The translations under genes and the position numbers were made by a program. A stretch of DNA of 39,627 nt from a virus. Location: positions 1 through 39,627 of IMG/VR virus record IMGVR_UViG_3300010373_000026; one strand, written 5' to 3'. Shown here piece after piece: positions 1 to 39,627 of the stretch (position 1 is its first letter; each line of letters begins with the position of its first letter). The notes beneath the pieces were generated by a model. That model saw only the letters and a list, made by a program, of their open reading frames with translations, was not told the DNA's origin and ran no database searches.

Positions 1-123
1 CAGGGGAAAAGCGACATGCGAAGACAATGGATTGGAGGCCTGCCCGAGCGCATGGCCAGCTTGCCCGTCGACCACCGGGGGTTTCCGGTGCCGTATTTCG
101 TCCAGTGGCAGAACGGCAAGCCG
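1..123. repeat. Terminal direct repeat, left copy
   Basis: Bases 1-123 are identical to 39505-39627. The repeat cuts through the 5' part of a coding sequence and of a tightly coupled operon, so it is best read as the overlap left when a circular (or circularly permuted) genome was assembled as a line. A true fixed terminal repeat would more usually lie in an intergenic region. Confidence 0.95.
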
Positions 124-699
124 TTGTTCCCGGTGATGGACACGCGCAAGTTTGTGCAGGCCGTGCGCGGCGGCCTGTGCTGGGTCTGCGGGCAGAAAAC
201 TTTCGCCTACAAGTGCTTTGTGATCGGGCCAATGTGCTGCATCAACCGGATCAATTCCGAGCCGCCCAATCACTACGAATGCGCCCGCTTTTCGGCGCTC
301 AACTGCCCGTTTCTGTCGCAGCCGAGGATGCGCCGCGTCACCACGACCAGCGAGGACGGCGAGATCATCTATCGCGACGAGGTGATGGGCCGGCCGGCCG
401 GGCACATGATCGAGCGAAACCCGGGCGTGTCGTGCATCTGGATCACCAAGAGCTTTAAGCCGTTCGACCCGGGCGGCGGGGGCGTGCTGTTCGACCTCGG
501 CCCGGCCGTGCGGCTGGAGTTCTACGCCAACGGCCGACAGGCGCGCCGCTCTGAGGTCGAGGAAAGCGTGCGCACCGGTCTGCCGGCGCTGCTGGCCGCC
601 GCCGAGAAGGACGGCCCCGAGGGCGTCAAGGAAATGGAGGTGCGGCACCGGGCTTTCCTCGCCGCCCTCGACGACGTGAAATGGGATGTCGCGGCATGA
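1..699 (+). CDS. Cysteine-rich phage protein, 5' end cut by contig start
   Basis: Function unknown. The frame is open from base 1. On the closed circle it continues back to an ATG at 39481, which overlaps the preceding stop as ATGA, giving about 240 residues. An internal ATG at 16, with AGGGG upstream, would give 227. Numbered from that ATG, a cysteine-rich block holds C55, C58 (CWVCGQ), C67, C74-C75, H86, C89 and C97, which suggests a structural metal site. The part FVIGPMCCINRINSEPPNHY resembles, from memory, a conserved block in hypothetical proteins of actinobacterial and alphaproteobacterial phages. The C-terminal half has no recognisable motif. It is coupled to its neighbours on both sides. 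Confidence 0.85.
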   Translation, partial: QGKSDMRRQWIGGLPERMASLPVDHRGFPVPYFVQWQNGKPLFPVMDTRKFVQAVRGGLCWVCGQKTFAYKCFVIGPMCCINRINSEPPNHYECARFSALNCPFLSQPRMRRVTTTSEDGEIIYRDEVMGRPAGHMIERNPGVSCIWITKSFKPFDPGGGGVLFDLGPAVRLEFYANGRQARRSEVEESVRTGLPALLAAAEKDGPEGVKEMEVRHRAFLAALDDVKWDVAA

Positions 700-923
700 C
701 GATCTTGCGGCCCGAGGGCGAGATAGCCGCCGCCAAGGATCGACAGGCCAAGGCGTGGGCGGCCATGACCGAGGCCGAGCGCGTTAGCGCCATCGAAGCG
801 CTCACGGCCCTGTTTGCAACAACGCTGGGCGTGGTCTGTGATGACATCAACGAAGACTTGGCGCGCCGTGGCGTGCCGTTCACACTGTCCCTGAAAATCG
901 AAGTCGATGAGGTGCGAAAATGA
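696..923 (+). CDS. Small unknown phage protein (75 aa)
   Basis: Not recognised. The chosen ATG at 696 overlaps the upstream stop as ATGA, like nearly all genes of this operon; an ATG at 681 in the same frame would overlap more and is less likely. The protein is predicted largely helical and ends in a charged segment (SLKIEVDEVRK). There is no signal peptide or membrane segment. Position inside the long coupled operon suggests an early accessory role. Confidence 0.7.
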   Translation: MTILRPEGEIAAAKDRQAKAWAAMTEAERVSAIEALTALFATTLGVVCDDINEDLARRGVPFTLSLKIEVDEVRK

Positions 924-1192
924 TACCCCTGACCATCCGCTTTCACCCTGACCGCAACGACCTGATCTTTCCCGACATCGAGGAAGGGCAAGGCTTTGAA
1001 GCGCACATTTCCGAGGTCGTCGTCGTCGCCAACGGCGTTGACGGGCAGGACGGCGTCACGCGCCCGAGCATCGTTTTCCGCGTCGAGCTACCAGACGGGA
1101 AAGTCGGCGTCGCCATGACCACCGGGCGGCTGTTCTGCGCCTTTGCCGACATGATCAAGGCCAAGCACCCGCAAGCGTTTGAGGCCCCGTGA
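920..1192 (+). CDS. Small unknown phage protein (90 aa)
   Basis: Not recognised. The start at 920 overlaps the upstream stop as ATGA. The N-terminal half looks beta-rich with alternating hydrophobic stretches (LTIRFHPDRNDLIF, VVVVANGV, IVFRVELPDG), followed by a short C-terminal helix. This looks like a small compact domain with no catalytic motif. It is cotranscribed with its neighbours, and its stop overlaps the next start by one base (TGATG). Confidence 0.7.
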   Translation: MIPLTIRFHPDRNDLIFPDIEEGQGFEAHISEVVVVANGVDGQDGVTRPSIVFRVELPDGKVGVAMTTGRLFCAFADMIKAKHPQAFEAP

Positions 1193-1398
1193 TGTCAACC
1201 GAGAGCTTGGAAGACGAAATCCGGTTGCTGGCGAAAATCGAGGTCGCCGCCGCGCGCAAGGAGATCGAACACATTGCCCGCCAGCTGGAGGACATCCGCA
1301 AGGAGCGCATGCGGCTCAACCGCCGCGAGGCCGAGCTACTCGGCGACCGGCTGGAGGCTCGCCGCCGCATGGCCAAGGCCGACGCGGTGCTGAAATGA
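1192..1398 (+). CDS. Small coiled-coil protein (68 aa)
   Basis: Not recognised. Almost the entire protein is a charged amphipathic helix rich in Glu, Arg and Lys (for example ARQLEDIRKERMRLNRRE), typical of a coiled coil that would oligomerise or bind a partner. The ATG at 1192 shares one base with the upstream stop (TGATG); a GTG at 1189 is the alternative. No membrane segment is visible. Confidence 0.7.
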   Translation: MSTESLEDEIRLLAKIEVAAARKEIEHIARQLEDIRKERMRLNRREAELLGDRLEARRRMAKADAVLK

Positions 1399-1607
1399 GC
1401 AAGGTCAAGGCGCACCGCAAGGCGCGCATTCACGGCAAGACCGACGCCGCCGACAGGATGGCGCACCGGCTCCAGCTGGAGCGCGACGACCTGCTGCGAA
1501 ACTCGAAAGGCCAAGGCGGCCTGCCGCTCCCGTCGACGCTCGGCTGGGGCATTCGAAAATCAACCAAAAAGGTCAGCCTGTTTGACCCTTTCAAAGGTGG
1601 AAAATGA
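1395..1607 (+). CDS. Small basic protein (70 aa)
   Basis: Not recognised. It is strongly basic, with a Lys/Arg/His-rich N-terminus (MSKVKAHRKARIHGKTD) and a basic C-terminus (GIRKSTKKVSLFDPFKGGK), which suggests nucleic-acid binding. The start is placed at the ATGA overlap with the upstream gene. A longer open frame upstream is only the shadow of the previous gene. Confidence 0.65.
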   Translation: MSKVKAHRKARIHGKTDAADRMAHRLQLERDDLLRNSKGQGGLPLPSTLGWGIRKSTKKVSLFDPFKGGK

Positions 1608-1873
1608 ACTGCGATCAGCCCGACGACCGAGCCGCCGACAGTGCCGAACTGGGCAAGCTCGCCCAGATGATGAAGGCCTTCAATTTTCACGGGATCATCA
1701 TGCTTTCCAAGCCCTGCCAGAAGTGCAACGGCCTGCACCAGTGGCGGATGATCTCGACGCTCCCGCCGAGCGATGGGGGGATACAGCAGCTGCTGCACCA
1801 CGCCGCCGCGATGATCGACGAGGGCAGGCCGGAAATGTTCGACATCGTACAGGCGGCCGGGGGCTCGCAATGA
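1604..1873 (+). CDS. Small unknown protein with CxxC motif (89 aa)
   Basis: Not recognised. It starts at an ATGA overlap. The central segment KPCQKCNGLHQW has a CxxC pair followed by His, possibly half of a metal site. Flanking segments are helical (ELGKLAQMMKAF, QQLLHHAAAMI). Four-base overlaps on both sides imply translational coupling. Confidence 0.7.
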   Translation: MNCDQPDDRAADSAELGKLAQMMKAFNFHGIIMLSKPCQKCNGLHQWRMISTLPPSDGGIQQLLHHAAAMIDEGRPEMFDIVQAAGGSQ

Positions 1874-2088
1874 GCGCCTTCCTTGACCGCGCCAAATCGG
1901 TGCAATCGAAAGTCGCGGGCGAAACCCGCGTCACCATCCACCTCGACCTGCTGGAGGGCCTTATCGCCGAGATCGTCGAGCTAACCGACGAGGTCGAGCG
2001 CCGCCGCGCCGTGAGCCCCGAAAGCGTCGCCGAGATCGTCGGGCGGCTACAGCCCGGCGGTGACGCTCATCAGCGGAGGCAGACATGA
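1870..2088 (+). CDS. Small unknown helical protein (72 aa)
   Basis: Not recognised. The ATG at 1870 overlaps the upstream stop as ATGA; the longer open frame upstream is antiparallel noise within the previous gene. The centre contains an acidic helical segment (DLLEGLIAEIVELTDEVERR). The C-terminus is Gln/Arg-rich and poorly structured. It belongs to the coupled operon. Confidence 0.65.
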   Translation: MSAFLDRAKSVQSKVAGETRVTIHLDLLEGLIAEIVELTDEVERRRAVSPESVAEIVGRLQPGGDAHQRRQT

Positions 2089-2318
2089 ACCTTCGACAAG
2101 CGCCGCCGGGCGCAAAACCGGCGCGCCCACGCTTCGCCGAGGGCGACCTTGTCGTGAAGCCGCAGGGCTATGCCTTCCCGGGCGAGATCAGGGCCGTTTT
2201 CAGGACCAAGGCCGGCAAGTGGCGCTATGTCGTCGAGGCGACGGGCGAGGGTTACGCCGGCATGCTGCACATTTTCGATGGCGACCGGCTGGAGCCGGCA
2301 GACAAGGGGACGTTATGA
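2085..2318 (+). CDS. Small SH3-like or beta-barrel protein (77 aa)
   Basis: Not firmly recognised. After a disordered N-terminus, the segment from about residue 15 (FAEGDLVVKPQGYAF, GEIRAVFRTKAGKWRYVVEA, MLHIFDGDRLEPA) has the alternation of short beta strands seen in small SH3-like or KOW-like barrels of phage accessory proteins. That assignment is inference. It starts at an ATGA overlap and lies directly upstream of the endolysin gene. Confidence 0.7.
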   Translation: MNLRQAPPGAKPARPRFAEGDLVVKPQGYAFPGEIRAVFRTKAGKWRYVVEATGEGYAGMLHIFDGDRLEPADKGTL

Positions 2319-3037
2319 CACCGACCGTAATTGACCTGTCGCACTATCAGCCGCACGTCGACCTGCTCACGGCGCGCAACAACGGCATTCTGGGCGTGAT
2401 CCACAAGGCGACCGAGGGTACCGGCTGGAGCGATGGGCTCTACAAGGCCCGCAAGGCCAACGCCGCCACGCTGCGGCTCGCTTTCGCGCCCTATCACTTC
2501 CTGAAACCGGGCAACATCCCAAATCAGGCGGCCAAATTCATCCAGTTTGCGCAGCCGCCGAAGGGCGGACGGGTGTTCATCGACTACGAGGACGACGGCC
2601 TTAAGCTCGACGACCTCAAAACCATGATCAAGGCGGTGCTGACCCTCGACCCGACGCTGCAAATCGGCATCTATGGCGGGGCGCTGCTCAAGCAACAGGT
2701 CGGCGACACCAAAGACCTCGACCTTGGCCGATATCCGCTCTGGCTCGCTCAATACACTACAGGCACGCCGTCTTGGCCAAAGAATACTTGGCCTTATTGG
2801 TCATTGTGGCAGTATACCGACGCGGCCGACGTGCCCGGCGTCGGAAAATGCGACGGCAACGTCTTCAACGGGTCGAACGAAAACCTGATGCGGTTCCTCG
2901 ACCCGGTCGACACCGCGCCGGCCCCGGTCGCGCCGCCGGTCGAACCGGCTGAGCCGGTCGACGAGGTCAGCATCGACATCAGGACGCCGCCCGGCATGCC
3001 GATGCACATTTTCGTCAACGGGGTGCAGGTGTCATGA
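2315..3037 (+). CDS. Endolysin, glycoside hydrolase family 25 muramidase
   Basis: A 240-residue lysozyme predicted to cut the MurNAc-GlcNAc bond of peptidoglycan at the end of infection. The GH25 barrel spans about residues 4-195. Visible features are the N-terminal DLSHYQ with D7, the IHKATEG strand, YHFLKP, the catalytic DxE in FIDYEDD (D90, E92), PLWLAQY and the WSLWQYT strand. A Pro-rich linker near 200-218 leads to a short C-terminal tail. There is no signal peptide, so release needs a holin. The ATG at 2315 overlaps the upstream stop (ATGA). It sits in the long early-type operon, far from the holin-like gene at 27035. Confidence 0.95.
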   Translation: MTPTVIDLSHYQPHVDLLTARNNGILGVIHKATEGTGWSDGLYKARKANAATLRLAFAPYHFLKPGNIPNQAAKFIQFAQPPKGGRVFIDYEDDGLKLDDLKTMIKAVLTLDPTLQIGIYGGALLKQQVGDTKDLDLGRYPLWLAQYTTGTPSWPKNTWPYWSLWQYTDAADVPGVGKCDGNVFNGSNENLMRFLDPVDTAPAPVAPPVEPAEPVDEVSIDIRTPPGMPMHIFVNGVQVS

Positions 3038-3237
3038 CCATCAAAGAGCTTTGCACGGGCCTCCCGAGGCACCTCCGCAGCAGGATCGTCAACGCCCTTG
3101 CCGAGGAATGGGTCGACACGGTCGACGACCTGCGGGCCTTCCTCGGCGGGGATAGGCCCCTTGTGCTTGATGGCATGGTGCCTGGCCTCGGCCGTAAGTG
3201 CGCCCGCACCCTCGACCAGCTGGTGCCCACATGGTGA
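3034..3237 (+). CDS. Small protein with helix-hairpin-helix-like end (67 aa)
   Basis: Not firmly recognised. Two helices (LPRHLRSRIVNALAEEWVD, VDDLRAFL) precede GMVPGLGRKCARTLDQLV, which looks like a helix-hairpin-helix turn (xxGLGxK) as used for sequence-independent DNA contact. It starts at an ATGA overlap with the endolysin. The function is probably DNA-related rather than lytic, but this is weak inference. Confidence 0.65.
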   Translation: MTIKELCTGLPRHLRSRIVNALAEEWVDTVDDLRAFLGGDRPLVLDGMVPGLGRKCARTLDQLVPTW

Positions 3238-3476
3238 GGCCGACGAAACCGCAAGCGATGCCGGCCGGGCTGGAAATCTGGACGGTTTACAACGACAAGA
3301 CCAGCGATTACCCGGGCCAGTTCGTTGCCCGCCTGTTCCTCAACGATCAGCCAACGACCGTGGTCATGTTCGCGCCCGATCTCGGCACCATCCGCAGCCG
3401 GCTACGCAACAAGGGTTTCACCCGGTTGCCGCGCCAAGAGGCCGACGACCCGGTGATTGTCGAGGTCTGGCTATGA
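3231..3476 (+). CDS. Small unknown protein (81 aa)
   Basis: Not recognised. The ATG at 3231 overlaps the upstream gene by 7 nt; a GTG at 3234 would give the 4-nt overlap (GTGA) typical of this operon and may be the real start. The pattern LEIWTVYNDKTSDYPGQFVA followed by FLNDQPTTVVMFAPDLGTI suggests a small mixed alpha/beta fold. No catalytic motif is visible. Confidence 0.7.
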   Translation: MVRPTKPQAMPAGLEIWTVYNDKTSDYPGQFVARLFLNDQPTTVVMFAPDLGTIRSRLRNKGFTRLPRQEADDPVIVEVWL

Positions 3477-3628
3477 GGTCGAAAATCCAGTGGGAGGAAC
3501 CGCCGCCCGGGCCAGACGACCCCCTGCGCTTCTGGCGCGGCTTGGTCGTTGCGCTGGTGCTGTGCCTCTGGGCGGCGGCGGCGTTCATGGCGCTGGCAGC
3601 TGCGATCCTGCGGGCGCACCACGGATAA
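3473..3628 (+). CDS. Small single-span membrane protein (51 aa)
   Basis: Last gene of the coupled operon, starting at an ATGA overlap. A charged, proline-rich N-terminus (about 20 residues) is followed by one clear membrane helix (about residues 24-46, VVALVLCLWAAAAFMALAAA) and a short tail with RAHHG. It could be a pinholin, holin regulator or other inner-membrane factor, given that the endolysin is three genes upstream. Single-span proteins of this size are common and the role cannot be fixed from sequence. Confidence 0.7.
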   Translation: MRSKIQWEEPPPGPDDPLRFWRGLVVALVLCLWAAAAFMALAAAILRAHHG

Positions 3629-3684
3629 AAGGCCGGCGTGCTGGGGCCTATCCTCCTTTTCGGTTGATCGCCGGCAAATGAAGC

Positions 3685-3715
3685 GGCGGCCCCGGTGTCT
3701 GATGTCGGGGCCGCC
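3685..3715. terminator. GC-rich hairpin 1 (terminator-like, no T-tract)
   Basis: GGCGGCCCCG at 3685-3694 pairs perfectly with CGGGGCCGCC at 3706-3715 across an 11-nt loop. There is no U-run on either strand, so it is not a textbook intrinsic terminator. It lies between convergent operons and its stem is repeated at 3764. Confidence 0.5.
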
Positions 3716-3763
3716 TACGCCCGCTGCTATCTCGGGGGGAGGGTGAGCGGGCGATTTCTGGAA

Positions 3764-3791
3764 GCGGCCCCGGCCTCTACTCCGGGGCCGC
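3764..3791. terminator. GC-rich hairpin 2 (terminator-like, no T-tract)
   Basis: GCGGCCCCGG at 3764-3773 pairs perfectly with CCGGGGCCGC at 3782-3791 across an 8-nt loop. The stem is essentially that of the hairpin 79 nt upstream, so the two are either duplicated terminators or a repeated RNA element. Confidence 0.5.
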
Positions 3792-3846
3792 CCCTTCCCG
3801 CGCCATGCCTTGGAGGGGGATCGGCGCGGGGAACTGAAATCAGCGT

Positions 3847-4089
3847 TCAATTCCTCGGTTCACTCGGCCATTCTGGGCCGCCTTCGGACCGTTTTTCAAT
3901 GCGCTGGGCATGCTGCACCGCGCCGGAAAAGATTGCCACGTTGAAGCGCGCCCGGCACGGGATTTGGGCGCACTCCAAATTCTGGTTTAGGCCGGCACGC
4001 GGGCCAATGACAAAGCCCCGGCCGCGACAATCCGGGCAGTGACCAAGATTGAGCGTATAGCGTTCTGCGGCGGTGACTTCCCGGGTCAT
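3847..4089 (-). CDS. Small Zn-ribbon-like protein (80 aa)
   Basis: Not assigned to a named family. Four cysteines in two groups (C18 and C21 in HCPDCRGRGF; C40 and C45 in LECAQIPCRARF) suggest a zinc-ribbon-like fold. Its start overlaps the stop of the upstream coiled-coil gene (ATGA on the minus strand), and it is the last gene of the five-gene cassette. A DNA-binding or protein-binding regulatory role is plausible; no function is claimed. Confidence 0.75.
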   Translation of the reverse strand: MTREVTAAERYTLNLGHCPDCRGRGFVIGPRAGLNQNLECAQIPCRARFNVAIFSGAVQHAQRIEKRSEGGPEWPSEPRN

Positions 4090-4685
4090 TGCATGCCCGG
4101 TCTCGCAACCGAATATAAGTTGCTCTCGTCGCGTTGCAGCACGCCCCGGCGCTTTAGCTCATAGAGCGCATTGGCCAGCGGCTGGCGCTCGTCGGGGCCG
4201 GTCGGAATGCCTAGACGGTTGCCGATTTCCTTGCTCTTGATCGGGCCGGTTTTGGCGACGAGTGCCGCGACCTTGTCGCGCAAGGCGGCACCGCCGCCAT
4301 ACTCTTTCGCCGAGGCGTATTGGCGCTTGCCGGCCCTGCTCTTTGCCGGCGGCTCGGTGCCGCCGAGGCGGGCCTTGGCAAGCTCCCGTTCCCGCTCATA
4401 GTTGCGCGGTTTCTTCTTCTTCGGCTCGGCCGGCGGCGGCCCCTCGTCGCCCGAGCCGACGCGCCGCACAATCAGCATGGGCTGCGCGTGGCCGTTGATC
4501 TGGGCGGGCGCTCCCGTGCGCTCGGCGCGGGCCATTTCGGCCTTGATCTGGTCGCCCTCGGCGAGGCCCATTAGCACCCGCCGGCTGTCCTCCAGCCGCG
4601 CGATTGCGACCTGCCGGCCGGCGATCTCTTGCCTGTGGGCGGTGATCTCATCATCGATGCGTCGCAGCATGGCGTCTACGTTCAT
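4086..4685 (-). CDS. Coiled-coil plus winged-helix-like protein (199 aa)
   Basis: Three parts are visible. An N-terminal coiled coil (about 1-50) is followed by a low-complexity basic linker (about 80-125, including EPKKKKPRNYERERELAK). A C-terminal domain of about 65 residues (DKVAALVAKTGPIKSKEIG, then NRLGIPTGPDERQPLANALY, ending KRRGVLQRDESNLYSVA) follows the helix-turn-helix-wing order of winged-helix DNA-binding domains. It is therefore a probable DNA-binding regulator. Start and stop overlap neighbours by four bases on both sides. Confidence 0.8.
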   Translation of the reverse strand: MNVDAMLRRIDDEITAHRQEIAGRQVAIARLEDSRRVLMGLAEGDQIKAEMARAERTGAPAQINGHAQPMLIVRRVGSGDEGPPPAEPKKKKPRNYERERELAKARLGGTEPPAKSRAGKRQYASAKEYGGGAALRDKVAALVAKTGPIKSKEIGNRLGIPTGPDERQPLANALYELKRRGVLQRDESNLYSVARPGMQ

Positions 4686-4975
4686 TTCTTCCTCCCTGCC
4701 CGGATCACGGTTTCATAGCCGAGAGCGCCGAGGATGCCTGTTATCGTGGAAAATCGTGGGTAGCGGGTCTTGCCGGAAGCCATGTTTGAGACGGTCGAGC
4801 CGCTCATGCCGCCGCCATCGGCGACCCGGGCAAACTTCATGTGCGATTGCCTGAGACGCCCGGCAACAAAGCTCACGTAGTCGCTGGTTTCGCTGAAATG
4901 GAATTCGCCGGCCTTGTCGGATGCAAGCCGCGCACGGTCAGCTGCCGGGGTGTCAACGATGGGGTCTTTCGCCAT
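4682..4975 (-). CDS. Helix-turn-helix protein A (97 aa)
   Basis: Small XRE/HTH-type DNA-binding protein. The helix-turn-helix covers roughly residues 45-75 (RVADGGGMSGSTVSNMASG), with a following helix (PRFSTITGILGALG). The frame is open further upstream, but the ATG at 4975 fits best, lying 5 bp after the stop of the upstream gene. It is clearly paralogous to the next gene (shared SHxK, TVSNxAxGxT, PRxST and LGxx positions), indicating tandem duplication. Likely a transcription regulator of this cassette or of late genes. Confidence 0.8.
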   Translation of the reverse strand: MAKDPIVDTPAADRARLASDKAGEFHFSETSDYVSFVAGRLRQSHMKFARVADGGGMSGSTVSNMASGKTRYPRFSTITGILGALGYETVIRAGRKK

Positions 4976-4980
4976 GGCTT

Positions 4981-5250
4981 TTATCGACCGTTCTTGGTGG
5001 CGTAGATGCTCCAGCCGAGGACCATCAATATTCGAACGACCGTCGACATCCGGGGCGATTTGGTGTCGCCGCAAGCGATGTTCGAAACGGTCTGGGTGCA
5101 GACCCCCGAGCGCGTGGCGACCTCGTGATATTTGAGGTGCGATGATCGGATTGCACGCTGGCAAAGCGCGATGGTCGCGGGGCCGTCGTCGAGGTCGACG
5201 GTCTCGGACGAGTGCGGAAGTCTTAGGACTTTTGCGGCTGCTGCTGTCAC
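4981..5250 (-). CDS. Helix-turn-helix protein B (89 aa)
   Basis: Small DNA-binding protein of the XRE/HTH type. The motif lies near residues 43-65 (EVATRSGVCTQTVSNIACG), followed by PRMSTVVRILMVLGW. The start overlaps the upstream stop as ATGA. It pairs with the paralogue at 4682-4975; divergence in the recognition helix (CTQTVSN versus SGSTVSN) suggests different or heterodimeric operator preference. Confidence 0.8.
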   Translation of the reverse strand: MTAAAAKVLRLPHSSETVDLDDGPATIALCQRAIRSSHLKYHEVATRSGVCTQTVSNIACGDTKSPRMSTVVRILMVLGWSIYATKNGR

Positions 5251-5825
5251 GGTTTTTCCTCTCCGGTGATCTGGGCTATTGCCCCTGTAAAGTGCTCTGG
5301 AAACGCCGCGAATTTCTCGGCGGCGGTATGCTCCCTGTCGCTCACTCCGTCACGGTTTTCGACCCAGTGACCGCCCGTGAGGGCTGGAGGAAAGAGGACA
5401 AAGCCCGCGTTGCTGGAGTAGCGGATAATTGCCGCCATGCCGTCACGCTCGCCGCGCTCGGCGAGGTAGGCCTTTAGTCCAACATCGTTGTAAGCGTCTG
5501 GGTGCCGTGGGTCGACCCAGACCTGCACGACGGGGATGCGCTGCGAGGGCTCGCCCTCCCGGGTCGCGGTGACGAAATCGGGCATGATGTCGACGACGTA
5601 GTGGCCGAAATCGGGCCGCCGAAGCGGCGCGCCCAGCAGCCATTCGCACGACCAGAGCCGGCAGGAGTGAGGGCGTTTAGCGTAGATTTTGCAGCCCGTG
5701 TGCCGCTGGTGCTGACACCGGACGCTTGCCGCTTTGTTCAATTCCGCTTGAGGCAAGAGTTTGCAGCAAAGGGTGCATTGCCCACATTGCCGGCGCGCTG
5801 CCCCTGCGCCTGTTCCATCGTCCAT
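5247..5825 (-). CDS. YkgJ-like cysteine-cluster protein (192 aa)
   Basis: Carries the signature of the CxxCxxCC family, annotated as putative zinc- or iron-chelating proteins: CGQCTLCC gives C14, C17, C20 and C21, followed by C37, C45, C55 and C60 (GCKIYAKRPHSCRLWSC). The rest (about 85-192) is unassigned. The true activity of the family is unknown. The start at ATG 5825 is preferred because GGTGG lies just upstream; the frame runs on to a TTG at 5873 without a good ribosome site. First gene of the minus-strand cassette, downstream of a promoter at 5861-5889. Confidence 0.85.
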   Translation of the reverse strand: MDDGTGAGAARRQCGQCTLCCKLLPQAELNKAASVRCQHQRHTGCKIYAKRPHSCRLWSCEWLLGAPLRRPDFGHYVVDIMPDFVTATREGEPSQRIPVVQVWVDPRHPDAYNDVGLKAYLAERGERDGMAAIIRYSSNAGFVLFPPALTGGHWVENRDGVSDREHTAAEKFAAFPEHFTGAIAQITGEEKP

Positions 5826-5860
5826 TCGCCACCAATCGACTCGCACCCCGATGGAAACGA

Positions 5861-5889
5861 AATATGCCTTCAACGGCCAGATAGGTCAA
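5861..5889 (-). promoter_or_regulatory. Sigma70-like promoter of the regulator cassette
   Basis: On the minus strand, TTGACC (plus 5884-5889) is separated by 17 bp from CATATT (plus 5861-5866). Transcription would start about 30 bases before the ATG at 5825. It is one of the best promoter matches in the window. Confidence 0.65.
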
Positions 5890-5899
5890 CCGGCCTTCT

Positions 5900-5955
5900 A
5901 AAGCCCGGTTAATGGGATGTTGCACACCAATTTCTGCAACCGGGCTTTTTATTTC
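5900..5955 (+). terminator. Hairpin with T-run upstream of the late genes
   Basis: AAAGCCCGGTT (5900-5910) pairs perfectly with AACCGGGCTTT (5938-5948), followed by further T residues (TTATTT), so on the plus strand this is an intrinsic-terminator-like element with a 27-nt loop. A smaller alternative hairpin, GTTGCA (5919-5924) with TGCAAC (5935-5940), uses part of the same right arm. The element is also an inverted pair of AACCGGGC half-sites related to the repeats at 33297-33332, so it could be an operator instead of, or as well as, an RNA switch. Confidence 0.6.
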
Positions 5956-6008
5956 CCGGAAAATCGGCGTAAAAAGCGCAACCGTCCTTCATTTGGTGCG
6001 CACCCCCG

Positions 6009-6467
6009 ATGCCGGCCATTCGTAACCCCCGTTATGAACGTTTTGCCCAAGGCATCGCCAAGGGCAAGAGCCAGCACGACGCCTACATTTACGCCGGATA
6101 CGCGCCAAATCAGAAGGCGAAAGACGTGCGGTCGAACGCCGGGAGCCTCGCCCGCAAGCCCGAGATCGCCGCGCGCGTCGCCGAGCTACAGGCAAAGCAG
6201 GCCCAGCGGATCGGCATCACGGTCGACGATCTGCTCGTCGAATTGCAGGAAATGCTGGCGCTGGCCAAGCGGGTCAAGCAGCCGGCGGCCGGCGTCGGCG
6301 CGATCCTCGCCAAGGGCAAGCTTTTGGGCCTGATCGTCGACAAGGCCGAGGTCGAGGGCAGTGTGCGCAAGCCGGCCCGCCGGCCGACGCCAGAAACCCG
6401 CATGACCATGGATCAGTGGAAAGACCAGTTCGCGCCGCAGCACGTCGCCAAAGGTCCGATGCAATGA
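6009..6467 (+). CDS. terS: Terminase small subunit
   Basis: Likely DNA-recognition subunit of the packaging motor (152 aa). The N-terminal region has the organisation of small-terminase HTH domains (NPRYERFAQGIAKGKSQHDA, AYIYAGY, then a helix pair ending LARKPEIAARVAEL). A central helical segment for oligomerisation follows (DDLLVELQEMLALAKRV), then a basic, disordered C-terminus. Its stop overlaps the start of the large subunit by four bases, as expected for terS-terL pairs. It is the first late gene after the divergent regulatory region. Confidence 0.88.
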   Translation: MPAIRNPRYERFAQGIAKGKSQHDAYIYAGYAPNQKAKDVRSNAGSLARKPEIAARVAELQAKQAQRIGITVDDLLVELQEMLALAKRVKQPAAGVGAILAKGKLLGLIVDKAEVEGSVRKPARRPTPETRMTMDQWKDQFAPQHVAKGPMQ

Positions 6468-7954
6468 CCAAGTCGCGGGCGCAAATCATGGCCGAAAGGT
6501 CGGTGCCCGACCCGCACCGCGTCCACGCCAAGCCGCAGCGACAGGTCGATATCGGGTTTGTGCCGCAGGCCGGCCCGCAAACCGCTTTCATCGAATGCCC
6601 GTGCGACATCGTCATTTTTGGCGGTGCCCGAGGCGGCGGCAAAACGCACGGCTCGCTCGGCGAGTGGTGGATACATTCCGAGGATTACGGCAGCGAGGCA
6701 AATGGCCTCATGGTGCGCAAGACCCGGGAGGATTTGCGCGACACCATCCGCGCCGGGCAGGAGATGTTCGGGGCCGCCGCCACATGGAAGGAAAAGGGCT
6801 CATATTTCCAGATGGCGAACGGCGGCAAGCTGACGTGCGCTTATCTCGAAAGCGACCAAGACGCGGCCAACTATCAGGGCTGGAGCTTGACCCGCGTCTA
6901 TGTCGAGGAATTGACCCAGTACGCGACCAGCGGCCCGATCTTCAAGCTGCTGGCCTGCCTGCGCTCGGCGACAGGCGTTCCCTGCCAGTTTCGGGCGACC
7001 TGCAACCCGGGCGGCCCCGGCCATCACTGGGTCAAGCAGTGGGCAATCGACATCGGCCCCTATCGGATGTTTACCGACCCGGAAAACGGCCTGACGCGCG
7101 TCTTCATCCCGTCGCGCCTCGCCGACAATCCGAAGCTCATGGAGAACGACCCGAAATATGTGAACAAGCTCCGCGCCTCGGGCTCGCCGCAGCTGGTGCG
7201 CGCATGGCTGGAGGGCGATTGGAACGTCATTGAAGGCGCATTTTTCAGCGAATTCGAAACCGCGCGGCACGTCCTGCCAGAGTTCGAAATCCCGCAGCAC
7301 TGGATCAAGTTCCGGTCGATGGACTGGGGCTCCGCTCATCCGTTTTCGGTGGGCTGGTGGGCCGTCTGCCAAGACGATTTCGAGATCACCGGCCGGGTCG
7401 TGCCGCGCGGCGCGATCATCCGCTATCGCGAATGGTATGGCTGCAAGACCGGGTCGCCGAATGTCGGCCTGAAAATCCCGGCCGAGGAAGTGGCCGCCGG
7501 CATCGTTTCACGGGAAACATCCCCAAGCGGCATGCGCGAGAAAATGGCGTATGGCGTCCTCGACCCAGCCGCCTTTGCGGTGATCTCGGGTCCGTCGATT
7601 GGCGAGACCCTAATGCGACACGGCGTCGTGTTCCGCCGCGCCGACAACGCGCGCACCAGCCGTGACAAACGCATGGGCGGCTGGGACCAGATGCGAGCCC
7701 GGTTGAAGGGCAACGCGGATGGTCATCCGATGATGTTTTTCTTCGACACCTGCCGCGATCTCATCCGCACTTTGCCGATGATGCAGCACGACGCCAACCG
7801 ACAGGAAGACCTCGACACGGACGGCGAGGACCACGCCGTCGATGACACCCGTTATGCCTGCCTTTCGAGGCCCTATCTGGCCTCGACCGTGCGCGCCATC
7901 GACCGCAACCCGTACCTCGTCGCGAATGCCTTCAAGCTGCACGAATTGAGATAG
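6464..7954 (+). CDS. terL: Terminase large subunit
   Basis: ATPase-nuclease of the DNA packaging motor (496 aa). Walker A is GGARGGGKT at about residues 53-61; Walker B is in TRVYVEEL at about 143-150; FRATCNPGGPGHHW holds the coupling region. The C-terminal RNase H-like nuclease is marked by RSMDWGSAHPF (first Asp), YGVLDPAAF, and DTDGEDHAVDDTRYA near the end. The start at 6464 overlaps the terS stop as ATGA; the frame is open slightly upstream but without support. The sequence type fits headful-packaging phages, consistent with circular closure, although the packaging mode is inferred. Confidence 0.96.
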   Translation: MTKSRAQIMAERSVPDPHRVHAKPQRQVDIGFVPQAGPQTAFIECPCDIVIFGGARGGGKTHGSLGEWWIHSEDYGSEANGLMVRKTREDLRDTIRAGQEMFGAAATWKEKGSYFQMANGGKLTCAYLESDQDAANYQGWSLTRVYVEELTQYATSGPIFKLLACLRSATGVPCQFRATCNPGGPGHHWVKQWAIDIGPYRMFTDPENGLTRVFIPSRLADNPKLMENDPKYVNKLRASGSPQLVRAWLEGDWNVIEGAFFSEFETARHVLPEFEIPQHWIKFRSMDWGSAHPFSVGWWAVCQDDFEITGRVVPRGAIIRYREWYGCKTGSPNVGLKIPAEEVAAGIVSRETSPSGMREKMAYGVLDPAAFAVISGPSIGETLMRHGVVFRRADNARTSRDKRMGGWDQMRARLKGNADGHPMMFFFDTCRDLIRTLPMMQHDANRQEDLDTDGEDHAVDDTRYACLSRPYLASTVRAIDRNPYLVANAFKLHELR

Positions 7955-7956
7955 CC

Positions 7957-10374
7957 ATGGCGCAAGACCCAGACCTGAAACCCGCCCCTGTCGACGCCGG
8001 ATCACCGGACGCTGGCAAGCCCGACCGCCAGCTTGCCGCCGACACCGAGGCCGACCCTTATTCGGGCGTCGGGGATGTCGATATCAGTTACTGGATTGAC
8101 TGCCTCGACGACGCCGAGCGGGCCGAGCAGGATTGGCGACGCCGGGCGCGCGAGATCGTGCAGATTTACCGAAACGAGAGCCGCAACGCCCGCAGCGGCA
8201 AGTGGCAACCCGGCCCGATCACCTTCAACATCCTCTATGCCAACACCGAAGTCATGTTGCCGGCGATCTATCAGAAGCCGCCGCAGCCGGTCGTTCGGTC
8301 ACGCTTCGCAAAAGCGCCGCCCCCGCCGCCGCTTATGCCTCCCATGGGGGTGATCCCCCAATTGGGGCCGCCCGGGCTCTCTCCGCCCGGCGGCCCCCCT
8401 TTGCCCCCTCCCGGCGGTCCTCCGCCCATGGGCGCGCCTCCCGGCGCGCCACCAGTCGCACCGCCGAGCGGACCCGGTGCGCCGCCGCCTATCGCGTTGC
8501 CGCCCGGCATACCGCCATCAACCCCGCCGGGGGCTCCAGCGATGCCGCCGCAGGGCGGTCCTCCGATGGGACCGCCGGGAGCGCCCCCGGGCAATGTCGT
8601 GCCATTCCCCGGCCCGCCAGCGCCCGGAATGATGCCGCCCGGTGCCGGCATGATCGGACCCGCCCCAACCGGGCCGATGCCTGCGCCGGGCAGGCCGGCG
8701 CAGAAGGATATCGAGACCGCCGCCAGCGTCATGGAAAAGGCGCTGGAGATCGTCACCAACGACGAACATTCGAACGAGGCCATCAAGATGGCCATAAAGG
8801 ACGTGCTGCTGCCCGGCCGGGGCTGTGCGCGTGTCCGCTGGCGGCCCCAGATGAAAGAGCAGCCGGTCATGGCCGGCGACGGGATCACGCCGCTCCCGCA
8901 CCCTGAAACGGGGGAGCCACAGGTCGAGCAGGTCAAGGTCTGGGAACAGGTCGGCGACGAATATGTCTACTGGGAGGATTTGCTCGTCGACCCGGTGCGC
9001 GCTGCGGCCGATATGGACTGGATTGCATTCCGCCACCTGTTCACGAAAAAGGCGCTGGAAACCGAGTTCGGCGGCTCGCCGCAGTACGAGAAATTGAAGC
9101 AGCAAAACAAGCTCGGCGAGCTTTTCAAATGGACCGACGAGAGCGCCGCGCAGAACGCGGTCGGCGGCGGCGCGGCCATGAAGACGGCGACCAAGCTTGG
9201 CGACAAAATCAAAAAGGCCATGCTCTGGGAAATCTGGGATCGCAACAGCCGGCAAATTATCTGGTTTGCCCGCGATGCCGGCGGCCTGACCATGCGCGTC
9301 GACCCCGACAGTTTGCAGCTGGAGGGCTTCTATCCGATCCCGGCCCCGATGCTCGCCGTCACCACCACGGACAGCCGCATTCCGAGGCCGTTTTACGATC
9401 TCTATGCGCGCCTCGCCGCCGACCTCGACGAAACGTCGGAACGCATTTCGAACCTGACCAAGCAAATCAAGGTGCGCGGTGCCTACAATGCCGCGTCTAC
9501 GGCGGTCAGCGATATTCTGACAGCCGGCGATCAGAAGATGATCCCGGTTGAGGGCGTCGACATGATCACGGGCGGCCTCGCCAACCACATTTGGATGATG
9601 CCGATCATCGATTTCATGAACGCCCTCGACAAGCTGTTTCTGGCCCGGGAACAGTGCAAGCAGGCGATTTATGAGGTCATGGGAATTTCCGACATCATGC
9701 GAGGCGCGACCAAGGCCTCGGAAACCGCGACCGCGCAGCGCATCAAGGGCTCCATGGGCGTGTCGCGGCTCGACAGTGCCAAGTCGCAAGCTGACAATTT
9801 CATTCTCGACCTGATGCGGCTCAAGGCCGAGATCATCGCCACCAATTTCGACCCCGACACGCTGATGAAAATGACCGGCGAGGAAGTGACGCCGCCGGTC
9901 ATGGAAATCTTGCGGTCGGACTTTTCCCGCACCTGTTCAATCGACATCGAAACAGACAGCACGGTTGCGCCCGACCTACAGGCCGAGCAGCAGGGCATGG
10001 CGATGGTCATGCAATCGGTGCAGCTGGTGATGCAGGGCGCGCAGGGGATGCTGATGACGCACATGCTGCCGCCGCAGCAGGTCATGCAGCTTTCGCTGGA
10101 GCTTCTGAAAATGGCGCTGCACCCGGTTCGCTACTCCCGGGGCGTGGTCGAGCTTATTCAGGACTTCCAAGACCAGCTGGCCGCCATGCCGCCACCGCCG
10201 CCCATGCCTCCAATGCCACCGCCCGGCCCCGCAGGAGGGCCGCCAGCGCGCGGCGGGCCTCCGGGACCGCCGGGAGCCCCGCCGCCGCCCCATGGCCCTC
10301 CCGGGCCGCCGCATGGTGCCTTGCCGCCGCCGGCCGGCATGCACCCGATGATGCCCCCCGGCATGCACCCCTGA
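7957..10374 (+). CDS. Portal protein with Pro/Gly-rich insert
   Basis: Dodecameric DNA gate at the capsid vertex, identified by position after terL and by the P22-like portal core (residues about 20-105 and 250-740, for example ITFNILYANTEVMLPAIYQ and DEYVYWEDLLVDPVRAAADM). At 805 residues it is longer than many portals because of two low-complexity segments. An insert at about residues 108-248 is made mostly of Pro, Gly, Ala and Met, and a similar tail covers about 742-805. The insert interrupts the N-terminal part and may be an exposed loop; the tail may occupy the capsid interior. The DNA of the insert is extremely GC-rich. Confidence 0.92.
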   Translation: MAQDPDLKPAPVDAGSPDAGKPDRQLAADTEADPYSGVGDVDISYWIDCLDDAERAEQDWRRRAREIVQIYRNESRNARSGKWQPGPITFNILYANTEVMLPAIYQKPPQPVVRSRFAKAPPPPPLMPPMGVIPQLGPPGLSPPGGPPLPPPGGPPPMGAPPGAPPVAPPSGPGAPPPIALPPGIPPSTPPGAPAMPPQGGPPMGPPGAPPGNVVPFPGPPAPGMMPPGAGMIGPAPTGPMPAPGRPAQKDIETAASVMEKALEIVTNDEHSNEAIKMAIKDVLLPGRGCARVRWRPQMKEQPVMAGDGITPLPHPETGEPQVEQVKVWEQVGDEYVYWEDLLVDPVRAAADMDWIAFRHLFTKKALETEFGGSPQYEKLKQQNKLGELFKWTDESAAQNAVGGGAAMKTATKLGDKIKKAMLWEIWDRNSRQIIWFARDAGGLTMRVDPDSLQLEGFYPIPAPMLAVTTTDSRIPRPFYDLYARLAADLDETSERISNLTKQIKVRGAYNAASTAVSDILTAGDQKMIPVEGVDMITGGLANHIWMMPIIDFMNALDKLFLAREQCKQAIYEVMGISDIMRGATKASETATAQRIKGSMGVSRLDSAKSQADNFILDLMRLKAEIIATNFDPDTLMKMTGEEVTPPVMEILRSDFSRTCSIDIETDSTVAPDLQAEQQGMAMVMQSVQLVMQGAQGMLMTHMLPPQQVMQLSLELLKMALHPVRYSRGVVELIQDFQDQLAAMPPPPPMPPMPPPGPAGGPPARGGPPGPPGAPPPPHGPPGPPHGALPPPAGMHPMMPPGMHP

Positions 10375-10389
10375 AACCGAGGATAACCC

Positions 10390-10560
10390 ATGGCCAAGAA
10401 ACAGCAGACCGACGACACCGAAACCGTCACCGAGACCGAGACGACCGACCCGGCCTCGCCGCCGGCCGAGCCCGAGAAAATCACAACCGTCGAAGACCTC
10501 GGCATTGGTGCGGGCGATCCCTATCCGACCGGCAAGCCGGCAGAGCCCGAGGTGAAGTGA
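10390..10560 (+). CDS. Small acidic Thr/Glu-rich protein (56 aa)
   Basis: A short gene between portal and the next gene, starting at ATG 10390 after AGGATAACC and ending by a one-base overlap with the next start. The protein is acidic and Thr/Glu/Pro-rich (ETVTETETTDPASPPAEPEK) with no hydrophobic core, so it is likely disordered. Codon use and placement support a real gene, possibly a minor capsid or chaperone-like factor. Not recognised. Confidence 0.65.
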   Translation: MAKKQQTDDTETVTETETTDPASPPAEPEKITTVEDLGIGAGDPYPTGKPAEPEVK

Positions 10561-10772
10561 TGACCCAGACCTATCCCAGCCCGATCACCCGGGCGATGGT
10601 CGCCAAGATCGACGACGGCGTGGCGCGGCCGGTGCCTGCCGTCATCAACCCCGGCGTCGCCACCGCCAACATCGCCTATTCCCCGAACACGCTTGCGGCG
10701 AAAGCGGCAGCGTCGGTGCCTGCCGGCACCTTCGCCACGCTCAACGCCGTTGCGTCCAACATGCCTTACTAG
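10560..10772 (+). CDS. Small virion-region protein, paralogue of next gene (70 aa)
   Basis: Not recognised as a named family. The N-terminus MTQTYPSPITRAMVAKI closely resembles that of the following gene (MTQTLPNPITPAMLALA), so the two share a conserved N-terminal tag, possibly a capsid-binding or assembly peptide. The remainder is Ala/Val/Pro-rich. The ATG at 10560 shares one base with the preceding stop (TGATG). Confidence 0.7.
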   Translation: MTQTYPSPITRAMVAKIDDGVARPVPAVINPGVATANIAYSPNTLAAKAAASVPAGTFATLNAVASNMPY

Positions 10773-10784
10773 GAGGCCGCCGCG

Positions 10785-11345
10785 ATGACCCAGACCCTGC
10801 CCAATCCGATCACCCCGGCAATGCTCGCCTTGGCCAACGCCAACGCCGGCAAGCCGCGCTACACCAGCGGCGCGGGTGCCGACTGGTCGGGCGGCGCGAC
10901 CGGCGACGATGTCACCACCGCGACCGCCTATCAGGCTATCGCCTCGTCGGCCTCGGCCGCGCTGGCCACGCCCTACAGCCCGCAAAATCAGACCCAGAAG
11001 GCCGCCGCGATGACACCGCCGGGCAGTCTGGCGGTCGACGTGACCAAGTACCGGGGATGGATCGGGCCGCAAGACCCCTATCCCGGCCCGGGCGTCACGC
11101 TGGCGTCGATCAACCCGGCGACGGCTGTTCACAACACCGCCGCCATTCCCGTGGCCTGCGCCGGCACCGGCTTTACGATGAATTCCGTCGTCAAGGTCGA
11201 CGGCGTCGCGGTGCCGACCGTCTACAATTCGCCGACCTCGCTTACCGCGACGATCACCCCGAAAGTCACCGCCGGAACCCAGTCGGTTACGGTCGTTGAC
11301 CACGGCGTAACGTCCCCGGTCGCCCGCACCTTCACGGCGTCGTGA
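10785..11345 (+). CDS. IPT/TIG-like Ig-fold protein (186 aa)
   Basis: The N-terminal 17 residues repeat the tag of the preceding gene. The C-terminal half (about 100-186) reads as an IPT/TIG-type immunoglobulin-like domain: LASINPATAVHNTAAIPVAC, GTGFTMNSVVKVDGVAVPT, then TATITPKVTAGTQSVTVVD. Such domains decorate capsids or tails and can bind cell surfaces, so a head-decoration role is plausible. TAGGAGG precedes the ATG. Inference: the shared tag docks both proteins on the same structure. Confidence 0.78.
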   Translation: MTQTLPNPITPAMLALANANAGKPRYTSGAGADWSGGATGDDVTTATAYQAIASSASAALATPYSPQNQTQKAAAMTPPGSLAVDVTKYRGWIGPQDPYPGPGVTLASINPATAVHNTAAIPVACAGTGFTMNSVVKVDGVAVPTVYNSPTSLTATITPKVTAGTQSVTVVDHGVTSPVARTFTAS

Positions 11346-11593
11346 TGGTCGGTCCTCGGGATGCTCTCCCGGCGAGCGCTGGCGGTCAGCTGAGCGAGCG
11401 CCAAAACCACCACCTCGCCGCCCTCACGGCGGCGGGGGATGGCCTTTACAACGCGATGCACGCGGCCGAGGGCTCCAATCCTCCCGGCGAGCATCAGGAA
11501 CACACATTCCAGAGCCGGCGGATGTCGATTGCCGCCACGCAGCTGGAGATCGCTTTGATGATGGCACGCAAGGCAGCACTGGAGACGCGATGA
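11345..11593 (+). CDS. Small unknown virion-region protein (82 aa)
   Basis: Not recognised. The ATG at 11345 shares one base with the preceding stop (TGATG); a GTG at 11342 is the alternative. The protein appears helical and His-containing (LSERQNHHLAALTAAGDGLY), with an amphipathic C-terminal helix (QLEIALMMARKAALETR). It overlaps the next gene by four bases. Position between head genes suggests a small structural or assembly role. Confidence 0.7.
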   Translation: MVGPRDALPASAGGQLSERQNHHLAALTAAGDGLYNAMHAAEGSNPPGEHQEHTFQSRRMSIAATQLEIALMMARKAALETR

Positions 11594-11847
11594 GCCAATT
11601 TGCACTGCCCAAGACCAAGCCCAAGGGGAAGTCGAAAAACATCCCCTTCATGGATGTTCCCGGGTCCGATCCGAGCGCGGCGATGAAGGGCGACAACGCC
11701 CAGTTCGTGAAGGGCTCGACGGCCCCCGGCACCGAGAAAAAGCCGCCGCAGAAAGTAGGCCCGCGCGGCTATGTCGGCGGGATCAATCAATTCGCCCTGC
11801 CGAAGACCAAGAAAATCCCCAAGAGCGGGATGAAGGGGCCGAACTGA
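11590..11847 (+). CDS. Small basic protein with duplicated QFALPKTK motif (85 aa)
   Basis: Not recognised. The motif QFALPKTK occurs twice, near residue 3 and near residue 67, each followed by a lysine-rich tail (KPKGKSKN; KIPKSGMKG). The whole protein is basic and Pro/Gly-rich, probably extended. Repeated short linear motifs suggest binding to two equivalent sites of an oligomer, or to DNA. It starts at an ATGA overlap. Confidence 0.7.
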   Translation: MSQFALPKTKPKGKSKNIPFMDVPGSDPSAAMKGDNAQFVKGSTAPGTEKKPPQKVGPRGYVGGINQFALPKTKKIPKSGMKGPN

Positions 11848-12113
11848 TGACGGCTTACGTGTTTCGGGATGGCCTCATCATCCCGAAAGGGGAGGCGCTG
11901 GGCAGGCAGGCACGGCCGGCCCGGTCCTCCCTGCCGGCCCCCATGTTGAGCCGCATGGAGCCATTCGAAAGCCCGGTGACGGGCAAAGAGATTTCGTCGT
12001 GGCGAGAGCGCGACAGAGACATGGCCGCAGCTGATGCGGTCGATCCCCGAGACCTGCCGGCACCGACGCGCGGCAGGGCTCCAAAAAAGGTGAACGCAAA
12101 TGGCAGAAAATGA
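11847..12113 (+). CDS. Small unknown virion-region protein (88 aa)
   Basis: Not assigned to a function. The middle part (MEPFESPVTGKEISSWRERD followed by RDMAAADAVDPRDL) resembles, from memory, short phage proteins encoded between portal and scaffold genes. The rest is basic and disordered. It shares one base with the upstream stop and its 3' end overlaps the scaffold gene by 14 bases. Confidence 0.7.
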   Translation: MTAYVFRDGLIIPKGEALGRQARPARSSLPAPMLSRMEPFESPVTGKEISSWRERDRDMAAADAVDPRDLPAPTRGRAPKKVNANGRK

Positions 12114-13284
12114 TCAATCGCCGGCAGCACCCGGCAACGGCGCTCCAGCTGCCGCCCCAGTCGAAACGCCAGCACCCCGGCCGTCAATCCGCGAGGTCGC
12201 CGAACAGGCGTGGGATACGGTGCAGGAAGACGCCGCAGCTTCCGATGGAAACTCTGATGATGCCGCTGGACAAGAACAGCGCAGGCGCGATAATTTGGGC
12301 CGCTTCGCTCCAGCCGATCAGGTAGCGAAGCCGGGCGAGCAGTCGACAGACCCAGCCCCGAAACCAATTCCAGCGCCTAGTGATCCAAAGCCGGTCGATC
12401 CAGCCCCCGGGAGCAATCAACCGCCGCAGCACTGGCCCGAGGCAGACCGCCAAACTTTCGCGAAGCTCGACCCGGCAGGACAAGCGTTCCTGTTGCGCCG
12501 GCACACCGAAATGGAGCGGGACTATCAGGGCAAGGCGCAGGCCGCAGCGACAGCAGTTCAATTTACCCAGTCGCTGGCCCCGATTTTCCAAGATCCGGTT
12601 ATTGCCGGGTCGCTACAGCAGGCGAGGGTCTCGCCCTATGACGCGATAGGTCAATGGGCAAGCTTCCACCGCCGGGCGATGGACCCCAACCCACAGGTCC
12701 GCGTCGCGCTGTTGCAGGAGCTTGGCCAGCGCATGGGATTGGACCCAGCGGCATTGCGGCAGAGCCAGCCGGGCCAAGTCGCCCTCTCCGAGGAAGACCT
12801 GAAAGACCCGGCTATCCGTTACTTTGCCGACCACCTCGGCAAGACGTTTTCAGACGTGCAGGCCCTTCGGGGCGAGCTTCACCAGATGCGCCAGCAGGAA
12901 CAGCAAAAAGTTCAGGCTGAGGTGCTTAAAGTCACAAGGGGGTCGGTCGACAGTTTCGCGGACGAAAAGGATGAACGGGGCAACCTGAAACACCCTCATT
13001 TCGACGCGGTCCTGCCGCACCTCATCGAGCTTTACCGGGCCAACCCGGAACGGTCGATGCAAGAGGCCTACGACATGGCAATCTGGGCTGTTCCCTCGAT
13101 CCGGGCGAGCTTGATTGCCGCCGAGCGCACCAGCGTTCAACAGCAGCAATCGAACGACCGGGCAAGGCAGGCGGTGCGGTCAAATGTGCGGGGCGTGACC
13201 TCGCCAGTGGCCAAGCCAGCCGGCGAGAAGGGCAAGGGCCTTCGGGCGGCGCTGGAAGCGGCAGCAGATGAGGTCGGCCTCTGA
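12100..13284 (+). CDS. Putative scaffolding protein
   Basis: A 394-residue protein just before the coat gene, the usual scaffold position in P22-like genomes. The N-terminal about 110 residues are Pro/Ala-rich and disordered. A helical, Gln- and charge-rich middle follows (EADRQTFAKLDPAGQAFLLR, ELHQMRQQEQQKVQAEVLKV), then a C-terminal basic helical tail (EKGKGLRAALEAAADEVGL) of the kind scaffolds use to contact coat. No protease motif is visible. It would direct prohead assembly and then leave. The start overlaps the preceding gene by 14 bases. Confidence 0.82.
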   Translation: MAENDQSPAAPGNGAPAAAPVETPAPRPSIREVAEQAWDTVQEDAAASDGNSDDAAGQEQRRRDNLGRFAPADQVAKPGEQSTDPAPKPIPAPSDPKPVDPAPGSNQPPQHWPEADRQTFAKLDPAGQAFLLRRHTEMERDYQGKAQAAATAVQFTQSLAPIFQDPVIAGSLQQARVSPYDAIGQWASFHRRAMDPNPQVRVALLQELGQRMGLDPAALRQSQPGQVALSEEDLKDPAIRYFADHLGKTFSDVQALRGELHQMRQQEQQKVQAEVLKVTRGSVDSFADEKDERGNLKHPHFDAVLPHLIELYRANPERSMQEAYDMAIWAVPSIRASLIAAERTSVQQQQSNDRARQAVRSNVRGVTSPVAKPAGEKGKGLRAALEAAADEVGL

Positions 13285-13302
13285 GGGGATGTCACCGCGC
13301 GT

Positions 13303-13328
13303 CGGGCTTCCTCTCTGACAGGAGCCCG
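13303..13328 (+). promoter_or_regulatory. Hairpin covering the coat gene ribosome site
   Basis: CGGGCT (13303-13308) pairs with AGCCCG (13323-13328) and CCT (13310-13312) with AGG (13320-13322), with one bulged T. The Shine-Dalgarno AGGAG at 13320-13324 is thereby fully paired, 9 nt before the coat ATG at 13334. This could delay or tune translation of the most abundant virion protein. Confidence 0.5.
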
Positions 13329-13333
13329 CCGCT

Positions 13334-14287
13334 ATGGCCGAACCGACGACCAACAATCTAGTCACCACCACCATCAACAATTACCACGACGACTTTGCCG
13401 ACAACGTGTCGAATTCGAACGCGTTGACGGCGATGCTCAAGCAGGGGAACCGGGTCCGCATCATCGACGGCGGCAAGCAGATTTCCTGCCCCCTGACCTA
13501 CGCCGAGGAAACCTTCGCTTGGTACAGCGGCACCGAACTGCTGAGCCGGGCCGTGAAGGAAACCATTTCCGAGGCCGACTATGCGCCGGCAAACGCCGTC
13601 GCCTCCATCACGCTTTCCGGCCCCGATCTAGCGAAGAACAAGGGCAAAGAGCGCATCTTGAACCTGCTTGAAGGCAAGATGGAAAACGCCCAGTCGACGA
13701 TGAACAACAACGTCACCAAGGCGGTCTACGGCGACGGCACGGTTGCCAAGTCGTTTGCAGGCCTCAAGGCGTTCATCACCGACGACGGCACCGGCACGGT
13801 CGGCGGCATCGATAGCTCGACTTGGACCTTCTGGAAAAACCAGTTCCAGAGCATCGCCCGCGCCACCGGCCTGCAATATCCGGCCCTCAAGGCCGGCATG
13901 AATGCGCTGTGGATGAAGCTGGTGCGCGGCACCGAGCATCCCGACCTCGTCGTGGCCGATGGCGAATTCTATTCCACCTACGAAAGCGGCTTGCAGGAAA
14001 ACCAGCGCTATGCCGACGCCCGCCTCGGCGCGCTCGGTTTTGAGACGCTGAAATACAAGCAGGCGGCGGTCGTGTTCGACGGCGCGGCCACCGGCCTCGT
14101 CGGCGGCTACATGATCAACACCAAGTACATGAAATTCGAAATCTACTCGGGCCGGAATTTCGAAATGCTCGACCTGCCCGACCAGTCGCCCGACATGGAC
14201 GCGATCACCCGGCACATTGCCTTCATGGGTGCCATCACCCTGTCCAATCGGTCGTTGCAGGGCCGCGTCCTGTTCACCGGCACCTGA
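13334..14287 (+). CDS. Major capsid protein
   Basis: A 317-residue coat protein assigned by order (directly after scaffold), size and composition. The N-terminus is TTNNLVTTTINNYHDDFADN, the centre is typical HK97-fold-like (a long helix near KERILNLLEGKMENAQSTMN, then beta-rich AWYSGTELLSRAV and DLVVADGEFYSTYES), and the end is compact (RHIAFMGAITLSNRSLQGRV). There is no N-terminal prohead protease target. AGGAG precedes the start but lies inside a hairpin. Two further hairpins follow the stop. Confidence 0.92.
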   Translation: MAEPTTNNLVTTTINNYHDDFADNVSNSNALTAMLKQGNRVRIIDGGKQISCPLTYAEETFAWYSGTELLSRAVKETISEADYAPANAVASITLSGPDLAKNKGKERILNLLEGKMENAQSTMNNNVTKAVYGDGTVAKSFAGLKAFITDDGTGTVGGIDSSTWTFWKNQFQSIARATGLQYPALKAGMNALWMKLVRGTEHPDLVVADGEFYSTYESGLQENQRYADARLGALGFETLKYKQAAVVFDGAATGLVGGYMINTKYMKFEIYSGRNFEMLDLPDQSPDMDAITRHIAFMGAITLSNRSLQGRVLFTGT

Positions 14288-14290
14288 TCA

Positions 14291-14319
14291 ATTTTGCGGC
14301 GATTTAGTCGTCGCAAAAT
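14291..14319 (+). promoter_or_regulatory. Stem-loop directly after the coat gene
   Basis: ATTTTGCGGCGA (14291-14302) pairs with TCGTCGCAAAAT (14308-14319), 12 bp with one G-U wobble and a 5-nt loop, beginning four bases after the coat stop. No T-run follows, so partial termination or protection of the coat mRNA 3' end is more likely than full termination. Confidence 0.55.
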
Positions 14320-14324
14320 CGGGC

Positions 14325-14363
14325 GGCGGCCGGGTGGGTCTCGTTCACCTCTCCCCGGCCGCC
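14325..14363 (+). promoter_or_regulatory. Second stem-loop after the coat gene
   Basis: GGCGGCCGGG (14325-14334) pairs perfectly with CCCGGCCGCC (14354-14363) over a 19-nt loop. With the preceding hairpin it separates the coat gene from the next gene and could set the level of downstream late transcription. Confidence 0.5.
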
Positions 14364-14391
14364 TCCCCTCAACCAAGGAGAACGAAACCAC

Positions 14392-14940
14392 ATGTCCGAA
14401 CAAAGCCAAGCCCTCATCCGTTTCAAGCCCGGCTGGGAGCGTGACGGCGTTTCCGAAGACGGCCTTCCGCGCTTCCGCGCCACGGTGCGCATCGTCAAGG
14501 AAGTGCCGCCGCTGACCAAGGTCGAATATCTCGCCACCGAGCAGGATTTCGACGAAAACCCCGGCCCCTATGCCCTGTTCCTGAAAGAGGAAGAAGCCCG
14601 CCACCAAGAGCCCCGGGAGGATGGTTTCCCGCTGGCGCTCTGGCCTGCTGTCAACCCGGCCCAGTTTCAAGCGCTGGCGCACCGCGACATCAACACGGTC
14701 GAACAGCTGATGAAGTACGCCGACAGGCGCGGCAACGACGCCATGCCCGGCGAGTTCAAAGAGCTTGCAGAGCGGGCAAAGGTCATGATCGCCATGACCT
14801 CGCAAATCGGCAAATTCGAGGAATTGATCCGCGATCTGAAAGGCGAGCGAGACGCGCTTGTCGAGCAGACCGCCGAGCAGCGCGCGACGATCTCGGCCCA
14901 GAACAGCCAGATTGCAGCCATGCGCCAGAAGGCGGCCTAA
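14392..14940 (+). CDS. Head-region protein with C-terminal coiled coil (182 aa)
   Basis: Not recognised as a named family. The N-terminal half (about 1-85) is beta-rich and charged (ALIRFKPGWERDGV, RFRATVRIVKEVPPLTKVEY). The C-terminal half is helical and ends in a coiled coil (about 135-182, including RDLKGERDALVEQTAEQRAT). CAAGGAG lies upstream of the ATG. Position between coat and the connector-like gene suggests a structural or assembly protein. Confidence 0.75.
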   Translation: MSEQSQALIRFKPGWERDGVSEDGLPRFRATVRIVKEVPPLTKVEYLATEQDFDENPGPYALFLKEEEARHQEPREDGFPLALWPAVNPAQFQALAHRDINTVEQLMKYADRRGNDAMPGEFKELAERAKVMIAMTSQIGKFEELIRDLKGERDALVEQTAEQRATISAQNSQIAAMRQKAA

Positions 14941-15417
14941 ATGCCCGGGCTCGTCAGCGTCATTCAAGCCGTATCCGCCGCCTCGCAAGAGATCGGCATT
15001 TCACAGAAGCCGGTCGCCTCCGTCGTCGGCTCGAATGATCAAGATATCGCCCAGATGCTGGCGCTGCTCGACGTGGTCGCCGATGAGGTGTTGCTGGAGG
15101 AACCTTACAAAACCACGCTCGGCGATGGCTTCTACATCGTCGACCCGACGACCGGCGATTTCAAGCAGGCCGTCACCGCTGACAGTGACCTGATCGCCTT
15201 CGACCGCCGGCTGACAATCGACGGTTTGAAGTACCGTTTCCTCAAGGCCAAGGGTCTCGAATTCGGCGAGGAATTGCGCGATTTTGAGACCCGCCTCAAC
15301 AAGCTGGGGGCGCGGGCGAATGGCCGCGTCCTCGACCTCGACGCGGCGGCCGGCTGCGGCGACCGCTGGGGCTCGCCGTGGGGCAACATCGCAACGCCGG
15401 GGGGCCGCGTCCAATGA
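14941..15417 (+). CDS. Putative head-tail connector protein (158 aa)
   Basis: Identified mainly by place, just before the gp10-like hub, where P22-like phages carry the head-completion (gp4-type) adaptor. It is predicted helical, with acidic stretches (DIAQMLALLDVVADEVLLEE) and a central turn-rich region (GDGFYIVDPTTGDFKQAV). The start is contiguous with the previous stop and the end overlaps the next start as ATGA. No catalytic motif is seen. Confidence 0.65.
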   Translation: MPGLVSVIQAVSAASQEIGISQKPVASVVGSNDQDIAQMLALLDVVADEVLLEEPYKTTLGDGFYIVDPTTGDFKQAVTADSDLIAFDRRLTIDGLKYRFLKAKGLEFGEELRDFETRLNKLGARANGRVLDLDAAAGCGDRWGSPWGNIATPGGRVQ

Positions 15418-16976
15418 GGATGCTACCCTCCCGCTACCTCAACCCGAGGCCCGCGCAGATTAAGCGGCAGGTCGCCGCCCTTCGGCACGTCAGCGCGCCG
15501 CTCAAGGGCCTGTCGCTCTCGTCGAAACTGACGCCCGGCGACCCGCTTTCGGCCGTTGTCCTCGACAACTGGGTGATCGAACCGAACCGCATTGTAAGTC
15601 GGCCCGGCACCGAACTGGCGCTTACGCACGGCACCGCCCCGATTGAAACGCTGGTGCCGTTCTACGGCTCGCCGAACAAGATCGCGGCGGCGACCGGCGG
15701 CGCGCTGGTCCTGCTCGACAACACTGTGATTTCGTCGGGATGGCTCGGCAACGACTGGTCTTGGACCTCGTTTTCCAACCTGTCGGCGACGAAATACACT
15801 GTGATGGTGAACGGCTCGGCCGGCGTCGTTTCGTGGGATGGCACGACGACGACGGTTGAGACCGTCACGGCACCGGTCGGCGAGGCTTGGATAGTGCCCG
15901 CCAACTTCGACAAAGTGCTGTCACACATGAACCGGCTCTGGTTTGCCGACGCCTCCAATCTGGCGGTCTATTATCTGCCAATCCAGAGCAAGAGCGGCAC
16001 GCTTAAATTCATCCCGCTTAACGCCGTCTTCAAGCGCGGCGGATCGATCCGCGCGCTCTACACTTGGACGCTCGACGGCGGCTTCGGCATGGAGGACCAG
16101 CTTGTCATTTTCTCGACCAATGGCGAGGCGGTCGTTTACCGTGGCCTCGACCCAGACACCGATTTTTCGCTGGTCGGCATTTACCGTTTCGACAGCCCCA
16201 TGTCGAAGCACTCTGTCGTCAACTGGGGCGGCGATCTCTACTGCCTGATCTCGACCGGCCTTGTGCCGATGTCGACCCTGATGCGCGCCGAAAGCGAGCA
16301 ACTCGGCAAGAGCGACCGCGACGTTTTCACGGCCTTTCAAGAGGTGTCGGCGATCCGGCGCGACGCGCCCGGATGGATGGTGATCAACAACCCCGGCGGC
16401 GGGTCACTGATCTGCAACATGCCGCAGGGCGGCATCAACACCTACAAGCAGATGGTCCGCTTCATGCCCAACCCGGTCTGGGCGTCGTGGTCGAACCTGC
16501 CGGCGCGCTGCTGGGGCTGGGTCAATGACCGGCTCTTTTTCGGGTCCGACAACGGCAAAGTCTACGAGATGAGCGCCGACTTTTTGAACGACGACGGCCA
16601 GCCGATCAAGATCGACGTGCAGGCCGCTTGGTCCAATTACGGCACCCCGGCAAACAAGCTTTTCAAGATGATCCTCCCCTATGTCGAAAGCGACGGCGTG
16701 CCGATGCCGTTCATCGATATGAAAGTGGATTACGACCTCTCGCCGCCCTTCAATCAGCCCGACGTTTCGGCCGGCGGCGCTGGCGGCGGCACATGGGACG
16801 TTGCCCCGTGGGACACGTCAGATTGGGGCCTGTCGCTCATCCCCTATCAGAATTGGAGCGGCGTCGGCGTGCTGGGCCGCGTCGGCGCGCCGCGCCTCGT
16901 CGCACTGGTCAAGGATTGCCAGTTCACCCTTAACGGCTGGGATGTCCTTTACGAGACCGGGAGCGTGTTCGGATGA
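15414..16976 (+). CDS. P22 gp10-like tail hub / DNA stabilisation protein
   Basis: A 520-residue beta-rich protein resembling the gp10 family of packaged-DNA stabilisation and tail-hub proteins. The N-terminal motif DPLSAVVLDNWVIEPNRIVS (Asn and Pro/Arg positions) is typical. Repeated blade-like segments follow (TLVPFYGSPNKIAAATGG, KYTVMVNGSAGVVSWDG, HMNRLWFADASNLAVYYLP). The ATG at 15414 is chosen because it makes a four-base overlap with the upstream stop. It likely closes the portal channel and carries the fibres. Confidence 0.85.
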   Translation: MRMLPSRYLNPRPAQIKRQVAALRHVSAPLKGLSLSSKLTPGDPLSAVVLDNWVIEPNRIVSRPGTELALTHGTAPIETLVPFYGSPNKIAAATGGALVLLDNTVISSGWLGNDWSWTSFSNLSATKYTVMVNGSAGVVSWDGTTTTVETVTAPVGEAWIVPANFDKVLSHMNRLWFADASNLAVYYLPIQSKSGTLKFIPLNAVFKRGGSIRALYTWTLDGGFGMEDQLVIFSTNGEAVVYRGLDPDTDFSLVGIYRFDSPMSKHSVVNWGGDLYCLISTGLVPMSTLMRAESEQLGKSDRDVFTAFQEVSAIRRDAPGWMVINNPGGGSLICNMPQGGINTYKQMVRFMPNPVWASWSNLPARCWGWVNDRLFFGSDNGKVYEMSADFLNDDGQPIKIDVQAAWSNYGTPANKLFKMILPYVESDGVPMPFIDMKVDYDLSPPFNQPDVSAGGAGGGTWDVAPWDTSDWGLSLIPYQNWSGVGVLGRVGAPRLVALVKDCQFTLNGWDVLYETGSVFG

Positions 16977-17464
16977 ACATTTCGTTTGCTCCCCTCGACT
17001 TCGACGCCGCCCAGTTTCTGAGCGAGGAAACCGGCATCGATTTTCGCCGCACAGATTTTCGCCATCCCAGCTGGTTTTGCGTCACCGCCCGGCGCGACGA
17101 CGGGTCGATGATGGGCGTTCTGGCGTGCGAATTTAAGACCAGCTTCGACGTGCATTTCTCGACCGCGATCTGCGATCAGCGCTGCATGTCGCGCAAGCTG
17201 TTGTCGACGATCTTTACAGCGCTGTTTTCGCAGGCTGTGCGCATCACGGCGCTGGTGCATCCCGACAACCTGACAGCGGTCGAGCAGACCCGGCGCATGG
17301 GCTTCGTTTACGAGGGCTTCATGCGCCTCGGCGTCGAGGGCACGCGCGACGCGCTCATGTTCGGGATGCTGCGCAGCGACTGCCGGTTCCTGCCCGGTTT
17401 CGATCCCGCCCGCGCTTCGATGCGCCCGCTCAATATTGGGGGTTTCCATGGTCTCCACTCCTAG
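16973..17464 (+). CDS. GNAT-like N-acetyltransferase fold protein
   Basis: A 163-residue protein with GNAT-like features: a central strand (SMMGVLACEF), a helix after a basic turn (CMSRKLLSTIFTALF), and the C-terminal block VHPDNLTAVEQTRRMGFVYE, characteristic of the last GNAT strand/helix (neighbouring residue, then GFxxEG). The acetyl-CoA loop is degenerate (CDQRCMSRKL), so activity is uncertain. It lies between hub and ejection-type genes, where GNAT-like proteins recur in podovirus-type genomes. Start overlaps the hub stop by four bases. Confidence 0.75.
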   Translation: MNISFAPLDFDAAQFLSEETGIDFRRTDFRHPSWFCVTARRDDGSMMGVLACEFKTSFDVHFSTAICDQRCMSRKLLSTIFTALFSQAVRITALVHPDNLTAVEQTRRMGFVYEGFMRLGVEGTRDALMFGMLRSDCRFLPGFDPARASMRPLNIGGFHGLHS

Positions 17465-18590
17465 CCCTCCCAATCCCTACGATCAGGCGTCGGCCCAGCA
17501 ATCGGCCGACCTCTACGGCAGCGCCGCGTCGTCGATCATCAACAATGCCAATGAGACCAACCCCTATGGGTCGGTCAGCTATAACAATATCGGCTACGAA
17601 ACCCTCTATGACGCGAACGGCAAGGCAACCTATGTGCCCCGCTATTCGCGCGACGTGCAGCTGTCACCAGACCAGCAAAAACTGCTGGGCCTCCAGACGC
17701 AGGCGCAGGGCAACGCCGGACAGGCGGCGGTCACGGCAAGCGCCAATCTGGCCGACCAATTCCAGACCAGCCTAGACCCGTCGAAGTGGCAAGCGTGGTC
17801 GACCGGGCAGGCCCCGCAGGACGTGCGGCAGGATCAAGCGCCGACCGACCGCGCGGCGGTGCAAGACGCGATGATGTCGCGCTATAACGAGACCGCCGCC
17901 AAGCAGAACGCCAGCGACGACGCCCAGCTGGCCGCGCGTGGCCTCAACCCGGGCTCGCAAGGCTACGGCAGCGTTGCCGACACCCGCGCCCGGGCGTTCA
18001 CCGATGCGACCAATCAGGCCTATCTGGCGAGCGGCGACGAGAGCCGCGCGGCGCAGCAGGCTTACAATGCGGCCGGCGCGCAACAGTATTCGCAGAACGC
18101 CGACTATGCGTCGTTCCTCAACAACCTGCGGCAAGGCCAGCAGCAGAGCGACACGGCCCTGCGAAACCAGCTGCCAAACGAGGTCGCGGCCCTCATGGGT
18201 ATGGGCCAAGTCACGGTGCCGCAATTCCAGCCTTTCAGCCGGCAGGGCGTCAATTCAGCGCCGGTCGGCCAGTACATGAGCGACGCCTATCAAAACCAGC
18301 TGCAAGCGTCGAATGCGGCCAATCAAGGCATCTTCGGTCTGGGCTCGTCGCTCATCGGCGCGCTGCCATTTTCCGACCGCCGCCTGAAAGACGAGATCGA
18401 GCCGCTCGGCACCACCTTGGCCGGCCTCCCGCTCTACAGCTACCGCTTTAAGGACGGCTCGCCGGCAATCGGCGTGATGGCCGATGAGGTGCGCCAGATG
18501 CACCCCGACGCGGTGCGCCAGCGCGGCGGTTTCGACGTGGTCGACTACGGCCTTCTGCATTCTCGACATCAAGGAGCTTTCCATGGGTAG
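17448..18590 (+). CDS. Ala/Gln-rich virion protein with C-terminal S74-like domain
   Basis: A 380-residue protein. Residues 1-300 are Ala/Gln/Asn-rich and helical, resembling ejection or tail proteins (YGSAASSIINNANETNPYG). The C-terminus carries the mark of the Peptidase S74 intramolecular chaperone: PFSDRRLKDEIEPLG (Ser/Lys dyad context SDxRLK), then AIGVMADEVRQMHPDAV and VVDYGLL. The final helix usual in such domains is absent. ATG 17448 with GGGGG upstream is preferred to a TTG at 17436. It overlaps the preceding gene by 17 bases. Confidence 0.82.
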   Translation: MVSTPSPPNPYDQASAQQSADLYGSAASSIINNANETNPYGSVSYNNIGYETLYDANGKATYVPRYSRDVQLSPDQQKLLGLQTQAQGNAGQAAVTASANLADQFQTSLDPSKWQAWSTGQAPQDVRQDQAPTDRAAVQDAMMSRYNETAAKQNASDDAQLAARGLNPGSQGYGSVADTRARAFTDATNQAYLASGDESRAAQQAYNAAGAQQYSQNADYASFLNNLRQGQQQSDTALRNQLPNEVAALMGMGQVTVPQFQPFSRQGVNSAPVGQYMSDAYQNQLQASNAANQGIFGLGSSLIGALPFSDRRLKDEIEPLGTTLAGLPLYSYRFKDGSPAIGVMADEVRQMHPDAVRQRGGFDVVDYGLLHSRHQGAFHG

Positions 18591-18942
18591 CAGCGGCGGC
18601 GGCGGCAGTTCAAAACCATCCGGCACGGCACCCCCGCCGCCGGCCAACAAGATCATCCCGCAGGGCCAATCGACGCCCTATCACCCGCAGTTCATCAATT
18701 TTCTGGGTGACACAAACGTTCCCTCCCGGGGGCTCACGCCTGAAATGCTTGCGGCGATCATGGCGACCCAGAGCGGGCCGCCGCCCAGCGCTGCGGGCTC
18801 GACCTCGTCGAACGTCGCACCGCCGCCGGCCGCCGCCGGGCGCGATGCTCTCGCCCGCGTGATGCGCGGCGGCGGCGAGGGCGGCGCGAGCCATACCGGC
18901 GCGGGCAGTGGCGGCAATAGTGGCGGCTGGGGAGGCCATTGA
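18583..18942 (+). CDS. Gly/Ser/Pro-rich small virion protein (119 aa)
   Basis: Not recognised. It starts at ATG 18583 behind a perfect AAGGAG (18571-18576), overlapping the previous gene by eight bases. The first 12 residues and the last 25 are glycine/serine-rich (GSSGGGGSS; GGGEGGASHTGAGSGGNSGG), probably flexible, and a conserved-looking middle (NKIIPQGQSTPYHPQFINFL, TPEMLAAIMA) may form a short structured part. Small tail-associated protein by context. Confidence 0.65.
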   Translation: MGSSGGGGSSKPSGTAPPPPANKIIPQGQSTPYHPQFINFLGDTNVPSRGLTPEMLAAIMATQSGPPPSAAGSTSSNVAPPPAAAGRDALARVMRGGGEGGASHTGAGSGGNSGGWGGH

Positions 18943-18945
18943 GCC

Positions 18946-19794
18946 ATGGCCATGACCGAGGTCGAAGCCTACATCCGGCAACGTGCGCCGCTCTACGGCA
19001 TTGACCCGGATGTCGCCGTGCGCGTGGCGCGTGGCGAAGGCGGCCTGCAAAACCCCTACCGGCGCGGCGAGGGGCCTGCCCCGAAAAGCCAAGACCCCCG
19101 CTTCGGTAAGCTCGAAAACTCCTTTGGCCCTCTCCAGCTGTACGTGAGCGGCACCGGGGCGGGCCTCGGCGACCGCGCGCTTGCCGCCGGCATCGACCCG
19201 GCCACGAACTGGCAGGGCGGCGTCGACTACGCGCTAAACGAGGCCAGTCAAAAGGGCTGGGGCCAATGGTATGGCGCGAAGGCGCAAGGCATTACCGGGA
19301 TGATGGGCATTGGCGGCCGGCCCGCTGGCGCGCCCGCGCCGCAGGGTGCCGCCCCGCCTGTCATGGATGGCCCCAAGGGCGATGAGCAGGTGCGCCCGGC
19401 CGGTTACTCGACGCGCCCGCAAGGCCCCGTCGAGGCCGCAGGCGGCGGCTACGGTTCGGACCCCGTAAATCCGGCCATGCAGCCGCCCATGGCGGGCGGG
19501 CGCAACGATCTGGCGTCTGTGATGGCCGGGCAGGCTGGAGGCCCTCCAGCGGCCCCGCCTGCCTCGGCTGGGGCCTCTTTTCTGAAAAACCTCACCAAGT
19601 CGCTTGGCGGGATGGATAACCCGTTCGGCGGTGCCGAGACGGGAGCGCCGCGCGGCGGTGCCATGCCGCAGCCGGCGGCGGCCCGCGTCGATCAGGGCGA
19701 CGTGCCGACCATCGACCCGCAGGCGGCCGAAATGCAGCGCCAGATGCTGGCGCAAGCGCTGATGCGTCTCAATTCGGGGAAGCTCTATGGCTAG
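18946..19794 (+). CDS. Virion transglycosylase-like protein (282 aa)
   Basis: The N-terminal about 110 residues look like a lytic-transglycosylase/lysozyme-like domain: YGIDPDVAVRVARGEGGL with catalytic Glu at about residue 31, then SFGPLQLYVSGTGAGLG, equivalent to the family's SxGxxQ motif. The remainder is Pro/Gly/Ala-rich linker with two helical segments, the last (QRQMLAQALMRLNSGKLYG) at the C-terminus. It is predicted to open a local peptidoglycan hole during genome entry, distinct from the GH25 endolysin used at exit. Confidence 0.82.
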   Translation: MAMTEVEAYIRQRAPLYGIDPDVAVRVARGEGGLQNPYRRGEGPAPKSQDPRFGKLENSFGPLQLYVSGTGAGLGDRALAAGIDPATNWQGGVDYALNEASQKGWGQWYGAKAQGITGMMGIGGRPAGAPAPQGAAPPVMDGPKGDEQVRPAGYSTRPQGPVEAAGGGYGSDPVNPAMQPPMAGGRNDLASVMAGQAGGPPAAPPASAGASFLKNLTKSLGGMDNPFGGAETGAPRGGAMPQPAAARVDQGDVPTIDPQAAEMQRQMLAQALMRLNSGKLYG

Positions 19795-21079
19795 GATTGC
19801 CTCCACCACCTCGGCCGGCGTTCCGGTATCCGACCCGACCGGCGGGATGACCATCGACGCGCTGCTGGCCCGGCAGAAGATGCTGGCCGAGCAGGCCGGC
19901 CAGATTGCCGCGCCTCGGCAGATGATTTCGCCGTGGCAGGGCGCGGCCCAGCTTGGCCAAACGTTCGTCAACCGCCTGAAAGAAACCCAGACCGAGGACC
20001 AGCTTAAGGCCGGCCGCGCGGCGCTGGCGCAAATCATGAGCGGCATTGATCCGGCCAGCGGCGCGACCTCGGCGCAGACCGGCGAGGCCTACCAGATTGA
20101 CCCCGATCTTGGCCTTAAGCTGATGGATCAGGCAATTCAGGCGCGCCGGGAGGCCGCCGCCCAGCAGCTGCACCAGAGCGAGCGCACGCAGGACCGGCAG
20201 TGGACCGTCGAGGACACCGCCGCCGCCGCCCAGCGTGCCGAGGAAGCCCGCAAAGAGCAGGAAGCTTTCCAGAGCGGCCAGACCGACAAGACCCAGACGT
20301 TTCAGCAGAGCCAACAGGAACGGTCGCAAAAATTCGCCGCCGATCAGGCCGCCGCCGGCCGTGCCAATTACGGCCCAGTCATCACGGGCGACGCGGCAAG
20401 GGCGGTCGGCCTCGACGGCACCAAGAGCTACCAGAAGAACAGCACCACCGGGCAATATGACCCGATTGGCACGGGCTCGGGCGTCACCATCAACACGGGC
20501 GACACCTCGTCGAAGCTCGCCGGCAAGTTCGACGAGAAAGAGGGCGAGGACTGGGCCGGGCTGGTCACTGCCGGCGCAAAGGCCGGCGCGACGATGAACG
20601 ACCTGCAACTGCTCGACCAGCTGGGCAAGGTCGCGCCGCAAGGTCCGGTGCCCGGCTTCATTCAAAAGCTGGTGCCCGGCGCAAGCAGCGCGGGACAGGC
20701 GTTCCAATCCATCGTCAAGCGGGTCGCGCCGACCATGCGCGCGGTCGGCTCGGGCTCGACCTCGGACATCGAATATAACGGCATGCTGGACAGCCTGCCG
20801 TCGCTCGGCAACTACCCCGAGGCAAACCAGCTGATTTCGGGAATGATGAAGGCCAAGGCCGGCCTCGACATCAAGCGCGCCGACATCGTCACGGCATGGC
20901 GCAATGGCGACCTGAAAGACGGCGAGGCGCGCAGCCAGCTTGCCGCCCTCAATCGCCAGTCGATCATGTCGCCGGAACTGGAGGCGCTCATCGCCAACAC
21001 CAAGCGTCCCGACGCCGCGCCGGGCGCTGCGCCCGACGCCCCGGCACCCGGCGGCTGGACTGTGGAGGAAATGCCCTAA
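19787..21079 (+). CDS. Putative internal/ejection protein (430 aa)
   Basis: Role inferred from place and composition. A long Gln/Ala/Glu-rich helical stretch (about residues 95-190, for example DPDLGLKLMDQAIQARREAA and KTQTFQQSQQERSQKF) is followed by a mixed domain (about 230-400, with DEKEGEDWAGLVTAGAKAGA, LDSLPSLGNYPEANQLISGM). Podoviruses eject such proteins with the DNA to build the periplasmic conduit. It overlaps the transglycosylase-like gene by eight bases; its stop shares one base with the next start (TAATG). Confidence 0.75.
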   Translation: MARIASTTSAGVPVSDPTGGMTIDALLARQKMLAEQAGQIAAPRQMISPWQGAAQLGQTFVNRLKETQTEDQLKAGRAALAQIMSGIDPASGATSAQTGEAYQIDPDLGLKLMDQAIQARREAAAQQLHQSERTQDRQWTVEDTAAAAQRAEEARKEQEAFQSGQTDKTQTFQQSQQERSQKFAADQAAAGRANYGPVITGDAARAVGLDGTKSYQKNSTTGQYDPIGTGSGVTINTGDTSSKLAGKFDEKEGEDWAGLVTAGAKAGATMNDLQLLDQLGKVAPQGPVPGFIQKLVPGASSAGQAFQSIVKRVAPTMRAVGSGSTSDIEYNGMLDSLPSLGNYPEANQLISGMMKAKAGLDIKRADIVTAWRNGDLKDGEARSQLAALNRQSIMSPELEALIANTKRPDAAPGAAPDAPAPGGWTVEEMP

Positions 21080-22737
21080 TGGCAACCTTCATCGTCACCG
21101 GCCCAGACGGCAAGCGCTACAAGGTCACGGGCGACGGCACCGCCGACGACGCGCTTAAGCAGGTCCAGCAGCAGGCCGCCCAGCCCTCGACCGCACAGGA
21201 CATTATGTCGACGATCCCCGCCGCCCTGCGGCGCGGGACCGAAATGCTGGCCGGCGCTCCCGGCGACATGAACGCGCTAACCCAGAGCGTCGCCGGCCGC
21301 GTGTCGCGCGCCCTGTTCGGCGACAAGGCGACCGAGACGATGAAATCCTATGTGCCGGTCGGCCTGCGCTCGGAAGGCGTCACGACGCCCGACGTGCAGC
21401 GCACAACCGAGCAGTTCATGGGGCCGAGCTATCAGCCCAAGACGACGCCCGGGAGGTATGTCGGCGCGGCGGTCGAGCAGGTGCCCGGCGCTTTCGCCGG
21501 CCCCGGCGGCAAGGCGCAGAAAATCTTGGCGGCGGTGCTGGGCGGCACGGCCGGCGAGTTCGTCGGCGAGCATACAGACAACCCATGGGCCAAGGCTGGC
21601 GCGCAAGTCGCCGGCACTCTGGCAGGCTTCCACACTCCCGGCCTTGCGCCTGTCCAGTCGGCCCGCGCCGCCGCCCGTGACGCCAACGTTGCGGCGCTCG
21701 ACGCCGAGGGCGTCCCCATGACCGCCGGCCAGCGCACCGGCAGCAAGGCGGCCCAGTATCTGGAAACCGAGCTTGGCGGCTCTGGCTATGGCGATTTCGT
21801 CGACCGCCAGCGGTCGGCCTTCACGGATGCCACCATGCGACGCCTCGGCGAGCCCCCGGGCGGCTCTGCCCTGCCGGAAGACATCACCCGCGCCCGCCAG
21901 AATATCGGCTCTCGGTTCGATCAGCTGGCCGCCACGACGCAAACGCCCTTCGACCAGACGCTGCAAAACCGGCTGCTGCAAACGGCGGTCGACTACGGCG
22001 AGACCGCGCCGGCCGTGGTGCCGGCGGTCAATGGCATGATGAACCGCATGGCCGAACTGGCGGCCAACAATGGCGGCCACCTCACTGGCCAAAACTATCA
22101 GGAAATGACGACCCGGTTGCGCGAACTGGCCGACAAGGCCGACGCGCCGACCGCCGCCGCGCTCGACGATTTCCGCGATACCCTCGACGACGCGGTGCAG
22201 CGCACCCTGTCGGGAGACACCCTGCACCAGTGGCGACAGGCCCGCGCGCAATGGGCCAACCTCAACACGGTTCGGCGGGCGATGACCGGGGCCGGCGTCG
22301 AGGCGGCAAGCGGACAGGTCGACCCGGGCCGGCTGCGCTCGGCGATCACGGGAGGCGGCAACGACGCTTCGACCGTCGCCGAGGGCCGATCTGGCATGAC
22401 CGATCTGGCAAACGCCGGGGTCGGCGTGATGAAAGACACGCCCGGCAACTCGGGATCGGCCGGCCGCCTCGCCGCGCGTGCCATTCCGGCGGCTGCGGCG
22501 GGCATCGGCGGTCACATGCTTTCGGGAGGGGATTGGCCAACTGCGGCGCTGGCGGCGTCGGCGGGCTTGGCTGCGCCTGAGATCATGGGCCGGGCTGTGA
22601 TGTCGCCTCTCGGCCAGTCTGCGCTTTCGGGTCCAAGCGATACCCAGCGCATGCTTTTGGCCGCCCTGCTTGCAGGGCGACCGAGCGCTTTCAATGGTGC
22701 TGGAGGGTCGCCAGCGCCAGCAGGGGGGCGCAGATGA
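21079..22737 (+). CDS. Putative internal/ejection protein with hydrophobic segments (552 aa)
   Basis: Starts at ATG 21079, sharing one base with the upstream TAA; a longer frame upstream is a shadow. The N-terminal 35 residues (MATFIVTGPDGKRYKVTGDG, then a helix) resemble a short beta-hairpin domain found at the start of many phage internal proteins. Two Gly/Ala-rich hydrophobic regions (about 145-190 and 470-520, for example AAVLGGTAGEFVGEH and IPAAAAGIGGHMLSG) could insert in the host membrane. The middle is helical and soluble. Predicted part of the DNA-ejection conduit. Confidence 0.75.
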   Translation: MATFIVTGPDGKRYKVTGDGTADDALKQVQQQAAQPSTAQDIMSTIPAALRRGTEMLAGAPGDMNALTQSVAGRVSRALFGDKATETMKSYVPVGLRSEGVTTPDVQRTTEQFMGPSYQPKTTPGRYVGAAVEQVPGAFAGPGGKAQKILAAVLGGTAGEFVGEHTDNPWAKAGAQVAGTLAGFHTPGLAPVQSARAAARDANVAALDAEGVPMTAGQRTGSKAAQYLETELGGSGYGDFVDRQRSAFTDATMRRLGEPPGGSALPEDITRARQNIGSRFDQLAATTQTPFDQTLQNRLLQTAVDYGETAPAVVPAVNGMMNRMAELAANNGGHLTGQNYQEMTTRLRELADKADAPTAAALDDFRDTLDDAVQRTLSGDTLHQWRQARAQWANLNTVRRAMTGAGVEAASGQVDPGRLRSAITGGGNDASTVAEGRSGMTDLANAGVGVMKDTPGNSGSAGRLAARAIPAAAAGIGGHMLSGGDWPTAALAASAGLAAPEIMGRAVMSPLGQSALSGPSDTQRMLLAALLAGRPSAFNGAGGSPAPAGGRR

Positions 22738-22819
22738 TCAGGGCGATTTTCACGGCGAGCCAGCAATTGCTGATCACCTCGGCGAACTGCTGCGACTTGG
22801 TCAAGGGCTTCACATACAT
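22691..22819 (-). CDS. Antisense small membrane protein (42 aa), moron candidate
   Basis: A short gene on the strand opposite to the whole late block. ATG at 22819 is preceded on its strand by TGGAG about 9 nt away and by a promoter with a 17-bp spacer. The protein has a polar N-terminus (MYVKPLTKSQQFAEVISN) and one membrane helix (WLAVKIALIICAPLLALATL). Its 3' end overlaps the end of the ejection-protein gene by 47 bases. It is too small for family assignment; its own promoter and opposite strand suggest expression in the lysogen, for example in superinfection exclusion, or an antiholin. Confidence 0.6.
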   Translation of the reverse strand: MYVKPLTKSQQFAEVISNCWLAVKIALIICAPLLALATLQHH

Positions 22820-22847
22820 GGCACGGGCTCCAGAGTTTCGAGCCCTC

Positions 22848-22876
22848 AATATAGGCGAATTGAAGCGGGGCTTCAA
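22848..22876 (-). promoter_or_regulatory. Promoter of the antisense membrane protein
   Basis: On the minus strand TTGAAG (plus 22871-22876) lies exactly 17 bp from TATATT (plus 22848-22853), a strong sigma70-like match. The predicted transcript would begin near 22841 and give a leader of about 22 nt. A six-base-pair hairpin (22825-22845) lies in this leader and touches the ribosome site. Confidence 0.6.
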
Positions 22877-24129
22877 TGGTCCTTAAGCGACGCCTCGACG
22901 ACCCAGAGAGCTACGATCCAGCGACCGAGCCGCCCGACCCGTTCGCGCGACCCTCGGCACCGATCGCAAATGCCTCGCCACGGCCTTGGCAGGGGCCGCC
23001 AGCGCGCGGGGCGACCGGCGAGGCTACCAATGCCCCGCCGCCCGATCTGCGCTCTACGCTGGCCGCCCTGCTCTCGCAGGCCTATGGCGGCGACGACCCG
23101 CAAGCGGCGCAGGCGTTTGGCAATCAGGCCGGGGCGGCCGGGGAGTTTCTCCCGCTGCTCGGGTCGATCTCGTCGGGGCAGCACTCGGTCGACGACTTCA
23201 AGCGCGGCGACATGGTCGGCGGCGGCCTCAACATGCTGGGCGCTTTGCCCGAGCTTGCGCCGCTGCTTGGAACGGTCGGCGGCGCGGCCGAGCGTGGCGG
23301 CCTGTCTGCCTTGCGTGGCGCGCCTGCGAACGTCGAGGGGCCGGTGCCTCACGTCGTCGAGGCGGCCGGCAAGTATGCCGACGCGGCCGGAATTCCGGCC
23401 ACGCGCCAAAGCTCCTATGCCGAGGTCAACCCGCGCCGGGCCGGCTACATCGCCAAGGCTTACGACCGCATGCCGCACGATCCCGGCAACCCGAAGGTGG
23501 CGGCCAGCTATCAGGCCCTTGCCGACGAGACCATGGCGCAGTGGAAGGCCCTACAGGACAGCGGCGCAAAGATCGAATTCATGAAGCCCGGGCAGGCCGA
23601 CCCATACCCCGGCGGCCCGCGCGACGCGCTCGCCGACATCCGGGCAAACAATCATCTGTTTGTGTTCCCGAGCGAACAGGGTTTCGGCTCTGGCGCGGCG
23701 GCTGCGGCCGACAATCCGATGCTGGCCGACACCGGCCTAAAGCAGGGCGATCACAACATTCTGGTCAACGACGCTTTCCGGGCCGTCCACGATTATTTCG
23801 GACACGGAATGGAAGGCGCGCATTTCGGTCCTCGGGGCGAGGAAAATGCATGGCAGGCGCACAAGGCGCTGTTTTCGCCCGAGGCGCTCCCGGCGCTCAC
23901 GACCGAGACGCGCGGGCAAAACTCATGGGTCAATTTCGGACCGCACGGCGAGGCCAACCGAGCCAACCCGCGCGACACCATTTTCGCCGACCAAAAGGCC
24001 GGTTTGCTTCCCGCGTGGGCGACGCGCGAGGGCGGCATGCCGATGGCCTATCGCGCGCAGCAGGTCGGAACAGCGGCTGCGCTTCTCTCGGCTCTGGGCC
24101 TCGCCGGCTCGTCGCAACGCAAGGAATAG
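22876..24129 (+). CDS. Internal/ejection-type protein with His-rich enzyme-like domain (417 aa)
   Basis: The N-terminal half (about 1-155) is Pro-rich and then helical and Gly-rich, like other ejected proteins. The C-terminal half (about 165-400) is a compact block I recall as recurring in large phage polyproteins: VNDAFRAVHDYFGHGMEG (H305, H310), EENAWQAHKALFS (E322, E323, H329), and TTETRGQNSWVNFGPHGEAN. The clustered His and Glu positions suggest a metal-dependent enzyme, but no activity is known to me. It starts at ATG 22876, immediately after the antisense promoter. Confidence 0.75.
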   Translation: MVLKRRLDDPESYDPATEPPDPFARPSAPIANASPRPWQGPPARGATGEATNAPPPDLRSTLAALLSQAYGGDDPQAAQAFGNQAGAAGEFLPLLGSISSGQHSVDDFKRGDMVGGGLNMLGALPELAPLLGTVGGAAERGGLSALRGAPANVEGPVPHVVEAAGKYADAAGIPATRQSSYAEVNPRRAGYIAKAYDRMPHDPGNPKVAASYQALADETMAQWKALQDSGAKIEFMKPGQADPYPGGPRDALADIRANNHLFVFPSEQGFGSGAAAAADNPMLADTGLKQGDHNILVNDAFRAVHDYFGHGMEGAHFGPRGEENAWQAHKALFSPEALPALTTETRGQNSWVNFGPHGEANRANPRDTIFADQKAGLLPAWATREGGMPMAYRAQQVGTAAALLSALGLAGSSQRKE

Positions 24130-24138
24130 GAGGCCACC

Positions 24139-25497
24139 ATGCCTTTTGACGGCTCTGGCAATTTCAACCGTGTAAGGAACTGGGTCAGCGACGCGCTGGC
24201 CAACATCAAGATTGTTGCCTCTCGCCACGACAGCGAGGACGACAATTTCGCCGCCGGCCTTTCGCAGTGCATCACCAAGGACGGCCAGACCCAGCCGACC
24301 GCCGACATTCCGATGAACGGCAAGAAGCTGATCAATCTGGCCGCCCCGTCGACCGGAACCGACGCGGCAAACAAGACCTATGTCGACACCGCCGACAACC
24401 TGAAAGCGCCAATCGCCAGCCCGACCTTTACCGGCAAGGTGACGTTGCCGACCGGCGCAGCTGCGGGCGCTGGCCTGCGGCTTCCGGTTGTCACTGCCAA
24501 CCCGACCACGCCGGTTGCCGGCGATGTCTGGCCCGACCTCACCACGGGCGCATGGAAGTATCGGCTCACGGCCTCGACGTTGACCTTTGCGGCGGCAGAG
24601 CTTGCCCAGACTTGGACGGCGCAGCAGACGTTTTCGGCAGGCGTCAACGTCAACGGTGGGCAGGTTTCGATCACCACCACCGCCGGGCAGGCAATCGGCG
24701 TCAGCGGCGGCCCGGCGGCCAACACCTCGGCCATCTTGATCAATTCGTTTGCCGGTGCCGGCAATGCGTCGTTCCTGTCGTTCAACCGCAATGGCGCTTT
24801 CGCCGCTAATTTCGGTATCGACACCGACAACACCCTGAAATGGGGCGGCTGGTCTCTGGGCGCTAATGCCTACAAGCTGCTGACCGAAAACCTCGCCACC
24901 GGCACCTTTGTCGGCGCTTTCACTTGGTCGGGGCAGCAGACGTTTTCGCTCGGCCCGATTGTGCCAACGGCGGCGCTGAATACCAACACGACGCAGGCGG
25001 CAAGCACGGCCTTCGTGCAGGCGGCCAAGCCGATCTTGGGCACGGCGACACAGGCGACCACGTCGGGAACGTCAATCGATTTCACCGGCATTCCGTCGTG
25101 GGCCAAGAAAGTCACATTGGCGATTTCCGCTCTTTCGACGAACGGCTCGTCCAACCCGATGCTCCAGATTGGACCCGCCGCCGGCCCCGAGACCACCGGC
25201 TATGCCGGCTTTACCGGCGCTTCGGCGGGCGGCGTCAATGCCGGCCACAGCAACGGCGCGCTGCTGTCCCCGGCGACCGGCGCAAGCGATGCTCTGATGG
25301 GCGTGGCGACGTGGGCGCTCGTCGATGCGTCGACCAATACGTGGGCGTTCTCATGGGCCGGCGGCGTGTCTTCCGGCTTCGGCCTCGTGGGTGGCGGCAC
25401 CAAGTCGATTGCCGGCCCGCTAACGCAGGTGCGCCTGACGACCGCAGGCGGCACCGCTACCTTTGACGGCGGCAAAGCTGTCATGACGTGGGAGTGA
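24139..25497 (+). CDS. Putative tail fibre protein (452 aa)
   Basis: The N-terminus (MPFDGSGNFNRVRNWVSDAL) and the following NGKKLINLAAPSTGTDAANK, YVDTA and SPTFTGKVTLPTG are typical of tail fibre and collar-type repeats (AxxPTFTG-like). The rest is a Gly/Thr/Ala/Ser-rich beta region with internal similarity (TWTAQQTFSAGVNV versus TWSGQQTFSLGPIV). The C-terminal about 150 residues likely form the receptor-contacting tip. AGGAGG precedes the ATG. Confidence 0.85.
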   Translation: MPFDGSGNFNRVRNWVSDALANIKIVASRHDSEDDNFAAGLSQCITKDGQTQPTADIPMNGKKLINLAAPSTGTDAANKTYVDTADNLKAPIASPTFTGKVTLPTGAAAGAGLRLPVVTANPTTPVAGDVWPDLTTGAWKYRLTASTLTFAAAELAQTWTAQQTFSAGVNVNGGQVSITTTAGQAIGVSGGPAANTSAILINSFAGAGNASFLSFNRNGAFAANFGIDTDNTLKWGGWSLGANAYKLLTENLATGTFVGAFTWSGQQTFSLGPIVPTAALNTNTTQAASTAFVQAAKPILGTATQATTSGTSIDFTGIPSWAKKVTLAISALSTNGSSNPMLQIGPAAGPETTGYAGFTGASAGGVNAGHSNGALLSPATGASDALMGVATWALVDASTNTWAFSWAGGVSSGFGLVGGGTKSIAGPLTQVRLTTAGGTATFDGGKAVMTWE

Positions 25498-25499
25498 GG

Positions 25500-25649
25500 T
25501 CACGGGATGCCGCTTTCCATGTCGAGACGGATCACACGGCAAAGCTCGGCCAGCGCCGCCTTGACCGCCTCGATATCTTTCGCGGCGGCGATCTGGGCGG
25601 CGATTTCTTCCAGTTTTTCGACCCGTTCAACGATGCTGGTGATCTGCAT
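25500..25649 (-). CDS. Antisense small coiled-coil protein (49 aa)
   Basis: A second tiny gene on the opposite strand, filling the gap between two fibre genes. ATG at 25649 has GGAG six bases upstream on its strand, and a promoter-like TTGCGG-17-TACTGT lies at 25677-25705. The protein is almost one amphipathic helix (VERVEKLEEIAAQIAAAK, then DIEAVKAALAELCRVI), a likely coiled-coil dimer or adaptor. It ends two bases beyond the fibre stop. Not recognised; may be expressed in the lysogen or act on a fibre or host protein. Confidence 0.55.
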   Translation of the reverse strand: MQITSIVERVEKLEEIAAQIAAAKDIEAVKAALAELCRVIRLDMESGIP

Positions 25650-25676
25650 TTTCCACTCCGTTTTTGACCGCCCTAG

Positions 25677-25705
25677 ACAGTATTCGTCGCCGCCCCCTGC
25701 CGCAA
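25677..25705 (-). promoter_or_regulatory. Promoter-like site of the antisense coiled-coil gene
   Basis: Minus-strand TTGCGG (plus 25700-25705) and TACTGT (plus 25677-25682) are separated by 17 bp. It is a weaker match than the promoter at 22848, but correctly placed upstream of the ATG at 25649. Confidence 0.4.
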
Positions 25706-25715
25706 TGGTGAAGCC

Positions 25716-26687
25716 ATGAAAAACGTGATCATCAACCCCGTCGAGCCGTCGCCGCTGTCAATCCGTGCGGCGGTCGGCGTGCCTTTCGACGTGGTGCTGG
25801 CGTTCCTCGACCTCACCATGTCGCCGGTCGATCCGACGCCGTTTATGCCGCAAATCGCGCTGATGCCTCGCAGCATCTTGCGGGTCTCGGCCTATGACCT
25901 CGACACTGTCGACGCCGGGGCCGGCACCTGTTCGGCTTCGATCCCGGGGACGTTCCTAAACGACGTGAACGGCTATAACGTCGAGGTCTATTCCCGCCGC
26001 GTCGCCGACAACCCCGATGACCCTCCCGTTCCGGTCAAGCTCTTGGCAAAGGGCGTGCTGCGGCTGGAGGGCTCGGCCTACATGGTCGGCGGCCCGCTCG
26101 GGATGATCTCCGTTCCCGTCGTCGTCGGCCCGCAGGGACCGGTCGGCCCGGTCGGCCCAGAAGGCCCGCCGAACGTGCTTTCGATTGGCACGGTCGAGAC
26201 CAGCGACCCCGGCACCGACGCCTCGGCAAGCATCACCGGCACATCGCCAGCGCAAGAGCTTAACCTTGTCCTGCCGCGCGGCATCGAAGGCCCGCCGAAC
26301 GTCTTGACGGTCGGAACGGTTACGACCGGCGCGCCCGGCTCGTCGGCTGATGTGGACATCACCGGCACGTCGCCCGATCAGGTCGTGAATTTCACCATCC
26401 CGCGCGGCGATGTCGGCGCGCCGAACGTGCTGAGCGTCGGCACGGTAACGACGCTGCCGGCGGGCTCCCCGGCGACCGTCACCATCACCGGCACCGCGCC
26501 GACCCAGACCATCAATTTCGGCATCCCGCAGGGCATACAGGGCAACACTGGCGCGAATGTCACGCTCGGCACGGTCCTGCCCGGCACTGCGGTCGACGGC
26601 GCACTGTTTTGGAACACTTCGACCAACACCCTTTACGTTCGCGAAACCGGCGTCTGGGTCGTCGTCGAAGCAACATGGGGAAGCTGA
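25716..26687 (+). CDS. Tail fibre/collagen-like protein with three repeats (323 aa)
   Basis: Residues 1-140 form an N-terminal attachment region (FDVVLAFLDLTMSPVDPTPF; VLRLEGSAYMVGGPLG). Then comes a short collagen-like run (GPQGPVGPVGPEGPP) and three tandem repeats of about 41 residues beginning GPPNVLSIGTV, GPPNVLTVGTV and GAPNVLSVGTV, each ending in a PRG/PQG turn. The C-terminus (GALFWNTSTNTLYVRETGVW) resembles the closing segment of fibre proteins. Such repeats trimerise to form a thin shaft. Probable second receptor-binding fibre. Confidence 0.82.
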   Translation: MKNVIINPVEPSPLSIRAAVGVPFDVVLAFLDLTMSPVDPTPFMPQIALMPRSILRVSAYDLDTVDAGAGTCSASIPGTFLNDVNGYNVEVYSRRVADNPDDPPVPVKLLAKGVLRLEGSAYMVGGPLGMISVPVVVGPQGPVGPVGPEGPPNVLSIGTVETSDPGTDASASITGTSPAQELNLVLPRGIEGPPNVLTVGTVTTGAPGSSADVDITGTSPDQVVNFTIPRGDVGAPNVLSVGTVTTLPAGSPATVTITGTAPTQTINFGIPQGIQGNTGANVTLGTVLPGTAVDGALFWNTSTNTLYVRETGVWVVVEATWGS

Positions 26688-26688
26688 A

Positions 26689-27045
26689 ATGAGACATAAC
26701 GTTTGTGTTATATTAGCCGTCGCTCTGGCGCTGGCCGGGTGCCAGACGGCAACCGACATCGACGCGGCAATCCAGAAGTCCGCGCCGCAGCTTTGCGCCG
26801 CCGCAACGCCGCTGCATGAGAGCTTTTTGACGGTCGCCGCAACCGGGGCGATCTCGCAAAAGACCATCGACCGGGAGGCGCAGGCGTGGGCGATCATCGA
26901 CCCGATCTGCCAAGACCCGGCACATGCCACCTCGACGACAATTCTCATCGCTGGGGCAAACGCCTATATCGTGATCTCGCAGGCGGTGCGGGAGGCAAAG
27001 GCGAAAAAGACCGCAACGGCAGCAGGAGGCAACAATGCTGGGTGA
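26689..27045 (+). CDS. Small lipoprotein (118 aa), outer-membrane spanin candidate
   Basis: The N-terminus is a lipoprotein signal: basic start, hydrophobic core (VCVILAVALALAGC) and lipobox LAGC with acylated Cys near residue 18. The mature part is helical (SAPQLCAAATPLHESFL; AQAWAIIDPICQD) and ends Lys/Ala/Gly-rich. Position just before holin-like and coiled-coil membrane genes fits an o-spanin or other lysis lipoprotein; it could also be a lysogenic-conversion lipoprotein. A small inverted repeat (ATAAC...GTTAT) lies at 26696-26711 in the first codons. It overlaps the next gene by 11 bases. Confidence 0.75.
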   Translation: MRHNVCVILAVALALAGCQTATDIDAAIQKSAPQLCAAATPLHESFLTVAATGAISQKTIDREAQAWAIIDPICQDPAHATSTTILIAGANAYIVISQAVREAKAKKTATAAGGNNAG

Positions 27046-27262
27046 ATATTCAAAACTGATCGGGGCGCTCGTCGGGAACGTCGTTGCGATGGTGCTTGTC
27101 TACCTCGCCGCACAGGGTCTTGCGACCTGCACGGCCGGGCCGGATGGCACGACGGCGTGCGCAATTCTTGGCTTCTCACAGGCACAGATAACCGCTGCGG
27201 TGCTGACTGCCGTCAACATGGCGTTTGTCTATGCATTCCCAGCCAATAAACCGCCTTCCTGA
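27035..27262 (+). CDS. Putative holin, two membrane segments (75 aa)
   Basis: Short protein with two membrane helices (about residues 9-29, IGALVGNVVAMVLVYLAAQG, and 52-70, ITAAVLTAVNMAFVYAF) joined by a loop with two Cys, and a positively charged tail. Size and topology fit class II holins, which form lethal membrane holes and let the endolysin out. AGGAGG is present just before the ATG. It lies between the lipoprotein and the coiled-coil membrane protein. Confidence 0.75.
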   Translation: MLGEYSKLIGALVGNVVAMVLVYLAAQGLATCTAGPDGTTACAILGFSQAQITAAVLTAVNMAFVYAFPANKPPS

Positions 27263-27269
27263 GAGCGAT

Positions 27270-27689
27270 ATGAACGTCGCCGCGCCCGTCTTCAAATGGG
27301 AATGGAACCTCAACACGCTGGCGGTACTGGCCGGCTTTGCCGCCGGCTTCGTGGCATGGGGTTTCACCCTTTCGGAGATGCGCAACGGGCAGCAGATTAA
27401 CGCCTCTCGCATCACTGAATTGCAGGCCGCCACGGCTGCGGTCACGGTGCGGGTCGACGCCATCGAAAAGGCGTCGGCCATTCAAGCGCAGTTCGAATAC
27501 CGGCTGGCGCAGGTCGAGAAAGCGCAAGAGGTCGTCGACGCCCGGATCAGCAGGATAACCGAAAGCTACAGCAACCAGTTTTCGGACCTGCGCAATCAGC
27601 TGGGCTCGATCTCAACGCAAATCGCGCTGACCAATCAGACCTTGAACCGTATCGAGGCCTCGACGACACCGCTTGTGCCGCCGAAGTGA
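27270..27689 (+). CDS. Membrane-anchored coiled-coil protein, i-spanin-like (139 aa)
   Basis: One N-terminal membrane segment (about 14-32, TLAVLAGFAAGFVAWGFTL) is followed by a periplasmic coiled coil through the rest (RITELQAATAAVTVRVDAIE; QIALTNQTLNRIEAST). This is the plan of inner-membrane spanins and related lysis proteins. ATG 27270 follows the holin stop by seven bases; an upstream in-frame start would overlap the holin gene. With the lipoprotein at 26689 it could form a spanin pair. Confidence 0.7.
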   Translation: MNVAAPVFKWEWNLNTLAVLAGFAAGFVAWGFTLSEMRNGQQINASRITELQAATAAVTVRVDAIEKASAIQAQFEYRLAQVEKAQEVVDARISRITESYSNQFSDLRNQLGSISTQIALTNQTLNRIEASTTPLVPPK

Positions 27690-27712
27690 AAAAAATATGC
27701 TCTGGGGGCAGG

Positions 27713-27909
27713 ACTAGGGAAGCTCCCAGAGTTTCGACCTAAAAATCAAGGAAATCATGGCGTTGGGGGTATCGGTATGGGGAGAAGGTGTCCCCAAAAT
27801 ACCGTATACGGTTGTCGACCATTGTCTAAAAAACCCCGCAATTGCGCCATTCCGCTTGCATAACCGTGCAACGTCGTTTAAGGGTGTCAACCACGGTCAC
27901 TAGGGAAGC
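27713..27909. repeat. Direct repeat pair ACTAGGGAAGC, putative integrase arm sites
   Basis: ACTAGGGAAGC occurs at 27713-27723 and again at 27899-27909, 186 bp apart, both in the non-coding region before the integrase. Tyrosine integrases with an N-terminal arm-binding domain use such direct repeats on either side of the core. Confidence 0.5.
27801..27812. repeat. Perfect palindrome ACCGTATACGGT
   Basis: A 12-base perfect palindrome in the putative attP region, between the two direct repeats. It could be the centre of an integrase core or a dimeric regulator site. Confidence 0.4.
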
Positions 27910-27948
27910 GACCGGGGAAAGCAACCTCTACAAACCACGGTGTACACC

Positions 27949-29187
27949 ATGAAACTCTCGACCTCCACCATCGACGCCATCACCAAGCCGGGCCGCCATT
28001 CGGATGGCCGCAATCTCTACCTCAACGTTTCCAAGACCGGCGCAAAGTCGTGGGTCTTCATGTGGACGCAGGATGGCCGCCAGCGTGAAGCCGGCCTTGG
28101 TTCCTACACTGGCGCGGGCCGCGTGTTCTCGGTCTCACTCAAGCAGGCTCGTCTGGCCGCCGACAAGATGCGCGCGACGATTGCCTCGGGCGTCGATCCT
28201 ATCGTTGCCAAGGTTAAGGCAAAGGTCGCTGCCGTCACCTTCCGTGAACTGCTGGAGCAGACCATTGCCGACATCGTCGCGCCGAAGTCGAAGGCGTCGA
28301 ACCGCGAGCATAACGTCAAGCAGTGGCGCAACTCGCTCTCGACGCATGCCGCCGCCATCATGGACAAGCAGGCCCCGGCAATCACGGTCGAGGACATGCT
28401 GACCATCCTGCGCCCGATCTGGGCAAGCCGGAAGCTGGGCGAACTGGTGCGGTCGCGCATCGAAACCGTGCTGCGGCTCGCCAAGGGCAAGAAGCTGGTC
28501 GCCGAGAATGTCGCCGTCTGGCACGGCAACCTCGACGGCATGCTGGCCCCCAAGCAGAAGAAGGCCGACGCCAAGTCGCACGCATCGCTGGCCTACACCA
28601 AGTTGCCGGGCGTCGTCGCGACCCTGTCGAAGCGTGACGGCATGGCCGCCAAGGCCCTGTTGAATGCCATCCTGTCGGGCGGTCGTACCGAGGAAACCCT
28701 TTCGATGCGCCACGACGAATTGGACCTCGACAATGGCCGCTGGGTGATCCCGGCCGACCGCATGAAGGCCGGCAAGGAACACTCGGTCATGCTCTCGACC
28801 CAGCACGTCGACATGCTGCGCACCATCGCACCGGTCGAGGGCAACCCGTTCGTGTTCGTCGGCAATTACAAGGACACCGGCCGTCTGTCGCCGCAGGCGC
28901 TGCGCGACATGCTCAACAAGCCGGCCAGCAAGGGCGGTCTGGGCGTCGCCAACACCGAGGCAACCGTGCATGGCTTCCGCGCCACGTTCACCGACTGGGC
29001 CGGCGACATGGGCTTTGAAACCGAGATCGCCGAAATGGCGACGGCCCACGGCGTCAAGGGCGTGCGCAAGCACTATCGCCGCACCGCCGCCGACGTGCTG
29101 CGCGCCCAGCTGATGCAAGCCTACGCCGACCACGCTTTCGGCGTGTCGAACGTCGTTCCCATGCTGCGCCGCGAGGTGGCAGCATGA
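27949..29187 (+). CDS. int: Tyrosine integrase, P4-type
   Basis: A 412-residue site-specific recombinase that integrates the phage genome. The N-terminal arm-binding domain (about 1-90, DUF4102-like) has SDGRNLYLNVSKTGAKSWVF and SVSLKQARLAADKMRA. The core-binding segment follows (about 95-200). The catalytic domain shows SGGRTEE (R246), HGFR (H341, R344), AHGVKG (H367) and the nucleophile Y376 in RKHYRRTA. ATG 27949 is preferred; a GTG nine bases upstream is possible. It is adjacent to attP-like repeats, as usual in temperate phages. Its stop overlaps the next gene by four bases. Confidence 0.94.
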   Translation: MKLSTSTIDAITKPGRHSDGRNLYLNVSKTGAKSWVFMWTQDGRQREAGLGSYTGAGRVFSVSLKQARLAADKMRATIASGVDPIVAKVKAKVAAVTFRELLEQTIADIVAPKSKASNREHNVKQWRNSLSTHAAAIMDKQAPAITVEDMLTILRPIWASRKLGELVRSRIETVLRLAKGKKLVAENVAVWHGNLDGMLAPKQKKADAKSHASLAYTKLPGVVATLSKRDGMAAKALLNAILSGGRTEETLSMRHDELDLDNGRWVIPADRMKAGKEHSVMLSTQHVDMLRTIAPVEGNPFVFVGNYKDTGRLSPQALRDMLNKPASKGGLGVANTEATVHGFRATFTDWAGDMGFETEIAEMATAHGVKGVRKHYRRTAADVLRAQLMQAYADHAFGVSNVVPMLRREVAA

Positions 29188-29792
29188 CCTTGCTGGTTGC
29201 TGCCAAGATCGACAGCCGGATGGCCTCGGCCCTCTCGGCTGTCGCCACCACCCTGCACCCGGAATTCGACAAGATCGTCGTGCCCGGCAAGTCGAAGGAA
29301 AGTTGCGTGCTTTGCTCGCTCGCCGTTCGCGACTTCCTTTGGCGCGCCGGATGGAAGGATGCGACATGCACAACGGTTTATATGATGATCGTCGCCAGCG
29401 ATCCGGCCGGCAAGGAAATCTGGTCGCTCGGCGTGGGCGATCATGTCGGCATTCCGACCGTCGACCCGGCTCCCGTCGAGGACGCAATGCGCTGGAATGG
29501 CCACATGGTCGTCGAGGTGCCGAGCGCCGGGATCATCATCGATACCACCATGTATCCGGCGAGGCGGGCTTACTGGCCGCACCTGCCCGGGATGGTCGCT
29601 GCGCAAATCGACAACAACGGCCCAGTCTCCTACGGCCTTAAGCCGGTCGCCGGGCTGGCATCAGACGACGACAAGGGGTCGGTGCGGGTCGTATGGCTGC
29701 GCCAGCCTAACAAGCGCTGGCAGGGCGCGCCCGACGCCGTGAGGGCTCGCCGCGCGCCTGTCGTGAAAGCTCTGCTGGAGGCAATGCGATGA
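29184..29792 (+). CDS. Cysteine-protease/transglutaminase-like protein (202 aa)
   Basis: Not a named family, but the order Cys-His-Asp is visible: SCVLCSLAVRDFLWRAGW (C41 or C44 at the start of a helix), RWNGHMVVEVP (H107 on a strand), and IIIDTTMYPARR (D120 on the next strand). This is the arrangement of papain-like/transglutaminase folds, which include peptidases and acyltransferases. It is cotranscribed with integrase (ATGA overlap), so it is likely made in the lysogen or at establishment. Candidate accessory or defence gene. Confidence 0.75.
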   Translation: MTLLVAAKIDSRMASALSAVATTLHPEFDKIVVPGKSKESCVLCSLAVRDFLWRAGWKDATCTTVYMMIVASDPAGKEIWSLGVGDHVGIPTVDPAPVEDAMRWNGHMVVEVPSAGIIIDTTMYPARRAYWPHLPGMVAAQIDNNGPVSYGLKPVAGLASDDDKGSVRVVWLRQPNKRWQGAPDAVRARRAPVVKALLEAMR

Positions 29793-30022
29793 CCCCTGTT
29801 GTTGCAATCCTGATCATGGGCGATCAGCGACGGCAAACCTGCCTCGGCTGCTCTGAGATTTTGGCCGAGCTGGGCATGCTGGAGGTCGTCGAGGAATTCC
29901 CCCTCAACGGCCACCAACCCGAGTTTTCAGTGATCGCTTACAGGATCGCGCCCGGCTTCACGCTGGACGAATGCCGCGACGCCATCAAGGCGCGGCACGT
30001 TGGACCGGCTTGGCCGGATTGA
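29789..30022 (+). CDS. Small unknown protein after the Cys-His-Asp gene (77 aa)
   Basis: Not recognised. It starts at an ATGA overlap with the preceding gene, forming a three-gene unit with the integrase. The N-terminus contains RQTCLGCSEIL (CxxC), then a helix and LEVVEEFPLNGHQPEFSVIA. Its 3' end overlaps, tail to tail, the Xis-like gene on the opposite strand by 38 bases, so the two transcripts can interfere. Confidence 0.7.
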   Translation: MTPVVAILIMGDQRRQTCLGCSEILAELGMLEVVEEFPLNGHQPEFSVIAYRIAPGFTLDECRDAIKARHVGPAWPD

Positions 30023-30281
30023 CCGGCCGCCCGGGGCGTCGCTTCTGCGGTGCCTTGGGCTCGACCACGGGGGCAGCTGGCGCTGGCCCCCGTGCTTCCT
30101 CCAGCTGGCGCTGATAGGCCAAGCATTCGGCATAAACCAGCATCGGCTTTTTGGTGCCTGTCGGGTAAACCCGCTGCGGCCAGCCGGGCTGGTCGAGGTG
30201 ATTGTAATAGGTCGCCCTCGAAAACCCGAGCATGCCCTTGATGAAGTAAGAGATCGACACATAGCGCTGCTCGGTCATCAT
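29985..30281 (-). CDS. AlpA/excisionase-like DNA-binding protein (98 aa)
   Basis: The N-terminal 60 residues look like a MerR/AlpA-type winged-helix domain: VSISYFIKGMLGFSRATYY (helix-turn-helix), then PQRVYPTGTKKPMLVYAECL. The C-terminal 35 residues are Pro/Arg/Lys-rich and disordered. Such proteins are often recombination directionality factors (Xis) or operon activators. It is the last gene of the minus-strand recombination operon and faces the integrase unit, where an antagonist of integration is expected. The start overlaps the upstream stop (ATGA). Confidence 0.8.
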   Translation of the reverse strand: MMTEQRYVSISYFIKGMLGFSRATYYNHLDQPGWPQRVYPTGTKKPMLVYAECLAYQRQLEEARGPAPAAPVVEPKAPQKRRPGRPVNPAKPVQRAAP

Positions 30282-30793
30282 CGCCTCCCTTTCCGTGTTC
30301 TTTGGCCGCTGGCAGGCCCGCCAGCGCGCGTTGCGGCCTTCGCCGCTGTCCTAGACCGGCCAACGGGCCACGGCCTTCCTGAGAGCCGCCAGCCGGCAGG
30401 GGGTCGCCATTCGTCTGCCCGGGTGTCGAAGTCGTTGCCGACCTCGGCCTTTTCCCAGCCCCAGCGCCGCATGATCGCTTCCATCTGCTCAAATGGACAG
30501 ATGATCACCGGCTTAAGGCCCGCTTCCTCGATCCCGAGGATGAGCCGACGAAACGCGCCACGGCCCGGCCGGTTCGACGTGATGGCGACAATGCGCACCT
30601 CGTCGCCGTCGAGGGCCACGACATCGCGCGGCCCCCAGTCTTGCGCCGGCAACCACGGCACCGAGCCCACAGGCACGATCTGGTGCCCTCGGCTGGTTTC
30701 GATGGCGCACAGGTTTTCCGCCCCGGTGCCGCCGCCTGTCAGCAGCCGCAGGATAAAGGCCAATGTGTCGCTCATCCGGTCGTCGTCGGTCAT
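30278..30793 (-). CDS. GNAT-like protein in recombination operon (171 aa)
   Basis: Likely an acetyltransferase-fold protein: VRIVAITSNRPGRGAFRRLI carries an R-x-x-R-G-type turn before a helix, and EAGLKPVIICPFEQMEAIMR with RRWGWEK corresponds to the last strand/helix of GNAT enzymes. The Pro/Arg-rich C-terminal 40 residues are probably disordered. Phages carry many GNAT-like proteins of unknown target; a link to recombination is contextual only. ATGA overlaps on both sides. Confidence 0.7.
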   Translation of the reverse strand: MTDDDRMSDTLAFILRLLTGGGTGAENLCAIETSRGHQIVPVGSVPWLPAQDWGPRDVVALDGDEVRIVAITSNRPGRGAFRRLILGIEEAGLKPVIICPFEQMEAIMRRWGWEKAEVGNDFDTRADEWRPPAGWRLSGRPWPVGRSRTAAKAATRAGGPASGQRTRKGRR

Positions 30794-31044
30794 AGGTCGA
30801 ATTCGATGTCCAGCTGCCGCCCGGGGGCGATCATCTTTTCTTTCAGCTGGTCCAACTCTGCGGCGAGACTGGTGAAAATCTTCTCAACATCAGCTTGTGC
30901 GAATTCGTAGGCGTAGCGGTTTTTGCCGCCCATGTTGGCCAATATCCGAATGTGCTTGATGACCCGTTTCGTTCGGGCAACTGCCAGCTTTTCAAACTTG
31001 GCGCGCTTCGACTTTTCGCGGGCTTCCTCGGTCGCGGTGTTCAT
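30790..31044 (-). CDS. Small conserved helical phage protein (84 aa)
   Basis: Function unknown. The protein resembles, from memory, a widespread group of small phage proteins that begin with a basic coiled helix (KFEKLAVARTKRVIKHIRIL), contain the turn ANMGGKNRYAYEFAQADVEK and end in a second helix (IFTSLAAELDQLKEKM). No enzymatic residues are visible. Encoded between the annealing-type and GNAT-like genes; overlaps neighbours by one and four bases. Confidence 0.75.
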   Translation of the reverse strand: MNTATEEAREKSKRAKFEKLAVARTKRVIKHIRILANMGGKNRYAYEFAQADVEKIFTSLAAELDQLKEKMIAPGRQLDIEFDL

Positions 31045-32195
31045 CAGATTTTGCCCTCAAGATATTTGCGTGCGGCGGCGGCGGTCTGCTCGCCCTTGAT
31101 CACCTTGGCGGCGACTGCGCCGCAATCCTTGATGAAGCCGGTAGGGATGCGCGGATACTGGTCGGCAAGATCGCTCACCAGCAGGTCGAGCGCCTCTAGC
31201 CGCTGGTCCTCGGCATTGGTGCCGCCGGCAATGACCAGCATGCGGTCGATGATTTCGATCTTGGGATTATCGACCGCCGCAGCCTTGTCACTCGGAACTG
31301 GAGCAGCTGCGGCGGTCTCGGTGCCCTTGGTCGGTGCGACGGACGGCGGGGCACCATCCTTTACCTCGCCAGTGGCGAAACTGTCGAGGGCCTCGGCGGT
31401 CTTTGCAGGGTCGGCAGCAGCGCCAATCTGCGGGAACGTTTCATCCCATGTCGCCATCCCGTCAGCGATGGCTTTGCCCATGGCGATGATCCGGGCGATG
31501 TCACCAGCAAGCCAGTCTTTCGACGGCCTGCCGATGGCCGCCTCGACGCGCTTGATGTCGATCTGCGCGCCCATGCGCTCTACGGTGCGATCACGCCACT
31601 TGACGATGTCGCTGCCGATCTTGTCGACAAGCGCCTCTTTGGCCTCGGCGAAAGCGAAATCGGCGAACGTCTGGAGGGCGTTCACGACGACGTTGCGGAT
31701 GGCCTTCGACGCGCCGATCTGGAACGTGATGTCATCGCGCCGGCCGCTGTCAGCGCCGCCCAGCTTCGACGCGCCCTTGCGCTGCTGGAAAGGCCGCGTG
31801 AGGGCAAACCCGGTTTCGAGGTCGACGAACCGGGCATGAAACAACACGACGTTGCCCATGTCCTGCGCTCGACAGTCGACCTCGCAATTGCCGTAGAGCC
31901 GGGCAAGGTCGTTTGCTAGCTTGATCGACGGCCCTTCAATCCAGCTGGTCTTTCCTTTGTCCTGCACCGGGAAACGATAGTACCAATCGTCACCGGCCGC
32001 CGAGGCAAGCACCTTGAGCTTTTGCAGGACGCGGCTTTCGTCGCGATGCACGGCGACCGCCTGCGCACCGAAGACGGCCGGCAGCTGGCTATTGTGACCG
32101 ATGCCCGGCACAAGGTCGGACGGCGTGATGGGCGCGGCATTGGCGAACTGGTCGAGCGCCGCATTGCGGTCCTCTCGACTGATGGTCTGGCTCAT
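31044..32195 (-). CDS. Putative single-strand annealing/recombination protein (383 aa)
   Basis: The N-terminal 210 residues form a conserved-looking domain: WYYRFPVQDKGKTSWIEGPS, KLANDLARLYGNCEVD, VLFHARFVDLETGFALTRPF, and QIGASKAIRNVVVNALQTFA. Such blocks lie beside YqaJ-type exonucleases in phages, and annealing proteins usually fill that slot (Redbeta/RecT role: pairing single strands left by the exonuclease). The family is not proven here. A disordered linker (about 255-310) precedes a C-terminal helical region (about 312-383). ATGA overlap with the upstream gene. Confidence 0.75.
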   Translation of the reverse strand: MSQTISREDRNAALDQFANAAPITPSDLVPGIGHNSQLPAVFGAQAVAVHRDESRVLQKLKVLASAAGDDWYYRFPVQDKGKTSWIEGPSIKLANDLARLYGNCEVDCRAQDMGNVVLFHARFVDLETGFALTRPFQQRKGASKLGGADSGRRDDITFQIGASKAIRNVVVNALQTFADFAFAEAKEALVDKIGSDIVKWRDRTVERMGAQIDIKRVEAAIGRPSKDWLAGDIARIIAMGKAIADGMATWDETFPQIGAAADPAKTAEALDSFATGEVKDGAPPSVAPTKGTETAAAAPVPSDKAAAVDNPKIEIIDRMLVIAGGTNAEDQRLEALDLLVSDLADQYPRIPTGFIKDCGAVAAKVIKGEQTAAAARKYLEGKI

Positions 32196-33100
32196 GTTTC
32201 GGTCTCCGTTACGCGAAGCGCCCGAAACGTCGAAGCGGCAACCATGTGTTCCTTGCGGGTCTGGGTTTTCCAGCTGATTTTCCAGCCGGGAAGCTCGGCG
32301 CGCTCATGCTTTCCGAGCTTCATTTTGATCTCTGCATCGATCTCGCCGAGGCGGGCGGTTTCAACGTCGATGATGACCTTTGCCGTCGACCTTTCCCGCA
32401 GCAGTTCCGGCATGCGGTTGTCTGTGGACAAGTCCAGCACCGGGTCGGGTGTCGACTGTGGATAAATCGCGTTCACCACGTCGGCGTCGCGGGTGTAATC
32501 CGGGGCCGGCTGCTGCCCGGCCGCGACCATCGCCCAGAAGTCGACGGCAACCCCCCTCAAGCGGGCTTCTGCGCTCTCATGGCGGGGCACTTCGTACAGT
32601 TCAAGCTCTGCCGTATAGGTGTCGATCACCAGTGCCGCCAGCAGGCTCTGATCGGCCCGCAGAAGCATGCCCTCGGCCAGCGTCTGGAGCATGTAGTGCA
32701 TGGGCGGCCCTTCGGCCCAATCCCGTTCGAAGGCCGGGCGATTGACGACCTTGCATTGAACGTTCGTGATCCCCGGCTTGTCGGTCACGGCAAGGGCGTC
32801 TGGCGTGGCCCCCAAACGTATCTCTGGGTCGCGCAAATAGATCGCCGCCGGGCGCACCTCCCAATCTGGGTTTTGCTCTCGGATGGCCGACAGCACCGCC
32901 GCCTCCAGCCATCGGCCTCGACGCATGGCGTTGTTGTCGGCCTGCGGCATCAGCAGCCCGGTTTTCTCGGCATAGACGGCAAGCCGGCTCTTGTATGGGT
33001 CGAGGCCCAGCACCGCGCCGATATCCGACGCTGTGAGGTCTCGGGAGCGCATCGCCAGCCATGTGGCGCGGTCGGTCACGGGAAAGCGTTCAATGCTCAT
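32192..33100 (-). CDS. YqaJ-like recombination exonuclease (302 aa)
   Basis: Member of the lambda exonuclease/YqaJ PD-(D/E)XK group, which resects double-strand ends for annealing. Visible are RSRDLTASDIGAVLGLDPYK (N-terminal signature), RGRWLEAAVLSAIRE (E66), RLGATPDALAV (D101) and TNVQCKVV (Q115, K117). The usual Glu of the ExK pair is Gln here. ATG 33100 is chosen because it overlaps the upstream gene by only 11 bases and gives the family start; the open frame extends farther without support. Confidence 0.88.
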   Translation of the reverse strand: MSIERFPVTDRATWLAMRSRDLTASDIGAVLGLDPYKSRLAVYAEKTGLLMPQADNNAMRRGRWLEAAVLSAIREQNPDWEVRPAAIYLRDPEIRLGATPDALAVTDKPGITNVQCKVVNRPAFERDWAEGPPMHYMLQTLAEGMLLRADQSLLAALVIDTYTAELELYEVPRHESAEARLRGVAVDFWAMVAAGQQPAPDYTRDADVVNAIYPQSTPDPVLDLSTDNRMPELLRERSTAKVIIDVETARLGEIDAEIKMKLGKHERAELPGWKISWKTQTRKEHMVAASTFRALRVTETET

Positions 33101-33266
33101 CGTCGACCCGCTCCATGTCGATGTCTTCAAGACAGACGCCGTCGTAAAGCATGGCCAGCGCGCGGTCGTCGCAACGATAGCGCACGCCCTCGACCAGCAC
33201 CTCCACCTCGACCAGCGGCATGCCTTCGACCCGATAGTGTCGTTTATGGCAGACGGTAATTTCCAT
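33090..33266 (-). CDS. Small unknown protein leading the recombination operon (58 aa)
   Basis: Not recognised. A short beta-rich protein (CHKRHYRVEGMPLVEVEVLV, YRCDDRALAMLYDG) that ends acidic (CLEDIDMERVDDEH). The start is uncertain: ATG 33266 is chosen, with AAAGGG directly before it, rather than spaced from it; a TTG at 33278 would add four residues. It overlaps the exonuclease gene by 11 bases and lies right after the operator-like repeats. Confidence 0.65.
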   Translation of the reverse strand: MEITVCHKRHYRVEGMPLVEVEVLVEGVRYRCDDRALAMLYDGVCLEDIDMERVDDEH

Positions 33267-33296
33267 CCCTTTATGCAACCACGCTTCAGGACGTGG

Positions 33297-33332
33297 TGCA
33301 ACTGGGCTGTGGAAAATTGCAACTGGGCTGTG
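33297..33332. repeat. Tandem 15-base operator-like repeats
   Basis: TGCAACTGGGCTGTG occurs at 33297-33311 and again at 33318-33332, a 21-bp step (two helical turns). The upstream copy reaches into the -10 region of the predicted minus-strand promoter. A related CGCAACCGGGC lies at 33373-33383 and half-sites AACCGGGC occur at 5900-5948. Confidence 0.7.
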
Positions 33333-33344
33333 AACAGTGGTGAA
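33316..33344 (-). promoter_or_regulatory. Promoter-like site for the recombination operon
   Basis: Minus-strand TTCACC (plus 33339-33344) and TGCAAT (plus 33316-33321), 17 bp apart. Each matches four of six consensus positions. It overlaps the operator-like repeats, as expected if a regulator blocks it. Confidence 0.45.
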
Positions 33345-33391
33345 CGTTGCTAGGTCGAGGTCGACGGTTTATCGCAACCGGGCGCAACGAA

Positions 33392-33422
33392 AAACGCCGG
33401 CCCCCCAACGGAACCGGCGTTT
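33392..33422 (-). terminator. Intrinsic terminator of the repressor gene
   Basis: AAACGCCGG (33392-33400) pairs perfectly with CCGGCGTTT (33414-33422). Reading the minus strand, the stem is followed by a T-run (CGTTTTTCG), so it terminates transcription leaving the repressor gene 26 bases upstream. On the plus strand no T-run follows. Confidence 0.75.
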
Positions 33423-33447
33423 CATCGAGCCAACGATTTGAGGGGGG

Positions 33448-33894
33448 TCAGAGCCCCTCGGCCTCGGGCTCTAGTGCGAAGATGCTGCGGGCGGTCTTGA
33501 CCGCCGCCTCGCATGCTGCCTCACAGTTATTGGTCAGCAGCCGTTCCATTCTCGGCCTGTCGCTTTCGCTGATCTGCGCCCAGATTGCCCGGCGCTCTGG
33601 CGTGTTCATCACCATGCGCCAAAGCTCTTGGTTTTCCTCGGGGCCGCAGGCCAGCAGCTGCCACGCTTGCAGGTTTAGCGCCCTTGCGAGCGCCTCCAGC
33701 GTGTTTTGCGTGTAAGTCGTTTTGCCTCGCTCCAGCTGCGAGATCATGGAGCCGCTAACCCCTGCGATCTCGCCGAGCCGTTCGACCGAAAGACCGTGAT
33801 GCTTACGCCATTCCTTGATGTAGTGGACGACCGGGATTGTCTCCCGGCCTTTGATGCGAACGCTCGTCGGGCCTTCAATCTTGATCGTCGTCAA
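33448..33894 (-). CDS. XRE-family repressor (148 aa), TTG start
   Basis: Probable lysogeny repressor. The helix-turn-helix is at about residues 32-58: YIKEWRKHHGLSVERLGEIA then VSGSMISQLERGKTTYTQNT. The C-terminal 80 residues are helical (RRAIWAQISESDRPRMERLL) and contain no S24/LexA-type peptidase motif, so RecA-driven self-cleavage is unlikely. The start is set by AGAAGGAG placed 7 bases before TTG 33894; the open frame extends to a TTG at 33921 without a ribosome site. Divergent from the small HTH gene at 34072. Confidence 0.85.
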   Translation of the reverse strand: MTTIKIEGPTSVRIKGRETIPVVHYIKEWRKHHGLSVERLGEIAGVSGSMISQLERGKTTYTQNTLEALARALNLQAWQLLACGPEENQELWRMVMNTPERRAIWAQISESDRPRMERLLTNNCEAACEAAVKTARSIFALEPEAEGL

Positions 33895-33962
33895 TGCAGT
33901 TCTCCTTCTGGTTATCCACAAACCCCGGTGACGGTCAGACCCGGTGATTTGGACACCCGTTT

Positions 33963-33991
33963 ACTATGCTTGACAGCGCTAGACGTGGCAA
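33963..33991 (-). promoter_or_regulatory. Repressor promoter
   Basis: Minus-strand TTGCCA (plus 33986-33991) and CATAGT (plus 33963-33968), 17 bp apart. A plus-strand consensus -35 TTGACA (33970-33975) lies within its spacer, so the two divergent promoters would overlap; no good plus-strand -10 at 16-18 bp is visible. Confidence 0.55.
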
Positions 33992-34002
33992 GCCCGTTAA
34001 AG

Positions 34003-34016
34003 TTTACAAATCTGTA
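34003..34016. promoter_or_regulatory. Operator-like inverted repeat in the switch region
   Basis: TTACA-AATC-TGTAA (34004-34017 approximately) is an inverted repeat between the repressor and the Cro-like gene. It is followed directly by AACCCGGTTGTCG, whose complement contains ACAACCGGG, close to the half-site at the recombination promoter. Likely regulator binding region. Confidence 0.5.
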
Positions 34017-34071
34017 ACCCGGTTGTCGAAGTCGATTGACTGGAGCCATAAGCCGCGCTTCATTGCGACCT

Positions 34072-34335
34072 ATGGACACAAACGCCGTCATCCTTCCCAG
34101 CGGTCGCAAGCGCCGACCGCGCACCCGCCCCAATCGTTTGCGCGACTGGTTTGCGCATCGACAGGTCAGCAAAAGCGAGTTTGCCCAGCAGGTCGGCGTC
34201 GAGCCGCCATATATTTCGATGCTGCTTTCTGACGATGCGCCGTGGCCCAGCCGAGAGGTGCAAGTGAAGATCGCCAAGGCCACGCGCGGCGAGGTCACGC
34301 CTAACGATCTGGCCGGCTGGCCACCTCAAACCTAA
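34072..34335 (+). CDS. Cro/YdaS-like HTH protein (87 aa)
   Basis: Small DNA-binding protein divergent from the repressor. HTH around residues 36-62: HRQVSKSEFAQQVGVEPPYI followed by SMLLSDDAPWPSREVQVKIA. The end (TRGEVTPNDLAGWPPQT) is typical of the YdaS/Cro group (GxVTxxDL). A basic N-terminus precedes (SGRKRRPRTRPNR). The start at ATG 34072 lacks a clear ribosome site; a TTG at 34036 is the alternative. It probably antagonises the repressor and starts lytic growth. Confidence 0.85.
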   Translation: MDTNAVILPSGRKRRPRTRPNRLRDWFAHRQVSKSEFAQQVGVEPPYISMLLSDDAPWPSREVQVKIAKATRGEVTPNDLAGWPPQT

Positions 34336-34366
34336 GCCTGTTTTGCGTTCCGGGGAGTGCTGCGCC

Positions 34367-34630
34367 ATGCGCGATATCGACGACGTTTATGTGAGCCCGC
34401 CAGCTGGCCAGTTTCTGGTCGCCAACCTCGACGTGCGGCACCTCGCCGTGCTGCTGTTCGAGCGCTTCGCCGAGATCAGGCACCCCGACAATCTGTCGCT
34501 CGACGAGGCGGCCGACGAGATCAAACGGCGCTCGCCAGACACCTATCAGGCGATGATCAATCAGGCCCATGTGGCTTGCGAATATTTCGCCCAGTGCATG
34601 AGCAACGCCACCCCCGAGCGCAAACAATGA
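34367..34630 (+). CDS. Small unknown helical protein (87 aa)
   Basis: Not recognised. ATG 34367 has GGGGAG ten bases upstream. Predicted helical (VRHLAVLLFERFAEIRHPDN, LDEAADEIKRRSPDTYQAMI) with a His/Cys end (HVACEYFAQCMSN). First gene after the Cro-like gene, overlapping the following nuclease-like gene by four bases, so part of the early right transcript. Confidence 0.7.
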   Translation: MRDIDDVYVSPPAGQFLVANLDVRHLAVLLFERFAEIRHPDNLSLDEAADEIKRRSPDTYQAMINQAHVACEYFAQCMSNATPERKQ

Positions 34631-35058
34631 TCTATGAGACCGAGCAGGACCGGGAGCGAGAGCGGGAAATCCTGCCCTATGCGCTGGCCTATCTCGGCCT
34701 CGCTCGGGCGTCGCATCTGTCGATGGCGCAGGTGATCGATTATCTGATGGTCGACCATCGCGGCGAGCCCGGGGCCTTTGCCGAGGTAAAGGACCGCCCG
34801 ACCCTGTCGTGGGGGTTTCGCGATGGGCTCTATCTGTCGAAGAACAAGGCCGACGCGGCCGAGCGATTTGGCGAGCGAACCGGCCTCGGCGCGCACCTGT
34901 TCGTGCGCCTCAAGGATCGCACCATCTGGCATGTGCCGATGTTCCGTTTCGTGCCCGGCAAGGTGATCACGTTCGGTCGCACTGATCGCGGCGACCCGCG
35001 CGACATCACGCCCTGCCACGTCTACCCATGGCATGCGTTTAAGCAGGTGGCGGCATGA
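34627..35058 (+). CDS. Predicted PD-(D/E)XK nuclease-like protein (143 aa)
   Basis: Residues about 37-95 show a nuclease-type core: VIDYLMVDHRGEPGAFAEVK gives D43 then E53-x-K55, followed by the strand-helix-strand GLYLSKNKADAAERFGERTG and AHLFVRLKD, common in restriction-endonuclease folds. A charged N-terminal helix precedes (ETEQDREREREI). The family is not named; similarity is by motif only. It overlaps the VRR-NUC gene by four bases, so the two form a pair. Confidence 0.65.
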   Translation: MIYETEQDREREREILPYALAYLGLARASHLSMAQVIDYLMVDHRGEPGAFAEVKDRPTLSWGFRDGLYLSKNKADAAERFGERTGLGAHLFVRLKDRTIWHVPMFRFVPGKVITFGRTDRGDPRDITPCHVYPWHAFKQVAA

Positions 35059-35435
35059 AGCGCGCCAAGGCCCTGCCGCAGCCGCTGGAGTTCCTATCGC
35101 ACATAGCGGTTGCCGACGCCCTGCGGGCCGCTGCAAGGCCGCGCTGGCTCTGGTCGCACTTTCCTGCCGGCGAGCATCGAAACGCCGCCACAGGGGCGCG
35201 CCTCAAGCGCATGGGCCTGCAACGCGGCTGGAGCGATTTCATCCTGATCTCGCCCGAGGCCATGGTGCATTGGCTGGAAATGAAAAGAGGAAAGGCCCCG
35301 CTGACCGAAGATCAGGAGGCCTTTCGCAATGCTTGCTGGGCGCTGGGCGTGCCGTGGGCTCTCGCCCGGTCGGTTGATGAAGCTCTCGCTCAACTCGTCG
35401 AATGGGGCGCGCTGCCGCGCTCGGTGCTGTCATGA
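35055..35435 (+). CDS. VRR-NUC-type nuclease (126 aa)
   Basis: A compact PD-(D/E)XK nuclease of the VRR-NUC kind: SHFPAGEHRNAATGARLKRM leads to GWSDFILISP (D61) and VHWLEMKRGK (E75, K77), then LTEDQEAFRNACWALGVPW with the conserved Gln. Such phage enzymes act on branched or structured DNA and may resolve replication or recombination intermediates before packaging. Start overlaps the previous stop (ATGA). Its 3' end overlaps the opposite-strand HTH gene by 46 bases. Confidence 0.85.
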   Translation: MKRAKALPQPLEFLSHIAVADALRAAARPRWLWSHFPAGEHRNAATGARLKRMGLQRGWSDFILISPEAMVHWLEMKRGKAPLTEDQEAFRNACWALGVPWALARSVDEALAQLVEWGALPRSVLS

Positions 35436-35614
35436 GGCACATAGCCCGAGCGATAGGCGATCATCAGCCGCTCGACTTGCGGCGTGATGGCCATTTTGCC
35501 GGCCTCAATCTCGGTCACGCGCATGGCATGCGCATATCCCAGCTGGGCGGCCATCGCGCGTTGCGACAGGCCCAGCCCCTTGCGGATGAAACGAAACTCG
35601 GCGGGTGTCATCAT
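35390..35614 (-). CDS. XRE-like HTH protein (74 aa)
   Basis: Small DNA-binding protein: EFRFIRKGLGLSQRAMAAQL, GYAHAMRVTEIEAGKMAITP and VERLMIAYRSG match the five-helix XRE/Cro order. The last 15 residues are polar. It is the last gene of a six-gene minus-strand cassette and may autoregulate it. Its start directly follows the upstream stop (TGA then ATGATG), so a second ATG three bases later is possible. Overlaps the VRR-NUC gene tail to tail. Confidence 0.8.
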   Translation of the reverse strand: MMTPAEFRFIRKGLGLSQRAMAAQLGYAHAMRVTEIEAGKMAITPQVERLMIAYRSGYVPHDSTERGSAPHSTS

Positions 35615-35809
35615 TCAACCTTTCTTCGGCAGGCGGGCGGCGATCTCGTCGTCGGTCAAGTCGTGCAGCCTGACCAGCGTCGTGCCGCCATTGCGCATCA
35701 TCAGGATTGTGCGCTCGCCGGCAAAGCTGCCCTTGAAGTCACGATGCGTCGCCGCCCAGATGGCGCGCAGCGCCTTGGCCCTCTCGGCCGGTTCCATGGT
35801 GCTGGTCAT
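35615..35809 (-). CDS. Small unknown protein (64 aa)
   Basis: Not recognised. A short N-terminal helix (EPAERAKALRAIWAATHRDF) is followed by strands (SFAGERTILMMRNGGTTLVR) and a helical end (LTDDEIAARLPKK). The compact alpha/beta pattern looks like a folded domain rather than random translation. It is contiguous with the downstream HTH gene and 3 bp after the upstream gene. Confidence 0.65.
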   Translation of the reverse strand: MTSTMEPAERAKALRAIWAATHRDFKGSFAGERTILMMRNGGTTLVRLHDLTDDEIAARLPKKG

Positions 35810-35812
35810 CGG

Positions 35813-36010
35813 TCAATCCTTTGTCGCGACGATGTCGCGCATGGCGGTCAGCTTCACGGCCAGCGCGTCAAGGGTCGCCTGCCAAGGCGGCGACCCGGTG
35901 CGCATGCTCGACGTTTTGCAGGCGGTGATCAGGTTAGAAAGCTCGGCCTCGGTCAGCCGGGGCCGCTCCGGCCTCGGCAGGCTCATGGCCTTCGCTGGTC
36001 TGTACTTCAT
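35813..36010 (-). CDS. Small unknown protein (65 aa)
   Basis: Not recognised. It has a basic Pro/Arg-rich N-terminus (KYRPAKAMSLPRPERPRL) and two helices (TEAELSNLITACKTSSMR; WQATLDALAVKLTAMRDIVA). Three-base gaps on either side place it firmly in the cassette. No signal peptide or catalytic motif. Confidence 0.65.
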   Translation of the reverse strand: MKYRPAKAMSLPRPERPRLTEAELSNLITACKTSSMRTGSPPWQATLDALAVKLTAMRDIVATKD

Positions 36011-36013
36011 GGG

Positions 36014-36256
36014 TCAATCCTCCGTTGTTGCCAGTTCGGTATCGATCACGATGTCGTTGATCATCATCGTTTCGGCCACATGCCGGCCGCACAGGGCCGC
36101 CAGAGCCTTTCCGACGTTGCCGCCGCACAACATGGCGACGACCTTTTCCTCGCCCTTGTGCGGCCCCACAGCGCGCACGACAGACACGACCCAGCCGGTG
36201 TTGCTCCCCGGCTCGGGCACGCGCTTGATGAAGACGGTTTCCTTGATCTCGGCCAT
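36014..36256 (-). CDS. Small unknown protein (80 aa)
   Basis: Not recognised. Beta-strand N-terminus (KETVFIKRVPEPGSNTGWVV) and a central helix with CGG/CGR (MLCGGNVGKALAALCGRHVA), then acidic and hydrophobic C-terminus (MMINDIVIDTELATTED). The two Cys-Gly turns could bind a metal only weakly. Cotranscribed with the rest of the minus-strand cassette. Confidence 0.65.
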   Translation of the reverse strand: MAEIKETVFIKRVPEPGSNTGWVVSVVRAVGPHKGEEKVVAMLCGGNVGKALAALCGRHVAETMMINDIVIDTELATTED

Positions 36257-36259
36257 CGG

Positions 36260-36691
36260 TCAGCCCTCCCTGTTCGCAAGCGCGGCGTGGATCATGGCGA
36301 CGGCGTCGCCATACTTCATGGCGGCCGGCTCGCAGGCCTCAAGGTCGGCGATCTGCTTGCGCATGGCGCGCTCATAGCCAACATCGCCGGGGTTTCGGCT
36401 GATGGCGTTGTGCATGCGCAACAGTTCCGTGGCCTTCCACATGGCCGACATTTCAAGCGCCATGGTCAGCGCGTCGGCGTCGCTCGTCGTGAACAGGCAA
36501 ACGCCGCTCGGCTGCTGATGGCTGGGGCGATAGTTGCGCCCCATTTCCTCGCCGGTCTCGGCGTCGATCAGGTGCATTTGCTTAGGGCCAGCGGCGGCCA
36601 CCACGGCGTTGCGAACCGTGAAGACGGCCTTGGAGTTCCAACGGGTGATCAGGGTGACGCGGTCGCCCTTGGTGAAAGCTGGTGCGGTCAT
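36260..36691 (-). CDS. Unknown protein with N-terminal beta domain (143 aa)
   Basis: Not recognised. The first 60 residues look like a small beta barrel (FTKGDRVTLITRWNSKAVFT, VRNAVVAAAGPKQMHLIDAE), followed by helices (DALTMALEMSAMWKATELLR; YERAMRKQIADLEACEPAAM). The largest member of the six-gene cassette, and so its best handle for fold prediction. Stop and start are 3 bp from neighbouring genes. Confidence 0.7.
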   Translation of the reverse strand: MTAPAFTKGDRVTLITRWNSKAVFTVRNAVVAAAGPKQMHLIDAETGEEMGRNYRPSHQQPSGVCLFTTSDADALTMALEMSAMWKATELLRMHNAISRNPGDVGYERAMRKQIADLEACEPAAMKYGDAVAMIHAALANREG

Positions 36692-36694
36692 GGC

Positions 36695-36835
36695 TCAAGC
36701 TCCCTTGCGGTTGTTGAGCCAAGCCAGCGCATCGGCCTTCGATGCAAACCGGCCGCTAAGCGGCGACTGGTGGGGACCGCGCACGACATACCAGCCGCGC
36801 AGAAGCTTGTTGAAGACGATCTTGGTAGAGGACAT
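36695..36835 (-). CDS. Small unknown protein leading the cassette (46 aa)
   Basis: Not recognised. ATG 36835 has a strong AAGGAG eight bases upstream on its strand; a TTG at 36898 in frame would sit within the promoter. The protein has a strand-rich start (TKIVFNKLLRGWYVVRGPHQ) and a helix (ASKADALAWLNNRKGA), like small host-regulator-type phage proteins. First gene of the minus-strand cassette. Confidence 0.65.
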   Translation of the reverse strand: MSSTKIVFNKLLRGWYVVRGPHQSPLSGRFASKADALAWLNNRKGA

Positions 36836-36868
36836 CGCGTTAACTCCTTCGTTTGCGATTGCCCCTCC

Positions 36869-36898
36869 TTCATACTCCAGAGAGTAGTGCATAGTCAA
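36869..36898 (-). promoter_or_regulatory. Promoter of the six-gene minus-strand cassette
   Basis: Minus-strand TTGACT (plus 36893-36898) and TATGAA (plus 36869-36874), 18 bp apart, upstream of ATG 36835. The -35 region lies inside an imperfect palindrome at 36888-36905. Confidence 0.55.
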
Positions 36899-36905
36899 CT
36901 GTGCA
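36888..36905. promoter_or_regulatory. Operator-like imperfect palindrome
   Basis: TGCATAGTC and AACTGTGCA form an 18-base palindrome (14 of 18 symmetric positions) in the 85-bp gap between divergent operons, overlapping the minus-strand -35. GAGTAG repeats flank it on both sides. A repressor bound here could control the cassette and the replication operon together. Confidence 0.45.
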
Positions 36906-36920
36906 GAGTAGCGAAAATCG

Positions 36921-37649
36921 ATGGCTGATCTGCCTTACATGATGATGAACTGGGGGCGCTTTTTCGCAGACGCAAAGGTCGCGGTGCTGGAGCCCGAGGC
37001 GCAGGGGATTTATGCGCTGCTGCTGGGTCGCATGTGGCTGAATGAGGGCTGGCTTGCCGCCGACGACAAGGTGATTTGTCGCGTCCTCGGCATCGATATC
37101 AGGCGCTGGCGCTCGGTCTACAAGCCGGCAATCGAGCCCCTACTTCGGCGGGAGATCGTGGCACATGTCGGCCCGATCTATACCCAGAAGCACCTACAGG
37201 AAGTGCGCCGGTCATCATTGGCGATCTCGGAAAAGAATGTCGCGAGAACGGCCGCAGCCCGAGCCGCAATCGCAGCAAAACGTGGGCGCAAGCCGACAGT
37301 GACAGACGAAAAGCAGAAGCCAGTCACAAAGCCAGTAACAGCGACAGTGACAGAGACGGTAACAGCGCCGGCTACAGTGTCCAAAGAACAACCACAACAG
37401 AAAGAGAGCTCTACGCTACACGTAGAGAGCTCTCTTTCTGATGCTGTGCCTGAGACGCTTGCGGCGCTTCCTCCGCGCGATGTCGCGGTCTCGGCACCGG
37501 TCGACAAGCCCGGCCTTGGGGGCCGCTTGTCGCCCATGCCAGACGCCGAGCTAGAGGGCGAGCGATCAGGGCTGACAAAGCGCCTCGTCGCCGATGGTCT
37601 GAAACCGAAACGCGGGCTCTTGGGCTCGCTCGACATGGGGAAACGCTGA
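36921..37649 (+). CDS. DUF1376-type replication protein (242 aa)
   Basis: The N-terminal about 100 residues match the DUF1376 (YdaU-like) type: LPYMMMNWGRFFADAKVAVL, AQGIYALLLGRMWLNEGWLA, then a helix-rich winged-helix region. Such proteins replace O-type initiators or helicase loaders in many phages. Between 125 and 160 a Val/Thr repeat (PVTKPVTATVTETVTAP) appears; the DNA there forms 12-bp periodic repeats. The C-terminus is helical and basic (GLTKRLVADGLKPKRGLLG). First gene of the replication operon. Confidence 0.82.
   Translation: MADLPYMMMNWGRFFADAKVAVLEPEAQGIYALLLGRMWLNEGWLAADDKVICRVLGIDIRRWRSVYKPAIEPLLRREIVAHVGPIYTQKHLQEVRRSSLAISEKNVARTAAARAAIAAKRGRKPTVTDEKQKPVTKPVTATVTETVTAPATVSKEQPQQKESSTLHVESSLSDAVPETLAALPPRDVAVSAPVDKPGLGGRLSPMPDAELEGERSGLTKRLVADGLKPKRGLLGSLDMGKR
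37297..37365. repeat. Iteron-like 12-bp periodic repeats inside the DUF1376 gene
   Basis: CAG-T-N-ACA-type nonamers occur at 37297-37305, 37321-37329, 37333-37341, 37345-37353 and 37357-37365; the last four begin exactly 12 bp apart and the first 24 bp before them. They also encode Val-Thr repeats, so a protein-level origin is possible. Lambda-type origins lie in the initiator gene and contain such iterons. Confidence 0.5.
37401..37437. repeat. Inverted repeat in the DUF1376 gene, origin candidate
   Basis: AAAGAGAGCTCTACG (37401-37415) and CGTAGAGAGCTCTCTTT (37421-37437) are inverted repeats with a 2-base bulge and a 5-base loop, just after the periodic repeats. Together they could form a replication origin. 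Confidence 0.5.
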
Positions 37650-37936
37650 TGGCCACCAAGACAATCGATCTGAGCGCAAACCGTGAGGCCGCTCGGCGCT
37701 TCAAAGAGCGATGGGAGGCAATGCGGTCAATCGGGCACAAGCCGGTGATCCTGTCGAAACGCTCGCATCCTGATCAGTGGCGCAAGTGGAAGGCGTACTA
37801 TCGCGACCGTGGTCTGCTGGCCTCGGTCGACCTGATGGAAGACGGCCGAAGCGAGATCACAGTGCCGACGCTCGACCCGTTCACGTTCGACCATCCCGAG
37901 CCGCTTGAACATCGCAAGCCATACAGGGAGGATTGA
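37649..37936 (+). CDS. Small unknown protein (95 aa)
   Basis: Not recognised. The start shares one base with the DUF1376 stop (TGATG). Basic helical N-terminal half (NREAARRFKERWEAMRSIGH, RSHPDQWRKWKAYYRDRGLL), then a strand/acidic half (VDLMEDGRSEITVPTLDPF). It may be a DNA- or replisome-associated factor by position. Confidence 0.7.
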   Translation: MATKTIDLSANREAARRFKERWEAMRSIGHKPVILSKRSHPDQWRKWKAYYRDRGLLASVDLMEDGRSEITVPTLDPFTFDHPEPLEHRKPYRED

Positions 37937-37939
37937 GCC

Positions 37940-38131
37940 GTGGGATCGGGACCGATGTTGAACCCGCCGCACTTCCCGCCTGATGATGATCGCGGCCCTC
38001 GACGCCCTCCAAAGCCGAAGCCTCGACCAAGCGGACCTGCAACCCGGCCTAAGTCGAAGCGAGAGCGAGAGGAACGGGCAGAGCGCATCAAAAGGCAGGT
38101 CGACGCGATGAAAGGCGAGAGGGTCGAATAG
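37940..38131 (+). CDS. Small basic Pro/Arg-rich protein (63 aa)
   Basis: Not recognised. GTG start at 37940 with AGGGAGG about ten bases upstream; an internal ATG at 37955 would shorten it by five residues. The protein is Pro-rich then strongly basic and helical (KSKREREERAERIKRQVDAM). Possibly nucleic-acid binding. It closes the replication operon. Confidence 0.6.
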   Translation: MGSGPMLNPPHFPPDDDRGPRRPPKPKPRPSGPATRPKSKREREERAERIKRQVDAMKGERVE

Positions 38132-38318
38132 CACCGCGTCGGCGGCGCGCCGGCCGCGACCTCGGGTCGAGGTGATGCGCCGAACACGAATGTTCCTCAC
38201 GTTTCAATGAGATAGGACGAAATACCTATCCCGCCTGATCAGGCTTCCCCTGCTGGGCGTCTTACTCCCCGGGCCACAAGCCCAAGCCATTGAAAACATT
38301 GAACAAATGGAGAGAGAC
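38132..38318. promoter_or_regulatory. Intergenic regulatory region before the long coupled operon
   Basis: A 187-bp non-coding stretch holding GATAGG/CCTATC (38211-38216 and 38225-38230), a perfect palindrome GCCTGATCAGGC (38233-38244), a hairpin-forming CCTCGGGTCGAGG and direct ACATTGAA-like repeats near 38296. No clear -35/-10 pair with standard spacing was found. It likely controls the 17-gene operon. Confidence 0.55.
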
Positions 38319-38732
38319 ATGACCATTCCCCAGTCCAATCCCCAGACCGATCCGTTCGCAAACCTCGTCGAGGACATGTCGCGCGAGCTTGACCGGCAGG
38401 CCGGCCGCTCGACCTCGGCCGCGCCTCGGCCCTCCCCGGGGGGCCTTCGGCAGGCACCCGGGGGGCCAGCAAAGTGGGGCCCCACAGCCCGGCGCGATAC
38501 CTCCCCCTTGGAAATGCTGGTGCATGCGGCAGACGACGCGCATTGGCTGCTTGCCGAGGTAAACCGGGTTGTGGCAGATATTACGGGCGAGGAACCGCCA
38601 ACACCCAGATTGCGCGCTGTGCCGAGGGCTGGCGGCGGATTGCTGCCAACAGTCGGGCATCTGGCGCATGAGATCGAAACCTGCCTCGGCGAAATCGCGC
38701 TGCGGCTCAAGGAACTGGGTGCGAAACTATGA
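38319..38732 (+). CDS. Unknown protein, first of the coupled operon (137 aa)
   Basis: Not recognised. ATG 38319 is preferred because GGAGAGAG lies just before it; an ATG at 38307 is upstream in frame. A disordered Pro/Gly-rich segment (about 30-65, PRPSPGGLRQAPGGPAKWG) precedes a helical C-terminal region (LEMLVHAADDAHWLLAEVNR; LAHEIETCLGEIALRLKELG). The helical end may mediate binding. Confidence 0.7.
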   Translation: MTIPQSNPQTDPFANLVEDMSRELDRQAGRSTSAAPRPSPGGLRQAPGGPAKWGPTARRDTSPLEMLVHAADDAHWLLAEVNRVVADITGEEPPTPRLRAVPRAGGGLLPTVGHLAHEIETCLGEIALRLKELGAKL

Positions 38733-38899
38733 ACCGGCTGATCGCTCTGGCCACGGATGAACTGGAGGCCGTCGCCGAGGCGCTCGCCCGGGTGCTGGCC
38801 GGCCCAGACGACGACGAAATCCCGCATGAGGTGTACGACCGGGCGCTCGACGTGGTGTCGGGCGAACTGGCGTCGAGGAAGGCGAGGGCTCCCCGATGA
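38729..38899 (+). CDS. Small acidic helical protein (56 aa)
   Basis: Not recognised. Starts and ends with four-base overlaps. Acidic and helical throughout (IALATDELEAVAEALARVLA, EVYDRALDVVSGELASRK). Plausible because both boundaries follow the ATGA pattern of the operon. Confidence 0.65.
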   Translation: MNRLIALATDELEAVAEALARVLAGPDDDEIPHEVYDRALDVVSGELASRKARAPR

Positions 38900-39090
38900 C
38901 ACTGCAAGAGGGCCTGTGGTTTGTGATCGGCGGCGGTCTCGGCGCTTGCCTGACCGGGCTGTTGCTCAACCGCCGATATGGCCAAGTGCTGAAAATGATC
39001 GACGCCCAGCTAAAGGCCATCATCGCCGAGCATGACGAGATCGTGCGCGGCCTGATCGAACGCATCCGGGGCATGGAGCGCGAGCAATGA
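38896..39090 (+). CDS. Small membrane protein with coiled-coil tail (64 aa)
   Basis: One N-terminal membrane helix (about 6-24, GLWFVIGGGLGACLTGLLL) is followed by a cytoplasmic or periplasmic amphipathic helix (LKMIDAQLKAIIAEHDEIV; RGLIERIRGMEREQ). Start and end lie at ATGA overlaps. Not recognised; could be an inner-membrane host-takeover or exclusion factor. Confidence 0.68.
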   Translation: MTLQEGLWFVIGGGLGACLTGLLLNRRYGQVLKMIDAQLKAIIAEHDEIVRGLIERIRGMEREQ

Positions 39091-39305
39091 CCCGGTACCG
39101 TGAACTGGTCGAGCTTCGCACCCGGATCGTGGCGTTGCTGGCGACGATGGAAAAGGTGGCCGGCGAGGCCCCGGATTTCGTGCGCCGCTTCGACCGCGCC
39201 GAAATGCGCGACACCCCGTCTTTCAAAGACCTGTATTTCGGCCTCGACAAGCTGCACGCGATTGCCGCCGACGAGGCCGACGCAATCCAGAGGGCGGGGC
39301 AATGA
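39087..39305 (+). CDS. Small unknown helical protein (72 aa)
   Basis: Not recognised. Helical (YRELVELRTRIVALLATMEK, LYFGLDKLHAIAADEADAIQ) with a charged middle (APDFVRRFDRAEMRDTPSF). It overlaps both neighbours by four bases. No membrane or metal-binding signature. Confidence 0.68.
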   Translation: MTRYRELVELRTRIVALLATMEKVAGEAPDFVRRFDRAEMRDTPSFKDLYFGLDKLHAIAADEADAIQRAGQ

Positions 39306-39484
39306 CGATCAGCGAGGCCGAGGAAATCGCCCGGGCATGCAAGACCGCCGGGAGCGCGTTCGACTTCGACCAGACCGGCCGCAAGGAACTGCTTTCGAGG
39401 GCCGCCGAGGCGCTCGAATGGCTGTTGACCGAACTGGAGGAAGCCGAGCGCTACGGCGGCGATTTTGAATGGGGCCAGCCATGA
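39302..39484 (+). CDS. Small acidic protein (60 aa)
   Basis: Not recognised. Strongly acidic at the end (LLTELEEAERYGGDFEWGQP). Starts at an ATGA overlap and its own stop overlaps the ATG at 39481 of the gene that runs through the contig junction. Confidence 0.68.
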   Translation: MTISEAEEIARACKTAGSAFDFDQTGRKELLSRAAEALEWLLTELEEAERYGGDFEWGQP

Positions 39485-39627
39485 TAACCCAGAAGGTGCG
39501 ACAACAGGGGAAAAGCGACATGCGAAGACAATGGATTGGAGGCCTGCCCGAGCGCATGGCCAGCTTGCCCGTCGACCACCGGGGGTTTCCGGTGCCGTAT
39601 TTCGTCCAGTGGCAGAACGGCAAGCCG
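39481..39627 (+). CDS. 5' end of the cysteine-rich gene crossing the contig junction
   Basis: ATG 39481 overlaps the preceding stop as ATGA and reads MITQKVRQQGKSDMRRQWIG, joining in frame the reading frame at the beginning of the window. It is the true start of the gene listed at 1-699 (about 240 residues on the circle). The window stops inside it. Confidence 0.85.
   Translation, partial: MITQKVRQQGKSDMRRQWIGGLPERMASLPVDHRGFPVPYFVQWQNGKP
39505..39627. repeat. Terminal direct repeat, right copy
   Basis: Identical to bases 1-123. It demonstrates that the sequence closes into a circle of 39,504 bp. The gene starting at 39481 is continuous through it. Confidence 0.95.

Follow-up and report, generated by a model that had tools for sequence, protein, structure and literature searches.

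Is the histidine-rich domain encoded among the virion genes of this phage an enzyme and, if so, what might it act upon in the infected cell? The domain lies in one open reading frame (ORF) of the window, by which we mean the entire 39,627-base virus record analyzed here, with its terminase (position 6416), portal (7957), and major head protein (13334). A sequence-only reading had drawn attention to a motif block at 23370–24090, likened it to a domain of large phage polyproteins, and suggested a metal-dependent enzyme that would be ejected with the DNA. The block is real: HDYFGHG, EENAWQAH, and TETRGQNSWVNFGPH share one frame, as residues 305–311, 322–329, and 343–357 of a 417-amino-acid ORF, and H305, H310, E322, and E323 are present as named.

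Gene and genomic setting

The whole gene occupies 22876–24129, stop codon included, as delimited by the ORF list, tblastn, and a syntenic relative (L012); all features of the gene and its neighbors given below lie on the plus strand. Upstream is a homolog of a DNA injection protein (21079–22737; 29% identity to MW202496 by tblastn), whose longest ORF begins at 20896 but whose probable start is 21079, and downstream is a virion structural or tail-type protein (24139–25497; phrog_13989, phrog_4900). L012, the closest relative, with 67% amino acid identity over the domain, has a similar gene order with like neighbors on both sides, and the divergence between the two domains (dN 0.27, dS 1.12) indicates purifying selection. 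Given this synteny with a DNA injection protein homolog and the company kept by relatives, the gene is most likely the last of an ejection-protein group in the window phage, and its product would enter the cell along with the DNA.

The first 141 residues (22876–23298) lie outside the alignment of relatives and are unconserved; a proline-rich start is followed by a segment rich in Gly, Ala, and Leu. Searched by itself, this N-terminal part had no match; it is possibly a virion or ejection signal. The enzyme-like domain follows, at residues ~142–392 (~250 residues; 23299–24051), as delimited by profile match, alignment, and AlphaFold model. The domain first proposed is confirmed; its extent is slightly wider than had been supposed. 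Elsewhere in the window, at 16973–18590, a gene for a GNAT-type acyltransferase overlaps one for a virion structural protein with a C-terminus of the S74 (endosialidase chaperone) type; this pair is also present in Sulfitobacter and Rhizobium phages.

A dispersed family with an invariant site

By tblastn, relatives are present in 200 phage records, at identities down to 30–35%, and 187 Mycobacterium phage records have a copy. Four actinobacterial plasmids, 80 viral contigs, and 80 genome contigs supplied further relatives, and 93 diverse sequences were aligned. Profile searches of the window protein returned phrog_3170 only (E 3.6e-19, residues 156–352), which 92 of the 93 relatives match as well. 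PHROGs records no function for phrog_3170, and no link from it to the short early-gene families phrog_7806 and phrog_7131 or to the bacterial copies described below; Pfam, NCBIfam, and PADLOC searches of the domain gave no informative match, and a sequence search of the PDB gave none. The domain is absent from Pfam and NCBIfam and, as had been surmised, has no activity on record.

The alignment bears out the conservation of the His/Glu positions (H305, H310, E322, H329, and E344), with one exception: of the two adjacent glutamates first named, E322 is invariant, whereas E323 varies. Residues invariant in all 93 relatives are Y244 (23605–23607); N298, R302, V304, H305, D306, and H310, on an NDxFRAVHDYFGH helix (23767–23805; codons of H305 and H310 at 23788–23790 and 23803–23805); G321, E322, and H329, on a second helix (23836–23862; codons of E322 and H329 at 23839–23841 and 23860–23862) whose residues are invariant in the long forms; and E344 and Q348, on an ETRGQ helix (23905–23919). 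D306, H329, E344, and Q348 thus join the conserved set. Farther along, Q373-K374 (23992–23997), with F-P-x-D-Q in the short forms, is near-invariant, K374 being invariant wherever it is aligned. Short peptide patterns had been used to fetch the loci, and those lacking each pattern served as the control: here a sequence of the type R-x-V-H-D-x(2,3)-H is kept in 37 of 41 and G-E-x6-H in 58 of 60. Mycobacteriophage and plasmid members, for which tblastn was run with no pattern, have these residues too. The conservation goes far past what chance would give and is not only an artifact of retrieval.

The likeness to large phage polyproteins also proved sound. More than half of the viral relatives (52 of 80) sit in ORFs longer than 1200 amino acids, the polyvalent proteins being 2000–4000 amino acids long; three sampled polyvalent relatives carry LPD22 and ART-PolyVal, and two have DUF7178. 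Relatives with LPD22 and ART-PolyVal possess the two or more domains characteristic of polyvalent proteins, which are likely delivered with the DNA (PMC5512222). The window protein, in contrast, has 417 amino acids, no Pfam domain, and a single recognizable globular domain behind an unconserved N-terminus; lacking at least two disparate domains, it is not itself classed as polyvalent, and the LPD set of Pfam does not include its domain. Iyer et al. (2017; PMC5512222) count 40 uncharacterized LPD domains, seven of them potentially enzymatic, and the present domain could be one of those without a Pfam model. Polyvalent relatives L002, L003, and L005 are annotated "lysin," "crystallin beta/gamma," or "RelA/SpoT," names that probably belong to other parts of these long proteins and are not transferable to the domain.

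Polyvalent company also brings to mind a divergent metallopeptidase that would process virion or polyvalent proteins. Peptidases of the MPTase type are the commonest domain of polyvalent proteins, and an HEXXXH variant is reported (PMC5512222). Yet the residue after the first histidine is Asp in 93 of 93 relatives, at the position of the catalytic Glu of HEXXH or HEXXXH; no zincin fold is among the fold matches listed; and stand-alone copies have S-adenosylmethionine (SAM)-cycle operons around them rather than proteins that such a protease might process. Membership in the zincin-like MPTases was rejected on the Asp, and a peptidase role seems very improbable. The domain might instead have no catalytic activity and serve in the virion or in binding, conserved because folding or ligand binding demands it; this would suit the structural genes that surround the family gene in the window and in mycobacteriophages (in Mycobacterium phage Astraea, gp103 lies among head genes). 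But an invariant polar cluster, together with copies in chromosomal operons and among early genes, does not fit a structural part, and we consider this explanation improbable.

Predicted structure

AlphaFold2 produced confident models of both the window domain (pLDDT 94.2, pTM 0.92) and a stand-alone Streptomyces member (pLDDT 93.1, pTM 0.90), and in both, three successive helices carry the motifs: H305/D306/H310 on the first, E322/H329 on the second, and E344/Q348 on the third. Residue conservation and helix placement together suggest that these consecutive helices, with H305/D306/H310, E322 (and H329), and E344/Q348, most likely form an active site that binds a metal ion; metal catalysis, as first proposed from the clustered His and Glu, is plausible on these grounds. 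PDB fold searches with both models found no chain above noise (E 0.46 or worse). Neither a match to a known non-catalytic fold nor loss of the His/Glu positions thus came up to refute the first proposal. VIA-align gave no chain with Z of at least 2, which seemed unusually low, and the absence of a detectable fold match is therefore to be read with caution. Against viral models, Foldseek returned 21 matches at E ≤ 0.001; most are family members, either large or from phages, and a tail of short podovirus proteins follows.

Two histidines on one helix (HDxFGH) with a downstream Glu also recall the aromatic amino acid hydroxylases (PF00351), and the motif occurs as HDVFGH in bacterial phenylalanine hydroxylases. 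The domain might then be a mononuclear non-heme iron oxygenase of this kind, whose substrate, be it a metabolite or a nucleic acid, would not belong to the SAM cycle. Its HxxxxH and downstream Glu are present and invariant (H305, H310, E322/E344), and a profile comparison with hydroxylases reached a score of 35.3 over 28 columns, shuffles giving 19.6 or less. Hydroxylases also turn up repeatedly among the weak Foldseek matches, and a biosynthetic enzyme would be in keeping with those stand-alone copies that lie in operon-like clusters, some of which include an exporter. The match is limited to the motif, however: nothing is shared beyond the 28 columns (probability 37), superposition is poor (TM 0.16), the Streptomyces model yielded no hydroxylase in the fold search, and the short phage forms, with one residue fewer between the histidines, do not match hydroxylases. 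With no Pfam match either, membership in PF00351 was rejected. The motif-level likeness may reflect convergence on a two-His/one-Glu site, or chance, and we regard a hydroxylase-like oxygenase as unlikely.

Short forms in phages

Short members extend the family into T7-like phages. LKA1 ORF7 (phrog_7806) and AS12 gp05 (phrog_7131) carry N-x2-[FY]-R-A-x-H-D-x-x-H ... E ... D-T-x-G-Q, and comparison of the profiles of the short forms and the window family gave a probability of 96.5 and a score of 67.9 over 139 columns, against 20 or less in 40 shuffles; short phage proteins were also found by Foldseek in BFVD (probability about 0.9–1). In the short forms the His pair is one residue closer (HDxGH versus HDxxGH), E322 is kept, H329 is not conserved, and E344 is replaced by Asp in most.

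The short forms, with HD-x-G-H, and the long ones, with HDxFGH...GE, are reminiscent of HD motifs, and a nucleotide-related gene (adenosine deaminase) lies near some stand-alone copies, so that a phosphohydrolase resembling the HD superfamily, acting on nucleotides or signaling nucleotides, comes into consideration. The HD signature (H...HD...D) nevertheless requires a conserved upstream His, and the best column (201) is His in 63%, with none invariant; nor are HD proteins among the PDB fold matches listed. Membership in the superfamily was rejected, and we judge such an activity decidedly improbable.

In T7-like phages the short forms are early genes: one is the very first gene of phage Issaku and another ORF2 of phi15 (both Studiervirinae). 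The slot of the Issaku gene is that of the SAM lyase in phage T3, and T7 has Ocr there. Genes in this T7-like early slot have many roles beyond anti-restriction, which counts against reading the position as a sign of a SAM- or S-adenosylhomocysteine (SAH)-directed activity. The short homologs and T3 SAM lyase (SAMase, PF23780; Svi3-3, PMC7877911) share the first-gene slot and, as proposed here, SAM as a target, but the lyase has no sequence match to the domain, and the description of SAM lyases is one of GlnB-like alpha-beta trimers with no metal (PMC7877911).

The plasmid members show weak but specific SAM-lyase (PF23780) matches in their N-terminal half (L131:5269–6000, L133:7404–8130), at a constant position and at 18.9 bits or less, below the 28-bit cut-off; compared directly with T3 SAM lyase, the plasmid N-terminus left the match unsupported. 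These matches are confined to the N-terminal part of the plasmid relatives, the domain itself having none, and the domain was not assigned to the SAM lyases. Microbacterium plasmid copies lie near ArdC-like genes, HNH genes, and one restriction–modification gene.

Stand-alone copies in bacterial chromosomes

Stand-alone members of ~230–300 amino acids occur in bacterial chromosomes, where they form three clades in the tree, each with its own gene context. Neighbors were assigned by gene calling and by tblastn with named neighbors, and those of all three contexts are absent at 80 of 80 viral loci.

The first context comprises ~19 loci from Paraburkholderia, a gammaproteobacterium, Streptomyces, Nocardiopsis, Micromonospora, Actinoplanes, and others (for example, L150:7872–12903, L142:2799–6738, and L151:7902–11803). 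Neighbors occur in varying combinations: the PLP enzymes SufS-type cysteine desulfurase and a cystathionine gamma-synthase-type enzyme, homocysteine S-methyltransferase, a class I methyltransferase, AhcY or adenosine deaminase, and a TldD-like gene. This looks like a previously unrecognized, conserved operon for a sulfur/methyl small-molecule pathway; literature searches on the operon, on DUF3293, and on the PHROG names were without result. In Actinobacteria, an exporter or TldD-like gene is often added.

In the second context (Bacteroidetes, Ruegeria, Pelagibius, and BD1-7), an AhcY-like NAD enzyme is beside or near the gene in 8 of 8 loci and DUF3293 in 7 of 8 (L112:6868–8795, L118:6880–9219, L113:7956–10320). 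The unit of AhcY-like gene, family gene, and DUF3293 recurs in Bacteroidetes and Alphaproteobacteria. The third context, at ten Micromonosporaceae loci, is defense-island-like: the family gene has a divergent N6 DNA methylase and a kinase as neighbors and, with few exceptions, a UvrD helicase as well. At L164:5546–12240 it sits between the methylase, the kinase (here Ser/Thr), and a UvrD-like helicase. At another of these loci (L155), the upstream reading frames look like a translated CRISPR array.

Because two separate clades have AhcY-family partners and one has a DNA methylase, we propose a SAM/SAH-related substrate. The SAM-cycle neighbors of the first context could, however, serve only the methyltransferase encoded there.

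A possible role in infection

The explanation that we tentatively prefer, with limited confidence, is an injected, metal-binding enzyme of a widespread uncharacterized family that acts on a molecule of the SAM/SAH pool and so lowers or poisons methylation and restriction. The 417-residue protein would be ejected with the phage DNA into the cell, its three-helix site would bind a metal ion, and the substrate of the enzyme would be a small molecule from the S-adenosylmethionine/S-adenosylhomocysteine pool; SAM-dependent methylation and restriction could then be lowered or poisoned within the first minutes of infection, countering SAM-dependent defense. Several observations point this way: the invariant His/Asp/Glu/Gln set, the three-helix model, membership in polyvalent proteins, the injection-protein neighbor, the early T7-like short homologs, the contexts of the bacterial clades, and the ArdC and restriction–modification neighbors on plasmids.

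A broader proposal, which we hold to be rather doubtful, is that the family as a whole is a new class of SAM/SAH-directed metalloenzyme, structurally unmatched and unrelated to T3 SAM lyase, put to three uses: phage-injected (alone or in polyvalent proteins), immediate-early in T7-like phages, and in a bacterial methyl-cycle operon. As part of this proposal, mobile elements may have taken the domain from such an operon.

Members of one family are found in injected polyvalent proteins, on plasmids, in mycobacteriophages, among T7-like early genes, and in bacterial operons; the literature searched yielded no link between the polyvalent domain, the T7-like early protein, and the SAM-cycle operon. 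Brought together by their common conserved site, hundreds of genes now called "hypothetical" pose a single, testable question of enzymology, for which the bacterial operons supply a concrete list of candidate substrates. Should the substrate be SAM or SAH, phages would have a second, unrelated route against the cofactor of restriction. In metagenome-assembled genomes, some copies of the domain are broken by a stop or frameshift (L104:5845–6813, L119:1556–2665).
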